Program-made: the position numbers and the translations under genes
Notes under the pieces: model-generated
Database searches by the model: none
Told to the model about the DNA's origin: nothing
What the model saw: the letters and a program-made list of their open reading frames with translations, nothing else
Part shown: positions 1 through 64,000 of the stretch, piece by piece
Numbering within the stretch: position 1 is the first letter of the stretch
Layout of the letters: each line of letters opens with the position of its first letter
Assembly (NCBI GenBank): GCA_947493995.1
Contig: CANLTJ010000001.1
Location: 186,001-250,000, forward strand
Origin: an uncultured Arachnia sp.
GTDB lineage: Bacteria > Actinomycetota > Actinomycetes > Propionibacteriales > Propionibacteriaceae
Length of the DNA: 64,000 nt
Reading direction: 5' to 3'

Positions 1-554
1 GGTTCGTCCAGGAGCAGCGTGTCGGCGTCCGAGAACAGAATCCGTGCGAGCTCCACGCGGCGACGCTGACCACCGGAGAGCGTCGACAACTGCTGCCCCA
101 GGATCCGCTCAGGCAGTCCGAGATTGGCCGCAATGCGCGCCGCCTCCGCCTCTGCGGCATACCCGCCTGCAGCCTGCAAAGCGTTCTCCGCGCGGGTGTA
201 GGAGGCCATCGCCGCCTCGCGTTCCCCGGCGTCGGATTCGGCCATTCTCTCCTCCGCGTCGCGGAGACGTCGCATCACATGGTCAAGCCCCCGGGAGCCG
301 AGAATCCGGTCACGCGCCAGCTGGTCAGGATCTCCCGCGCGGGGATCCTGCGGCAGATATCCCAGCTGGCCGGCCCGCGTCACATTTCCTGAGACCGGCA
401 GGGCGTCACCGGCAAGAATCCGGGTGAGAGTTGTCTTGCCCGCGCCATTTCGCCCAACGAGGCCAATGCGGTCCCCCGGGATCACCTGGAACGAGACGGG
501 GGACAGCAACAGCTTCGCCCCTGCGCGTACTTCTACATCCTTGGCCTGCAACAC
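1..554 (-). CDS. ABC-F family ATP-binding protein, N-terminal part (truncated by window edge)
   Basis: Minus-strand reading from GTG at 554: VLQAKDVEVRAGAKLLLSPVSFQVIPGDRIGLVGRNGAGKTTLTRILAG...LSTLSGGQRRRVELARILFSDADTLLLDEP (Walker A, signature, Walker B). Confidence 0.85.
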   Translation of the reverse strand, partial: MLQAKDVEVRAGAKLLLSPVSFQVIPGDRIGLVGRNGAGKTTLTRILAGDALPVSGNVTRAGQLGYLPQDPRAGDPDQLARDRILGSRGLDHVMRRLRDAEERMAESDAGEREAAMASYTRAENALQAAGGYAAEAEAARIAANLGLPERILGQQLSTLSGGQRRRVELARILFSDADTLLLDE

Positions 555-630
555 GAGGGGAGACTCTACGCGCTGGTTGCCGTGTTCCCCATTTCTCTGC
601 ATCCGGGAGCTGTCGGAGGTCTGTGGTTAC

Positions 631-1209
631 ATGGCGAGCATGGGTACCAAGCGGATGTTCGTCGCCCTGCGACCTCCGGCCGAACTAGTGGCCGAGCTGG
701 AGGACTTCGTCGAAGCCACCGGGATCGCCCGAACAGGCGTGAGACTGGTGAACCCCGCCAAATGGCACATCACCTTGTCCTTCATGCCCGCGGTCCAGAG
801 CGTACTGGTGGACGCGCTCCGCGACGAGCTCTCGTCACTGGCCACGAACACCCGCCCTCTGGAGCTGGTGCTGCGGGGGGCCGGGCTGTTTCCACGACCG
901 GGCGCCTCCACCCCCATCTGGATCGGTGTGGATGGCGATCTGCCGGGCCTTGACAACCTTGCTCTGCGTGTCCGTGCCGCCTGTCAGCGCAGCGGAGCGC
1001 GCGTCGACTCGCCCAAACGCTTCAAACCTCATATGACCCTGTCGCGGCAACGGCCAACAGACCACTGGGAGCTGTGGATAGAACGGCTCAACCAGTTCCA
1101 CGGGTCTGACTGGCTGGTCACGGAAGTGCTCCTGATCGAGACCACAATGGGTGGGCGTGGACACCCTGCGCGCCACGACGTCGTCGGGCGCCATCCACTG
1201 TCGGGCTGA
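631..1209 (+). CDS. thpR: RNA 2',3'-cyclic phosphodiesterase (2H family)
   Basis: Internal ATG of ORF 424..1209; two HxTx motifs (HITLSF, HMTLSR), MFVALRPP N-terminus. Confidence 0.88.
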   Translation: MASMGTKRMFVALRPPAELVAELEDFVEATGIARTGVRLVNPAKWHITLSFMPAVQSVLVDALRDELSSLATNTRPLELVLRGAGLFPRPGASTPIWIGVDGDLPGLDNLALRVRAACQRSGARVDSPKRFKPHMTLSRQRPTDHWELWIERLNQFHGSDWLVTEVLLIETTMGGRGHPARHDVVGRHPLSG

Positions 1210-1608
1210 GCCTACGACCTGAGTCGGTGGTGGGATTCGCTGGTCGTTCAGACGTCGAATGGTCCGACGAATTGAAAAATCGCCTGCTCGCATTCCGGCT
1301 GGCGGCGTCCCCCCGAACCGCACCCGGAGAATCCGAGCGGCACCGCCCCCCTGCATGTCAAGGAGCGTCAAGAGACTGTCCAGGTCAGTGCTCATGGTGT
1401 GGCACTCACGGCTGTGAACGAGATAGCCATCATTGGCTTCCAGGACGAACATATTGGTCCGTGCATCCGGCGCTACCGGAGAGGTTGCCGACGATAAAGC
1501 TTCCACCCCAACATTGTTTCTCAACATTGTCACGCTACTATCTGAGGGCTGTTGCCCTACGATGGGCGGGTGCGGAGCCCCCCCAATACCGCACGAGAAG
1601 GAGCCCTG

Positions 1609-2250
1609 ATGTCAGGTCCGACCATCCGTGTCGTCGTTGCCGAGGACGATCCGTTGGCCCAGATGGCAATCGAGAGCTACGTGGCACGCGCCGACGACAT
1701 CGAGATTGTGGGCAGCGCCACGGATGGCGCTCCGGCTCTGGAGCTGGTGAAGTCGCTGAAACCCGATGTCCTGCTCACGGACATCCACATGCCGCAGATG
1801 TCAGGGGTCGAGTTGATCCGCAAGGTGTTCGCGCTGACTGATCCGCCACGCGTTCTCTGTTTCACGGTCCTCGGCGACGAACACACGATGAGAACCGCCC
1901 TGGAAGCTGGCGCCAGTGGCTTCCTACTCAAAGTGGATCCACCCGACATGCTGATCCACGGCATCCGCAGTGCCTATCACGGGGACGCGCTGGTCTCCCC
2001 CAGGCTGCTGGCCACCGTGCTCAGGCAGTTCCAGCGCCAGGTTCAGCCACCTGCTGATCTCGGTGAGACCGAATTGGAACTCGTACGCCTTGTCGGCAAG
2101 GGCTTGGACAATGCACAGATTTCCGAGGCCATCTATCTGGCACCCAGTACGGTGAAGACCTACGTCAGCCGGTTGCTTAAAAAGACCCAGTCACACAGCC
2201 GTGCGCAGCTGGCAGCAAAAGCCCACGAATGGGGTTTGGTGGAGAATTAG
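1609..2250 (+). CDS. NarL/LuxR-type response regulator
   Basis: REC domain VVVAEDDPLAQ...VLLTDIHMPQMSGVEL; C-terminal LuxR HTH (ISEAIYLAPSTVKTYVSRLLKKT); ATG 1609 preceded by AGAAGGAG. Confidence 0.92.
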   Translation: MSGPTIRVVVAEDDPLAQMAIESYVARADDIEIVGSATDGAPALELVKSLKPDVLLTDIHMPQMSGVELIRKVFALTDPPRVLCFTVLGDEHTMRTALEAGASGFLLKVDPPDMLIHGIRSAYHGDALVSPRLLATVLRQFQRQVQPPADLGETELELVRLVGKGLDNAQISEAIYLAPSTVKTYVSRLLKKTQSHSRAQLAAKAHEWGLVEN

Positions 2251-2612
2251 GCGGCGCGCATGTGGGTATGGCGGCGGACCCCGGTACTCGGTGGGGGCAG
2301 TGAGTCACCCGGGTCCGCCGCTGTCTGTGGGGGGAATATCGTCAACTCCTCCCGTGCTCGCCGGCGGGAGTCACGGGCGCTGATCCACCACGCCAGGAGT
2401 CCCAACAGCCCTAGGGCCGCGAACACGAAGTCTGTCAACGAGGAGAGCCGGCCCGTGGCTCCCAGGACCAGCAGAAGCACGAAATAAACAGCCGGCACGA
2501 ATGCGCCCAGCCATCCGCGCTCTCGGTTCACCAGCAGCGCCTGTGCCCCGACGAGCAGCAGGAAGACGACGGCGACCAGGAGATACGTCCAGTCCATATT
2601 GGAGAAGTCCAC
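2247..2612 (-). CDS. small membrane protein, three predicted TM segments, unknown function
   Basis: MDWTYLLVAVVFLLLVGAQALLVN...GAFVPAVYFVLLLVLGAT...FVFAALGLLGLLAWWISA; GTG start preceded by AGGGGAG; convergent with the response regulator. Confidence 0.6.
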   Translation of the reverse strand: MDFSNMDWTYLLVAVVFLLLVGAQALLVNRERGWLGAFVPAVYFVLLLVLGATGRLSSLTDFVFAALGLLGLLAWWISARDSRRRAREELTIFPPQTAADPGDSLPPPSTGVRRHTHMRAA

Positions 2613-2762
2613 ATCTCCCCTTTTCGCTGCTCGGCCAGTCTGCTGACAATTCCGCAATCACTGGGTCTTCCGCAGTGACGTGATACAAGCACACACCAAT
2701 CACAGTCACAACACAAATGCGATATGATTAAAGCCGACCGCCAATGAAGATGTGTCGTCGCA

Positions 2763-2812
2763 AGTTGACCCCCAATTGACCACGAGAAGTTGTCATTCCC
2801 CCGTAGTTGTCA
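2763..2812. promoter_or_regulatory. array of TTGACC/TTGTCA-type direct repeats upstream of the 52-aa peptide ORF
   Basis: AGTTGACC (2763), AATTGACC (2774), AGTTGTCA (2788), AGTTGTCA (2805). Confidence 0.4.
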
Positions 2813-2889
2813 CTATCCATTTTGGCTGGCTTTTTGCGTCAGCGAGGCAATACGGTGATGTCAACAACGTATCCCCCACGGAGGTTCTA

Positions 2890-3048
2890 ATGTTCTCACC
2901 AGATGATGTCACCCCAGCCCTCGCAGCGTTCCCCTACGTCGCGTACACCACCAAGTCAGTCGTCAAGAGCTCGATGGGCGGACGCCTGCTCGCGTCCCGT
3001 CCCGGGTACTGCCGCTGGCTGCCCTGGCTGTGCACACGGTGGGGGTGA
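2890..3048 (+). CDS. 52-aa candidate secreted/modified peptide precursor (putative pheromone or RiPP)
   Basis: ACGGAGGTTCTAATG start context (GGAGG SD); sequence MFSPDDVTPALAAFPYVAYTTKSVVKSSMGGRLLASRPGYCRWLPWLCTRWG; lies between the RR and HK genes. Confidence 0.6.
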   Translation: MFSPDDVTPALAAFPYVAYTTKSVVKSSMGGRLLASRPGYCRWLPWLCTRWG

Positions 3049-3082
3049 GGATTGCAATCAGACACCAGGGTGTTGGTGCCGT

Positions 3083-3088
3083 TATAAT
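3083..3088 (+). promoter_or_regulatory. consensus -10 element (TATAAT) 8 nt before the kinase ATG
   Basis: GTTATAATCAGCAAACATG; no Shine-Dalgarno before the ATG at 3097. Confidence 0.45.
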
Positions 3089-3096
3089 CAGCAAAC

Positions 3097-4284
3097 ATGA
3101 CGGAAACTGCGCGCAGATGGTCCACCGCTGGGTGGCTGGAGCCGCTGGTAAGTCTGATACTTTTCCTGTTCGCCCTCTTGATTAACCAGACCATTTATCA
3201 TCCTTGGTTTTGGGTAGTAGACATAGCAGCATGCGGCGGGGCGGCCATTTCCTACAGACGTCCTGCTGTCGGAGGGGTTCTTGTCGCATTGAGTTTGGCA
3301 TTTTGGCTGCCGCTCGAGAGCCCGATGTCCAGTGCCAGTGGGTTGTCCTTCTACGTCAACATCTTTGCAGCTGCCCGGAGAGATATCGCGTGGAAGACCC
3401 CATTGGTCATGGGACTTATGGGGCTAGGTTATTTGGCTTTGGTCAGGACGTCTATAGAATCGGCCTCTGATCGATGGGCCACCTCAGTCATCCTCCTGAT
3501 TCTCCTTGCCTTGTCGTATGGCGGCGGGGTCGCGTACCGTCGCGCTAGCCAACGCATTGAGCGCGAACGAGAAACCGGCGAGGAGCGGGTGCAGCAACTG
3601 CAGACTGCACTTGCGCGGGAGCTGCACGACAGCGTGGCGCAGACGTTGTCCAGCGCGGCCATGCGTGCCAACATCGTCATGAGCGACCCGAACCTGTCAC
3701 CGATGGCGCTCGGGCAGCTTGAGAAGATTGCAGAAGACTGCAGGTCCTCGGCGCATGACCTGCGCCAGCTTCTCGCAGCTCTGCGTGACGAACCGGATCG
3801 GACCCTGCCGCCCGGTCCCCCAGCCGACGTGGACACTCTCCGCGCCGCTGTCAACGATCAGGCCGAGCGGCTGCGCGCGGAGGGTTTCGACGTGGACGTT
3901 CACTTCGATGTCACGAAGCTGAGCGCGGCACGATGCCAGACTTTGTCCGCCATCGCAGTCGAGGTGGGAAACAACGTCGTGAAGCACGCGAAGCCCGGCA
4001 GCAGGTGCTCGTTCTCCATCCTGCAGGGCGACGAAGACGTGCTGGGCGAATTCAGCAACGAGCGCAAGGATTCCCGAGCAGCGCGGCGGGGGTTCGGCCT
4101 CACAGGCGTTCAGGAACGCCTGGCCCTGCTGAATGGCACGTCGCAGGCAATCGTGAAGGGCGGCCGGTGGATTCTGCAGGTCCGGTTACCGTTCGGCTCG
4201 GACAGCTCGGAGAGCGCCGTCAACTCGCCGCCGAACCCCACGATGTCCGAGGAGTCGATGTTCTCGAGACCCGGGACTTCCTAG
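3097..4284 (+). CDS. multi-TM sensor histidine kinase, HisKA_3 (NarX/DesK-like) type
   Basis: About six hydrophobic segments, phosphoacceptor ARELHDSVAQTLSSAAMRANI, HATPase N-box EVGNNVVKHA, GFGLTGVQERL; stop TAG at 4282-4284. Confidence 0.9.
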   Translation: MTETARRWSTAGWLEPLVSLILFLFALLINQTIYHPWFWVVDIAACGGAAISYRRPAVGGVLVALSLAFWLPLESPMSSASGLSFYVNIFAAARRDIAWKTPLVMGLMGLGYLALVRTSIESASDRWATSVILLILLALSYGGGVAYRRASQRIERERETGEERVQQLQTALARELHDSVAQTLSSAAMRANIVMSDPNLSPMALGQLEKIAEDCRSSAHDLRQLLAALRDEPDRTLPPGPPADVDTLRAAVNDQAERLRAEGFDVDVHFDVTKLSAARCQTLSAIAVEVGNNVVKHAKPGSRCSFSILQGDEDVLGEFSNERKDSRAARRGFGLTGVQERLALLNGTSQAIVKGGRWILQVRLPFGSDSSESAVNSPPNPTMSEESMFSRPGTS

Positions 4285-4451
4285 GGGAGCGCTGATCAAT
4301 GCTGTTCTCGGCGAGGACTTGGCCGGGGCGGGATGAGATGGTGTCACGTCATCTGGTGCGTGTACTGGATGTCCATATCCAGATGGTGGGGCGCCAGGTC
4401 GCCCGATCCGGTACGCCGCAGCCAGGGCATAATTGATTAGCGGTGCCCTAA
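4281..4451. mobile_element. MITE-like / internally deleted IS element with terminal inverted repeats
   Basis: Left end CTAGGGGAGCGCTGATCAATGCTG and reverse complement of right end TTAGGGCACCGCTAATCAATTATG match at 18/24 positions; TA at both outer edges; right end repeated at 28678-28722. Confidence 0.65.
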
Positions 4452-4831
4452 AGGTTGTAGCCCACGGCGCGGAGCTGCTCGCGGCCGTCATCGCTGATCA
4501 TTTCCAGCGACCACGGTGGCAGCCACACCCAGTTCACGGTGACGGACTTGACAAGTCCGTCCAGCACGTACCTGGTGTCGTACTCAATCTTGTCCGTCAA
4601 CGGGCACGTGGGTGAGGTCAGCGTCATGTCGAGCGTGACGTTGCCTTCGTCGTCCACGGTCACGCCATAGAGCAGGCCGAGGTCCACGATGTTGACGAAC
4701 AGTTCAGGATCAACGACGTCCTTCATCGCCTCCTCAATCTCCTCCTCCGTGGGGACGGAGCTGGCCTCGTCGACATCCGGCAGATCATCCTTGACGAGAT
4801 CACTGGGACGCTGGGTATCGTTCTGGTACAT
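4448..4831 (-). CDS. sufT: MIP18/DUF59-family Fe-S assembly protein SufT-like
   Basis: DPELFVNIVDLGLLYGVTVDDEGNVTLDMTLTSPTCPLTDKI, end of the suf cluster. Confidence 0.85.
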   Translation of the reverse strand: MYQNDTQRPSDLVKDDLPDVDEASSVPTEEEIEEAMKDVVDPELFVNIVDLGLLYGVTVDDEGNVTLDMTLTSPTCPLTDKIEYDTRYVLDGLVKSVTVNWVWLPPWSLEMISDDGREQLRAVGYNL

Positions 4832-4836
4832 GTGTC

Positions 4837-5280
4837 TCACGACTCCTTGGAAGTGGCTTGACTGAGCGCATCTCGCAATGCCGCCCAGGACAACAGCGCG
4901 CACTTGACACGCGCAGGAAACTTCGAAACGCCGGCGAAGGCGATGGCGTCCTCGAAACGATTCTCGTCCGGGCTGATCTCCCCCTTGGACTGCATCATTT
5001 CGAGAAAGTCATCGTACAGGGCGAGCGCGTGCTCGACGCTCTGCCCGATGACAAGATCGGTCATGACCGACGTCGACGCTTGCGAGATGGAGCATCCGAC
5101 GCCGTCGTAGGACACGTCAGCGATGGTGTCCCCCTCAAGGTGCGCCCTCAGCGTCAACTCATCGCCACACGACGGGTTGACGTGGTGAACCTGTGCCTCA
5201 TAAGGCTCGCGCAGACCCACATGGTGCTTCTCGCGGTAGTGATCGAGAATGATCGTCTGGTACAGCTCATCGATGTTCAC
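4837..5280 (-). CDS. sufU: Fe-S cluster assembly scaffold / sulfur transfer protein SufU
   Basis: MNIDELYQTIILDHYREKHHVG...NPSCGDELTL...YDGVGCSISQAS; GTG start at 5280. Confidence 0.93.
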   Translation of the reverse strand: MNIDELYQTIILDHYREKHHVGLREPYEAQVHHVNPSCGDELTLRAHLEGDTIADVSYDGVGCSISQASTSVMTDLVIGQSVEHALALYDDFLEMMQSKGEISPDENRFEDAIAFAGVSKFPARVKCALLSWAALRDALSQATSKES

Positions 5281-5287
5281 AGCTGCA

Positions 5288-6538
5288 TCACCCTTGCTTG
5301 ACGAGTGGGGAGAAGTAGTTGCGGGTGAACACGAGTGCGTCAGCCAGAGCATCAATCTCCGATTTCGTGGTGTAGAGGTACGACGAGGCGCGCGTCGATG
5401 ACTGGTGGCCCAACCGACGGTGCAGCGGCCGGGCGCAATGGTGGCCACCGCGGATGGCGATGCCCCGCGAGTCCAGAACCTGCATGACGTCATGGGGATG
5501 CACATCGGCAAGGTTGAAGGAGATGGCACTCCCCCGGTCCGCCGAATCCGTGGGCCCGAGAACGGCCAGGCCATCGATGCTTGTCAGCTTGTCCAACGCA
5601 TAGGCCGTCATCGCGTTCTCGTGCTGCGCGATGGCCTCCATGCCAATCCCAGAGAGGTACCGCACGGCTGCTCCCAGTCCCGCGGCCTGCGCGATCGGGG
5701 GCGTTCCCGCCTCGAACCGATACGGAGGTGGCGCGAACGTGGAGCGCTCCATCTCCACAATCTCAATCATCTCCCCGCCGCCCAGGAACGGGGGAAGCGT
5801 CTTCAGGAGATCGTGGCGACCCCACAGCACGCCAATGCCCGTGGGCCCGCACATCTTGTGCCCGGTGAAACAGATCACGTCTGCTCCGAGGGTGGAGACG
5901 TCCGTGACCTGGTGGGGAACGGCCTGGGAGGCGTCGACGACCATCAGGGCTCCGACGTCATGCGCCTGTCGCGCGATCTCCGTGATGGGATTGTGGGTCC
6001 CCAGCACATTGGAGACGGAAGTGAGGGAGACAATCCTGGTGCGCTCGTTGATGAGCTGCTCGCGTTCGGCAGCTTCGAGATCGAGCCGACCCTCGTCGGT
6101 GACGTCGAACCACCGTAGCCGGGCACCGGTCCGTTCACAGACAAGCTGCCAGGGAACGATGTTGGAGTGGTGCTCCATGACGGAGATGACCACCTCGTCG
6201 CCGGGTTTCAGCGAGGCACCGAGTGTGTGGGCAGCCAGATTCAGCGCCTCGGAGGCGTTCTTGGTGAAGACCACCTCGTCGCCGCGTTCCGCACCGATGA
6301 ACTCCGCGACGGCGGTGCGGGCGCCCTCGAATGCCTCGGTGGCCTCCGCACCCAACATGTGCATCGCTCGGGCGACGTTGGCATTGTGCTCCGAGTAGTG
6401 CTCCGAGATTGCGTCAATGACGGCACGGGGCTTCTGCGACGTGTTGGCCGAGTCCAGGTACACGAGCGGATGCTCGCCGGATGTACGACTCAGGATCGGG
6501 AAGTCCTCGCGGATCCTCTCAACGTCAAACACTCTCAA
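5288..6538 (-). CDS. sufS: cysteine desulfurase SufS
   Basis: YLDSANTSQKP, EHHSNIVPW, FTGHKMCGPTGIGVLWG, RGGHHCARPL. Confidence 0.95.
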   Translation of the reverse strand: MRVFDVERIREDFPILSRTSGEHPLVYLDSANTSQKPRAVIDAISEHYSEHNANVARAMHMLGAEATEAFEGARTAVAEFIGAERGDEVVFTKNASEALNLAAHTLGASLKPGDEVVISVMEHHSNIVPWQLVCERTGARLRWFDVTDEGRLDLEAAEREQLINERTRIVSLTSVSNVLGTHNPITEIARQAHDVGALMVVDASQAVPHQVTDVSTLGADVICFTGHKMCGPTGIGVLWGRHDLLKTLPPFLGGGEMIEIVEMERSTFAPPPYRFEAGTPPIAQAAGLGAAVRYLSGIGMEAIAQHENAMTAYALDKLTSIDGLAVLGPTDSADRGSAISFNLADVHPHDVMQVLDSRGIAIRGGHHCARPLHRRLGHQSSTRASSYLYTTKSEIDALADALVFTRNYFSPLVKQG

Positions 6539-6574
6539 TCGCCTCCCTCTCTGGATGGCGCGGTAGGGAACCGC

Positions 6575-7339
<765 letters not shown>

Positions 7340-7345
7340 GGGTAT

Positions 7346-7687
7346 TCAGGACTCCTGGATTGCTTGGCTGTTGATGGGATTGTCGATGTCCACTTCGATG
7401 GATGTGCCCTCGACTCGGCAGGGAAAAACAGCCACCGGTTGGGTGGCGGGGAGGCAGCGGGGCACGCCGGTCTTCAGGTCGAAGACCGAGCCGTGGAGGT
7501 AGCACTCGACGGCGCCATCCTCCACGTCGCCCTCGCTGAGGGCGACCTTGCCGTGCGTGCATTCATCCTCCAGCGCGAAGTACTCGCCCTGGTGCAGCAC
7601 GATGGCCACATCGAGGTCCCCCACCTCCACCGCGAGTGGCTGATCGGCGGTCACTTCGGACACGTCGGCCACGGCCTGGAAACTCAC
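7346..7687 (-). CDS. Rieske-type non-heme iron ferredoxin
   Basis: CTHGKVALSEGDVEDGAVECYLHGSVFDLKTG (CxH...CxxH), inside the suf operon. Confidence 0.92.
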   Translation of the reverse strand: MSFQAVADVSEVTADQPLAVEVGDLDVAIVLHQGEYFALEDECTHGKVALSEGDVEDGAVECYLHGSVFDLKTGVPRCLPATQPVAVFPCRVEGTSIEVDIDNPINSQAIQES

Positions 7688-8889
7688 GACCCACTGCCCT
7701 CGATGAGGGCGGAGAGTTCGAGTTCACGCTCCACCTGCTGCAGCAAGCGGTCCTCCACCTGTGGAACGCCGATCCGGCGGATGATGTCGACGAAGAAGCC
7801 GTGCACGACGAGTCGGCGCGCCTCCATCTCGGAGATGCCGCGGCTGCGGAGGTAGAACAGCTGGAGGTCGTCGAAGCGTCCAGTGGTAGAGGCGTGACCG
7901 GCACCTGCGATCTCGCCGGTCTCGATTTCGAGATTCGGCACCGAGTCCGCTTGGCAGCCGTCGGTCAGGACGAGGTTCTTGTTGGACTCATAGGTGTCGA
8001 TCCCCTCGGCCTCCTTGCGGATCAGGATGTCTCCGATCCACACCGAGTGCGCCCCCTGGCCCTGCAGGGCGCCGCGGTAGTCCACGTTGCTCCTGGTCCT
8101 GGGCTCGTTGTGATCCACGAACAGCCGGTGTTGGATGTGTTGCCCGGCGTCGACGAAGTACAGACCATAGGCTTCCACCTCACCGCCAGGACCCTCGAAG
8201 TGGGAGTTCTCCTGGAGGCGGACGACGTCGCCACCCATGGAGGCTGTGATGGTCTTCACGTGCGCATCACGCCCCACCCGTACGGAGCGCTGGCCGCCGT
8301 GGATCGCATCGTCGGCCCAGTCCTGCAGCGTGACGAGGTTCAGGCGCGCACCGCCGTTGACGATGATGTCGGTCTTCTCGGCGTAGCTGCCCGATCCGGT
8401 GTAGTGGATCACGATCGTGGCGTGGGCGTTGGCGCCGACGGTGACGATCACGTGATCTGAGACGTCGCCCCCTGTGCCGCGAGCTCCGATAATGATGGGT
8501 TCGTCGATCTCGGCGTTGGCCGCCACGCGCAGGTGGAAGGCTTCAGCGGCGTTCTTGGCGGCGAGGGCGGACACGCGATCCACGGGTGCCTCGACGGACA
8601 GCCCGCGTGCCTCCTCCTGCGTGATCCGCTCCAGGGTGACGCCCTCCGGCAGGTCGGTGGACCAGTCGAGCGTGTCCGGGCTCGCCTGATCGGCGAGGAG
8701 ACCCTTGAAACGCTTGATCGGGGTGAAACGCCAGATTTCCTCACGACCGGAGGGCATCGGGTGGTCGTCGATGTCCCACGACGGAGAGGGGTGCAGGTGT
8801 GACTCGACCGTTTCGATGGCCGATGCAACGTTCGGCGCCTCGGAGCGGTCGGGGGCAGCGTTGGGTACGGGCTCAGTGATGGTGGACAA
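7684..8889 (-). CDS. sufD: Fe-S cluster assembly protein SufD
   Basis: VDHNEPRTRSNVDYRGALQGQGAHSVWIGDILIRKEAEGIDTYESNKNLVLTDGCQADSVPNLEIETGEI; start uncertain (TTG 8889 proposed). Confidence 0.93.
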   Translation of the reverse strand: MSTITEPVPNAAPDRSEAPNVASAIETVESHLHPSPSWDIDDHPMPSGREEIWRFTPIKRFKGLLADQASPDTLDWSTDLPEGVTLERITQEEARGLSVEAPVDRVSALAAKNAAEAFHLRVAANAEIDEPIIIGARGTGGDVSDHVIVTVGANAHATIVIHYTGSGSYAEKTDIIVNGGARLNLVTLQDWADDAIHGGQRSVRVGRDAHVKTITASMGGDVVRLQENSHFEGPGGEVEAYGLYFVDAGQHIQHRLFVDHNEPRTRSNVDYRGALQGQGAHSVWIGDILIRKEAEGIDTYESNKNLVLTDGCQADSVPNLEIETGEIAGAGHASTTGRFDDLQLFYLRSRGISEMEARRLVVHGFFVDIIRRIGVPQVEDRLLQQVERELELSALIEGSGS

Positions 8890-8935
8890 TCTCGTGTCTT
8901 TCTTCGGTGGAGAACTATGGAGTGGGTGGGTGGCG

Positions 8936-10381
8936 TCAGCCGACCGCACCCTCCATCTGCAGTTCGATGAGGCGGTTCAATTCCAGTGCGTACTCCATGG
9001 GAAGTTCCCGTGCAATCGGCTCGACGAAGCCCCGCACGATCATGGCCATGGCTTCGAACTCACCCATGCCCCGGCTCATCAGGTAGAAGAGCTGGTCCGC
9101 CGACACCTTGGAGACCGTCGCTTCGTGTGCCATGGAGACATCGTCCTCACGCACGTCCACGTACGGATACGTGTCGGAGCGCGAGATCTGGTCCACCAGC
9201 AGCGCGTCGCACATCACCGACGACTTCGAGTGGTGTGCGCCGGGCTCAACCTTCACCAGACCGCGGTAGGACGAGCGTCCGCCACCGCGGGCAACCGACT
9301 TCGACACGATGGAGCTGGACGTGTTCGGTGCGCAGTGCACCATCTTGGAGCCGGCATCCTGGTGCTGACCCTCGCCTGCGAACGCGATGGACAGTGTCTC
9401 GCCACGAGCATGCTCACCCATGAGGTAGACGGCCGGGTACTTCATGGTGACCTTGGAGCCGATGTTGCCGTCGATCCACTCCATGGTGGCGCCCTCCTCA
9501 CAGGTGGCGCGCTTGGTGACCAGGTTGTAGACGTTGTTGGACCAGTTCTGGATGGTGGTGTAGCGGCAGCGTGCGTTCTTCTTCACGACGATCTCAACGA
9601 CGGCGGAGTGCAACGAGTCGCTGGAGTAGATCGGCGCAGTGCAGCCCTCGACGTAGTGCACGTAGGCACCCTCGTCGACGATGATCAGCGTGCGCTCGAA
9701 CTGGCCCATGTTCTCCGTGTTGATCCGGAAGTAGGCCTGCAGCGGGATCGTCACGTTGACGCCCTTGGGGACGTAGATGAATGACCCTCCGGACCACACG
9801 GCCGAGTTCAGAGAGGCGAACTTGTTGTCACCGACGGGGATGACGGTGCCGAAGTATTCCTTGAAGAGTTCCGGGTGCTCCTTCAGCGCGGTGTCGGTGT
9901 CCATGAAGATGACGCCCTGACGCTCGAGCTCTTCATTGATCTTGTGGTACACCACCTCGGACTCGTACTGCGCGGCCACTCCTGCGACGAGCCGCGCCTT
10001 CTCGGCCTCCGGGATACCCAGGCGGTCGTAAGTGTTCTTGATGTCCTCGGGAAGGTCCTCCCAGGTCTGGGCCTGCTTCTCGGTGGAGCGGACGAAGTAC
10101 TTGATGTTCTCGAAATCGATGCCGCTGAGGTCCGCGCCCCATGTGGGCATGGGCTTCTTGCGGAACAGCTTCAAGCCCTTCTGACGGAAGTCGTGCATCC
10201 ACTCGGGCTCATCCTTCAGCTCCGAAATGTTGCTGACGACGTCCTCATTGATGCCCCGCTTCGCGACGGCGCCAGCCGTGTCGCTGTCGTGCCAGCCGAA
10301 TTGATAGCTCGCAAGTGCATCAAGGTGCTCGTCCTGCGTTGCTCCCAGGCCCGGAGCCGGCTTTGGTGCTGTCTGCGTCAT
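8936..10381 (-). CDS. sufB: Fe-S cluster assembly protein SufB
   Basis: [22 protein letters not shown]...[27 protein letters not shown]...[46 protein letters not shown]. Confidence 0.96.
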
Positions 10382-11064
10382 GATGGAGTCACTTCCTGAA
10401 GGGTGGCGGTGGTCTGGGTGACGGGATGGGGCACATGGGTGGTGCACACCCCGTCGCCGTGTGCGATGGTGGCGAGCCGCTGAACGTGGCTGTCGAGCAG
10501 CCGTGAGAACAGGGCGGTCTCCACCTCGCAGAGAATCGGGAACTCGGCGGCAACGTGTGCCACCGGGCAGTGATGTTGACAGAGCTGCTCGCCGGAGGCA
10601 ACAGGTTTCACCTGGGGTGCATAGCCATTTCGGGCGAGCGTCTCCTGGAGAATCTCGACGGAATCCCGGTCCGGCTGTTCAGCCTTCAACTCGTTGAACT
10701 GTATCTCAAGGCCTGCAAGGCGTTCTTCGGTCAAACCCCGAACCGCGTCGGAGCCAGCGGCCTCCTGCAACCGACGCAGAGCCGCGATGGCCAATGCGTC
10801 GTAGGTGTGGGGGAACTCGGCCCGAGCGACATCGGTGAGAGAGAAGATCTTCGACGGGCGTCCCCTGCCCCGGGCGCCGTAAACGCGTTGCTCGGCGTCC
10901 GCGAGTGTCCCCTCGGCGAGCAGAGCGGTGAGGTGGCGGCGAACGGCGGCTGGTGTCAGCGCGAGTCGATCGGCCAGCTGACGCGCCGTCGAGGGACCGT
11001 GCTGCAGGATGGAATCGACGACGCGCTGCCGGGTGGAGCGGTCGTCTGCTTCGTGGTTCTCCAT
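10378..11064 (-). CDS. sufR: SufR-type Fe-S-responsive transcriptional regulator of the suf operon
   Basis: N-terminal HTH ([28 protein letters not shown]) and C-terminal Cys/His cluster ([13 protein letters not shown]...LCEVE), first gene of suf cluster. Confidence 0.88.
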
Positions 11065-11082
11065 GACGCCCTCCTTCCGTCG

Positions 11083-11106
11083 CAAATGATTTGACTACAC
11101 AAGTGT
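11083..11106. promoter_or_regulatory. candidate operator upstream of sufR (CAAATGATTTG and ACACAAGTGT)
   Basis: Palindrome CAAAT-G-ATTTG at 11083-11093 followed by imperfect palindrome ACAC-AA-GTGT at 11097-11106. Confidence 0.35.
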
Positions 11107-11195
11107 TTCCTAATCATCTCGATCATTCAAGCGAGGGGACCCTTACCGCGGCCCCGCGAGCCCGCCGTTCCAACACGCCCCGGTACGCTGAGTGC

Positions 11196-11906
11196 GTGTC
11201 CGTGCCACCGCCGATTGCAGCGACCCAGCTGAGCGTTGAATTCGCTTCTGGAAGAGCTCTGCAGGAGTTGTCGCTGGAGGCCGCTGCTGGACGCGTCACC
11301 GCCCTGCTGGGCCCCAACGGCGCGGGCAAAACCACCTTCATCCGCTGCTGCACAGGTCTGCTGACTCCCGACAGCGGCGAGTTGCACATCTTCGGACATG
11401 TGCCGGGGACGCGTGAAATTCTTCCCCGTGTCGGCCTGATGCCCCAGCAGACGGGCGCCTGGTCCCAGATCACCCCACGCACGCTTCTTCACTATCTCTC
11501 GCAGCTCTATGCTCGCTCCCACTCTTCTGATGTCCTGATGGATCTCTTGGGGATTGACGCTTTTGCCGCCACACCGTACCGACGGCTCTCAGGAGGACAA
11601 CAGCAGCTCGTGAACCTGGCTGGGGCTCTGGTGGGGCGCCCTGAGCTCGTGTTTCTCGACGAACCCACAGCGGGGCTTGATGTCCGTGTCAAGCGTTTTG
11701 TCTGGGACGTGGTGCGCCGGGTGCGCGACGCCGGAGTTGCTGTACTGCTCACCACCCACGACATGCGCGAGGCAACGGAACTGGCCGACGAAGTACACAT
11801 CATTGACCATGGCCGCATCACCGTCAGCGGCACGGTCGGGGACCTGACCCGCCACGAGGATCTCGAGACCGTGTTCCTGAACAACACCACCGGGTCGGAG
11901 ACATGA
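11196..11906 (+). CDS. ABC transporter ATP-binding protein
   Basis: LGPNGAGKTTFIRCCTGLLTPDSG, RLSGGQQQLVNLAGALVGRPELVFLDEPTAGLD; GTG start proposed. Confidence 0.92.
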   Translation: MSVPPPIAATQLSVEFASGRALQELSLEAAAGRVTALLGPNGAGKTTFIRCCTGLLTPDSGELHIFGHVPGTREILPRVGLMPQQTGAWSQITPRTLLHYLSQLYARSHSSDVLMDLLGIDAFAATPYRRLSGGQQQLVNLAGALVGRPELVFLDEPTAGLDVRVKRFVWDVVRRVRDAGVAVLLTTHDMREATELADEVHIIDHGRITVSGTVGDLTRHEDLETVFLNNTTGSET

Positions 11907-12652
11907 CCAGCCTCAACTTCGCGCCCGCCGGTGCCGCGGCGCCACGCTCCCGACAGGTGTGGGGGCACGCCCGTACAGAGGCAGGTCTCATTCTGCGCAA
12001 CGGCGAACAGGCATTGTTGGCGCTGGTGATTCCCATCGGGATTCTCGTCGCCGGACGATTCCTCGGGGCAGGCTTCGGTCTGAACTTCCCGACGCTCGTG
12101 CCGTCCGTTTTCGCCCTTGCCATCTGGTCCTCGTGCTTCACCTCATTGGCCATCGCCACCGGGTTCGAGCGACGCTACAACGTGCTTGAGCGGCTGGCCG
12201 CCACTCCTTTGGGCAAGCTCGGAATCCTGTTGGGCAAGGCCACGGCGATTGCCCTGGTCACAACGCTGCAGCTGCTGGTCCTCGCGATCGTTGCCCTGGT
12301 CCTCGGGTGGCGTCCGGGATTTGATCCTCCGACCCTTTTGGTGGGGGTGGCCGGGTGCGTTCTGGCAGCGGGAGCCTTCGCGGGTCTGGCACTGTCCCTG
12401 GCGGGCACGGCGCGCCCGGAGGTCACTCTGGCCGTCGCCAATCTGGTCTACCTGTTCGGTGTGGTCGCGGGAGCTCTCCTTCTGCCGGTCAGCAGCCATC
12501 CCGGCTGGGCCCAGCCGCTCGTGGCGTTGCTGCCCACTGCCGCTCTCGGCGAGGCCCTGCGCAGCGGTACGCCCTCCAGTCTGATTGTGCTCGCGGTGTG
12601 GTGCGCGGGCACACTGGTTGTTGCACGAAAGGTGTTTCGATGGACGTCATGA
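11903..12652 (+). CDS. ABC-2 type transporter permease
   Basis: Six hydrophobic segments, coupled to the ATPase by a 4-nt overlap. Confidence 0.88.
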   Translation: MTSLNFAPAGAAAPRSRQVWGHARTEAGLILRNGEQALLALVIPIGILVAGRFLGAGFGLNFPTLVPSVFALAIWSSCFTSLAIATGFERRYNVLERLAATPLGKLGILLGKATAIALVTTLQLLVLAIVALVLGWRPGFDPPTLLVGVAGCVLAAGAFAGLALSLAGTARPEVTLAVANLVYLFGVVAGALLLPVSSHPGWAQPLVALLPTAALGEALRSGTPSSLIVLAVWCAGTLVVARKVFRWTS

Positions 12653-13617
12653 CTCGCACCACCCGCAGCCCCAACGGCTGGACTCCCCTCCGCCTCGTCG
12701 ACAGCGAGAAGGCAATGAAGCGGTGGCTGATCGCCTCGTTGGTGGCCAACATGCTGATCATCGTCACCGGAGCCGTGGTACGTGTCACCGGATCCGGGCT
12801 CGGCTGCCCCACCTGGCCCCACTGCTACGAGGGTTCCTGGACTCCCCATCCGGAATCGGGTGCGAATGGAGTCATCGAGTTCGGGAACCGGCTGCTGACC
12901 TTCGTGCTGATCATCGCCGCACTCGGCGCGTTCATCTCCGTGTGGCTCAACCGTCGCGCATTCACCAAGTTGTGGTGGCTGTCGCTGGGCATTGGGTTGG
13001 GCATCCCCCTCCAGGCCGTGGTCGGCGGCATCGTCGTCCGGCTCGACCTCAATCCATCCCTGGTGGCCGCACATCTGCTGCTGTCGGTAGCGCTCGTCGT
13101 GCTGGCAACCTGGGCGGTGACAGTCGCTCGCGGGGTACCGGCTGATGCGGTGCCGCCCTTCATGCGCTACGTGGTGATCGGTACGTTCGCCATGGCCATG
13201 GTGTCGATCGTCATCGGCACGCTCGTCACGGGGGCGGGCCCACACGCCGGGGACATCGACGCCGAGCGCAATGGCCTCAGCATTCCCATCATTGCGAGGG
13301 TTCATTCCGCGTCGGCGTGGCTCCTCACTCTCGGATCCATCGCCAGCGTCGTTCTTCTGCGGCGGGGACGTCACGTTCGTGCAACGAGGGCGGCGTGGGT
13401 CCTTCTGGGGACGGTGGCGCTGCAAGGACTCATCGGCTACGTCCAGTACTTCACGGGCGTCCCTGTCGGACTGGTCATCCTTCACATCATCGGTCTCACG
13501 CTCGTGACCCTGGCGGCGGCATGGCTGCTGTTCTCCACGCGACGACGCTCGACCGCGACCGACACCACCGTTGCCTCGTCGGCATCCACCAGAAGGTCCA
13601 CCTCCGCTTCCCGCTGA
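12640..13617 (+). CDS. ctaA: heme A synthase CtaA (COX15)
   Basis: VTGAVVRVTGSGLGCPTWPHCYEGSWTP..., IEFGNRLLTF, VHSASAWLL. Confidence 0.92.
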   Translation: MDVMTRTTRSPNGWTPLRLVDSEKAMKRWLIASLVANMLIIVTGAVVRVTGSGLGCPTWPHCYEGSWTPHPESGANGVIEFGNRLLTFVLIIAALGAFISVWLNRRAFTKLWWLSLGIGLGIPLQAVVGGIVVRLDLNPSLVAAHLLLSVALVVLATWAVTVARGVPADAVPPFMRYVVIGTFAMAMVSIVIGTLVTGAGPHAGDIDAERNGLSIPIIARVHSASAWLLTLGSIASVVLLRRGRHVRATRAAWVLLGTVALQGLIGYVQYFTGVPVGLVILHIIGLTLVTLAAAWLLFSTRRRSTATDTTVASSASTRRSTSASR

Positions 13618-13708
13618 CCCGACACGCGGCATTGGATGCCCGCCGCGCCGTATGTGTCCTCGCTGGACACTGAGTGAGGCGTGTCCGGTCAGAACGAAGT
13701 GGGCCGCG

Positions 13709-14665
13709 TCAGGTGATCAGGGGATCGATGGCCATGGCCAGGAAGAGCAGCGCCAGATAGCTGTTGCTCCAGTGGAAGAGCCGCATGGCCTTCAACTGGG
13801 TGATGGAGACGTCGGCACGGGCACGCTGCCACAGCCGCCATGCCTCCCAGAGGAACACGACACCGAGCACGGCGGCGACGATCGGATACAGCCAACCGGT
13901 GGGCGCCAGGGGCCACAGCAGCAGGGAGACGGCGACGGTGGCGACGGAGAACCAGAAGATCTGCATCGCCACGTGCGGTGCGGAGCGGACCACCGGCAGC
14001 ATCGGCACCTCGGCCGCGGCATAGTCGTCGCGGTACCGGAAAGCGAGCGCCCACGTGTGGGGCGGTGTCCACAGGAAGACGATCGCGAAGAGCACGAACG
14101 GCGCCACGGCGAGCTCGCCCGTCACTGCGGTCCAGCCGATCAACGGTGGGAAGCATCCCGCTATGCCTCCCCAGACGATGTTCTGCGAGGTTCGGCGCTT
14201 CAACCACATCGTGTAGACGAAGACGTAGAAAGCGTTCGCCGTCAGGGCGAGGATGGCCGAGAGCCAGTTGGCTCCGAATCCCAGAACGAGGGTGGCAAGG
14301 ATCCCCAGCAGCACTCCGAACACGGAGGCGGGCACCGTACCCACCTGATGACGCGGCATCGGCCGACGGCGGGTCCGACGCATGATCTCGTCGATGTCGG
14401 CATCGAGCACGCAGTTGAAAGTGTTGGCGCTGGCCGCAGCGAACATGCCGCCGATCATCGTCCACAGGACGAGGTCCCAGGCAGGGAGACCCCCCGCTGC
14501 CAGGAACATGGCGGGCACAGTGGTGACGAGCAGTAGCTCGATGATGCGAGGTTTGGTCAGGGCCACGTAGGCCTTCACCACGTCCTTGACGCCTGCCCGG
14601 ACGGCGGTTGCCTCGGCGGCTCCTGCAACCACGTACACGCCCACTTTCACATCGTTTTGCCCCAT
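13709..14665 (-). CDS. ctaB: protoheme IX farnesyltransferase CtaB
   Basis: YVALTKPRIIELLLVTTVPAMFLA, NTFNCVLDADIDEIMRRTRRRPMPRHQV. Confidence 0.94.
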   Translation of the reverse strand: MGQNDVKVGVYVVAGAAEATAVRAGVKDVVKAYVALTKPRIIELLLVTTVPAMFLAAGGLPAWDLVLWTMIGGMFAAASANTFNCVLDADIDEIMRRTRRRPMPRHQVGTVPASVFGVLLGILATLVLGFGANWLSAILALTANAFYVFVYTMWLKRRTSQNIVWGGIAGCFPPLIGWTAVTGELAVAPFVLFAIVFLWTPPHTWALAFRYRDDYAAAEVPMLPVVRSAPHVAMQIFWFSVATVAVSLLLWPLAPTGWLYPIVAAVLGVVFLWEAWRLWQRARADVSITQLKAMRLFHWSNSYLALLFLAMAIDPLIT

Positions 14666-14850
14666 GATGGGGACCCACCACACAACTCGCTGGTCGACTT
14701 CGCATCCTACCTGCCCCACCGGGCTCCCCCAAGACGGGCCGATCGGCTTCACGACGCATCCATCCGTGAAGGACACCCCCGACGATCCCCCAGCAGTGGC
14801 TATGGTTGTGATGCTGTCCCGACACCACCCTTCCCCAGCCAAGGAAGCCG

Positions 14851-16383
14851 ATGCCTGAATACTCTGACAACCCGTTGCGTGATCCCCAGGACCGCAGACT
14901 CCCCCGGATCGCTGGCCCCTGCGTTCTCGTGATCTTCGGTGTGACCGGAGATCTTTCCCGCAAGAAGTTGATGCCAGCCGTCTACGACCTGGCGAACCGC
15001 GGCATGCTGCCGCCGGGATTCGGTCTGGTGGGATTCGCCCGCCGTGACTGGAAGAACCAGGACTTCGCCCAGGTGGTCCACGACGCGGTGAAGGAGAACT
15101 CCCGCACCCCTTTCCGTGAGGAGGTCTGGGAACAACTGCTTGAGGGAATTCGCTTCGTGCCGGGCACTTTCGATTCCGACGAGTCCTTCAGCAAGCTGAA
15201 GGAGACCATCACCGAGCTTGACGAGGCCCGCGGAACCGGCGGCAATCACGCGTTCTACCTCTCCATCCCCCCCTCGAGTTTCGAGCTCGTCGTCTCCCAG
15301 TTGAAGAAGCACGGGCTGACCAAACGGGACGAGGGCGGATGGAATCGCGTGGTCATCGAGAAGCCGTTCGGGCACGATCTGGAGTCCGCCAAGGAACTGA
15401 ACGACGTGGTCAGTTCCCTCTTCGAGCCCCACGAGGTCTTCCGCATCGACCACTACCTGGGCAAGGAAACGGTCCAGAACATGCTGGCGCTGCGCTTCGC
15501 CAACCAGATGTTCGAACCCATCTGGAACAACCACTACGTCAGCCATGTGCAGATCACGATGGCCGAGGACATCGGTATCGGTGGCCGTGCCGGCTACTAC
15601 GACGGCATTGGCGCCGCGCGCGACGTCATCCAGAACCACTTGCTCCAGCTGCTCGCCCTCACCGCGATGGAGGAGCCGACGTCCTTCGAGGCCTCACAGC
15701 TGCGCACCGAGAAGCAGAAGGTGCTGGCTGCGGCCCACGTACCCGGCAACCTGTCCGAGACGACGGCGCGCGGACAGTACTGTGCGGGCTGGCAGGGGGC
15801 GGAACAGGTGAAGGGATATCTGGAGGCCGACGGCGTGGATCCCGGGTCCACCACCGAGACATACGCGGCTATCCGGGTGGACGTGGACAACCGCCGCTGG
15901 GCTGGAGTTCCGTTCTATCTGCGCGCCGCCAAACGCATGCCCCGACGGGTCACGGAAGTCGCCCTGAGTTTCAAACGGGCACCCCACCTGCCCTTCACCG
16001 CCACGGACACCGAGGAACTGGGCACGAACGCCCTGGTCATGCGGATACAGCCGGACGAGGGCGTCACACTGCGCTTCGGGGCCAAGGTTCCGGGGACGCA
16101 GATGGAGATCCGCGAGGTCTCCATGGACTTCGCCTACGGCGGATCGTTCACCGAGTCCTCCCCCGAGGCCTACGAACGTCTGATTCTGGACGTCATGCTG
16201 GGCGACGCACCATTGTTCCCGCAGCAGCAGGAAGTGGAACTCAGCTGGAAGATCCTGGACCCGGTACTTGAGCACTGGGCGAGCCTGGATGAGCAGCCGC
16301 AATCCTATGAATCCGGAACGTGGGGCCCGCAGAGTGCATGGGACATGCTTGCCCGCGACGGCTTCGCCTGGCGCAGGCCCTGA
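14851..16383 (+). CDS. zwf: glucose-6-phosphate dehydrogenase
   Basis: VIFGVTGDLSRKKLMPAVYDL, RIDHYLGKETVQNMLALRFAN. Confidence 0.97.
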   Translation: MPEYSDNPLRDPQDRRLPRIAGPCVLVIFGVTGDLSRKKLMPAVYDLANRGMLPPGFGLVGFARRDWKNQDFAQVVHDAVKENSRTPFREEVWEQLLEGIRFVPGTFDSDESFSKLKETITELDEARGTGGNHAFYLSIPPSSFELVVSQLKKHGLTKRDEGGWNRVVIEKPFGHDLESAKELNDVVSSLFEPHEVFRIDHYLGKETVQNMLALRFANQMFEPIWNNHYVSHVQITMAEDIGIGGRAGYYDGIGAARDVIQNHLLQLLALTAMEEPTSFEASQLRTEKQKVLAAAHVPGNLSETTARGQYCAGWQGAEQVKGYLEADGVDPGSTTETYAAIRVDVDNRRWAGVPFYLRAAKRMPRRVTEVALSFKRAPHLPFTATDTEELGTNALVMRIQPDEGVTLRFGAKVPGTQMEIREVSMDFAYGGSFTESSPEAYERLILDVMLGDAPLFPQQQEVELSWKILDPVLEHWASLDEQPQSYESGTWGPQSAWDMLARDGFAWRRP

Positions 16384-16406
16384 GAGACGACGACAGGACA
16401 ACCGAC

Positions 16407-17309
16407 GTGATCATCGAACTGAAGAACACCACCACCCGCGAGGTGGCCTCCGAACTGCTCCGAGCACGCCGCAACGTGGGACCCGCCAGCGGCATGGTCC
16501 TCACACTTCTCGTGGTCTCCGACGAGGAACATCGCGACGATGCGCTGCAGGCTGCCCGCGCATCGGCGACGGCACACCCGTCGCGAGTGATCGTGGTGAC
16601 CTACGCCAACGGGGAATCCGCCCTCGACGCCGAGATTCAGGTGGGCGAGGGTCTGCCCGGCGACCTCCTGGCCCTGACCATGTCCGGAGCCCTCGCAGAG
16701 CATGCCGGTTCCGTTCTCCTGCCCCTGCTGCTGCCTGACTCCCCCACCATCGTGTGGTGGCCCCATGACGCACCCGACGATCCCAGTGAGGACCCCGTCG
16801 GCAGACTGGCGGATCGACGCATCACCGACGCGGCGAGCGCAGAGGATCCGCAACAGGCGCTCATCACGCGAGCCCGCAACCACACCCCCGGCGACACGGA
16901 CCTGACGTGGACACGCCTCACGCGGTGGCGTGCGCTGCTCGCCGCTGCCCTCGACCAGTACCCGGCGACCGTCACCGGCGCCCTCGTGCGCTCAGCCCCC
17001 GACAATGCGCCCGCCACACTCCTGATGGCGTGGCTGGAGGACAGACTGGGCATCGCTGTCGAGAATGAGGAAAGCTCCATGCCGGGCGTCTCCGAAGTCC
17101 GCCTCACCACCGAGGGCGGAGACATCGTCATCAATCGAGGGACATCGGACAGCATCGCCCTGTACAACGTCCCGGGCCAGCCGGAACGCAAGGTGGCTCT
17201 CCGTCGCAGACCGTTGACGGATCTGTTGACCGAGGAATTGCAGCGCATGGACGCCGACGACATCTTCGAGTCCGCCGTCAGTCGCATCCTGGAACGAAGG
17301 AATGACTAA
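16407..17309 (+). CDS. opcA: glucose-6-phosphate dehydrogenase assembly protein OpcA
   Basis: VIIELKNTTTREVASELLRAR...LPLLLPDSPTIVWWP; directly after zwf. Confidence 0.93.
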   Translation: MIIELKNTTTREVASELLRARRNVGPASGMVLTLLVVSDEEHRDDALQAARASATAHPSRVIVVTYANGESALDAEIQVGEGLPGDLLALTMSGALAEHAGSVLLPLLLPDSPTIVWWPHDAPDDPSEDPVGRLADRRITDAASAEDPQQALITRARNHTPGDTDLTWTRLTRWRALLAAALDQYPATVTGALVRSAPDNAPATLLMAWLEDRLGIAVENEESSMPGVSEVRLTTEGGDIVINRGTSDSIALYNVPGQPERKVALRRRPLTDLLTEELQRMDADDIFESAVSRILERRND

Positions 17310-18045
17310 GACGATGTATCGCCGCATAGTGCGGATGCCCGATGCCGATGCGGTGGCAGACATCGTCGCGCGTCGGCTGCTGGGGCGTGTCATCGAACTG
17401 CAGGAGGAGCGTGGCGTCGTCCATGTATGCCTGACAGGGGGGCGAACGGCCAACAAGATGTACGAACGATTCGCCGAGCTGGTGGCGGGCTCCGACCTCG
17501 ACGCCACCAAACTCCAGCTGTGGTGGGGCGATGAGCGCTTCATTCCCGCAACCGATTCCGAGCGCAACTCCCTGCAGGCAGTCAGTCGGCTGGCTCGCAC
17601 CGTCCACATCAAATCAGCGGACATTCACATGATGCCCGCGCAGGACGGACGAGCGGACTCGCACCAGGGCGCCGCCGAGTACGAGACGGAACTTGGGGAC
17701 ACCGTCTTCGACATCACCCTCGTGGGGGTCGGCCCGGACGGTCACGTCGGGTCAATATTCCCGGGCCACCCCAGCTTCGAGGTGACGAACCGCATGGTGG
17801 TGGGGGTCACGGATTCGCCCACGCCACCGTCGGAACGCATCTCCCTCACACTTGACGCCATGAACCGTTCCGACGAGATCTGGGTGATCACAACGGGTGC
17901 CGGGAAAGCGGATGCAGCTGCGCGAGCCATCGACGGTGACCCGTCTCTGCCCGCCTCCCACCTCGAGGCACGCCATGTGACCTACTGGTTCCTGGATGCA
18001 GAGGCGGCCGTCAACCTCCCGCAGCCCTACGACTGCGCCCTCTGA
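17302..18045 (+). CDS. pgl: 6-phosphogluconolactonase
   Basis: VCLTGGRTANKMYERFAEL, LWWGDERFIPATDSERNS, VGVGPDGHVGSIFPGHP. Confidence 0.93.
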   Translation: MTKTMYRRIVRMPDADAVADIVARRLLGRVIELQEERGVVHVCLTGGRTANKMYERFAELVAGSDLDATKLQLWWGDERFIPATDSERNSLQAVSRLARTVHIKSADIHMMPAQDGRADSHQGAAEYETELGDTVFDITLVGVGPDGHVGSIFPGHPSFEVTNRMVVGVTDSPTPPSERISLTLDAMNRSDEIWVITTGAGKADAAARAIDGDPSLPASHLEARHVTYWFLDAEAAVNLPQPYDCAL

Positions 18046-18049
18046 GAGC

Positions 18050-18406
18050 TCAGTAGATGATCTCGCCGGCGGCTCGACGTGCCCTCAGCGATTTCACAGC
18101 CTCGTCCAGAATCTGGGCGGCTTCAGCCTCGCTGCGACGTTCCTTCACGTAGGCAAGATGCGTTTTGTACGGAGTGATCTTCGGCGGAGGTGGCGGGTTC
18201 TCCGCATCGGTATTGGCCGGCAGACCGCACCGGGGACAATCCCAGGACTCGGGAATGGTGGCATCAACGGCGAACGCGGGGCGCGTCTCGTGTCCGCTGG
18301 AGCAGTAGTACGAGACGTGCAGCCTCGGGGCCGAATCGCCCCGTTCTGCTTCTCCCATGGGACCGGCGCCGACTCGGCTACCGCGGATGGCGTTGCCACC
18401 TGCCAC
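18050..18406 (-). CDS. rbpA: RNA polymerase-binding protein RbpA
   Basis: MAGGNAIRGSRVGAGPMGEAERGDSAPRLHVSYYCSSGHETRPAFA...PESWDCPRCG. Confidence 0.96.
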   Translation of the reverse strand: MAGGNAIRGSRVGAGPMGEAERGDSAPRLHVSYYCSSGHETRPAFAVDATIPESWDCPRCGLPANTDAENPPPPPKITPYKTHLAYVKERRSEAEAAQILDEAVKSLRARRAAGEIIY

Positions 18407-18448
18407 GATTACTCCTTATGTGGGATTGACTAATTGACCGGAGGAAGC

Positions 18449-18709
18449 TCAGGCGCCAATGCGGTACAGCACCAGCAGAGCTGCGATTGTGAGCACCCAC
18501 ACAGCGGTCAGAACCACGGTGATGCGGTCAAGTCGGCGCTCAGCAGTGGAGACTCCGCCCATGGACGTTGACATGCCACCACCAAAGAGATCCGACATTC
18601 CTCCTCCACGACCCTTGTGGAGAAGAACCGACGCCGCCAACAGAACGCTGAGCAGGATCAGGATGATCGAGAGAGTCGTTACGGGCCAGCTGACGAGAGG
18701 GACAATCAC
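18449..18709 (-). CDS. secG: preprotein translocase subunit SecG
   Basis: LSIILILLSVLLAASVLLHKGRGGGMSDLFGGG...AERRLDRITVVLTAVWV. Confidence 0.93.
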   Translation of the reverse strand: MIVPLVSWPVTTLSIILILLSVLLAASVLLHKGRGGGMSDLFGGGMSTSMGGVSTAERRLDRITVVLTAVWVLTIAALLVLYRIGA

Positions 18710-18876
18710 GCACTGGAGTCTATCCGAGAGCTCTCAAATCTCCACATCCGGGGTTCGCCTCGGACAGCGTGAGACCGAGGGCACTGTGTAATCCTGGTTG
18801 GTCCTCCAACCACAACTGCACTATGCCTCCACCGCGTGCTCCTGCCTTCCCCGGCGGGGCGGCCTGGACACAACAA

Positions 18877-18904
18877 CGGCCGCCGGGAAGGATCCCGGCG
18901 GCCG
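18877..18904 (-). terminator. GC-rich hairpin downstream of tpiA
   Basis: CGGCCGCCGGG-AAGGAT-CCCGGCGGCCG. Confidence 0.6.
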
Positions 18905-18923
18905 CTCTTGTCGTGATTGATGT

Positions 18924-19709
18924 TCAGGCCAGCAGCTTCTCGAACAGCACGATGGCTGCGAACTCCTCGGGCTGGAGACTGGCTCCACCGACGAGCGCGC
19001 CGTCGACATCTGGCTTGGCCATGATCTGCGCGACGTTGCCCGACTTCACGGAACCGCCGTACTGAATACGGATGCTGTCAGCAGTGGCGTCGTCGTACAG
19101 GCTCGCGACCTCCGTGCGGATGGCTCCACACACTTCCTGAGCGTCCTCGGGAGTTGCTACTTCTCCTGTACCGATCGCCCATACCGGTTCGTAGGCGATG
19201 ACAAGACCCGCCACCTGTTCGGCGCTGAGCCCCGCCAACGTGCCGCGCACCTGGTTGAGTGTGTACTCCACGTGGCGGCCCTCCTTGCGGATGTCCAGAC
19301 CCTCGCCCACGCAGATGATGGGCGTCATGCCTGCGCCGAGGACCTTGTGGGCCTTGGTGTTGATGATCTCATCCGTTTCGGCGTGGTACTGGCGACGCTC
19401 GGAGTGCCCGACCACCACGTAGGAGACACGGAGCTTGGCCAACATGGCGGCGCTCACCTCCCCCGTGTAGGCGCCGGAGTCGTGGGCAGAGACGTCCTGC
19501 GCACCCAGTGTGATGGGCATGCGTTCACCGTCGATGAGAGTTTGAACGGTGCGCAGATCGGTGTAGGGGGGCACGACGACGCATTCGACGGTTGAACCGT
19601 CGTACTCCTTGTCGTTGAGAGTCCACGCCAGCTTCTGCACCATGCCGGTGGCCTCGACGTGGTCGAGGTTCATTTTCCAGTTGCCTGCCATGATCGGCTT
19701 GCGGGTCAT
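18924..19709 (-). CDS. tpiA: triosephosphate isomerase
   Basis: [47 protein letters not shown]. Confidence 0.97.
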
Positions 19710-20923
19710 CAGTTGGTTCCTTCTTCCAGAACGGAGATACCGGGCAGTTCTCTGCCCTCAAGGAACTCCAGGGAGGCGCCGCCGCCCGTGGAGATGTGGC
19801 CGAACTCATCGTCGGAGTGGCCGAGCGTGCGAACGGCCGCAGCCGAATCGCCGCCACCCACCACGGACAGTCCGTCCACCTGTGTGAGGGCCTTGGCCAC
19901 CGCGGCGGTGCCACTCGCGAGTTGCTCGATCTCGAACACCCCCATGGGACCGTTCCAGAACGCAGTCCTGGCAAGACGAATGGACTCCGCGAACAGTTTC
20001 TCGGTCTCCGGGCCAATGTCGAGGCCCATCTTGTCGCCGGGGATGGCGTTGGAACCGACAACGTCGACATGTCCGGTGACAGTGCGGGCTCCGAAGTCCA
20101 TTCCCTCGGCAACACGGACGTCGACAGGCAGCAGAATTTCCTTGCCCTGCGCCTGCGCAGCCTCGATGTAGCCGCGGCACGTCTCGAGATTGCTGTCATC
20201 CACCAGGGAGCCCCCGATGTCATGACCCTGTGCCTTGAGGAACGTGAACGCCATGCCACCGCCGATGACGAGTGTGTCGGCCACCTTCAGCAGGTTGTCA
20301 ATGACGGACAGCTTGTCCGCCACCTTGGCGCCTCCCAGGACGACGACGAATGGACGCTCGGGAGTTTCGGTGAGCCGACGCAGAACGTCGACCTCCTTGG
20401 CCACCAAGTAGCCGGCAGCGTTCGGAAGAAGTTTGGCCACGTCGTAGACCGATGCCTGCTTCCGGTGTACGACCCCGAAGCCGTCGGACACGAACATGTC
20501 CCCGAACTGGGCGTACTTCTCCGCCAGCGCGGCGCGTTCCGACTCGTCCTTGGACTCTTCAGCCGCCTCGAAGCGGACGTTCTCCAGAAGGGCGACGTCC
20601 CCGTCACCCAGTGCGTCCACCGTCTGGACAGCAGAGGCACCCACCACGTCAGTGGCGAGGGAGACCTCGGCGCCGAGCAGCTCCGAGAGCCGCCCGGCCA
20701 CCGGGGCCAGGGAGTACTTCGGATTGAAAGCTCCCTTGGGGCGGCCCAAGTGAGCCATGATGACGATCCGTGCACCCTTTTCACGCAATGCCTTCAGCGT
20801 GGGCAGGGCTGCACGGATGCGGCCGTCATCCGTGATGGTCTCGCCGTCGAGCGGGACATTGAAATCGCAACGGATCAGAATCCGCTTGCCCGACAGGTTG
20901 CCGAGGTCATCGATGGACTTCAC
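19709..20923 (-). CDS. pgk: phosphoglycerate kinase
   Basis: [39 protein letters not shown]. Confidence 0.97.
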
Positions 20924-20965
20924 GTGGAATCGCCTTCCCTTGGTTGACAGGTGGTGGAGCCGGAA

Positions 20966-22033
<1,068 letters not shown>

Positions 22034-22125
22034 CTATGGACATCTCCCACCCTATCGAACGGGGCCGGTTCAGGTTCAAGCGGGGTCGCTGGCGAACCCC
22101 AGCCCGGCTTGTTGGCGGTGACCGA

Positions 22126-23109
22126 TCACTCGTCGTCGCGCAGCTCCATCGGGAGGCTCGCCTCAGTGCCCGGCACACCGGCCGTGGCTGCGGCCTTGTC
22201 CGCGGTGGCGAGGAGACGGCGGATCCTGCCTGCAATGGCATCCTTTGTCAGTGGAGGGTCGTGCAGCTTCCCGAGTTCCTCCAGGCTCGCCTGCTGGTGC
22301 TGCAGGCGCAGTTCCCCCGCCATCCGCAGATGTTCCGGTGTCTGTTTCCCGAGGATCTCCAACGCCCTCTCGACGCGTGCGCCAGCCGCCACTGCCGCAC
22401 GGGCGGAGCGGCGGAGGTTGGCGTCATCGAAGTTGGCGAGGCGGTTGGCCTGAGCGCGCACCTCCCGACGCATGCGACGTTCCTCCCACACGAGGCGCGT
22501 GTCGTGAGCTCCCATCCGCGTGAGGAGATCCGCGATGTCCGCCCCGTCCCGCAGCACGACACGCTCCACCCCTCGCACCTCGCGGGACTTCACCGTCAGC
22601 CCGAGGCGCCGCGCAGCACCCACCAGCGCAAGTCCCGCCTCCGAGCCCGGACATGTGACTTCAAGCGCCATGGAACGGCCCGGCTCCGTCAGCGAACCCC
22701 GGGCCAGGAAGGCGCCCCGCCACACCGCGACGGCATCCGCCAGCGATCCACCGACGACGGAGGGAGGAAGGCCCCTGACGGGGCGGCGTTTCTGATCGAC
22801 CAGCCCGGTCAACCTGGCGAGCTTCTCCCCGTCGCGTACCACCCGCACGCTGTAGCGGGTGCTGCGACGCAACCCCGAGGAGTTGATCACGAGCATTTCG
22901 CTGTCCAGCGAATACAGTTCACCGATGAAGGCACGCAGGCGCCGAGCGGCAGCCCCCGTGTCGAGTTCGGCCTCAACGACGATGCGTCCCCCCACGAGGT
23001 GCAAGCCACCGGCGAATCGCAACATCGTGGACACTTCGGCGCGTCGTGCATTGGGGTGCGGGGTGGCCACGGCAGCGAGTTCGGACTTCACCTTCTGTGT
23101 CAGGGCCAT
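22126..23109 (-). CDS. whiA: sporulation/cell division regulator WhiA
   Basis: [12 protein letters not shown]...[17 protein letters not shown]...[25 protein letters not shown]. Confidence 0.95.
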
Positions 23110-23142
23110 GCGGTAGATACTGCCATGCATCCCTCGCCCTGA

Positions 23143-24105
23143 TCATCCCCGGGTCAGCACCTCGGAGAAAACTGAGGCGAGACGATTCGTGTCATGCCGG
23201 GGTGACTCATCGCGAAGACCGACGTCCTCCACCACCAGACGTGCGCCCAGCGACGCTGCATAGCGCTCCAGGTGCGGATCCGTCCCGGCGAAGCGATCGT
23301 CGGCTATGACCACATCGAGCCGAAGGCTGGGCGCATGCTCTGCAAGGAGCTCTATGTGCCGGGAGGCAGTGAACCCATCGGTCTCGTCGGCGGGGGCGAT
23401 GTTCAGCACCAGGACGCGTTGCGCAGGGGTGTGAAGGATGGCGCGCGCCAGGTCCGGTACCAGCAAGTGGGGTATCACCGACGTGAACCACGATCCGGGC
23501 CCCAGCACGACGAAATCGGCATCCATGACCGCCTCGACGGCCTCCGCGCATGCAGGGGGTTCGTGCGGGATCAGTCGCACCGACTGCACGGTGCCGTCCG
23601 TGCTGGCGATGGTCGCCTGACCCGACAGCGTGGCAACCTCATCAGGCGCGACGTCCGAGAGACCAATGACGTCCGCCTCAATCTCCAGGGGCAAGGAGGA
23701 CATGGGCAAGACCCTTCCCCGCGTCCGCAGAAGATCCGCCACCATGTCGAGGCCAGCCACGGTGTCACCCAGCTGCTGCCAGAGACCTGCGATCAGCAGG
23801 TTGCCGATGGCGTGCCCGGAGAGGGCTCCGTCGCCGGTGAAACGGGATTGCAGGACGCTGGCCCAAGTACGTCCTTCCTGGTCATCGCTGCAGAGCGCTG
23901 CGAGTGCCATCCGCAGATCCCCGGGCGGCAGGCAGCCCAGTTCGCGGCGCAACTGCCCGGAGCTGCCTCCATCATCGGCGACGGTGACCACCGCCGTCAG
24001 ATTGTCGGTGACCCGCCGCAACGCCGTGAGGGAGGCAGACAGTCCGTGTCCACCACCGCACGCCACCACGTTGGGGAGCGCTCCGATGCCCTGCATGGTG
24101 TTCAC
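23143..24105 (-). CDS. yvcK: gluconeogenesis factor YvcK/CofD-like protein
   Basis: VVACGGGHGLSASLTALRR...AVVTVADDGGSSGQLRRELGCLPPGDLR. Confidence 0.94.
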   Translation of the reverse strand: MNTMQGIGALPNVVACGGGHGLSASLTALRRVTDNLTAVVTVADDGGSSGQLRRELGCLPPGDLRMALAALCSDDQEGRTWASVLQSRFTGDGALSGHAIGNLLIAGLWQQLGDTVAGLDMVADLLRTRGRVLPMSSLPLEIEADVIGLSDVAPDEVATLSGQATIASTDGTVQSVRLIPHEPPACAEAVEAVMDADFVVLGPGSWFTSVIPHLLVPDLARAILHTPAQRVLVLNIAPADETDGFTASRHIELLAEHAPSLRLDVVIADDRFAGTDPHLERYAASLGARLVVEDVGLRDESPRHDTNRLASVFSEVLTRG

Positions 24106-24980
24106 TCCTTGCCCATGTCACGGTGGAGGATGGTGACGCCGAAGCCTCTCTCCTGGAGGCGCGGGGCCAGCGCCTCGCAGATGGCCGTCGAGCGGTGTTT
24201 GCCCCCGGTGCAACCCACCGCCACGGTCACCTGTCGTTTGCCCTCGCGCATATAGCCGGGAGCCATGGTGCTGAGCAGCTGCAGCACGTGTTCCTGGAAC
24301 GCGGGGGCGTCGGGCTGCCCCAGCACATATTCGGCGACGTCCGGGGAGAGCCCGGTCCGAGGACGCAACTCGGGCACCCAGTAGGGATTCGGCAGGAATC
24401 GGACGTCGAAGACCACGTCGGCATCGATCGGCACACCGTTCTTGAACCCGAACGAGATCAGGGCGATGCGAAGTGTGTCGGTGGCGTCGTTCCCGAAGTG
24501 GTTGGAGACGCGCTGCGCCAGCTGCCGGGGAGTGAGACCGGAGGTGTCCACGACGATGTCGGCACTCGCCCGCAGATCCGCCAGGAGGCGACGCTCGCGC
24601 ACCATGCCCTCCACGAGCCGCCCGTCGCCCTGCAGGGGAAGCGGACGTCTGTTGGATTCCTGCCGTTGCACGATGATGTCATCGCTGGCTTCGAGGAACA
24701 GGACGGTGACCTCGACACCCTGCGCGCGGAGTGCGGCCAGCGCATCGGGAAGCTGCTCGAACTGTTCACGGCTGCGCACATCGAACCCGACGGCCACCCG
24801 ATCAGTTCCGGTGCGGACGAGTTCCGCAGCGAGTCCCGGGAGCATGACGGGCGGCAGATTGTCCACGACGTACCACCCGAGATCCTCCATGGCGTGGGCG
24901 GCGGTTCGCCGCCCGGCACCGGACATTCCGGTGACGATGACCAATCGTTGCGTCACGTGGGTTGCAGGCATGGCCACCAC
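24102..24980 (-). CDS. rapZ: RNase adapter RapZ
   Basis: VIVTGMSGAGRRTAAHAMEDLGWYVVDNLPP, VAVGCTGGKHRST. Confidence 0.95.
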   Translation of the reverse strand: MVAMPATHVTQRLVIVTGMSGAGRRTAAHAMEDLGWYVVDNLPPVMLPGLAAELVRTGTDRVAVGFDVRSREQFEQLPDALAALRAQGVEVTVLFLEASDDIIVQRQESNRRPLPLQGDGRLVEGMVRERRLLADLRASADIVVDTSGLTPRQLAQRVSNHFGNDATDTLRIALISFGFKNGVPIDADVVFDVRFLPNPYWVPELRPRTGLSPDVAEYVLGQPDAPAFQEHVLQLLSTMAPGYMREGKRQVTVAVGCTGGKHRSTAICEALAPRLQERGFGVTILHRDMGKE

Positions 24981-25003
24981 ACTAGTCCGAGCGGCTCGCG
25001 GGG

Positions 25004-25633
25004 TCAGTCGGCCAGAGTGCGCTCTCCAATGCCGCGGGCCATGAGTGCCTCACCGCTGCGCTCGGCATACGCGACCGCACCAATGATCACGGGGGTGAGC
25101 AGCAGGGCGGGATTGCGCTCCAGCCCCCGCGCCCGTGCGGCCATCCGGGCATCATCGACACTGCCGAGGAGGTACGGAATGGACCGGATCATGAGCGCCA
25201 CGGCCAGCGCCACCTGGTCCGGATTGACGCCGAGGAACCGGAGGGGCCGCAGCGCCCACACCAACGCATCCAGCAGCTCGGGTGCTCCCGTTGTGAGGGT
25301 CAGCATCCGCGCTGCGAGGATGGCCACCAGCAGATTTCCGGGGCGCACAAATGCTGCTTCGGGGGCCAGTGTCACCAGATGGAACAGCGCAAGCACAGCC
25401 AAGATGCTCCACATCATCCAGCCCAGCCGCAGCGCTCGCGACAACCGGATGCCGCTCGTGCGGTGGAACAACAGCACCACGAGCAGGGCGCCCAGGGTGA
25501 CCGGCCACGATGCGAACGCCAGTACGGGCACCACCAGTGCGAGTAGGAGGAGGTACTTGATCCCGACCGGGATCCGAAACAACCACCCGTCTCCGGGTTC
25601 ATGGATACCGAGCACCCCCGCGTGCGGATTCAC
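25004..25633 (-). CDS. ECF transporter T component (BioN-like)
   Basis: Hydrophobic protein with ...ARAAAARARGLE-like coupling motif (ARMAARARGLERNPAL), operon with EcfA and BioY. Confidence 0.85.
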   Translation of the reverse strand: MNPHAGVLGIHEPGDGWLFRIPVGIKYLLLLALVVPVLAFASWPVTLGALLVVLLFHRTSGIRLSRALRLGWMMWSILAVLALFHLVTLAPEAAFVRPGNLLVAILAARMLTLTTGAPELLDALVWALRPLRFLGVNPDQVALAVALMIRSIPYLLGSVDDARMAARARGLERNPALLLTPVIIGAVAYAERSGEALMARGIGERTLAD

Positions 25634-26334
25634 GAGCGCACCCCCATGAGTTGTTCGTAGTGCCGGATCGCCCGGCCGGGTTCGTCATCTGCCACGATGC
25701 GTCCGTCGTCGATCACGAGCACCCGGTCAGCATCGGCGGCTACGCCCAGGTCGTGGGTGGAGTAGATGAGCTGTTGCGGGAGCGCCGCGAACGTGGCCCG
25801 TAGTGCGAGTTTGTTCCGAAGGTCCAACAGCGTGGTCGGTTCGTCGGCCACGATGATCGACGGCTCCACGGCCAGCACGCTGGTGAGGGCCACGAGTTGC
25901 CGCTCCCCACCCGAGAGATCGTGGATGCTCTGGTGCGCCAGTCTTCCCAGTCCCCGCTCCTCCAGCAGCTCCAGGGCCCGCGCAGCGCGAGCGGGACGGC
26001 CCTTGATCCGGCTCCGCAGGCTGAGTTCCACATCCTCGATCGGAGTGGACATGACAAGCTGTGCCAGCGGATCGGTGAAGATGAAGCCGACGGCGTTGCG
26101 GACGTCCCGACCCTGGTTGACGGTGTCGAATCCGGAGGCCGTCACGCGTCCCGATGAGGGTAGCCGCAGGCCGTTCATGAGTCTCAGCAGCGTCGACTTC
26201 CCCGACCCGTTGGCCCCGATGACGCAGATGCGACGTTCGTCCAGCGTCAGGGAGACATCCGCCAACAATGTACGGTCGGCTTCTCCGCGACGGTGCGCCG
26301 GAATCACGACGCTGACGTCGTGGAGGTGGATCAT
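25630..26334 (-). CDS. ECF transporter ATPase (BioM-like)
   Basis: VIGANGSGKSTLLRLMNGL, DLSGGERQLVALTSVLAVEPSIIVADEPTTLLD. Confidence 0.88.
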   Translation of the reverse strand: MIHLHDVSVVIPAHRRGEADRTLLADVSLTLDERRICVIGANGSGKSTLLRLMNGLRLPSSGRVTASGFDTVNQGRDVRNAVGFIFTDPLAQLVMSTPIEDVELSLRSRIKGRPARAARALELLEERGLGRLAHQSIHDLSGGERQLVALTSVLAVEPSIIVADEPTTLLDLRNKLALRATFAALPQQLIYSTHDLGVAADADRVLVIDDGRIVADDEPGRAIRHYEQLMGVRS

Positions 26335-26921
26335 CGTCCAAGTAGCCGGGGAAACGCCTTGTGGACCGCCATGGCCAGCGTCACAGCGATGATCGACTTG
26401 ACGAGGTCCCCCACCCAGAACGGCACGTCAATGAAGAGGGCTTCCCGCCAGCTGACTCCCAGCACGTTGGAAAGATGGGTGACCCCGATCGGCATGATGA
26501 CGAGGTAGCGGGCGAGCAGCAGACCCCCCAGCATGATTAGCGGCGTCGTCGCGCTCAGACCTCGGCGCACTGCCCACCGGGCCACGAATCCCCCCACCAG
26601 GGCCGCGAGCGGGAATGAGAGCAGGTATCCGCCCGTCGGGCCGATCAGCACCCCCACGCCGGCAGCGCCGCCGGAGAAGACCGGAAGGCCAGCAGCACCT
26701 ACGGCGACGTAGAGGGCCACAGCTGCAAAGCCGCGCCACGGGCCCAGGCAGAGGCCGGTCAGGGCCACTCCGAGTGTCTGCAGCGTGATGGGGACTGGGC
26801 CCAGCGGAATGGGCGGAGTCAGCGCCATGGCGGAGAGCAGGGCGGCGAACACGGCAATGCGAGCGAGATCACTCGGGGCCAATGCTCGTTGCCGGCCGGG
26901 GGCGCTCACCTGTGTCGACAT
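26331..26921 (-). CDS. bioY: biotin transporter BioY
   Basis: PIPLGPVPITLQTLGVALTGLCLGPWRGFAAVALYVAVGAAGLPVFSGGAAGVGVLIGPTGGYLLSFPLAA. Confidence 0.93.
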   Translation of the reverse strand: MSTQVSAPGRQRALAPSDLARIAVFAALLSAMALTPPIPLGPVPITLQTLGVALTGLCLGPWRGFAAVALYVAVGAAGLPVFSGGAAGVGVLIGPTGGYLLSFPLAALVGGFVARWAVRRGLSATTPLIMLGGLLLARYLVIMPIGVTHLSNVLGVSWREALFIDVPFWVGDLVKSIIAVTLAMAVHKAFPRLLGR

Positions 26922-26975
26922 CTACCGCTCCACTTCCTGGGGTGAAAAAACAACTGGCGTCCATTCAACACCACG

Positions 26976-26994
26976 ACTTGAACAGCGTTCAAGT
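26976..26994. promoter_or_regulatory. palindromic operator upstream of bioY, resembling the BioQ motif TGAAC-N3-GTTAC
   Basis: ACTTGAAC-AGC-GTTCAAGT, perfect 8-bp arms, ~55 nt upstream of bioY. Confidence 0.6.
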
Positions 26995-27089
26995 AGGCGG
27001 GTGAAAGACCGGGCAGGTGGGCGCAGCCCGAACGCCGATACAGAGACCACGACGACAAGATAAGTTGTCCACGTGGGAAGGAGCGCCAG

Positions 27090-28001
27090 GTGCAACGCTC
27101 GGATCATGACATCGAAGAGGCTTCTGGTCGCTTCGAGCAGTCAGCGAACAATCTTGACCGAGCGACCTCGACCGAGGCTGAACACGACATATTGGCCCGC
27201 GACCCGCTGCCCCTGATGGGGAAGTCAGCGGTGGTGACCGGGGTGAGTCGTCGGGCAGCCATCGGTTACGCCACCGCCTGCCGACTGGCCGCCTACGGCG
27301 CGAGCGTGTTCTGCCATCACTTCTCGCCGCACGACGATGAGCAGGCTTGGGGTGGCGATGACATGGAAGCGGTGCTCGCCGGAGTTCGAGCTCATCTCAT
27401 CGGAGACGCTCGAGTTGCTGACCTCCATGCAGATTTCGTCGATCCTGAGGCGCCCGCCCGGGTGATCGATGCAGCAATTGAAGAGTTCGGCACCATCGAC
27501 GCGTTGATATGCAACCAGGCCATGTCAGGGTCCGACGGCGCCGTGGGCGAGTTGAGCGCTGCTGATCTCGATCGGCACTGGGCGGTCGATGCGCGCGCCT
27601 CCATCCTCCTGACGCAAGCCTTCATGACGCACCATGAAGAGGGCTCCACGGCATCGATCGTCTTCCTCACCTCGGGTCAGGGGCTGGGTCCGATGCCGGG
27701 GGAGGTCGCCTACGCGGCGGCCAAGGCCGCCATCGCGGGAGTCACCACAACGATTGCGGATGAGCTCGCGGATCGCGGCATCCGCGTCAACACCGTCAAC
27801 CCTGGACCCGTGGACACCGGCTACATGACTGAGGAGACCTGGCGGATGGTTGAGCCGATGTTCCCTCTCGGTCGCTTCGGACAGCCAGACGACGCAGCGC
27901 GGCTCCTCGCCTGGCTCCTCACGGACGAGGCCGCATGGATCAGCGGTCAGATCATCAACTCAGAAGGCGGCTTCGGCCGCTGGCGTCCCCACGGCCATTG
28001 A
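27090..28001 (+). CDS. SDR family oxidoreductase
   Basis: AVVTGVSRRAAIGYATA, catalytic YAAAK, NTVNPGPVDTGYM, WISGQIINSEGG; start uncertain. Confidence 0.85.
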   Translation: MQRSDHDIEEASGRFEQSANNLDRATSTEAEHDILARDPLPLMGKSAVVTGVSRRAAIGYATACRLAAYGASVFCHHFSPHDDEQAWGGDDMEAVLAGVRAHLIGDARVADLHADFVDPEAPARVIDAAIEEFGTIDALICNQAMSGSDGAVGELSAADLDRHWAVDARASILLTQAFMTHHEEGSTASIVFLTSGQGLGPMPGEVAYAAAKAAIAGVTTTIADELADRGIRVNTVNPGPVDTGYMTEETWRMVEPMFPLGRFGQPDDAARLLAWLLTDEAAWISGQIINSEGGFGRWRPHGH

Positions 28002-28031
28002 GCAATACCAACCCAGCAGATCACCACATGT

Positions 28032-28046
28032 TGGCATATACTGCCA
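28032..28046. promoter_or_regulatory. inverted repeat TGGCA-N5-TGCCA overlapping a TATACT -10 upstream of parD-like gene
   Basis: TTGGCATATACTGCCAGTGG directly before the antitoxin ORF. Confidence 0.45.
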
Positions 28047-28337
28047 GTGGAGGTGGTTGCCGTGGCTACGAGAAATGTCGTTCTGAGTCAGCACCAACAC
28101 GAACTTGTTGAGGCGCTGGTGAAGTCTGGGCGCTATCAGAACGCCAGCGAGGTACTGCGCGAAGGCCTGCGACTCGTGGAGCGCGAGCACGCACAGGAAG
28201 CAGCGAAAGTCGCAGTCCTCCGCCGAGCCGCCGATGAAGGGTGGTCGGATCTTGCCGCGGGTCGTTTCGACGACATCGAAGATGAGTCCCTCGACGACTT
28301 CATAGGGCAGCTCGGCACCCGCGCTGCAGCGGGCTGA
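28047..28337 (+). CDS. ParD-like ribbon-helix-helix antitoxin (type II TA)
   Basis: RNVVLSQHQHELVEALVKSGRYQNASEVLREGLRLVEREH; start overlaps the toxin-operon promoter region. Confidence 0.88.
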   Translation: MEVVAVATRNVVLSQHQHELVEALVKSGRYQNASEVLREGLRLVEREHAQEAAKVAVLRRAADEGWSDLAAGRFDDIEDESLDDFIGQLGTRAAAG

Positions 28338-28681
28338 TGACGAGGTATCGCCTCACACATGCCGCTCAGACCGACATTCTCTCGATCCTCGCCTGGTCGC
28401 ACGACCAGTTCGGGGAGGAAGCACGCCAGCGATACGAGGCACTGATCTCCGCAGCCATCAGGGACGCCGCCGCCCGCAACGACGAGTTGGGGCGGACACC
28501 TCGCCCAGAGCTGGGCGACGGGGTGTTTTCCTGGCATCTGGCGCAGAGCCGTCGTCGCTCGCGCGGTGGAAAAGTTCGCCGTCCGCGGCACTTCCTGACC
28601 TGCCGACTCGACGGCGACGTCCTGGTTGTCGGTCGAGTCCTCCACGACGCGATGGATCTACGACGACACCTCGATTCCTAG
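28337..28681 (+). CDS. ParE-like RelE/ParE superfamily toxin
   Basis: YRLTHAAQTDILSILAWSHDQFGEEARQRYEALISAA...VVGRVLHDAMDLRRHL. Confidence 0.86.
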   Translation: MTRYRLTHAAQTDILSILAWSHDQFGEEARQRYEALISAAIRDAAARNDELGRTPRPELGDGVFSWHLAQSRRRSRGGKVRRPRHFLTCRLDGDVLVVGRVLHDAMDLRRHLDS

Positions 28682-28722
28682 GGAACCACTGATCAATCAT
28701 GCCCTGGCTGCAGCGCACCGGG
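28678..28722. mobile_element. solo terminal fragment of the same MITE/IS family as 4281-4451
   Basis: CTAGGGAACCACTGATCAATCATGCCCTGGCTGCAGCGCACCGGG closely matches the reverse complement of 4408-4451. Confidence 0.65.
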
Positions 28723-28743
28723 CGTCCCAACAATGCCGCAGGT

Positions 28744-29148
28744 CTACCAAACGGTGATCGGATGTGGATGCCGGTGCTTGCGCATTCGGCCATCCTTGGT
28801 GACCAGACTGGCACCGTGCTCGACGGCGGTGGCGAAGATCAGCCGGTCTGCTGGATCCCCGGGAAATGACCCGGGCAGGGCCACTGCGGCGTCCGCAAGA
28901 GACGTGGTGATCGGAAGCGTGCGGACCCGTGAGGCAAGGCCAGCCAACCACACCCGGATCGGAATACTCACCACGATGCGTCCGTGTGCCGCCAGCCACG
29001 CGAGCTCGTACCAGCTGATGGCGGCGACAGCGAGTTCATCGGCTGATTCGATGGCCGCGACTGCCGGCTCGCTGAGGCGCTCCGGCTCAGCGGACCACCA
29101 CTGAACGACGTGGGTGTCCAGGACGATCAAGCTCACGCCGTTTCCCAC
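28744..29148 (-). CDS. PIN-domain toxin VapC-like
   Basis: LIVLDTHVVQWWSAEPERLSEPAVAAIE...AALPGSFPGDPADRLIFATAVEHGASLVTKDGRM. Confidence 0.88.
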   Translation of the reverse strand: MGNGVSLIVLDTHVVQWWSAEPERLSEPAVAAIESADELAVAAISWYELAWLAAHGRIVVSIPIRVWLAGLASRVRTLPITTSLADAAVALPGSFPGDPADRLIFATAVEHGASLVTKDGRMRKHRHPHPITVW

Positions 29149-29360
29149 GTCGTACCTGCACCGAAAAGCGACTCGTCGTCCTCATCGGAGATCGCGACGC
29201 CAGCATACGCACCCTTCAAGGCGGACGGGCCGGTCGCAGGGACCAGCCGTGCGACTGTCCGCCCGTGCTTGGTGATCTCAAGTTCCTCGCCGTCGGAGAC
29301 GTCATCGAGGAGCGCGAGTAACTTCGCCTTGGCCTCTGTCGCAGTCATTCGACGAGTCAT
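29133..29360 (-). CDS. Phd/YefM-family antitoxin
   Basis: MTRRMTATEAKAKLLALLDDVSDGEELEITKHGRTVARLVP; overlaps the PIN toxin start. Confidence 0.88.
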   Translation of the reverse strand: MTRRMTATEAKAKLLALLDDVSDGEELEITKHGRTVARLVPATGPSALKGAYAGVAISDEDDESLFGAGTTWETA

Positions 29361-29453
29361 ATGGTCATGATAGCGGTCAGACCACAACCTGGTCCAGCCT
29401 TCAAGCCTTCCGCACGAGGGTGGGTCTGTGTCGATGCGACAGCGACCCAAGTC

Positions 29454-29864
29454 CTACACACCCTGCTCCGGTGTCACGACTTCGCAGCGGACACCGGGCG
29501 CGCGACCGATGCGCCGGTCAAGCGTGACCAGCTTCGTCTCGAGGAACTCCGCGAGGGCGACATAGCTGGCGTCGTACGCCGTCAGGTTGGCGCGGAGCTG
29601 CCACGATCGGTGCGCCAAGAGTTCGTAGGGCCACTGCTCGACGGCCAAGTCGAGCAGATCTGCGTACGCCTGGGCTGCCTGGTCCGAGGTGATGAGAGCC
29701 GCCAAAACGTGTCGTCGGATGATGTTGGCGGCCTCGAATGGAAGCAAGCTGGGGGCTGCGAGATCCTCCCCCGCGAGAAGGTCGGTGGCCCAGCGACCAT
29801 CCGGCCCTGCGTCCAGAAGGACGGCCACCACGGCCGAGGCGTCACAGACGATCCAGCGCCTCAC
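29454..29864 (-). CDS. PIN-domain toxin VapC/FitB-like
   Basis: IVCDASAVVAVLLDAGPDGRWA...LTAYDASYVALAEFLETKLVTLDRRI. Confidence 0.88.
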   Translation of the reverse strand: MRRWIVCDASAVVAVLLDAGPDGRWATDLLAGEDLAAPSLLPFEAANIIRRHVLAALITSDQAAQAYADLLDLAVEQWPYELLAHRSWQLRANLTAYDASYVALAEFLETKLVTLDRRIGRAPGVRCEVVTPEQGV

Positions 29865-30097
29865 CGACGATCCGCATCGCGTGCCGACAGGATCGACGCA
29901 GCATCGACATGCACGCCGGTGGCCTCGACGCGAGAGCGAGCACGCGCGATGACGTCGTCTACAGCGGGGCGCGCAGTACTCTGAACAAGCATTGTCCGCA
30001 GGTACTCCTGCAATGACATGCCAGCCCGAGCAGCGCGCGACGCCAACTCGTCGCGGACGTGATTTGGAACCTCACGCACAGTGATAGCAACACTCAT
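29861..30097 (-). CDS. FitA/VapB-like RHH antitoxin
   Basis: ITVREVPNHVRDELASRAARAGMSLQEYLRTML; 4-nt overlap with PIN toxin. Confidence 0.88.
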   Translation of the reverse strand: MSVAITVREVPNHVRDELASRAARAGMSLQEYLRTMLVQSTARPAVDDVIARARSRVEATGVHVDAASILSARDADRR

Positions 30098-30141
30098 GCA
30101 GCTATTTTAGCAGCACTGCCAGCGTTCCAGCAGTACCACCA

Positions 30142-32082
30142 TCAGGTGTCGGTGACCTCTCCCGTGGCGAGGTTGATGGCTTCGCCGCCGGTATCGGCCA
30201 CCGCGGCGAAGACGGCCTCGGCGAGGCGGGGACCGAAGCCGGGGACCTGAGCGATCTCCTCCGGGGTGGCCGCGCGAAGCTTGCGGAGACTACCGAAGTA
30301 CGTCAACAGCGCCTTGCGTCGCATCTCCCCCAGCCCCGGCACGGTGTCAAGGGTCGAGGCCACCATGTTCTTGGCACGACGCGAACGGTGGTGGGCGATG
30401 GCAAACCGGTGCGCCTCATCCCGCACCCGCTGGAGCAGGTACAGGCCCTCGCTTGCCCGCGGCAGGATCACCGGGTACTCGCTGCCCGGCACCCACACCT
30501 CCTCGAGCCGTTTGGCCAGGCCACACAGCGCAATCTCGTCGGCCAACCCCAGATCATCCAGGACGGCTTGGGCAGCGTTGACCTGCGGGAGACCACCGTC
30601 GACGACGATCAGGGCGGGAGCGTAGGAGAACCTGCGCGGGGCGCCCGTGGTGGGATCGATCAGCAGTGGTCCCTCCCCGCCCGATTCGCCCGGCCGGTCA
30701 TCCAGCAGACGACGGAGACGCCGTCGCAGCACCTCATCCATCGCCGCCACATCGTTGGATCCCTCGAAGGACTTGATGATGAAGCGTCGGTAGTCGGACT
30801 TCTTCGCCATGCCGTCCTCGAACACGACCATGGATCCCACCACCTCGGAGCCCTGCGTGTGGGAGATGTCGTAGCACTCGATGCGCAGCGGCGGGGAGGG
30901 TAGGTTCAGCGCCTCCCCCACCTCGTCGAGCGCACGGTTGCGCGTGGTGAGGTCGGAGGCGCGTTTGGTCTGGCGCTGGGACAGGGCCATCTCCGCGTTC
31001 TTCACCACTGTGTCCAGCAGCATCCGCTTGTTGCCGCGCAGCGGAACCCGGATGTCTACCTTGGCACCGCGCTGCACGGCCAGCAGCTCCACCAGCGTGT
31101 GCTCCGCCTCCACCGATGACAGGATCAGAGGGGGCACAGCGACGTCGAATTCCCTGTACAACTGCAGCAGGAAGGATTCCAGGAGCTCCGTCAGATCGCG
31201 GTCATCGGTGCGGTCCGCGACCCATCCCCGCTCCCCGGTGATGCGTCCGGCGTGAATGTGGAACACCTGCACGGCCACCTGTTGGCCGTCGTCGGCGAAC
31301 CCCACCACGTCTGCTCGGGTGTCCTCGCCCAGCACGACGGTGTTCTTCTCCTGAACCCGACGCAGCGCTCCCAGGGAGTCCCGCAGCACGGCGGCCTTCT
31401 CGAAGTTCAGATCCGCGGAGGCCTGCAGCATGTCGTGCTCCAGCTGCCCGATGATGCCTGCCGTGTTGCCGCCCATGAATGAGCAGAAGTCGGCCACGAT
31501 CTGGCGGTGTTCCTCCTCGCTGACCCGGCCCACACAGGGGGCGGAGCACTTGCCGATGTCCCCGAGGAGGCAGGGTCGGCCTGCCGAGCGTGCGTTCCGG
31601 AAGACGCCCTGGGTGCAGGAGCGCATGGGGAAGACGCGCAGCAGCATGTCGACGGTCTCCCGGATCGCCCAGGCCTGACCGAAGGGACCAAAGTACCGGG
31701 TCCCTCTCTTCTTCGCTCCCCTTCCGACGAACACGCGCGGGTATTCCTCTGACCAGGTCACGGCGAGCCAGGGGTAGGACTTGTCATCGCGGTACTTGAC
31801 GTTGAACCGGGGGTCGTACTCCTGGATCCACGTGTACTCGAGTTGCAGGGCCTCGAGCTCGTTGGCCACCACGGTCCACTCCACCCTTGCCGCCGTCCGT
31901 ACCATCGTCTGGGTGCGGAAGTGCAGCGACGCCGGATCGGCGAAGTAGGAGTTGAGCCGCTGGCGCAGGTTCTTGGCCTTGCCCACGTAGATGACGTTGC
32001 CGAATGCGTCGAAGAAGCGGTAGACACCCGGATCGGTGGGGATGGATCCCGGGCGCGGACGGTACGTGGACGGATCAGCCAT
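30142..32082 (-). CDS. uvrC: excinuclease ABC subunit C
   Basis: [30 protein letters not shown] (GIY-YIG), [23 protein letters not shown]. Confidence 0.97.
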
Positions 32083-32136
32083 GATCCTCGATGATAGGTC
32101 GGCCTCCCAGCGGACGGACCCCACCCCTGCGAACGC

Positions 32137-35016
32137 TCAGGACGCCACCCGGTTGAGCAGTGCCCGGCCGCCGTTCAACATCGGCGCAAGGTACTCACCG
32201 GTCACCGAATCCGGCGCATCGGCAACCGCTTCCGGTGTACCGCTGGCCACCACCTCGCCGCCATGCGAGCCACCACCGGGCCCCATGTCGATGACCCAGT
32301 CGGCGCTCTTGATGACATCGAGGTTGTGCTCGATGACCACCACGGTGTTTCCGGTGTCGACGAGCCTCTGCAGGACTCCCAGCAACTTGCGGACATCCTC
32401 GAAGTGCAGCCCGGTGGTGGGCTCATCGAGGACGTACAGGGTGCGGCCGGTGGATCGCTTCTGCAGCTCGGCGGCGAGCTTGACCCTCTGCGCCTCGCCG
32501 CCGGAGAGGGTGGTGGCCGGCTGGCCGAGACGGACGTAGCCGAGACCCACCTCCTCCAACGTCTTCAGGTGACGAGCGATGGAACCGATGGAGGCGAAGA
32601 AATCCGCACCCTCGGTGATGGACATGTCCAGAACCTCAGAAATGGACTTGCCCTTGTAGTGCACCTCCAGGGTTTCGCGGTTGTACCTGGCTCCGTGGCA
32701 CACCTCGCAGGGCACGTAGACATCCGGCAGAAAGTTCATCTCGATCTTGATGGTGCCGTCGCCGGAGCAGTTCTCGCACCGGCCACCCTTGACGTTGAAG
32801 GAGAAGCGGCCCGGCATGTAGCCGCGAACCTTCGCCTCGGATGTCTGGGAGAACAGGGTACGGATCTTGTCGAACACCCCGGTGTAGGTGGCGGGGTTGG
32901 ACCGCGGTGTGCGGCCGATCGGCGACTGGTCCACCTGGATGACCTTGTCCAGGTGTTCGAGGCCCTTCAGCGACCTGTGCCTGCCGGGCACGGCTTTGGC
33001 GCCGTAGATCTGCTTGGCCGCCGATGTGTAGAGGATCGAGTTGACCAACGACGACTTGCCCGAGCCGCTGACGCCCGTGACTGCCACGAACTTGCCCAGG
33101 GGGAAGTCCACCGTGACATTGCGCAGGTTGTTCTCGGTGGCTCCTACCACCCTGACCGCCAGACCGTTGCCGGCACGGCGGGTGGCGGGCGTCGGGATGG
33201 ACAACTGGCCCTTGAGGTACTGCCCGGTGAGGGAACCGTCGGACTGCAACAGCTCCTCAACGGTTCCGGACACGACCACGTTGCCGCCGTACTCACCGGC
33301 GCCGGGGCCAATGTCCACCACCCAGTCGGCCGAACGGATGGTGTCCTCGTCGTGCTCGACGACGATGAGGGTGTTGCCCAGGTCCCGCAGCCGGATCAGG
33401 GTCTGAATGAGGCGCTTGTTGTCCCTCTGGTGGAGACCGATGCTGGGTTCGTCCAGCACATAGAGCACACCCACGAGACCGGAGCCAATCTGGGTTGCGA
33501 GCCTGATGCGCTGGGCCTCGCCGCCGGACAGGGAGCCGGCTGACCGTGACAGTGTCAGGTAGTCCAGCCCCACGTCGAGGAGGAACCGCAGTCTCTCCCG
33601 GATTTCCTTCACAACCCGCTCGGCGATGTGGGCGTCCCTCGCGGACAGCACCAAACCGTCCAGGAACTCCGACGCGTTCGCGATGGACATGGACGCAACC
33701 TGGGCGATGTTGTGCCCGGCGACGGTGACGGCCAGCGTGGCGGGACGCAGCCGCGCTCCGCCACAGGCCGAGCAATCGATCTCGCGCATGTAGCCGCCCC
33801 ACCTGTCGCGGGCGCTGTCGGTCTCCGCCTCACCATGGCGTCGTCGGACGAACGGCAGGATGCCCTCATACTTCTGCGAGTACGTGCGCACGCGTCCGAA
33901 GCGGTTGCGATAGCTCACGAGAACCGGGTCCCCGACGCCCTCCAGCAACAGTTTGCGGTGACGTGGCGCGAGCCCCTCCCACGGGACGTCGACACTGAAA
34001 CCATGCTCGTCTGCGAGCGATCCCAGAACGTGGTCGTAGTGACCGCGCAGGTGAGGGGTGGCCCACGGTGCGATGGCGCCCTCGGCGAGGCTGAGTGACT
34101 CATCCGGAATCACGAGCTCCGGATCCACCTCCAGCGTCGTGCCGAGGCCCGAGCACACGGCGCAGGCTCCCCACGGGCCGTTGAACGAGAACTGACGGGG
34201 TTCGAGCTCGTCGATGCTGATGTCGTGCTCGTTGGGGCAGCCCAGCTTCTCCGAGAATCGCTTCTCCCGGTCGGGGTCCTTCTGGTCAAGATCGACGAAC
34301 TCCACCCCCACCACACCGTGGGCGAGAGCCAGGGCCGCCTCCACCGATTCGGTGATGCGCTGCTTGGCCGATTCGCGGACCACCACACGATCCACAATGA
34401 CATCGACATCGTGTTTGCGTTTCTTGTCCAGCTCAGGAATCTCGGTGAGCTGGTACACCCCGCCGTCCACGCGGACACGGCTGTAGCCGTCGGTGACCAG
34501 CTGACGGAACAATTCGACGAACTCGCCCTTCCGCCCTTTCACCAGGGGCGCCAGAATCTGGAAACGGGTCCCCTCCTCCATCCCCATCAGCCGGTCCACG
34601 ATCTGTTGCGGGGTCTGCTTCCCGATGGGTGCTCCGCACACCTCGCAGTGCGGTATGCCGATTCGCGCGAACAGCAGGCGAAGGTAGTCGTAGACCTCGG
34701 TGATGGTTCCCACCGTGGAACGAGGATTCCGGCTGGTGGACTTCTGGTCAATCGACACCGCCGGCGACAGGCCCTCAATGAAATCGCAGTCCGGCTTCTC
34801 CATCTGGCCGAGGAACTGCCGGGCGTAGGCGGACAGGGACTCGACGTAGCGGCGCTGCCCCTCAGCGAAGATGGTGTCGAACGCCAAGGAGGACTTTCCC
34901 GAGCCGCTCAGCCCCGTGAACACGATCATCGCGTCGCGGGGCAGATCAATGGAGACGTTCCTCAGGTTGTTGACCCGGGCTCCCCGTACTCTCAAGTGTT
35001 CATCCACTCGCACCAT
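32137..35016 (-). CDS. uvrA: excinuclease ABC subunit A
   Basis: [62 protein letters not shown]. Confidence 0.98.
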
Positions 35017-35131
35017 GGTACTGATGAGCCCCGACAAAACTGTCTTCCCAGTGCGAGGCTCGTGGCGAACACTCGAACCCGCATCTTGATGTGCGCGTCA
35101 TCACGCGGAGCATTGGGCCGCCTTTGGTAGG

Positions 35132-35836
35132 TTGTCCGACATGTCGAGCCGCCCGGGAGAAAACGGCGTCCAATACGATGTCCTCCTTGTCGCCATCCGA
35201 GAGCACACGCAACAATTGCTTGGTGCCACCATAGGTTTCTCGGAGGAGCAGTGGGCCCTACCGTCGGGTCTGCCCGGATGGACGCGCAGTCACGTCGCAG
35301 CGCACCTCGTGGAGAACGCTCGTGGCTTTCTTCGTGTGTGCCGGAGCATCGCTCTCGACCGTCCCACAGGGATGTACGAATCGCACCGTGAGAAGGTGCG
35401 AGCCATTGAGGAGGGCGCTCTGGCAAGCGGGCTACGCCTCCAGGTGGACCTGGACACATCGGCGAGCGAACTCCAGACCCTGCTGCCCTCCCTTGAGGGA
35501 AACGCCACTGAGGTGGAGCTGCGTCCCGGATACCGGCTCGCTGTCAACCAGATCCCGTTGGCGCGGCTGTTTGAAGTGGTCGTGCATTCCGTTGACATGG
35601 GCGTCGACGGCTTCCGTGTCCATGTGGACGATGACATCGCGGAAATGCTGCTGGCCTTCGAAGCCGAGCGCATCGGACGGCGTCCGGACCTGCCCGGCAT
35701 GCTGATCCTCGCCGACGAGGGCTTTCGAGCGCGATTGGGTGGCGACGATGAGTTCGACACGATCGGTGGCCCTTCCCTGGACCTTCTGCTGTGGCTCACG
35801 CGCAACAGGACCTCTCCCCGGCTGCGCGGCATCTGA
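35132..35836 (+). CDS. DinB-like / maleylpyruvate isomerase family protein
   Basis: [38 protein letters not shown] metal-binding-type His. Confidence 0.78.
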
Positions 35837-35919
35837 GAGGATTCCTGACTGCAGCCCCACCGATCGAGAGCACTCGGCGCCCGGAAAAACTGTCAGCGGG
35901 GGTGATTACTCTTGGGTGC

Positions 35920-37986
35920 ATGAGACCAGTTGACGAGCTGCAGCGGCAGGTGGCGCCGTTGAAGATGCAGGCCGGGTTCGAGCCGTCCGGTGACCAGCCC
36001 ACAGCCATCGCGGAGCTGGAGCGTCGCATCAACGCAGGCGAACAACACGTCGTCCTCCTCGGCGCCACGGGCACCGGCAAGACAGCCACCGTCGGATGGT
36101 TGGCGGAACGCGTGCAGCGCCCCATCCTGGTGATGCAGCCCAACAAGACCCTGGCTGCGCAGTTCGCCAACGAACTCCGCTCGTTCTTCCCGGACAATGC
36201 GGTGGAGTACTTCGTCTCCTACTACGACTACTACCAGCCGGAGGCCTACGTCCCCCAGACAGACACCTACATCGAGAAGGACTCCTCCCTCAACGAGGAA
36301 GTGGAGCGGTTGCGCCACTCGGCAACCAGTTCGCTGCTCACCAGGCGCGACTGCATCGTGGTGGCTTCGGTGTCCGCCATCTACGGCCTGGGCACCCCCG
36401 AGGAGTACCTGAGGCAGCGCATCACCCTGCGCGTGGGGGAAAGCCACGACCGCACGACACTCCTGCGGCACCTCGTGGACATCCAGTACGCCCGCAACGA
36501 CCTCGCCGGTACCCGCGGCACATTCCGGGTACGCGGTGACACGCTGGAGATTTTTCCCATGTACGAGGAGAACGCGGTGCGGATCGAGTTCTTCGGCGAC
36601 GAGATTGAGCGCATCTCCACGATGCAGGCGCTGACCGGCACCGTGCTCCATGACGAGCAGGAGATCTACATCTTCCCCGCCACGCACTACTCGGCGGGAC
36701 CGGAACGGATGGAGCGAGCCATCGCGGGCATTGAAGCGGAGCTGGTGGTGAGGCTCCAGGAACTCGAGAGCGAGGGCAAACTCCTGGAAGCCCAACGCCT
36801 GCGGATGCGCACCAGCTACGACATCGAGATGATGCGCCAGATCGGCACCTGCTCCGGCATCGAGAACTACTCGGCGCACGTGGATGGCCGGCCACCGGGT
36901 TCGGCCCCGTCCTGCCTGCTGGACTACTTCCCGGAGGACTTCCTGCTGGTGGTGGACGAGTCCCATGTCACCATTCCGCAGATCGGTGGCATGTTCGAGG
37001 GCGATGCCTCGCGCAAACGCACCCTCGTGGACCACGGTTTCCGCCTTCCCAGTGCCCTGGACAATCGCCCACTGAAGTTCGACGAGTTCGTCGACCGCAT
37101 CGGACAGACCGTCTACCTGTCGGCCACCCCGGGTCCCTACGAGACGGATCGTGGCGACGGCTATGTGGAACAGATCATCCGCCCCACCGGCCTTGTGGAC
37201 CCCGAAGTGGTGCTGAAACCCACCAAGGGCCAGATCGACGACCTGATGGGTGAGATCAAGCAGCGCGTGGAGCGCAACGAGCGTGTCCTGGTCACCACAC
37301 TGACGAAGAAGATGGCCGAGGACCTGACCGACTACCTCATGGACAACGGCATCAAGACCCGCTACCTCCACTCCGACATCGACACGCTGCGCCGCATCGA
37401 GCTCCTGCGGGAGCTGCGGCTCGGCGAGTTCGATGTCCTCGTCGGGATCAACCTTCTCCGCGAGGGGCTGGACCTTCCCGAGGTGTCGCTGGTGGCCATC
37501 CTCGACGCCGACAAGGAGGGCTTCCTCCGCTCCGAGAGGTCACTGATCCAGACCATCGGGCGCGCGGCCCGAAACGTTGCCGGCCAGGTGCACATGTATG
37601 CCGACAAGGTCACACGCTCCATGGAAGCCGCGATCGAGGAGACCAATCGTCGTCGCGAGAAGCAGATTGCGTACAACACCGAGCACGGCGTGGATCCCCA
37701 ACCACTACGGAAGAAGATCGCCGACATCACCGACATGCTCCAGCGTGAGGATGCCGACACCGAGGACTTGTTGGCCAAGGGCAAGCAGGGGCGGACCTCG
37801 AAGCGCAACGGCGGTCTGGACCCCTCCAACCTGGCCGTCAATGAACTGACAGATCTGATCGAGAGCCTGACGAGCCAGATGCACGAGGCGGCCGCGTCAT
37901 TGCAGTTCGAGGTGGCGGCGGCCCACCGGGATGAGGTCTCGGACCTGAAGAAGGAACTACGGCAGATGATCGAGGCCAACAAGTAG
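35920..37986 (+). CDS. uvrB: excinuclease ABC subunit B
   Basis: [59 protein letters not shown]. Confidence 0.98.
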
Positions 37987-38007
37987 ATCGGCGGCAATGG
38001 TGTCCAC

Positions 38008-38031
38008 CTGTGGCTGGTCTACCAACCACAG
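38008..38031 (+). terminator. hairpin downstream of uvrB
   Basis: CTGTGGCTGGT-CT-ACCAACCACAG, one mismatch. Confidence 0.35.
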
Positions 38032-38055
38032 ACGGCCACAACCCGAACAATCGGC

Positions 38056-38667
38056 TCAGCCGTCAGTGGCGTCGAGCAGTGTGGCGATGTGTTCGTGCCA
38101 CAGTTCTTCCACCCGCCGCCGCGTCTGCTCGGGTGTGCCGCTGTTGTCAATGACCCAGTCAGCTGCCGCCAGCCGTTCACTCCGCGGAGCCTGGGCAGCC
38201 ACCCGAGCCTCTGCCTGATCGCGGGTCAACCCGTTGCGCTCCATGAGCCTTCGGAGTTGGAGGTCCTCCGGAACATCGACGACGACGACGGAGTCGAACT
38301 TGTCCTGCTGTCCGGTCTCGACGAGGAGCGGGATCACGTGGACCACCACGGCATCCCGAGGGGCGGCCTGTTCGATGCGGTAAGCTTCCGCTCGCACTCG
38401 TGGATGGACGATGGCGTTGAGGTCAGCTCTGGCCCCGGCATCGGCGAACACCATCTCTCCCAAATGTGCGCGGTCGAGCGAACCGTCGGGGTGCAGCACC
38501 TGGTCACCGAAGCGCTCGACAACTTCGCGGAGACCCGTTGAGCCCGGCTCCACCACCCGTCGCGCCAGTAGGTCGGAATCGATGATGAGGGCTCCCGCAG
38601 CGCCCAGCTGATCGGAGACCAGTGTTTTTCCCGACGCGATGCCGCCCGTCAGCCCGATCCGCACCAT
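38056..38667 (-). CDS. coaE: dephospho-CoA kinase
   Basis: MVRIGLTGGIASGKTLVSDQLGAAGALIIDSDLLARRVV. Confidence 0.94.
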   Translation of the reverse strand: MVRIGLTGGIASGKTLVSDQLGAAGALIIDSDLLARRVVEPGSTGLREVVERFGDQVLHPDGSLDRAHLGEMVFADAGARADLNAIVHPRVRAEAYRIEQAAPRDAVVVHVIPLLVETGQQDKFDSVVVVDVPEDLQLRRLMERNGLTRDQAEARVAAQAPRSERLAAADWVIDNSGTPEQTRRRVEELWHEHIATLLDATDG

Positions 38668-38790
38668 GCCCACACAGTATCTCGGTTGTTTCGCCCCCAC
38701 GGAGTGGCTCCCCGCCACCGAACCACTTGTCCGGCTAGGATCGGACCTCAATCTCGTGGGCGGATAGCCCTCGTCCCGAAAGGAAAACGC

Positions 38791-38946
38791 ATGGCCCGCA
38801 TTCTCTGGATCGTTCTCGTGGTGCTGCTCGCCCTGTGGCTGATCGGCTTCATCGCCGACATCGCTGGCGGCCTGATCCACATCCTGCTGGTGATCGCACT
38901 GATCGTCCTGGTCGTCAACCTCGTCACCGGCCGCAAGGGCGCCTGA
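38791..38946 (+). CDS. small lmo0937-family-like membrane protein
   Basis: MARILWIVLVVLLALWLIGFIADIAGGLIHILLVIALIVLVVNLVTGRKGA; preceded by CGAAAGGAAAACGC. Confidence 0.75.
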   Translation: MARILWIVLVVLLALWLIGFIADIAGGLIHILLVIALIVLVVNLVTGRKGA

Positions 38947-38955
38947 CGCTCACCA

Positions 38956-39009
38956 CTGACAAAGCGAGAAGGCCCGCCCCACGATGGGGCGGGCCTTCTC
39001 GCTTGTCAG
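38956..39009. terminator. very long near-perfect hairpin, probable bidirectional terminator
   Basis: CTGACAAAGCGAGAAGGCCCGCCCCA-CGA-TGGGGCGGGCCTTCTCGCTTGTCAG; 20-bp perfect core stem (38962-39004). Confidence 0.85.
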
Positions 39010-39037
39010 CGAGACAATTCACATCTCACGGCCGTGA

Positions 39038-40492
39038 TCAGCTGCCGCCCGTGAGCTTGTCGCGCAGCGCCTGAAGAGCCTCGTCCGATGCGAGCGAACC
39101 CTCTCCCGACTCGGACTCCTGCGTGGGTGCGGAGGAGAAGCCAGCACTTGCCTGCACCGCCGCTTCACGCTCGGACGTCTCGGACTCGCTGACCTGCCTC
39201 TTGTGTGCTTCCCAGCGGGCCTGGGCCTCGGCGTACTGACGCTCCCACGCCTGCTGCTGCTCCTCGAAGCCGGGCTTCCACTCCTGCGTTTCCGGATCGA
39301 AGCCCTCCGGATAAATGTAGTTGCCCTTCTCGTCATAGCTGTCGGCCATGCCGTAGAGCGAGGCGTCGAATTCTTCCGCGTTGACGTCCAGACCCTCGTT
39401 CGCCTGCTTCAGCGAGAGGGAGACACGACGACGCTCAAGGTCGATGTCGATGACCTTCACCATCACTTCGTCGCCCACAGAGACAACCTGCTCCGGAATC
39501 TCGACGTGGCGCTCTGCGAGCTCGGAGACGTGCACCAAGCCCTCAATGCCGTCACCGACACGAACGAACGCACCGAACGGCACCAGCTTGGTGACCTTGC
39601 CCGGCACGATCTGGCCGATCTGGTGCAGACGTGCGAAGGTCTGCCACGGATCCTCCTGTGTGGCCTTCAACGACAGTGAAACACGCTCGCGGTCCATGTC
39701 CACCTCGAGCACCTCGACGGTGACCGGGGTACCGACTTCGACCACCTCGTTCGGGTGATCGATGTGCTTCCAGGACAGCTCGGAGACGTGCACGAGTCCG
39801 TCAACGCCGCCGAGATCGACGAACGCACCGAAGTTGACGATGGAGGACACGACACCCTTGCGGATCTGGCCCTTCTGCAGCTGCGTGAGGAACGTCTGAC
39901 GCACCTCGGACTGGGTTTGCTCAAGCCAGGCACGGCGGGACAGCACCACATTGTTGCGGTTCTTGTCCAGCTCGATGATCTTGGCCTCAAGCTCCATGCC
40001 CACGTAGGGCTGCAGGTCACGGACACGGCGCATCTCCACCAGCGACGCGGGCAGGAAGCCACGCAGACCGATGTCGACGATGAGTCCACCCTTGACCACC
40101 TCGATGACGGAACCGGAAACGACGCCGTCCTCTTCCTTGATCTTCTCGATCGTGCCCCAGGCGCGCTCGTACTGAGCCCGCTTCTTGGACAGGATCAGGC
40201 GTCCCTCCTTGTCCTCCTTCTGCTGGACAAGGGCCTCGATCTCATCACCGACGCTGACCACCTCGAACGGGTCCACGTCGTGCTTGATGGAGAGTTCCTT
40301 GGAAGGAATGACGCCTTCGGTCTTGTAACCGATGTCGAGCAGGACTTCGTCCCGGTCGACCTTGACGACGGTGCCGGACACGATGTCCCCGTCGTTGAAG
40401 TACTTGATGGTGGCATCGACGGCAGCCATGAAGGCTTCCGGGGTGCCGAAATCGTCGACTGCGACAGCAGACGCCTCAGTGGAGGAGGTCAT
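39038..40492 (-). CDS. rpsA: 30S ribosomal protein S1
   Basis: Four S1 repeats (GDIVSGTVVKVDRDEVLLDIGYKTEGVIPSKELS; VNFGAFVDLGGVDGLVHVSELSW; VPFGAFVRVGDGIEGLVHVSELAERHV). Confidence 0.96.
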   Translation of the reverse strand: MTSSTEASAVAVDDFGTPEAFMAAVDATIKYFNDGDIVSGTVVKVDRDEVLLDIGYKTEGVIPSKELSIKHDVDPFEVVSVGDEIEALVQQKEDKEGRLILSKKRAQYERAWGTIEKIKEEDGVVSGSVIEVVKGGLIVDIGLRGFLPASLVEMRRVRDLQPYVGMELEAKIIELDKNRNNVVLSRRAWLEQTQSEVRQTFLTQLQKGQIRKGVVSSIVNFGAFVDLGGVDGLVHVSELSWKHIDHPNEVVEVGTPVTVEVLEVDMDRERVSLSLKATQEDPWQTFARLHQIGQIVPGKVTKLVPFGAFVRVGDGIEGLVHVSELAERHVEIPEQVVSVGDEVMVKVIDIDLERRRVSLSLKQANEGLDVNAEEFDASLYGMADSYDEKGNYIYPEGFDPETQEWKPGFEEQQQAWERQYAEAQARWEAHKRQVSESETSEREAAVQASAGFSSAPTQESESGEGSLASDEALQALRDKLTGGS

Positions 40493-40689
40493 GTAGTGGG
40501 GCTCCGAAATGGGTAAGGCCTAACGCTCAGGGCCTTGTTGTCGGGAGCTCGAATCGTGTACGACGGACCGTTCAACGCGCCCACCCCTCTACGTCCGGGG
40601 GCGGACAGGCCACTATGCGCTTTCACTGTAGCTTCACGCCGCTGGGCCGGTCAAACGGGTGTGGTTCCGCAAGAGGTTAGGCTGGCGGT

Positions 40690-41460
40690 GTGACCAGTGC
40701 AACAGTCGGCCCCAGCCGCCGCCGCTTCGTGACCCTCGTGGTCGCCGTCGCCGTCCTGGTCGGCGTCGTCGCCTTCTTCGCATTCCGCACACCCGGCACC
40801 ACCCAGGCGGAACCCCAGGCGGTGGAGACGACCACAGCACCCACCGTCGACGTGTCCCCCGCTGCCGTGGAACCGGTCACCAGTGAGCCCGCCGTCGAAC
40901 AACCGGCAAGTACGCCACCGGCAACATCTCCCGCGCCCTCCCCATCTCCCACCGTCACCGGCTACTGTCAGCCGCTCAGCGACGAGGGATTCGAGCCGGT
41001 ACGATACGTTATCCAGCGCTTCGGGGTGGATGAACAGGTCGTGTCGCTGGGGATCGACGCCGAGGGAGCCATTGCTGCCCCACCCAAGAGCGAACCGCGC
41101 ACGGCGTCCTGGTGGAACCAGGGCCCGGCAGCGGGCGCCTCCGCCGGCAAGACCGTCTTGTCCATCCACACCTACCGCCGCGGCGGCGCTCTCGGAAACC
41201 AGCTGTTCGAGGGCGGCCAGAGCCAACTCCAGCCCGGCGACCGCATCGTCCTTCACGGTGCTCAAGGTGAAGTGGCGTGCTACGACTTCGTGGAGGCGCA
41301 GAAGATCTTCGTGGAGGACTACGATCCTGATTCCGACGTCATGGTGGACTACGAGGGCGACCCTCTGCTCACGATGATCATCTGCTGGGATCACCGCGCG
41401 GGGACGGATCTGTGGGACTCCCGGGTGTTCTTCTACGCGGCACCCTACGTGGGCGCCTGA
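40690..41460 (+). CDS. sortase domain protein (class E/F-like), N-terminal TM anchor and Pro/Thr-rich linker
   Basis: TM segment, PT-rich stalk, catalytic-like His (VLSIHTYRRGG), Cys (LLTMIICWDH), Arg (DSRVFFYA). Confidence 0.72.
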   Translation: MTSATVGPSRRRFVTLVVAVAVLVGVVAFFAFRTPGTTQAEPQAVETTTAPTVDVSPAAVEPVTSEPAVEQPASTPPATSPAPSPSPTVTGYCQPLSDEGFEPVRYVIQRFGVDEQVVSLGIDAEGAIAAPPKSEPRTASWWNQGPAAGASAGKTVLSIHTYRRGGALGNQLFEGGQSQLQPGDRIVLHGAQGEVACYDFVEAQKIFVEDYDPDSDVMVDYEGDPLLTMIICWDHRAGTDLWDSRVFFYAAPYVGA

Positions 41461-41464
41461 CCCC

Positions 41465-44161
41465 TCAGTGAGCGGCAGTGAACCAGGAGTCGCCGACGCC
41501 GATCGACACCTCGAGCGAGACAGTCAGCTCCATCGCCCCCTCCATGTGACGACGTACCAGTTCGCCCACGGCATCCTGCTCCCCCGCTGCAACCTCGAGG
41601 ACCAATTCGTCGTGCACCTGCAGCAGCATCCGGCTCCGGAGGCCCTCCTCCTCGAGCGCACGGCCGACGTTGATCATCGCGATCTTGATCACATCGGCTG
41701 CTGAGCCCTGGATGGGCGCATTCAGCGCGGCACGCTCCGCCATCTCGCGGCGCTGGCGGTTGCCCGACGTCAGATCCGGCAGGTATCTGCGGCGTCCCAG
41801 CATCGTGGAGGTGTAACCGCGGCGACGCGCTTCGGCGACGATGTCCGCGAGATAGGCCTGCACCCCTCCCATGCGGGAGAAGTAGTCCTCCATGAGGGCC
41901 TTGGCCTCCCCGACGGTGATCTTCAGCTGGTTCGACAGGCCGAAGGCGCTCAGCCCGTACGCCAGCCCGTAGTTCATGGCCTTGATCCGTGCACGCATCT
42001 CCGGGGTGACATCGGCGGGGTGGACGGCGAAGACCTTGGCCGCCATCTCGTTGTGGAAGTCGCGGCCGGAACGGAATGCCTCGATCAGCCCCTCGTCCTC
42101 GCTCGCGTGGGCCATCAGCCGCATCTCGATCTGCGAATAGTCAGCGCTCATCAGATTCTCAAAACCGTCACCGGCAATGAACGCGCTGCGAATCTGGCGT
42201 CCGAGCGAGGTGCGGATCGGAATGTTCTGCAGATTGGGATCGATGGACGACAACCGGCCGGTGGCTGCCATCGTCTGGACATAGGTGGTGTGAATCCGGC
42301 CGTCCGGCTGCACGGAGCCCAGCAGACCGTCGACCGTCTGCCGCAGCCTGATGGAGTCCCGGTGGGAGAGCAGGTGCCCGAGGAAAGGGTGCTCCGTCTT
42401 CGCGAACAACCCCTCCAACGCTTCGGCGTCAGTGGTGTAGCCCGATTTCGTTCTGCGAGTCTTCGGCATGTCCAGCTCGTCGAACAGCACCGCTTGGAGC
42501 TGCTTGGGGGACCCGAGGTTCACCTCGTGCCCCAACACCTCCCAGGCCGCTTCCTGGGCCTGTCTCACCGCGTCGTCGAACTGGCTCCGAAGGTCCTCCA
42601 GCCGCTCCGCGTCCACAGCGATGCCCAGCTGCTCCATCCCGGCCAGCGTGCGTTGCAGGGGAAGCTCCACCTCACGCAGGAGGTCGTCGGCATCCCTTTC
42701 CACCAACTCGGTGCGCAGGGCGGCGGCGAGATCCAGGACCGCCCGCGCATGGAGCAGAGCGATGTCGACGGTCTCGTCGTGATCGGTGTCGAAGTCCAGG
42801 GTGAGTTGAGGGGCGTCCACCTCCGCGGTTCTGTCCGCCAGTTCACGCTTCAGATGGCGCATCACGAGATCGGCCAGATCGTACGTGCGCTGGTCGGGCC
42901 GCAGCAGGTATGCGGCCAGGAGCGTGTCGAGCTCGATTCCGGCAAGGTTCCAGCCCCGCGCCCAGCAGGCGAGCGTGGGTCCCTTGGCCTCGTGCACCAC
43001 CTTGCGTGGTGTCGGGTCCTCCAGCCACGCGGCCAGTGCGGCGTCGTCGTCCGGGGTCAGTTCGGTGACGTCGATCCACGCACCGGCCCCATCTGTTCCC
43101 GCCAACGCAAGACCGGACAGGTCCCCCGTCCCGGAGCCCCACGCACCCACGAAGTGCACGCCGGTCAGGTCCCGGGCGTGCTCCCCGAGCCAGGCGCGGA
43201 CTGCGCCGGGCTGCAGAGCGATTCCCTCGACGTCGAAGGCGCCGGTCGCGACGGGTTCCTGGGGCGACAGCTCAAGCAGGCGTTCCCGCAGAACCCGGAA
43301 CTCCAGCGAGTCGAACAACTCGTGCACCCGTTCCCTGTCCCATTCCCGACGGATGGTGCCGGTCACCGCCAGCGGAAGGTCGAGGTCACGCACAAGCTCA
43401 TTCAGGCGACGGTTGCGGGCGACGTCGTCGAGGTGAGCCCGCAGGGACTCCCCGGCCTTGCCCTTGATCTGTTCGGCCCGCGCCAGAATATTGTCCAGGC
43501 CGTCGAACTCCGTGATCCATTTGGCGGCAGTCTTCGGGCCCACGCCGGGGACGCCGGGGAGATTGTCGCTCGACTCGCCGACCAGTGCAGCGATTTCGGG
43601 ATGGCGCGCCGGGGGCACCAAGTACTTCTCCTCGACCGCTTCCGGAGTCATGCGCACCAGATCCGACATCCCCTTGCGGGGGTAAAGCACCGTCACCTGG
43701 TCGGTGACCAGCTGAAAGGCGTCGCGATCGCCCGTGCACACGAGGACGTCGAAACCATCAGCCGTGGCCTGGGTGGCGAGGGTGGCGATCACGTCGTCGG
43801 CCTCGTACCCCTCCAGTTCCACGTGCGGGACGTTCATGGCCTCGAGTACGTCCTTGATGAGCGTCACCTGGCCCTTGAACTCCTCCGGGGAGGTGGAGCG
43901 GTTTGCCTTGTACTCGGGATAGCTGTCCGTGCGAAACGACTGCCGGGAGACGTCGAAGGCAACAGCCACATGGCTGGGTTTCTCGTCGCGCAGAACGTTG
44001 ATCAACATGGAGGTGAAACCAAAGACAGCGTTCGTGTGCTGCCCCGTCGTCGTGGAGAAGTTGTCGACGGGCAGTGCGAAGAACGCCCGGTACGCCACGG
44101 AGTGTCCATCGATGAGCAGCAGTCGCGGTTGGGGATTCACGCCTCTGAGGATAGCTGCCAC
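41465..44161 (-). CDS. polA: DNA polymerase I
   Basis: LLLIDGHSVAYRAFFALP; MSADYSQIEMRLMAHASED; LQVHDELVLEV. Confidence 0.97.
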   Translation of the reverse strand: MAAILRGVNPQPRLLLIDGHSVAYRAFFALPVDNFSTTTGQHTNAVFGFTSMLINVLRDEKPSHVAVAFDVSRQSFRTDSYPEYKANRSTSPEEFKGQVTLIKDVLEAMNVPHVELEGYEADDVIATLATQATADGFDVLVCTGDRDAFQLVTDQVTVLYPRKGMSDLVRMTPEAVEEKYLVPPARHPEIAALVGESSDNLPGVPGVGPKTAAKWITEFDGLDNILARAEQIKGKAGESLRAHLDDVARNRRLNELVRDLDLPLAVTGTIRREWDRERVHELFDSLEFRVLRERLLELSPQEPVATGAFDVEGIALQPGAVRAWLGEHARDLTGVHFVGAWGSGTGDLSGLALAGTDGAGAWIDVTELTPDDDAALAAWLEDPTPRKVVHEAKGPTLACWARGWNLAGIELDTLLAAYLLRPDQRTYDLADLVMRHLKRELADRTAEVDAPQLTLDFDTDHDETVDIALLHARAVLDLAAALRTELVERDADDLLREVELPLQRTLAGMEQLGIAVDAERLEDLRSQFDDAVRQAQEAAWEVLGHEVNLGSPKQLQAVLFDELDMPKTRRTKSGYTTDAEALEGLFAKTEHPFLGHLLSHRDSIRLRQTVDGLLGSVQPDGRIHTTYVQTMAATGRLSSIDPNLQNIPIRTSLGRQIRSAFIAGDGFENLMSADYSQIEMRLMAHASEDEGLIEAFRSGRDFHNEMAAKVFAVHPADVTPEMRARIKAMNYGLAYGLSAFGLSNQLKITVGEAKALMEDYFSRMGGVQAYLADIVAEARRRGYTSTMLGRRRYLPDLTSGNRQRREMAERAALNAPIQGSAADVIKIAMINVGRALEEEGLRSRMLLQVHDELVLEVAAGEQDAVGELVRRHMEGAMELTVSLEVSIGVGDSWFTAAH

Positions 44162-44195
44162 GATGAACGCGCCGGGGCCCTACAGTGACGTTGTG

Positions 44196-44603
44196 ATGGA
44201 ACACCCCCTGCCGGACTGGCTGCACACCCTCGACTTTCCCCTCGACCAGAAGATGGGCTTCGAGATGCACGAACTCACTGCCGAGAAGGTGGTGGGGAGC
44301 ATCCCGGTGGAGGGCAACACCCAACCGTTCGGGCTGCTGCACGGGGGAGCATCCGCGGTGCTGGTGGAGACTCTGGCGTCCATGGGCGCTGTGATGCACG
44401 GGAGGCCGATGAAGCATGTGCCGGTGGGAGTGGATCTCAACGTCACCCACATCCGGTCAGCCAGGCAGGGACGCGTGACGGGTACGGCAACGGCGCTGCA
44501 CCTGGGACGACGCACCGCCATCTACGAGGTCGAGATCGTTGACGACGCCGGCCGCCGGACCGCCATCGGCCGCCTCACCTGCCACATGCTGCCCGAATCC
44601 TGA
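44196..44603 (+). CDS. PaaI-family hotdog thioesterase
   Basis: LLHGGASAVLVETLASMGAVMHG...GVDLNVTHIRSARQGRVTGTATALHLGRRTAIYEVEIVDDAGR. Confidence 0.9.
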   Translation: MEHPLPDWLHTLDFPLDQKMGFEMHELTAEKVVGSIPVEGNTQPFGLLHGGASAVLVETLASMGAVMHGRPMKHVPVGVDLNVTHIRSARQGRVTGTATALHLGRRTAIYEVEIVDDAGRRTAIGRLTCHMLPES

Positions 44604-44644
44604 CCGTGCGAGCGGAGCGAGTTCCAAAGCTTTACCCGGGGGTT

Positions 44645-44665
44645 CACGGGGGCGGAGCCCCCGTG
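44645..44665. terminator. hairpin between convergent thioesterase and pdtaR genes
   Basis: CACGGGGGC-GGA-GCCCCCGTG, perfect 9-bp stem. Confidence 0.55.
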
Positions 44666-44668
44666 CGT

Positions 44669-45256
44669 TCAGCGCTTCTTGTGGCTGATGACGCCCTCGG
44701 CGACCTCGCGCATGGACTTGCGCAGATCCATGGCGGTCTTCTGGATCCATCGGAAGGCCTCGGGTTCAGTGAGCCCCAACCCTTCCTGGAGGATCCCCTT
44801 CGCCTGGTCGATGATCTTGCGCGACTCGAACCTGTCCTCGAGTGAGGCAAGCTCCTCCTCGATCGCCTTGATCTCGGCGAAGCGTCCGATGGCGATTTCA
44901 ATGGCGGGGACGACGTCGGAGGCGTCGAACGGTTTCACCACATAAGCCATGGCGCCGGCGTCGCGTGCCCGCTCCACGAGGTCGCGCTGGTTGAATGCCG
45001 TCAGCATGACGATGGGGGCGATGCGCTCCTCGGCAATGGACTCCGCAGCGGCAATGCCGTCCATGCGGGGCATCTTCACGTCCATGATCACAAGATCAGG
45101 CTCCAGCTCCCGGGCCAGCTTCACGGCTTCTTCACCATCCGCCGCCTGACCGATCACCTCAAAACCCTCATCGGTCAGCAGCTCCACCAGATCCAGACGG
45201 ATCAGGGCCTCGTCCTCGGCAACGAGCACTCTGGTCGGACGTGAGTTCGTGGGCAT
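44669..45256 (-). CDS. pdtaR: ANTAR-domain response regulator PdtaR
   Basis: VLVAEDEALIRLDLVELL...DLVIMDVKMPRMDGI...RKIIDQAKGILQEGLGLTEPEAFRWIQKTAMD. Confidence 0.93.
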   Translation of the reverse strand: MPTNSRPTRVLVAEDEALIRLDLVELLTDEGFEVIGQAADGEEAVKLARELEPDLVIMDVKMPRMDGIAAAESIAEERIAPIVMLTAFNQRDLVERARDAGAMAYVVKPFDASDVVPAIEIAIGRFAEIKAIEEELASLEDRFESRKIIDQAKGILQEGLGLTEPEAFRWIQKTAMDLRKSMREVAEGVISHKKR

Positions 45257-45423
45257 TGTCGCTCCCTCGGCGATGGTGTCTGCGCTGCTTCCCCGCAGCG
45301 TCTGTGAATACTACCGCGCGAACAAGCGTGACGGCCAAGCCGCGCACGAATGCTCTGCGGTGCAGGACACATGTGACCGATGCGCATCGTCGCGAACAGC
45401 TGTGGCACAATATTGGGGACCCG

Positions 45424-45506
45424 GCCCGGGTGGCGGAATGGTATACGCGGACGGCTCAAACCCGTCTGGCCGAAAGGCTGTAGGGGTTCGACTCCCCTTC
45501 CGGGTA
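45424..45506 (+). tRNA. tRNA-Leu (CAA anticodon)
   Basis: GCCCGGGTGGCGGAATGG..GACGG-CTCAAAC-CCGTC..AGGGG-TTCGACT-CCCCT-TCCGGGT-A; class II variable arm. Confidence 0.93.
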
Positions 45507-45513
45507 CGACGAG

Positions 45514-45538
45514 AGGGAGGCCGCTGAGCGGCCTCCCT
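45514..45538 (+). terminator. terminator after tRNA-Leu
   Basis: AGGGAGGCCGC-TGA-GCGGCCTCCCT followed by CCTTTCGTT. Confidence 0.8.
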
Positions 45539-45576
45539 CCTTTCGTTGCACATGTACTCAGTGCGCGCCGCGCTGA

Positions 45577-47004
45577 TCAGATCTTCTCGCTCCGTTCCTT
45601 GATCTTGTGGACCCGCAGGTTGTTCGTCTTGCCGGGCACACCCATCGGGGAGCCGGAGAGAATGACGATGCGCTCCCCCACGTCGATCATGTTCCGGTCG
45701 CGCAGGAACTTGTCCACCTCCACCACCATTTCCTCCTGATTCGCGAAATCAGGGGTCATGTGCGTCTCAACACCCCATGACAAGGTCATGGACTGCTGCG
45801 TGCTGTGCTCGGGGGAGAACACCAGCAGGGGGATCGACGAGCGGAGCCTGGAGAGTCGGCGTGCCGTGTCCCCGGATTTGGTGAATGCCACCAGGAAGCG
45901 GGCGCCCACGCGGTCAGCCACCTCGGCCGCGGCCTTGGCCAGCACGCCACCTGTGGTGTGGGGATCCCAGTCGATGATGTTGATCTCATCGTGGCCGGTC
46001 TGCTCCGTCTTCTCCGCGATCCGGGCCATGGTGGCCACGGTCTCCACGGGGAAGTCGCCGACGGATGTCTCGCCGGAGAGCATGACCGCATCTGCCCCGT
46101 CGAGGATGGCGTTGGCGACGTCGCTGGTCTCGGCTCGCGTGGGGCGCGGCGCGGAGATCATGGACTCGAGCATCTGGGTGGCGACAATGACCGGCTTGGC
46201 CCACTTGCGGGCCGCACGGATGATTTCCTTCTGGACCAGCGGCACATCCTCGAGCGGCAGCTCGACGCCCAGGTCTCCGCGCGCCACCATGAACGCGTCG
46301 AAGGCGTCGATGATGGCCTGCAGGTTCGTGATGGCCTGCGGCTTCTCGAGCTTGGCGATCACCGGCAGATGGCGCCCCTCCTCGTCCATGATCTCGTGGA
46401 CCCGCTTGATGTCATCGGCGGAACGCACAAAAGACAGTGCAATGAGGTCAATGTCCTGCCCGAGGGCCCATCGCAGATCGGCCTCATCCTTCTCGCTCAG
46501 TGCTGGGACGGAGACGGCGACGCCCGGAAGGTTGATGCCCTTGTTGTTGGACACGGGACCGGGAACGATCACCTTGGTCACAACGTCAGTGGCGGTGACC
46601 TCGATGGCCTCCAGCCCCACCTTGCCGTCATCGATGAGAATTTTGTCCCCGACGTTGACGTCGTCGGGCAGTCCCTTGAACGTCGTGGAGCAGCGGGAAC
46701 CGTCGCCCTCGATGTCGTCGATGGTGATCGTGAAACGGTCACCCACATCGAGATGGTGCTTCTCGTCGTTGGCGAAGCGTCCCAGCCGGATCTTGGGGCC
46801 CTGCAGGTCGGCGAGGACGCCCACCGTCTTGCCCGTGATGTCAGCAGCTTCACGGACCGCCTTCAACCGTGCGCCGTGTTCGTCGTAATCGCCGTGGCTC
46901 ATGTTGAGCCGCGCGACGTTCATACCGGCGTTGATCAGCTCGACCAGACGCTCCGTGGTGTTGGATGAGGGACCGAGGGTACATACAATTTTCGCTCTGC
47001 GCAT
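45577..47004 (-). CDS. pyk: pyruvate kinase
   Basis: AKIVCTLGPSSNTTERLVELINAGMNVARLNMSHG, MVARGDLGVELPLEDVP. Confidence 0.97.
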   Translation of the reverse strand: MRRAKIVCTLGPSSNTTERLVELINAGMNVARLNMSHGDYDEHGARLKAVREAADITGKTVGVLADLQGPKIRLGRFANDEKHHLDVGDRFTITIDDIEGDGSRCSTTFKGLPDDVNVGDKILIDDGKVGLEAIEVTATDVVTKVIVPGPVSNNKGINLPGVAVSVPALSEKDEADLRWALGQDIDLIALSFVRSADDIKRVHEIMDEEGRHLPVIAKLEKPQAITNLQAIIDAFDAFMVARGDLGVELPLEDVPLVQKEIIRAARKWAKPVIVATQMLESMISAPRPTRAETSDVANAILDGADAVMLSGETSVGDFPVETVATMARIAEKTEQTGHDEINIIDWDPHTTGGVLAKAAAEVADRVGARFLVAFTKSGDTARRLSRLRSSIPLLVFSPEHSTQQSMTLSWGVETHMTPDFANQEEMVVEVDKFLRDRNMIDVGERIVILSGSPMGVPGKTNNLRVHKIKERSEKI

Positions 47005-47057
47005 TCGATCACCCTACTGGAAAGACCGTCGCAGACTCACGCGGGGCTCCCCGATAC

Positions 47058-47978
47058 TCAATTCTCGCGAACGATGTCCAGTGCTCTTCTGAGTTGCTCG
47101 GGCGGCGTGGACGAGAAGTGGACCCATTCCCCCGAACCGGGGTGCGTGAAGCCTAGCCCGGCGGCATGCAACCACTGCCTGTCCAGGCCGAGCCTTTCAG
47201 CGAGAACGGGATCGCATCCATACAGAGCGTCCCCGCAGCAGGGATGTCCGACGGCTGCCGCATGGACCCGGATCTGGTGTGTCCGCCCCGTCTCGAGCTG
47301 CACTTGGAGCAGGGTGGCTGCACGATGGGCCTCCAGTGTCTCGTAGTGCGTGACGCTGGCCCTACCCCTTTCCACGACCGCCATCTTCCACTGCGCACCG
47401 GGATGTCGCCCGATGGGGGCCTCGATGGTGCCGCTGAACGGATCCGGATGCCCCTGAACCAGCGCCAGGTAGGTCTTGTCCACCGCTTTGTCGCGGAATG
47501 CCTGCTTCAAGACGGTGTATGCGAGCTCGGACTTGGCCACCACCATCAACCCGCTGGTGCCGACGTCAAGGCGGGAGACGACACCCTGGCGCTCGGATGC
47601 CCCCGAGGTGGAGATGCGGAAGCCGGCCGCCGCGAGGTGTTCGGTGACGGAGTGGCCGTCCCATCCCAGGCTGGGGTGGGCCGCCACGCCGGCGGGCTTG
47701 TCCACTACCACCACGTGCGCGTCGTCATGGACGATCTCCATGCCAGCCGCCTCCCGGGGGCGCACGGGGACGTCCAGTGGTCGGGGCTCCGCAACCAGTT
47801 CCAACATCTCCCCGCCAACGACCCGCTGGGACGCCTTGGTAACAGGCCTCCCGTCCAGCTCGAGGCCGCCATCGCCAATCAGGGAATCGATCCGTGACCG
47901 GCTGTGGCCGGTGATGCGCGCCGCCACCGCATCCACTCGTTCGCCGGCCAGGTCCGGGGGGACCAGAAAAATGCTCAC
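47058..47978 (-). CDS. RluD-family pseudouridine synthase
   Basis: SRLDVGTSGLMVVAKSELAY (HRLDxxTSG-type), LETGRTHQIRVH. Confidence 0.93.
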   Translation of the reverse strand: MSIFLVPPDLAGERVDAVAARITGHSRSRIDSLIGDGGLELDGRPVTKASQRVVGGEMLELVAEPRPLDVPVRPREAAGMEIVHDDAHVVVVDKPAGVAAHPSLGWDGHSVTEHLAAAGFRISTSGASERQGVVSRLDVGTSGLMVVAKSELAYTVLKQAFRDKAVDKTYLALVQGHPDPFSGTIEAPIGRHPGAQWKMAVVERGRASVTHYETLEAHRAATLLQVQLETGRTHQIRVHAAAVGHPCCGDALYGCDPVLAERLGLDRQWLHAAGLGFTHPGSGEWVHFSSTPPEQLRRALDIVREN

Positions 47979-48439
47979 GGGCGGGATGCCTTCTGCTCGC
48001 GACGGCCGTCCAGGAATGCAATCAGGACCACCAGAACCGCGGCCGTGGTGATGCAGATGTCGGCAACGTTGAAGATGGCGAAGTTGGGTAGTTGGAAGAA
48101 GTCGATGACGTGCCCCAGCAGGGGCGATGGTGCCCTCAGGAGACGATCATGGAGGTTGCCTCCTATCCCTGCAATGAGCAGCCCGAGGGCAAGCCCTTGC
48201 GGCAGGGTACGGACGCGGGGCAGTCCCACGACGAGGCAGCCGAGCAGCGCCGCGATGGCGAAGATTGAGAGCGCGAGGGTGAAATTGCTGCCGAGGCCGA
48301 AAGCCGCGCCGGGATTGCGGATGAGGGTGAACCGGAGGAGAGACCCGATCACCTCGTGCGGCTGCCCGGGGGTGAGGTGTTGCAGCGCGAGAAGCTTGGT
48401 GAGCTGGTCAATGGCGTATCCCAGAACGCCAGTCCCCAA
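47975..48439 (-). CDS. lspA: signal peptidase II
   Basis: YAIDQLTKLLA, NPGAAFGLG, GIGGNLHDRLL, VIDFFQLPNFAIFNVADICI. Confidence 0.95.
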   Translation of the reverse strand: MGTGVLGYAIDQLTKLLALQHLTPGQPHEVIGSLLRFTLIRNPGAAFGLGSNFTLALSIFAIAALLGCLVVGLPRVRTLPQGLALGLLIAGIGGNLHDRLLRAPSPLLGHVIDFFQLPNFAIFNVADICITTAAVLVVLIAFLDGRREQKASRP

Positions 48440-48474
48440 CGCCAGGAGGAGCGCTGGCCTCGGCCATGCACTGC

Positions 48475-48909
48475 TCAGCGCCGCTCCTCACGCTGTTTGC
48501 ACGTGACACACAGCGTCGCGCGGGGAAAGACTTGCAGCCTGCCCTTGCCGATCGGGTTGTCGCACACTTCGCACAGTCCGTAGTTGCCCTCGTTGAACAG
48601 ACGCAGAGCGAGTCTTGCCTGATCAGCCATCTCTCTGGCGTTCTGGGCCAGGGCAACCTCCTGGTCTCGCTCGAAGTTGCTGGACCCGAGGTCCGCGGGG
48701 TCCCGTCCCGCACCATCGGTGCCACCCTTGAGAATGTCACTGAGTTCGTCCTCGGTAACGGCAATCTTCTTCTCGAGACGCTCGATCTCCTCGCTCAGAG
48801 CCGCACGTTGTTCGGCGATCTCTTCGGCCGTCCATGGGTCCTCGCCCTCACGGACGGGCAGGTCCATGGTGGACTCCTCGGATGCTTGCTTGTTCGTGGT
48901 CATGGTCAT
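48475..48909 (-). CDS. TraR/DksA-family C4 zinc finger protein
   Basis: GLCEVCDNPIGKGRLQVFPRATLCVTCKQ. Confidence 0.92.
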   Translation of the reverse strand: MTMTTNKQASEESTMDLPVREGEDPWTAEEIAEQRAALSEEIERLEKKIAVTEDELSDILKGGTDGAGRDPADLGSSNFERDQEVALAQNAREMADQARLALRLFNEGNYGLCEVCDNPIGKGRLQVFPRATLCVTCKQREERR

Positions 48910-48975
48910 CTCTCCGGCTCATGAGTGGTTCGCAGGAGAATACACCCCGCAGGCTCCAAATCAACCCCAGCGAGA

Positions 48976-49917
48976 TCAGTGGTCGCGACCCTGCGCCAGC
49001 GCGTCGAGCCGGGGGGTGTCCGAGTCCTTGCGCGTCGCCAGCTCGGGCACGTCGACCGGCTCCGGTGTGTCCTCATCCAACATCGAGATGTGCTTGTTGA
49101 GGTAGCTCCTGAGGTTGTCCCGGTACGACGCCTCGAAACCGCGCAGCGCATCCACCTTGTGACTCAATTCACTCTGTTCACGTTCCAGATCCGTCAACAG
49201 CTGGGTGCGGCGCTCCGCCGTCTCGGTCTCCAGCTGTTGCGCCCGAGCTTCAGCCTCGGACTCCACGCGTTCTGCCTGGGTCCGGGCATCGGTGATGATC
49301 TCCTGGGACTGCTGCTTGGCGTCGTCAAGCTTCCGGGCCGCCTCCGCGCTCGCCTCTTCGACGAGCTGCTCGGCCTGTTCGGTGGCGAGCTGCACCAGCC
49401 GGATGACGGCGGGACTGGCATCGTCGCGGGTACCCACGGTCAGGGTCTGCACCTGCCCCGCCACCTCGTTCACGCGGGCGGTACGGACCTCATCGAGTTC
49501 AGAGCGGACACGATCCAGTTCTGAGCGCAGTTCGTCGTTGCGTGCCTGCACTTGGTCAAGCTGGCCACGCAGCCGTCCGGCCTCACCGTCGTCCTCGGCG
49601 CCAGGTTCGGCCGCGTCCCCGGCAGCCGACGCGTCCGCTGCTTCGGCATTGAGCCGGTCAACCTCGGCGCGCAGCGCAGCGATCTCGGCGTCCTTGGCTG
49701 CCTGATCCTGATCCGTGACGGCCGCGTGGCCGACGTCATCGGAGCTGCGCAGGGACTCGGCCTCGCGACGCAGCAACTCTCTCTCGTTCTCGAACTGGGC
49801 GAAGGACTCCTCCACCTTGTCGATGAACGTGTCGACATCACCGACCTCGTATCCCGTCACATTGCGTTTGGCCATGCGGAACCGGACGCGGCGGACCTCT
49901 TCGAGGGTAAGGCTCAT
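48976..49917 (-). CDS. divIVA: DivIVA/Wag31-family polar growth protein
   Basis: MSLTLEEVRRVRFRMAKRNVTGYEVGDVDTFIDKVEESFAQFE plus long coiled coil. Confidence 0.93.
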   Translation of the reverse strand: MSLTLEEVRRVRFRMAKRNVTGYEVGDVDTFIDKVEESFAQFENERELLRREAESLRSSDDVGHAAVTDQDQAAKDAEIAALRAEVDRLNAEAADASAAGDAAEPGAEDDGEAGRLRGQLDQVQARNDELRSELDRVRSELDEVRTARVNEVAGQVQTLTVGTRDDASPAVIRLVQLATEQAEQLVEEASAEAARKLDDAKQQSQEIITDARTQAERVESEAEARAQQLETETAERRTQLLTDLEREQSELSHKVDALRGFEASYRDNLRSYLNKHISMLDEDTPEPVDVPELATRKDSDTPRLDALAQGRDH

Positions 49918-49958
49918 CTTTTCAACTCCATACGTGTCGGGACGGGGGTGGAATGTGT

Positions 49959-50438
49959 TCAGCTCTGGTTGAAGAAGCCGCCTGTTGCCAGGCGTTCCTT
50001 GTCCTCAGGTCCCACCACAAGGTTCTGGGGACACAGCAGGAAGACCTGGCTGGATACGCGCTCGATGTTGCCGCGCAGTCCGAAGATGAGGCCCGCGGCG
50101 AAGTCCACAAGGCGCTTGTCCTCACCGGTCTCCATGTCGGAGAGATTCATGATCACGGGGATGCCGTCGCGGAAGTTCTCCGCGATTGCGCGCGCCTCGT
50201 TGTAGGAACGCGGCCTCACACTCACGATGCGATTGATGTCGGCCACCTCGGGCTCGGGGGCGGCCACGCTCATCTGGGGCCGTTGCTGCGGCAGCTTGGA
50301 CACTCGACTCACCAACTCCTCGGGTTCCTCATCGATGTAGACGTCCTCGCTGAGTTCGGCTGAGACTTCATCGGCCGGATCGCTGTACCGGCTGTCCTCT
50401 ACCAGACCCATCCACTCGGCCAGCTTTCGTACGCCCAC
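49959..50438 (-). CDS. sepF: cell division protein SepF
   Basis: RPRSYNEARAIAENFRDGIPVIMNLSDMETGEDKRLVDFAAGLIFGLRGNIERVSSQVFLLCP. Confidence 0.95.
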   Translation of the reverse strand: MGVRKLAEWMGLVEDSRYSDPADEVSAELSEDVYIDEEPEELVSRVSKLPQQRPQMSVAAPEPEVADINRIVSVRPRSYNEARAIAENFRDGIPVIMNLSDMETGEDKRLVDFAAGLIFGLRGNIERVSSQVFLLCPQNLVVGPEDKERLATGGFFNQS

Positions 50439-50582
50439 AGTTCCGTCTCCTCATGTCTGTGCTTTCTCCACGAGACACTATCGTGCCCACCCCCGGGGAG
50501 ACGCACAAGCGACACATGACACGCGACAGATTCCCTCGATTTCCGAAAAAACCTCGCGGTGCAGGAACAGTGTGGGGTCAAC

Positions 50583-51734
50583 TCACTTCATGAAGTCCGG
50601 GACGTCCAAGTCCTCGTCGGCGGGTCGAGGAGCGGCGGTGCGCTGCTGGTGCTGCTGGTCCGGCCTGGCGGAGGGCATGGGACTTGCCTGCGGGGCCTGT
50701 GAGGATCCGTGGCCTTCCTGTGGTGCGGGGCGGGACTGCTGCTGGCGAGCGTTGTCGGGACGGGCGTTCGACCGCTTCTGGGGCATGCCGCCGTCGAAAC
50801 CGGCCGCGATGACGGTCACGCGCACTTCATCGCCGAGGGAGTCGTCGATCACGGTACCGAAGATGATGTTGGCCTCATCGTGGGCGGCCTCCTCGATCAG
50901 TTGCGCAGCAGCCGAGACCTCGAAGAGCCCGAGGTCGCTGCCACCGGCAACGGCGAGCAGAACGCCGTGCGCGCCGTCGATGCTCGCCTCGAGGAGTGGG
51001 GATGAGATAGCCATCTCGCACGCTGCCCTCGCACGATCCTCGCCACGTGCCGAACCAATACCCATGAGCGCGGAACCGGCCTGGCTCATGATGGACTTCA
51101 CGTCGGCGAAGTCCAGGTTGATGAGGCCGGGAGTGGTGATCAGATCCGTGATGCCGGAGACACCCTGCATGAGCACCTGGTCGGCCGCCTTGAAGGCGTC
51201 CAGGATGGCGACCGTGTGGTCGGTCATCTGGAGCAGTTTGTCATTGGGGATCACGATGAGTGTGTCGACCTCTTCGCGCAGCGCATTGATGCCGGTGTCC
51301 GCCTGCGTGGAGCGGCGGCGCCCCTCGAAGGAGAACGGCCTGGTCACGACGCCAATGGTGAGTGCGCCCAGCGAACGAGCCACCTTCGCGACGATCGGAG
51401 CGGCTCCTGTGCCCGTGCCGCCCCCCTCGCCCGCGGTGACGAAAACCATGTCGGCGCCCTTGAGCGCTTCCTCGATCTCGTCCGAATGGTCCTCAGCGGC
51501 CTGCTGACCCTTCGCGGGATCGGCGCCGGCGCCGAGTCCGCGGGTCAGCTCACGTCCGATGTCGAGTTTCACATCAGCATCGCTCATCAGCAGAGCCTGG
51601 GCGTCAGTGTTGACGGCGATGAACTCCACTCCCCGGAGCCCTGCCTCGATCATGCGGTTGACGGCGTTGACACCACCGCCGCCGACTCCGACCACCTTGA
51701 TGACTGCCAGGTAGTTCTGTGATGCGCTTGCCAT
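50583..51734 (-). CDS. ftsZ: cell division protein FtsZ
   Basis: [50 protein letters not shown]-terminal DLDVPDFMK. Confidence 0.98.
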
Positions 51735-51923
51735 GCTTGGGCCCTATCGTTTCGTCGGAATTCTAGACGTCAGTTGGTGCAGCGAGACCCGCTGTAATAG
51801 CCGCAAGGCTATGGTGCCGAAACCACCACGTCCAACGCGGCGCCGCGATCCGCTCAGATCACCTCAAGTGCAACTTCAGGGTTGCCTCTGAGGGGCACCG
51901 CGACGAGAGCTGGGATCGCCACA

Positions 51924-52646
51924 TCAGCGGGTGGTGGGGTTGCTGGGGGCCGACACGTCGTAGACCTGCGCCTCCACGGACAGCAGCGCTTCCAAGACAT
52001 CCGCCTTCAGTTCGGACTGCTCCGCGCTCCCCCACACGACGAGGTCCCCTTCGCTCAGTTCGAGGGTGATCCGGTCAACCGCCTTCGCCTGCACCAGTTC
52101 AACTCGTGGAAGCAACGGCGGCGGTATGCGGGAGACGACTTCGGCCACGTCCTGCAGCACCCGCTGGTCCTCGCTGGCCGTCACGACCTGCAGCACGTCC
52201 GCGACGGGCTCGGCCGACGTCGAGAAGATCACTCCTTGGTCGTCCACCCATTGGAACGTTCCGGCTTCCACTCGTTGGAAGACGATGGAGCGCTCCGTGA
52301 CGTCGATCACCACGGTGCTGGGCAGATCGCGACTCACCTCCACGTCGCGGACGGCGGGCAACTCCGCAACGCGTGTCTCGATGTCACCGACCTCGAGAGC
52401 AATCATGCGGCTGTCAGGAACCACCCGCGCCGCCAGGAGGACCTCGTCGCCGGAGAGCAGCTCGGTTCCCTGCACGGTCACGTCATGCACTCGGAAGACG
52501 GGTGACAGCGTCACCAGCCACACCAGGGCACCGAGCACCAGCACGATGCCGGCAATCACGCCCCATCGGATCATGCGCCGACGCCGCCCACTTCGCTTCC
52601 GTTGCTCCAGCAACGCGGCAAAGGATCCACTGTTGGAACTGCTCAA
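51924..52646 (-). CDS. ftsQ: cell division protein FtsQ
   Basis: N-terminal TM then POTRA: LSPVFRVHDVTVQGTELLSGDEVLLAA...LPAVRDVEVSRDLPSTVVIDVTER. Confidence 0.92.
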   Translation of the reverse strand: MSSSNSGSFAALLEQRKRSGRRRRMIRWGVIAGIVLVLGALVWLVTLSPVFRVHDVTVQGTELLSGDEVLLAARVVPDSRMIALEVGDIETRVAELPAVRDVEVSRDLPSTVVIDVTERSIVFQRVEAGTFQWVDDQGVIFSTSAEPVADVLQVVTASEDQRVLQDVAEVVSRIPPPLLPRVELVQAKAVDRITLELSEGDLVVWGSAEQSELKADVLEALLSVEAQVYDVSAPSNPTTR

Positions 52647-54094
52647 CTGGAGACGGCTTCCGGACGCTCAGCCAGTAGTGGTGCCAGCAGCGGACCGACG
52701 ATGGTGACGTCTCCGCAGCCGAGGGTGATGATCAGATCTCCCGGTTGTGCGATGTCGTTCAACGCTTGGGGAAGGTCGTACTTGTCCACCACGTATTCCA
52801 CTTCGCGTGCGCCATGACGTCGCGCCGCGTCCACCACCAGCTGTCCCGTCACCCCGGGAATCGGGTCCTCGCGGGCCCCACAGACGTCGTTGATGACGGC
52901 GATGTCCGCCAGTGTCATGACTTCGCCGAACTCGTCGTGGAAGTCCTGGGTGCGCGAGTAGAGGTGCGGCTGGAAGCAGGCGATGAGACGGCCGGGCAGG
53001 CCGGTGGCCTCGTTCCCCGCCTCCGTGGCGCGCCGGGCAGCGCTCAGCGCGGCCCGGATCTCGGTGGGGTGGTGGGCGTAGTCATCGAAGACGCGGATGC
53101 CGGCGGTGTCGGTGATGAGCTGGAACCGCCGCAGAGTCCCCTCGTAGCGTTCCAGAGAGCTGATGCACTCGGCATGTGAGTGTCCGAGCAGGCGTCCCGC
53201 GGCATAGGCGGCGGAGGCGTCCGCGAGATTGTGGTTTCCGGGCACCTGCAGCGTGATGGGGCCCGAGTCCTCGCCGTACGTCAGCGTCGCTGTGACGCCG
53301 TTGCCGCTGGGCTCGACATCCGTGATGCGCACGTCCGCGTCGGCCGACTCGCCATACGTGATCAGGTTCGGCACCTGGCCAACGAGCTCCGTCGCGATTC
53401 TCCGTGAACCGGGATCGTCGACGTTGATGACGACGGATCGCACACTATCTCCCGTCGCGAACGCACGGAATCCCTCCGCGTAGGCCTCCGGTGTTCTCCA
53501 GTTCACGAGATGGTCCGCCCCCACGTTGGTGATCACGGCGATCTCAGTCGGGTACTGCATGAAGGAGCCGTCGCTCTCGTCGGCCTCGACGACGAACGCT
53601 TCCCCCGTACCGGCTGCCGAGCTGACTCCGGTGCTGGACAGCGGCCCTCCGATGACATAGCTCGGATCCGCGCCGATCTCGGTCAGCATGACGGCAGTCA
53701 TGGCTGTGGTTGTGGTCTTGCCATGGGTGCCTGCAACGGAGATGCCTCGCTTGCCCATCATCAGGGCAGCCAGCGCTGCCGACCGGTGCCAGACCCGCAG
53801 TCCCCTCCGACGTGCCTCAACCAGTTCGACGTTGGACTCACGCACTGCCGAGGAGATGACGACGGTGGCCGCGTCCCCGAGGTTGGCCACATCATGGCCC
53901 ACGGACACGGTGACACCCACCTGGGCCAAGGATTGCAGTGCCGTCGAATCACTCTGGTCCGATCCGGAAACCACAATTCCCTGCTGGGCGTAGAGGCGTG
54001 CGACACCGCTCATGCCCGAGCCTCCTGCGGCAATGAAGTGGACCGGTCCCACCTGTGCGGCGGGTTCGACGTCGATGGGTTTCACGAGGGTCAC
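52643..54094 (-). CDS. murC: UDP-N-acetylmuramate--L-alanine ligase
   Basis: VHFIAAGGSGMSGVARLYAQQG, VAGTHGKTTTTAMTAVML, DDYAHHPTEIRA. Confidence 0.97.
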   Translation of the reverse strand: MTLVKPIDVEPAAQVGPVHFIAAGGSGMSGVARLYAQQGIVVSGSDQSDSTALQSLAQVGVTVSVGHDVANLGDAATVVISSAVRESNVELVEARRRGLRVWHRSAALAALMMGKRGISVAGTHGKTTTTAMTAVMLTEIGADPSYVIGGPLSSTGVSSAAGTGEAFVVEADESDGSFMQYPTEIAVITNVGADHLVNWRTPEAYAEGFRAFATGDSVRSVVINVDDPGSRRIATELVGQVPNLITYGESADADVRITDVEPSGNGVTATLTYGEDSGPITLQVPGNHNLADASAAYAAGRLLGHSHAECISSLERYEGTLRRFQLITDTAGIRVFDDYAHHPTEIRAALSAARRATEAGNEATGLPGRLIACFQPHLYSRTQDFHDEFGEVMTLADIAVINDVCGAREDPIPGVTGQLVVDAARRHGAREVEYVVDKYDLPQALNDIAQPGDLIITLGCGDVTIVGPLLAPLLAERPEAVSS

Positions 54095-54108
54095 GGTGGT
54101 GTGTGTCC

Positions 54109-55197
54109 TTACTTGGTGCCAATCACGGCGAGGGTGGCGCGTGCGAGCGATTCAGCAGCGTCACGAGGATAGTGGGTGCGCGCCCTCTTCGACATTTCCT
54201 GCAGCCGCGCCGTATCCGTCATGAGCGGCAGGATCTCGGCGCGCAGTGTGTCGCCGCTCAGAGCATCGTCTCGAATCATCAGTCCGGCGCCGCTGTCGAC
54301 GAGCCCGGAGACGTTCTTCTCCTGCTCTCCGTTGCCCCACGGCAGCGGCACGAAGACGACGGGCAGCCCGGAAACGGCGGTCTCCATGACGGTGGCGGCT
54401 CCACCGCGAGCCAGCATCAGGTCGGCTGCGCGGTAGGCGTCGGCCATGGTTTCCACGAACGGCACTGGGCGGTAGCGCCCCCCGCTCGGGTGCGTGCGTA
54501 CCACGTGCTGGTCCGTGAAGTTCTTGGGTCCGAGGACGTGCAGCACCTGGATGCCTGCAGAGAGAAACTCATCCAGTGCCGAGTGCACCGCATCATTGAT
54601 GCTGCGTGCCCCCTGGGAGCCGCCGCTGACGAGCAGCACCGGCCGGTCGGGATGGAGATCGAACTGTTCGCGAGCCCGGTCAACGGACCCGTGGCCGTCG
54701 GTGATCGAGCGCGACATCGGCATACCGGTCAGGTGAGCGCCCGGAAGTGCGGTCTCCTCGAACGTGGTGGCGACGTGGGCCGCGAACCGCGCACCAATCC
54801 GGTTGGCGATGCCGGGCACCTTGTTGGCCTCGTGGATCACCACGGGCACACCCATGGTGCGGGCGGCGATGTAGGCGGGGATGGCCACGTAGCCACCGAA
54901 ACCCACCAGGGCATCCGCCCCTGCATCTCGCAGGATTCGACGGGACTCCCGGACGGATCTGGCGAGCTTCCAGGGCAGTTTCACCAGATCCGAGCCCGGT
55001 TTCCTTGGCATGGGAACCGGTGTGATGAGTTCCAGTGCCAGCCCCGCCGCGGGCACCACCCGGGTCTCCAGTCCCCGCGCGGTTCCGACGCACACCAGTT
55101 CCCCGTGCGGATCGAGAACCTTCAACGCCTCCGCAGTCGCGATGAGGGGTGACGTGTGACCCGCTGTTCCCCCGCCGGCGAGAACGACGCTGGTCAA
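54109..55197 (-). CDS. murG: MurG UDP-GlcNAc transferase
   Basis: VVLAGGGTAGHTSPLIATAEAL, VSGGSQGARSIND; TTG start overlaps ftsW stop. Confidence 0.96.
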   Translation of the reverse strand: MTSVVLAGGGTAGHTSPLIATAEALKVLDPHGELVCVGTARGLETRVVPAAGLALELITPVPMPRKPGSDLVKLPWKLARSVRESRRILRDAGADALVGFGGYVAIPAYIAARTMGVPVVIHEANKVPGIANRIGARFAAHVATTFEETALPGAHLTGMPMSRSITDGHGSVDRAREQFDLHPDRPVLLVSGGSQGARSINDAVHSALDEFLSAGIQVLHVLGPKNFTDQHVVRTHPSGGRYRPVPFVETMADAYRAADLMLARGGAATVMETAVSGLPVVFVPLPWGNGEQEKNVSGLVDSGAGLMIRDDALSGDTLRAEILPLMTDTARLQEMSKRARTHYPRDAAESLARATLAVIGTK

Positions 55198-56438
55198 CGC
55201 GCGCTCCCCGCCGCCAAGATGCTCGTCATGCGCGGTTTCGTGATGGTATTCCTGCGCGCCGCGAGGTGCGCTCGTGCCTGCGGGGTGTCGCGAGCACACG
55301 CGAGAAGGATGCCAACGGCAAGGAGATTGGCCAGCAGGGCGGATCCTCCCGAGGAGACGAAGGGAAGAGGGATCCCGAGCACCGGGAGGAGGTGCATCAC
55401 AACCATGATGTTGATAAGTCCTTGGACCAGGAGCCATCCAGTGATGCCAGCGGCAACGATGCGATTGAAGAGTCTGTCAGAGCGCAGGGCGATCGAGAAG
55501 CCGGCGCGGGCCAGGATCGCGAACATGGCGATCACCACGAGTACGCCGAAAAGTCCCAGCTCCTCACCGATGACGGCGAAGATGAAGTCAGTGTGTGCCG
55601 CGTCCTTCAGTCCTCCCCACTTCTGCCTGCTGGCGCCCAACCCGAGTCCCCACCATCCCCCGGAAGCGAGCGCATAGACGGCGGCCATGGGCTGCGACGA
55701 GAGGTCCGTGTTGGAGCTCGGGTCCCAGAAGACCCTCATGCGCGACATGCGGTTCGGGGAGCCGATCACGAGCAGCGCCACGCCTGTGATGGCGACGACG
55801 GCGGCCGGGACCAGCAGCCTAAATGAGGTACCGACGAAGAAGAGGAGGGCCGCGATGATGATGCCCACCACGATGCCGGTGCCGAGATCCCGCCCCGCCA
55901 GGATGAGGGCGAGGATGAGAGCGGCGCCCGGTATGAACGGTACGAGCAACTGCGGTACCTCATGCAGACGGCCTCGCTTCGTGTGCCAGATGCCGGCGGC
56001 CCACACGATGAGGCCCAGCTTTGCGAACTCCGATGGCTGGAAGGTGAAGCCTGCGACGTTGATCCAGTTCTGGTTGCCGTTGACAGTGTGTCCCAAAGGA
56101 CTCAACACCAGAAGCAGTCCGACCATGGACAGCCCCCATCCCAGCCATCCCATGCGCTGGATGACGCGGGGATTGATGCGGCCGATCACGACGGCACCGA
56201 TGATTCCGGCCGCCATGAACACGAGCTGACGGATGGCGTAGTAGTAGGGGGATCGCCCACTGAACTGGGCCTGCACCGACGAGGCCGAGAGCACCATCAT
56301 GGCGCCGACGGCACACAGGATGGTGACGGCGAAGCTGACCATGTACTGGTCAGCCAGAGGGGATGCCACCAGCGCACGCAGTCCCGAGGGCGCTGGTGCC
56401 TGTCGCGGCTGCGAGGCGGTGTCAGTGGCAACGGCCAT
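55194..56438 (-). CDS. ftsW: FtsW lipid II polymerase
   Basis: SEDS topology; FQPSEFAKLGLIVWAAG; GIPLPFVSSGGSALLANLLAVGILL. Confidence 0.96.
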   Translation of the reverse strand: MAVATDTASQPRQAPAPSGLRALVASPLADQYMVSFAVTILCAVGAMMVLSASSVQAQFSGRSPYYYAIRQLVFMAAGIIGAVVIGRINPRVIQRMGWLGWGLSMVGLLLVLSPLGHTVNGNQNWINVAGFTFQPSEFAKLGLIVWAAGIWHTKRGRLHEVPQLLVPFIPGAALILALILAGRDLGTGIVVGIIIAALLFFVGTSFRLLVPAAVVAITGVALLVIGSPNRMSRMRVFWDPSSNTDLSSQPMAAVYALASGGWWGLGLGASRQKWGGLKDAAHTDFIFAVIGEELGLFGVLVVIAMFAILARAGFSIALRSDRLFNRIVAAGITGWLLVQGLINIMVVMHLLPVLGIPLPFVSSGGSALLANLLAVGILLACARDTPQARAHLAARRNTITKPRMTSILAAGSAR

Positions 56439-56470
56439 GGTGGGCAGGTGTCCCTTCGGCGTCGGCGATG

Positions 56471-57934
56471 TCAGAGTTCTGGTCCCAGGTGGACGTGGCG
56501 TCGGACGGCAGCTGTGAACTGTTCGCCACGGTCGCCGTAGCCGGCGAACATGTCCAGGCTTGCGCAGCCGGGTGACAGGAGAACCACGTCACCGTCCCGC
56601 GCCATCTCTGCCGCCAGTGCCACCACCTGATCCATGACCCCACTCTCCGATGAATCGAGGACATGGACCGGGACCTCGGGCGCGTGTCGTGAAAGTGAAT
56701 CCGCCACCAGATGCCGGTCGATGCCGATGACGACGGCGCCCCGCATCTGGGACCCATGCTCCTGGACGAGCTCGTCGAAAGTTGTTCCCTTTGCCTGTCC
56801 ACCTGCAATCCACACGAAGGACGGGTACGCGTTCATGGCCGAGTTGGCGGCGTGGGGGTTGGTGGCCTTGGAGTCGTCGACCCATGTCACACCGTCGGCG
56901 GCCGCCACCGTCTGCATCCGGTGGCCGGCCAGCTCCACATCCTGCAATCCGCGTGCGACGGCGCCCGCGGACACGCCGAAGCTTCGGGCCAGCGCGGCCG
57001 CGGCCAGCGCGTTCTCCACGTTGTGGGGAGCATACGGGCTGACGTCGACGAGCTTGGCCACTTCGAGCGCGGAATCCTTGCGCTGTGCAACGAAGGCACG
57101 ATCCACGAGGAGGTCGTCCACGACGCCGACCATGCTGGGGGCCGGGATGCCGGTGGTGAATCCGATGGCGCGGGCACCCTCAGTGACCTCTGCCTCCTCG
57201 ACCAGCTTCTCAGTGGCCGGTTCGGCCACGTTGTAGACGGCTGCATGGCGCACCCCGGCGTAGATTCTGGCCTTGTCCGCGACGTATCGTTCGTAGCCGT
57301 CGGGACCCTCGTACCACTCGAGATGATCCGGATGCAGATTCAGCACCACCGCCGAGTGCATCTCGACGGTGTGCATCCAGTGCAACTGGAAGCTGGACAG
57401 CTCCACGGCCAGGACGTCATAGGCGGTGTCGTCAAGGATCGCTTCCACGATGGGCCGGCCGATGTTGCCGACGGCGGCCGTGGCGAGGCCCTCAGCACGC
57501 AGCATGGACTCCAGCATCTGGGTGGTGGTGGTCTTGCCGTTGGTGCCGGTGACCGCGAGCCACGGCACTACGCGATCCGGATGCATCATGCGCCACGCCA
57601 ACTCGGTCTCGCCCCAGATGGGAACCCCGCGAGCCGCCGCCTGCTGCAGCAGCGGCGCGCTCGGACGCCACCCCGGTGAGGTGACCACCAGGTCCACGTC
57701 GTCGGGCAATGTACTCGTGGCACCGGGACCGAGCCGTACCGTGACGTCCAACATCTCGAGCAGGGAGGCCTTGTCGGCGTGCTTCTCGGACTCATCGAGG
57801 ACGGTGATGCGGGCACCCAACGACATCAGGCCATCCGCAGCGGCGAACCCCGAGACGCCCAGCCCCGCCACCACCACGTGCGCCGAGGGCCAGTCACTCA
57901 GGCGATCGGCGGTCGAAATCCACTCCTTCGTCAC
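56471..57934 (-). CDS. murD: UDP-N-acetylmuramoylalanine--D-glutamate ligase
   Basis: [49 protein letters not shown]. Confidence 0.96.
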
Positions 57935-59001
57935 TGTCCCACCACCCATTCCGCGTAGAAGATGCCGAGCCCCACCGCCACGCAGAGACCGCTGATGATC
58001 CAGAACCGTATGGTGACGGTGATCTCCTGCCATCCGAGCAGTTCGAAGTGGTGGTGAATGGGTGACATCTTGAAGATTCGTTTGCCCCTGGTCAGTTTGA
58101 AGTAGGCCACCTGCAGAGTCACGGAGCCTGCCTCCATCACGAAGAGGAAACCCATGATGACCAGCAGGAGTTCTGTGCGGGTCATGACGGCCAGTCCCGC
58201 GAGCGCACCGCCGAGAGCCATCGAGCCGGTGTCACCCATGAAAATCTTCGCGGGTTTGGCGTTCCACCAGAGGAACCCGAAGCAGGCCCCGGCGAGTGCG
58301 AGCGCGACGACAGCCACGTCGTAGGGATCGCGGACCTCATAACACCGTGGACCGGCCGTCGATGTGCGGGCGCACCACTGGTTGTACTGCCAGATGTTGA
58401 CCAGGGCGTACGCGGCGAAGACCAGCGTGGCGCTGCCGGCGGCGAGTCCATCGAGGCCATCGGTCAGATTCACGGCATTGGACCACGCCATCACCTGGAA
58501 CAGGATCCAGACGACGGCGACGATGAACGGCAGGTAGAGCCAGGGAATGTCGCGGAGGAAGGAGACCAGCTGGGAACCGGGGGTCAGTCCACGCTCGTTG
58601 GGAACGCTCAGGGCGAGGACCCCGAAGACAGCCCCGATCAGGAACTGGCCGATGAGTTTGCCGCGCGCTGTGAGCCCGAGCGATCGCTCAGCGGAGATTT
58701 TTGCCCAGTCATCGAGGAATCCGAGGACACCCATGGCGGCCATCAACCCGAGCAGCAGCACCCCGGAGTAGGTGGGTGGCGTGAGACGGATGAGGTGGGC
58801 GATGAAGTAGGACAGGACCACCGCGATGACGATGACTATTCCCCCCATGGTGGGGGTACCGCGCTTGACGAGGTGCTCCTTGGGGCCGTCCTCCCGGACA
58901 AACTGCCCGTACTGCCTGACCGTCAGGAACTTGATCAGGCGCGGTGTGCCGATGAGGGTGAACACCAGCGAGAGCCCTCCGGCCAGCAGAATGGTGATCA
59001 T
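57931..59001 (-). CDS. mraY: phospho-N-acetylmuramoyl-pentapeptide transferase
   Basis: [43 protein letters not shown]. Confidence 0.97.
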
Positions 59002-60422
59002 GCGGTGTCCTCCATCAGGGCGGCGGCCACCGCTTCCAGTCCCACGCCGCGTGAGCCCTTGATGAGCACAACGTCTCCGGCGCGAAGTTCCAGCTGTGCT
59101 GCTATCTCGTCCCGGTGAGACTGCGAGGCCTCGACGCCGGCCCGGTACGCGCCCTCGCACAGTTGCGCGGAGAACTCCCCCACGGCCAGGAGCTGCGTGA
59201 CGCCGAGGTCACCGGCGAGTTGGCCGATGGCGAGATGCGCCTCCTGCGCAAGAGGTCCCAGCTCCAGCATGTCGCCCAGCACCGCGATGACGCGTGCGTG
59301 CGGGTGTTCGCTCCGCTGGGCCTCGGCCAGTTCCACGGCGGTGCGCACCGCGGCGGCCATGGAGTCAGGGTTGGCGTTGTAGGAATCGTTCAGGATCAGC
59401 ACGCCGTCGGAGCGTGGATGGAGTTCCATGCGCCAACTCGATCGGGGCTCGGCGGACGCGAGCCGGGAGGCGACGTCCTCGACGGCGGCTCCGGTGGCGA
59501 GGGCGGCAGCGGCAGCGGCCAGCGCATTGGAGACCTGGTGGCGGCCGACGAGCTTCAGCTGCACGGGAACTGACTGCTCCCGTGCGTTACGCACCACGAC
59601 CAGATCGAAGCGCGGTTGGCTGAAGGCACCCATCGCCACGTTCCGGGCGGCCACCTGCAGATCGCCGGGCGGCAGCTCACCCTCGCCGAACCAGGCCAGG
59701 CGGGCGCCGGTGTGCTCCCGCATGTCCGCGACGCGGGGATCATCGGCGTTCAGGACGGCCCAGCCGGTGCCGTCCAACCCCTCCACCAGTTCGCGTTTGG
59801 CCAGCGCTGTCTGCTCCAGCCCACCGAACTCTCCGACGTGTGCATGACCCACATTGAGCACCACCGCCACGTCGAGGGGTACGAGCGACGTGAGCCATGC
59901 GATGTGCCCGATCCCCCGTGCCCCCATCTCACTCACGAGGTATGCGGTCTGGTCCCCGATCCGGCACGCCGTCAGGGGAACACCGATCTCGTTGTTCTGG
60001 CTGCCGGTGGGAGCCACCGTCTCGCCTGCTCCCTCGAGCACGTGGGCCAGGAGGTCCTTCGTGCTGGTCTTGCCCGAGGAGCCGGTGATGCCGATGCTCA
60101 CCAGTCCGCGACGGCGTGCCTCGCGAACCACGCCGCGGGCCAACGCCGACAGCCCTGCCACGGTGTCCTCCACCAGCAGGTGCGGCACCTCTGCCTCGGT
60201 TGCGCGGTTCCCCATGACGGCCGCAGCTCCGGCCCGGGCGGCGCTGGGCGCGTAGTCGTGGCCGTCCACCCGTTCGCCGGGGATCGCAAGGAACAGTGCA
60301 CCGTTGGTCGCGGAGCGATTGTCCAGCACCACATCGGGGCCCACCATCACGTCGTCGCCAAAGAGCTCAACCGGTGAGGGGCGCATGAGCGCCACGAGCT
60401 CAGACAGCATGCGGGGCCTCAT
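58998..60422 (-). CDS. murF: MurF ligase
   Basis: SIGITGSSGKTSTKDLLAHVLEG, ILNDSYNANPDSMAAAV. Confidence 0.96.
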   Translation of the reverse strand: MRPRMLSELVALMRPSPVELFGDDVMVGPDVVLDNRSATNGALFLAIPGERVDGHDYAPSAARAGAAAVMGNRATEAEVPHLLVEDTVAGLSALARGVVREARRRGLVSIGITGSSGKTSTKDLLAHVLEGAGETVAPTGSQNNEIGVPLTACRIGDQTAYLVSEMGARGIGHIAWLTSLVPLDVAVVLNVGHAHVGEFGGLEQTALAKRELVEGLDGTGWAVLNADDPRVADMREHTGARLAWFGEGELPPGDLQVAARNVAMGAFSQPRFDLVVVRNAREQSVPVQLKLVGRHQVSNALAAAAAALATGAAVEDVASRLASAEPRSSWRMELHPRSDGVLILNDSYNANPDSMAAAVRTAVELAEAQRSEHPHARVIAVLGDMLELGPLAQEAHLAIGQLAGDLGVTQLLAVGEFSAQLCEGAYRAGVEASQSHRDEIAAQLELRAGDVVLIKGSRGVGLEAVAAALMEDTA

Positions 60423-61945
60423 CCGGGCTTTCCTTCCGTCTTCTGCAACCAGGCACGGCGTGCCTCCACGGCGTCGTCGAAATCGAGCACTTCCCGCCCG
60501 ACCTGCTGTCCACGCTCGTGTCCCTTGCCAAGGATCGCCACCACACTACCGGCGCCAGCCCTACCGAGTGCATGCTCGATGGCGGCCCTGCGGCCAGCAA
60601 CCTCTGCGACGTCCCCCCTGGCCTGTGCGGTTCCGGCCAGCATGGCCGCCCTGATACTCGCAGGGTCCTCCGTGCGCGGATTGTCATCAGTCACCACCAA
60701 CAGATGGGAGTGTTTCGCGGCTGCCGCTCCCATCAATGGCCTCTTCTCCCGGTCCCTGTCCCCACCGCACCCCAGCACGGTGATGATGTGGTCGAAGGAC
60801 TGGGCCAGGGCATCCAGCGTCGCCGTGACGGCTTGGGGCGTGTGCGCGAAATCGACGATGACCGACGGCGCGTCGTCGCCGAGATCGAGCAGTTGCATAC
60901 GGCCGGGTACCTGCGCGCTCCTCAGGCCGGCGAGGGCCTGTTCGGCGGGGACGCCGACGACCTCCGCCATGGCGAGCGCCATCACCGCGTCGATCATGTT
61001 GTGCAGGCCGGGGAGCGCGATCTGCACCGGCATTTCCTGTCCGTGCAGCCTGAGCATCGCTGCGCCACCCAGCGGAGGCACCGGTGTGAAATCGGAGAGG
61101 CGCACATCCACGTCGTCGCCGGTGCCCACGGTGACCACGGCCAGTCCGGCGGCTCGCGCACGCTCGGCGATGCGCGCCCCGTGCGCGTCATCCACCCAGC
61201 AGACGGCGGCGCGCGTGTGCTCCGGGGTGAAGAGGGCGGCCTTGGCCTCGAAGTAGCGTTCCTGATCCCCGTGAAAGTCCAGGTGATCCATGCCCAGGTT
61301 GAGGAAGCCAGCCACATCCAGGACCATGCCAGCGGCCCGGTGCAGCGCCATGGCATGGCTGGAGACCTCGAGGGCGACGGCATCCGCCCCTCCTTCGAGC
61401 ATCACCGCCAACAACGCCTGCAGATCGGGCGATTCCGGCGTCGTCACGGTGGATCGGGCCGAGGGCAGCTCCTGTCCCGCCATCCTGAAACCGATCGTCC
61501 CGATCGTGCCCACCCGTTGTCCGGATGCGGTGAGTGCGAACTCCAGCAGCGCCACAGTCGTGGTCTTGCCGTTCGTGCCGGTGACACCCAGCATCCTCAA
61601 ACGCTCGGCGGGATTGGCGAACACTCGGGCAGCAATCACGCCCATGTCGCGACGAAGGTCCTCGGAGACACACACCGGGACATCGACACTGCCGACGAGG
61701 TCGGCTCCCTCCGGATCGGTGAGGATCGCCGGAGCACCTGAAGCCAACGCGGACGTCGAGAACCGCGCGCCATGGGTTGACGCGCCAGGCAGCGCCACCC
61801 AGAGAGTGTCGGCAGTCACATCACGGGAATCCACGCTGATGTCCCGGATCGAGACCTCGGATTCCGTCCCGCCGGAGACGTCGAGCCCCGCCACCAGATC
61901 GGCGAGCGGGACGGCGTCGACGTGTTGGGGTCGAATCGCTGTCAT
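60419..61945 (-). CDS. murE: MurE ligase
   Basis: [41 protein letters not shown]. Confidence 0.96.
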   Translation of the reverse strand: MTAIRPQHVDAVPLADLVAGLDVSGGTESEVSIRDISVDSRDVTADTLWVALPGASTHGARFSTSALASGAPAILTDPEGADLVGSVDVPVCVSEDLRRDMGVIAARVFANPAERLRMLGVTGTNGKTTTVALLEFALTASGQRVGTIGTIGFRMAGQELPSARSTVTTPESPDLQALLAVMLEGGADAVALEVSSHAMALHRAAGMVLDVAGFLNLGMDHLDFHGDQERYFEAKAALFTPEHTRAAVCWVDDAHGARIAERARAAGLAVVTVGTGDDVDVRLSDFTPVPPLGGAAMLRLHGQEMPVQIALPGLHNMIDAVMALAMAEVVGVPAEQALAGLRSAQVPGRMQLLDLGDDAPSVIVDFAHTPQAVTATLDALAQSFDHIITVLGCGGDRDREKRPLMGAAAAKHSHLLVVTDDNPRTEDPASIRAAMLAGTAQARGDVAEVAGRRAAIEHALGRAGAGSVVAILGKGHERGQQVGREVLDFDDAVEARRAWLQKTEGKPG

Positions 61946-61949
61946 GGTG

Positions 61950-63830
61950 TCACTCGTAGTCCAGCGGGAGCTCCGGTGCGGGCGTCGTGGAGGGCAAAAC
62001 GTTGTAGCGGGGCAAGGCTGTCTGCATGATGTTCTGCACGACGGGGAGCGCCAGTTTGCTCCCCGAGCTGCCATTACTGGGTTGATCCAGGACGACGTAG
62101 ACCAGGAGTTGGGGATCCTCGGCCGGCGCCACACCCACGAAGGAGGCCGTGTACCCGTTGTAGCACTTGCAGGACGGATCGAAGCGCTGAGCCGTGCCCG
62201 ACTTGCCGGCGGTCCGATATCCGGGGATTGACCGTGACCCGTTGCCGACACCGGCGATGACCGCCTCCATCACGTCGACGACTTGCGTGGACGCCTCTTC
62301 GGAGATGACTCTCCGCTCTGTCGCCTCCGGTAGCTCAATGGGTGTTCCATCGGCGGTGGTGGCGGACTTGATGATGGTGGGTTGGTGGTAGACACCACCA
62401 TTGACCACCGCTGCCACGGCGGACGCCATCTGCACAGCGGAGACGGACAGTCCCTGCCCGAAGGAGATCTGGTCCCGTGTGTAATCGGCCATGTCGGCGC
62501 CGGGGACGGAGCCCGACGTCTCTCCCGGCAGACCCGTTTCGGGCTGGCTTCCGAGACCGAAGTCTTGCAGATAGTTGGAGAGTTGGTCCTTGGGCAGGAG
62601 GCGGGCCAGCCTGATGGTGCCAATGTTGGACGAATGCGCCACCACACCGCGGACCGTCAGATTGAGCTCCCCATGACTGAAGGCGTCCTTCACCATGCCC
62701 GAGCCTGAGGCGATCAGCGGCGGAACCTCCACACGTGTGTCCGGTTTGATCAGACCAGCGTCCATGAGGGCCGCCATCGTCAGCACCTTCTGCACGGAGC
62801 CGGGCTCGTAGGCGTCGGTCACCGCCCGATTGCCCAGGTCGCGGGTTTCCGCTTCTCCGAGTGCGGTGGGATCGAACGACGGTGCATTCGCCAGGGCGAG
62901 CAACTCGCCGGAGTGCACATTCATGACGAGCGCCATGCCCGTCTCGGCCCCGGAGGTGCTCATACCCTCGGCCAGTTCCTGCTCCGCCAGCAACTGCATG
63001 TCGTTGTCAATCGTCAAGGCGTAGTTGTTGCCGTCGACGGGCGGAACCAGGACGTTGGTGCCGAAAGGGATGCGCCCGTACCGGGAGGCGTCGTAGATGC
63101 TCTGGCCGGGTTGGCCTGCGAGTTCGTCCTCCAGGACGTTCTCCAGCCCGGCGGCGCCCACGCCCTCGCCATTGACAAATCCGACGACATTGCTGGCCAG
63201 CGACCGGTTGGGATAGGTACGGATGGGGTTTGTCTCCGCGGCCAGGCCGTACCAAGCGGGCCTGCCATCACCGTTCGCGCCCGCTCGCATGGCCGCCTCG
63301 ATCTCCAACCATGTCGCTGCCGGCACCTGCCTCTCGACGACTTCGTAGCGCGAGTACGTGCCGTCGGTCCGCTTCTTGGTCAGTGTGGGCAAATAGTCGG
63401 CGGGTTTACCGCCGAGGTGGGTGGCGAGAATCTCTGCAATGGCAGCGGGGGCCGCGTCGGCTTCAGCCTGCTGCTGCTCGGTCATGGGGTAGCGCTTGTC
63501 CGCCCCGTTGGTCACCACCTGGTCCGGATCGGCGATGATGCGCATCGCGGGTTCCGTCGCGGCCAGCACTGCGCCGTTGCGATCCGTGATGGTGCCCCTG
63601 GTGGCGGGCAGTGTGGAGGCGGACTGCATCTTGGTAGCTGCCTCGTCGGCGAAAGCCTCGGCGTCGATGGCCTGCAGCTGGAAGGCACGCCCGCCGCACA
63701 GCACAATGATGAGGGCGCCGATCACCATGGCCGAGCGGATGCGCAGCGAGGACCGCCCGATGGGGAGCTGCCAGCTGCGGCGGTAGCGACGGGGTGTGGA
63801 TGCCGCGGGGCGACGATTGCTCGCGCTCAC
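61950..63830 (-). CDS. ftsI: penicillin-binding protein FtsI/PBP3
   Basis: ATRGTITDRNGAVLAATEPA, AYEPGSVQKVLTMAAL, SSNIGT, YRTAGKSGTAQRFD. Confidence 0.95.
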   Translation of the reverse strand: MSASNRRPAASTPRRYRRSWQLPIGRSSLRIRSAMVIGALIIVLCGGRAFQLQAIDAEAFADEAATKMQSASTLPATRGTITDRNGAVLAATEPAMRIIADPDQVVTNGADKRYPMTEQQQAEADAAPAAIAEILATHLGGKPADYLPTLTKKRTDGTYSRYEVVERQVPAATWLEIEAAMRAGANGDGRPAWYGLAAETNPIRTYPNRSLASNVVGFVNGEGVGAAGLENVLEDELAGQPGQSIYDASRYGRIPFGTNVLVPPVDGNNYALTIDNDMQLLAEQELAEGMSTSGAETGMALVMNVHSGELLALANAPSFDPTALGEAETRDLGNRAVTDAYEPGSVQKVLTMAALMDAGLIKPDTRVEVPPLIASGSGMVKDAFSHGELNLTVRGVVAHSSNIGTIRLARLLPKDQLSNYLQDFGLGSQPETGLPGETSGSVPGADMADYTRDQISFGQGLSVSAVQMASAVAAVVNGGVYHQPTIIKSATTADGTPIELPEATERRVISEEASTQVVDVMEAVIAGVGNGSRSIPGYRTAGKSGTAQRFDPSCKCYNGYTASFVGVAPAEDPQLLVYVVLDQPSNGSSGSKLALPVVQNIMQTALPRYNVLPSTTPAPELPLDYE

Positions 63831-64000
63831 CGCTGCGCACCCGGAGCCATGGGAAGGGCTGAGGACGCTGCGGCTGCCGCTTCTTCGTCGGTGTGCAGTG
63901 AGACCGACGGTCGTCGAAGGTGTGGCGCCTCATCGCCGAGAACGGGCGTGGCATCCCCCAAAATCGCGCCATCGGAGAGCCGGATGAACACCGGGTTGGG
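63827..64000 (-). CDS. ftsL: FtsL-like protein, C-terminal part (runs off window)
   Basis: Minus frame reads NPVFIRLSDGAILGDATPVLGDEAPHLRRPSVSLHTDEEAAAAASSALPMAPGAQR*, stop overlapping ftsI start; dcw position. Confidence 0.6.
   Translation of the reverse strand, partial: PNPVFIRLSDGAILGDATPVLGDEAPHLRRPSVSLHTDEEAAAAASSALPMAPGAQR

Follow-up and report, generated by a model that had tools for sequence, protein, structure and literature searches.

A short ring-peptide gene beside a DesK-like sensor kinase in an uncultured Arachnia, and a candidate pheromone family in the Propionibacteriaceae

The peptide gene and its orthologues

The locus analysed here lies in a 64-kb stretch of DNA from an uncultured Arachnia sp. 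(hereafter, the window) and raises a simple question: is the short ORF that precedes its sensor kinase gene a true gene and, if so, is its product a signal for that kinase? Both had been proposed in an original prediction made from the DNA letters. The 52-aa precursor ORF at 2890-3048 (+) and its strong Shine-Dalgarno sequence (GGAGG, 2880-2884, +), which is conserved in the orthologues, were reproduced exactly; the ATG of the HisKA_3 kinase gene at 3097 is located 48 nt past the peptide stop codon, as described, and the NarL/LuxR-type response regulator reported upstream (Response_reg and GerE domains) is encoded at 1609-2250 (+), an arrangement that is the same in relatives. The precursor carries a C-terminal ring signature, Cys41-RWLPWL-Cys48, that is found once in the window when a start preceded by a Shine-Dalgarno sequence is demanded.

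A search of 61 whole genomes identified three orthologues of the peptide (E 1e-17 to 1e-20), all from the same genus. They occupy the equivalent position, flanked by an ABC-F gene and the SUF operon, and are accompanied by the same regulator and kinase. Identity among the peptide orthologues is 66-72%, with 22 invariant alignment columns that include both Cys and the ring Pro, and dN/dS values of 0.23-0.46 over codons 2-48 of the congeneric ORFs indicate purifying selection. Absence of the ORF or of its Cys pattern from syntenic relatives had been named in advance as a reason to abandon the prediction; both are conserved there. A tblastn match in a Bacteroidales MAG (L031) was discarded as a chance frame within an rRNA-methylase-like gene.

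A chance ORF, or a leader ORF with a purely regulatory role, would likewise be short and placed just upstream of a gene. However, the dN/dS values, the conservation of the ring across otherwise unrelated sequences, including those of diverged relatives, and a promoter proper to the kinase downstream of the peptide gene (see below) all argue against this explanation; in addition, many relatives encode their peptide on the opposite strand, so that attenuation is impossible for them. We therefore give this explanation next to no weight: the peptide ORF is a real gene. Two details of the peptide had also been emphasised. Double-glycine leader cleavage had to be given up, as the Met-Gly-Gly of the window peptide is not conserved (MQG, LRL and LRL in the orthologues). 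As for the Cys/Trp tail, the Cys ring proved to be the conserved core, whereas the Trp residues are not invariant and are replaced by Tyr, Phe, Ile or Leu.

Ring peptides beside related kinases

Short ORFs ending in a ring are also carried directly upstream of the kinase by same-family kinase relatives (34-43% identity). These otherwise unrelated-looking ORFs share at their end the consensus core C-x-Phi-Phi-P-x(1-6)-C (Phi, hydrophobic), with variants such as CLLIPYLC, CRILPVLC, CALLPWAC, CRMFPWTC, CKRLPWLC, CDWLPPYFC and CDLFPWLGVC, and the peptide family is invisible to plain sequence search. To define a set of close kinases (n = 21), the sensor-domain profile A3 was scored over 199 family genomes: 20 kinases scored 238-314 bits and one 172 bits, all others scoring at most 101 bits. 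An intact ring peptide is encoded immediately upstream of 17 of the 21, in agreement with the peptide/kinase pairing proposed at the outset, and a frame-shifted one upstream of two more (G016 and G139). Of the remaining two genomes, G002 encodes a pair of Sec-type ring peptides a few kb ahead of its kinase gene, and for G029, which has the close kinase and the regulator (L072), no ring peptide was found in 13 kb. An automated count of 19/21 comprised the 17 intact peptides, a spurious ORF in G002 and one frame-shifted fragment, the other frame-shifted copy being missed. A close kinase locus without the peptide, the other finding that had been said to speak against the prediction, is hence seldom encountered. 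The precursor, the polytopic kinase and the regulator are conserved as a unit, a hallmark of peptide-pheromone two-component systems.

The exceptions deserve a remark of their own. The peptide-less kinase and regulator of L072 may represent an eavesdropper. At the two frame-shifted loci (L073 in G016 and L076 in G139) the kinase and regulator are intact, and the shift may reflect either a sequencing error or signal-negative strains.

A ring peptide, mostly with a Sec-type signal peptide, is also encoded next to about 40 of 69 family kinases that are more distant. A strict rule demanded C-x-x-Phi-P-x(1-6)-C close to the C-terminal end of an ORF in the 800 nt preceding the kinase gene, and was satisfied for 14 of the 21 close kinases. 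Of the 69 further ones, 12 have a matching ORF on their own strand and 30 have one head to head on the other strand, where one locus may count in both figures. The same rule gave no hit for the 29 nearest kinases from other families, taken phylum-wide as those nearest the Sec-type set. Background levels were 1.4% in tiles from the rest of the 64-kb window and 3.5% in random windows from the same loci with no Shine-Dalgarno sequence demanded, the latter being an overestimate because the sampled loci hold real peptides. When the ring rule (x1-5) was combined with a Shine-Dalgarno start, 16 matches were obtained in 290 kb. Of these, 15 directly adjoin a kinase gene, and the last (L084) precedes such a gene by about 0.5 kb. 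A looser C-x5-8-C rule matched 15% of random windows and is thus unspecific alone, which is why the Pro-containing rule was used.

Two wider searches were made. A DNA pattern for C-D-x-x-P-x-W-P-G-C gave no match in 399 phylum genomes, and a looser version gave 17 matches in 15 of 198 family genomes, with none for the reversed-pattern control; four of the 17, lying away from known kinases, look like chance. A sensor-profile search across the class returned only weak matches outside the family, none of them near a credible ring ORF. With respect to known families, neither Pfam nor NCBIfam gave a convincing match for the ring peptide, and no description of a ring-peptide/kinase system was found in a literature search that covered papers outside subscription-only access, in line with the earlier view that the family is undescribed. 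The window peptide is a member of a so far unlisted, fast-changing family of small Cys-ringed peptides that accompanies its own receptor kinases across one actinobacterial family.

Precursor types, sensor domain and promoters

Two types of precursor were distinguished. Many relatives, mostly those beside more distant family kinases, have a cleavable-looking Sec signal peptide followed by a short soluble C-terminal segment with the same ring (e.g., MRKLVIALVTGLFVV...GWCDLFPWLPGC, MRKLVIALVTGLFVVINQQLVAPTASAAEISVVAETELGWCDLFPWLPGC, MKKRLAALGVALAAMLSLVGTPAHAAVPTPAMTTFSVTGFCDWIPVKPFC and MKSLLASIVAVAVLGSGVIPIAAIQGDSLPPWLCNLFPMFCRR). In the Sec-type leaders the N-terminus is positively charged and the hydrophobic stretch is stronger. 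Leaders of the window type mostly begin with acidic residues (positions 1-10 carry a net charge of -1 or -2 in 10 of 12); their hydrophobic stretch is weak and their linker mostly basic, so that, by the positive-inside rule, the C-terminus would stay inside. The proposal of a secreted signal is therefore strongly indicated for the Sec-type relatives, but fits less readily the acidic, non-Sec leader of the window type, and a comparison of neighbours with those of relatives revealed no conserved processing or export gene at the locus. In G022 and G023, WYCLLIPYLCPHR is identical letter for letter although the leaders have diverged, which suggests that the ring segment is the functional product. 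Elsewhere, at L080, tandem Sec-type ring peptides ending in CTYVSRFFCKP and CKYLGIFCRK are encoded at 11351-11564 and 11740-11941 (-).

The kinase (3097-4284, +) has six predicted membrane helices followed by a DesK-like kinase core; the model places the helices at residues 10-32, 36-51, 56-70, 80-95, 100-117 and at the start of 123-195. When the kinase model was submitted to Foldseek, only the kinase core (DesK) was matched, and not the sensor. Ring distance correlated with sensor-domain distance (r 0.50, p 0.0002), and the correlation held when catalytic distance was controlled for (partial Mantel r 0.41, p <0.001); the reverse partial correlation, between ring and catalytic domain with the sensor controlled, was r -0.03. 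Removal of near-duplicates weakened the ring/sensor partial correlation to 0.20-0.37 (p 0.004-0.1, depending on the subset). By these data, ring divergence seems to track the six-TM sensor domain and not the catalytic domain, a signal that is suggestive rather than decisive.

Such covariation would equally fit direct contact with a cell-bound co-sensor, that is, a peptide that remains membrane-bound in the cell that makes it and acts on the kinase there by direct regulation, not as a diffusible signal. Small proteins of this kind exist: MgrB regulates a kinase directly, and the small periplasmic protein DbfQ of V. cholerae, encoded beside a two-component system, is described as regulating it (PMC12714742). 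The N-out/C-in charge pattern of the non-Sec window-type leader and the lack of an exporter at the locus also fit this explanation. However, it leaves aside the many relatives in which a cleavable-looking Sec signal peptide precedes a short soluble ring segment, and the fast diversification of the ring, together with the wholesale replacement of leaders, is the pattern of a pheromone; we consider a cell-bound co-sensor unlikely and retain the secreted pheromone as the preferred reading.

The peptide promoters share a motif. CCRAAGTTGAYC was found in 13 of 19 of them, mostly 107-159 nt before the start (which is approximate for two frame-shifted loci), with a chance expectation of 0.03 per 300 nt. 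The equivalent in the window, AAGTTGACC at 2762-2770 (+), is a candidate response-regulator site to which the NarL-type protein may bind. A strict motif search of four genomes returned few matches, inside genes or without a common target, and at high stringency no other convincing site emerged in the genome of the window; a search allowing one mismatch in six relatives found no convincing second target. In the peptide-kinase spacer, a predicted kinase promoter (CAGACA-18-TATAAT, 3059-3088, +) has a -10 box that starts 14 nt before the ATG. TANNNT is present 12-14 nt ahead of the kinase start in 12 of the 13 loci tested (background, 1.3%). With the -10 box so near the ATG, a leaderless transcript is expected, and the kinase is probably made from such a transcript of its own.

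A small membrane protein with several helices, which falls into no known family, is encoded at 2247-2597 (-), between the regulator and peptide genes; its gene, conserved in the three orthologous loci, is convergent with the regulator gene and divergent from the peptide gene across the candidate regulator site. The small membrane protein is also present beside bPH2 genes in L069. In that locus, a leaderless bacteriocin of the aureocin kind (PF11758, 68.7 bits; ~7.89-8.05 kb, +) is encoded divergently from the peptide, and genes for an ABC ATPase and for bPH2 (YdbS/YdbT-like) proteins lie nearby. L065 has a similar ORF at the equivalent place, below threshold (13.5 bits for a cut-off of 25) and with bPH2 neighbours, and a bacteriocin-like ORF was recognised by eye at the equivalent place in L067. 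No PF11758 match was found in the genome from which the window comes.

That some relatives adjoin leaderless-bacteriocin and bPH2 genes, and that the C-terminus of the peptide is Trp-rich and amphipathic, might suggest that the peptide is itself antimicrobial, a mini-bacteriocin whose level or damage is sensed by the kinase. However, where a bacteriocin occurs it is encoded by an ORF distinct from that of the peptide, immunity and transport genes are absent from most loci, and the peptide promoter has a regulator-type motif. We regard this explanation as quite improbable.

Proposed circuit and known systems

Taken together, the data lead us to favour, with good though not full confidence, an autoregulated, secreted, disulfide-ringed peptide pheromone that is sensed by the adjacent kinase. 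The C-terminal part of the precursor (about GYCRWLPWLCTRWG) would be freed from its leader and exit the cell, and Cys41 and Cys48 would form a disulfide ring of eight residues with Pro at mid-ring. The ring peptide would bind the six-TM sensor domain of the kinase, which would phosphorylate the NarL-type response regulator; the latter would bind sites of the AAGTTGAYC type ahead of the peptide gene, resulting in positive feedback. The regulator may also drive locally linked targets, namely the divergent small membrane protein in the window and the leaderless-bacteriocin/bPH2 genes in some relatives, with the kinase produced separately from its own promoter. On a broader scale, we lean, more cautiously, towards a family-wide, undescribed language of hydrophobic disulfide-ring pheromones in the Propionibacteriaceae, with DesK-like HisKA_3 receptors, two precursor types (Sec and acidic non-Sec), species-specific pairs, and members that are silent, frame-shifted or without a peptide.

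The closest working likeness is ComX-ComP-ComA, yet the window system is not a member of it. Both have a short precursor without a Sec leader, an aromatic pheromone part at the C-terminus of a highly variable peptide, and an adjacent polytopic HisKA_3-type kinase with a NarL/LuxR-type regulator. A published census places comQXPA in Firmicutes only (PMC4008528), a different phylum. The shared layout (precursor of 52-73 aa, polytopic kinase, regulator; PMC4008528) would also suit a ComX-like peptide in which a Trp is prenylated and the residues of the ring are of no account. However, both Cys are invariant and the Trp is not, no ComQ-like isoprenyl transferase gene was found among the neighbours at the loci, and the window peptide has no ComX homology (PF05952; Pfam scan up to E 10), which makes prenylation very improbable and leaves the disulfide ring as the preferred form.

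Agr/Fsr systems share with the window a small ring-bearing C-terminal peptide, an amphipathic leader and a dedicated polytopic kinase. They differ by their thiolactone, in place of which two Cys are found here without a conserved C-terminal tail past the ring, and by their AgrC-type kinase, the present one being of the HisKA_3/DesK-like type; AgrB, already noted as missing nearby, is absent from the whole genome (no PF04647 match). Class II bacteriocin three-component systems likewise encode peptide, kinase and regulator together, and a link to bacteriocin genes exists in some relatives here; however, the Gly-Gly is not conserved, the kinase is of the HisKA_3 type and the bacteriocin linked to the pair is a leaderless one like aureocin A53. 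A leaderless bacteriocin cluster described in Propionibacteriaceae includes a PH-domain protein, an ABC transporter and a response regulator (PMC11580447), a gene set similar to that beside some of our loci. Unlike the kinase-paired loci described here, the main text of that report on Actinomycetota clusters does not mention a histidine kinase, a two-component system or quorum sensing.

The peptide-kinase family looks like a language for signalling between bacterial cells that has not been described before. The Propionibacteriaceae include skin commensals and food organisms, and to our knowledge no peptide/kinase pheromone system has been characterised in this family; in the Actinobacteria, quorum sensing had been reported for only 25 of 342 genera by 2016 (PMC4748050). 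If our reading is true, HisKA_3 kinases would gain a new class of ligand, dozens of matched ligand/receptor pairs would become available at once for tests of specificity and crosstalk, and the control of leaderless bacteriocins would become testable with matched pairs.

One genome, G106, has five kinase matches. Two related kinases lie side by side in its locus L209, and a ring peptide was identified for one of them.
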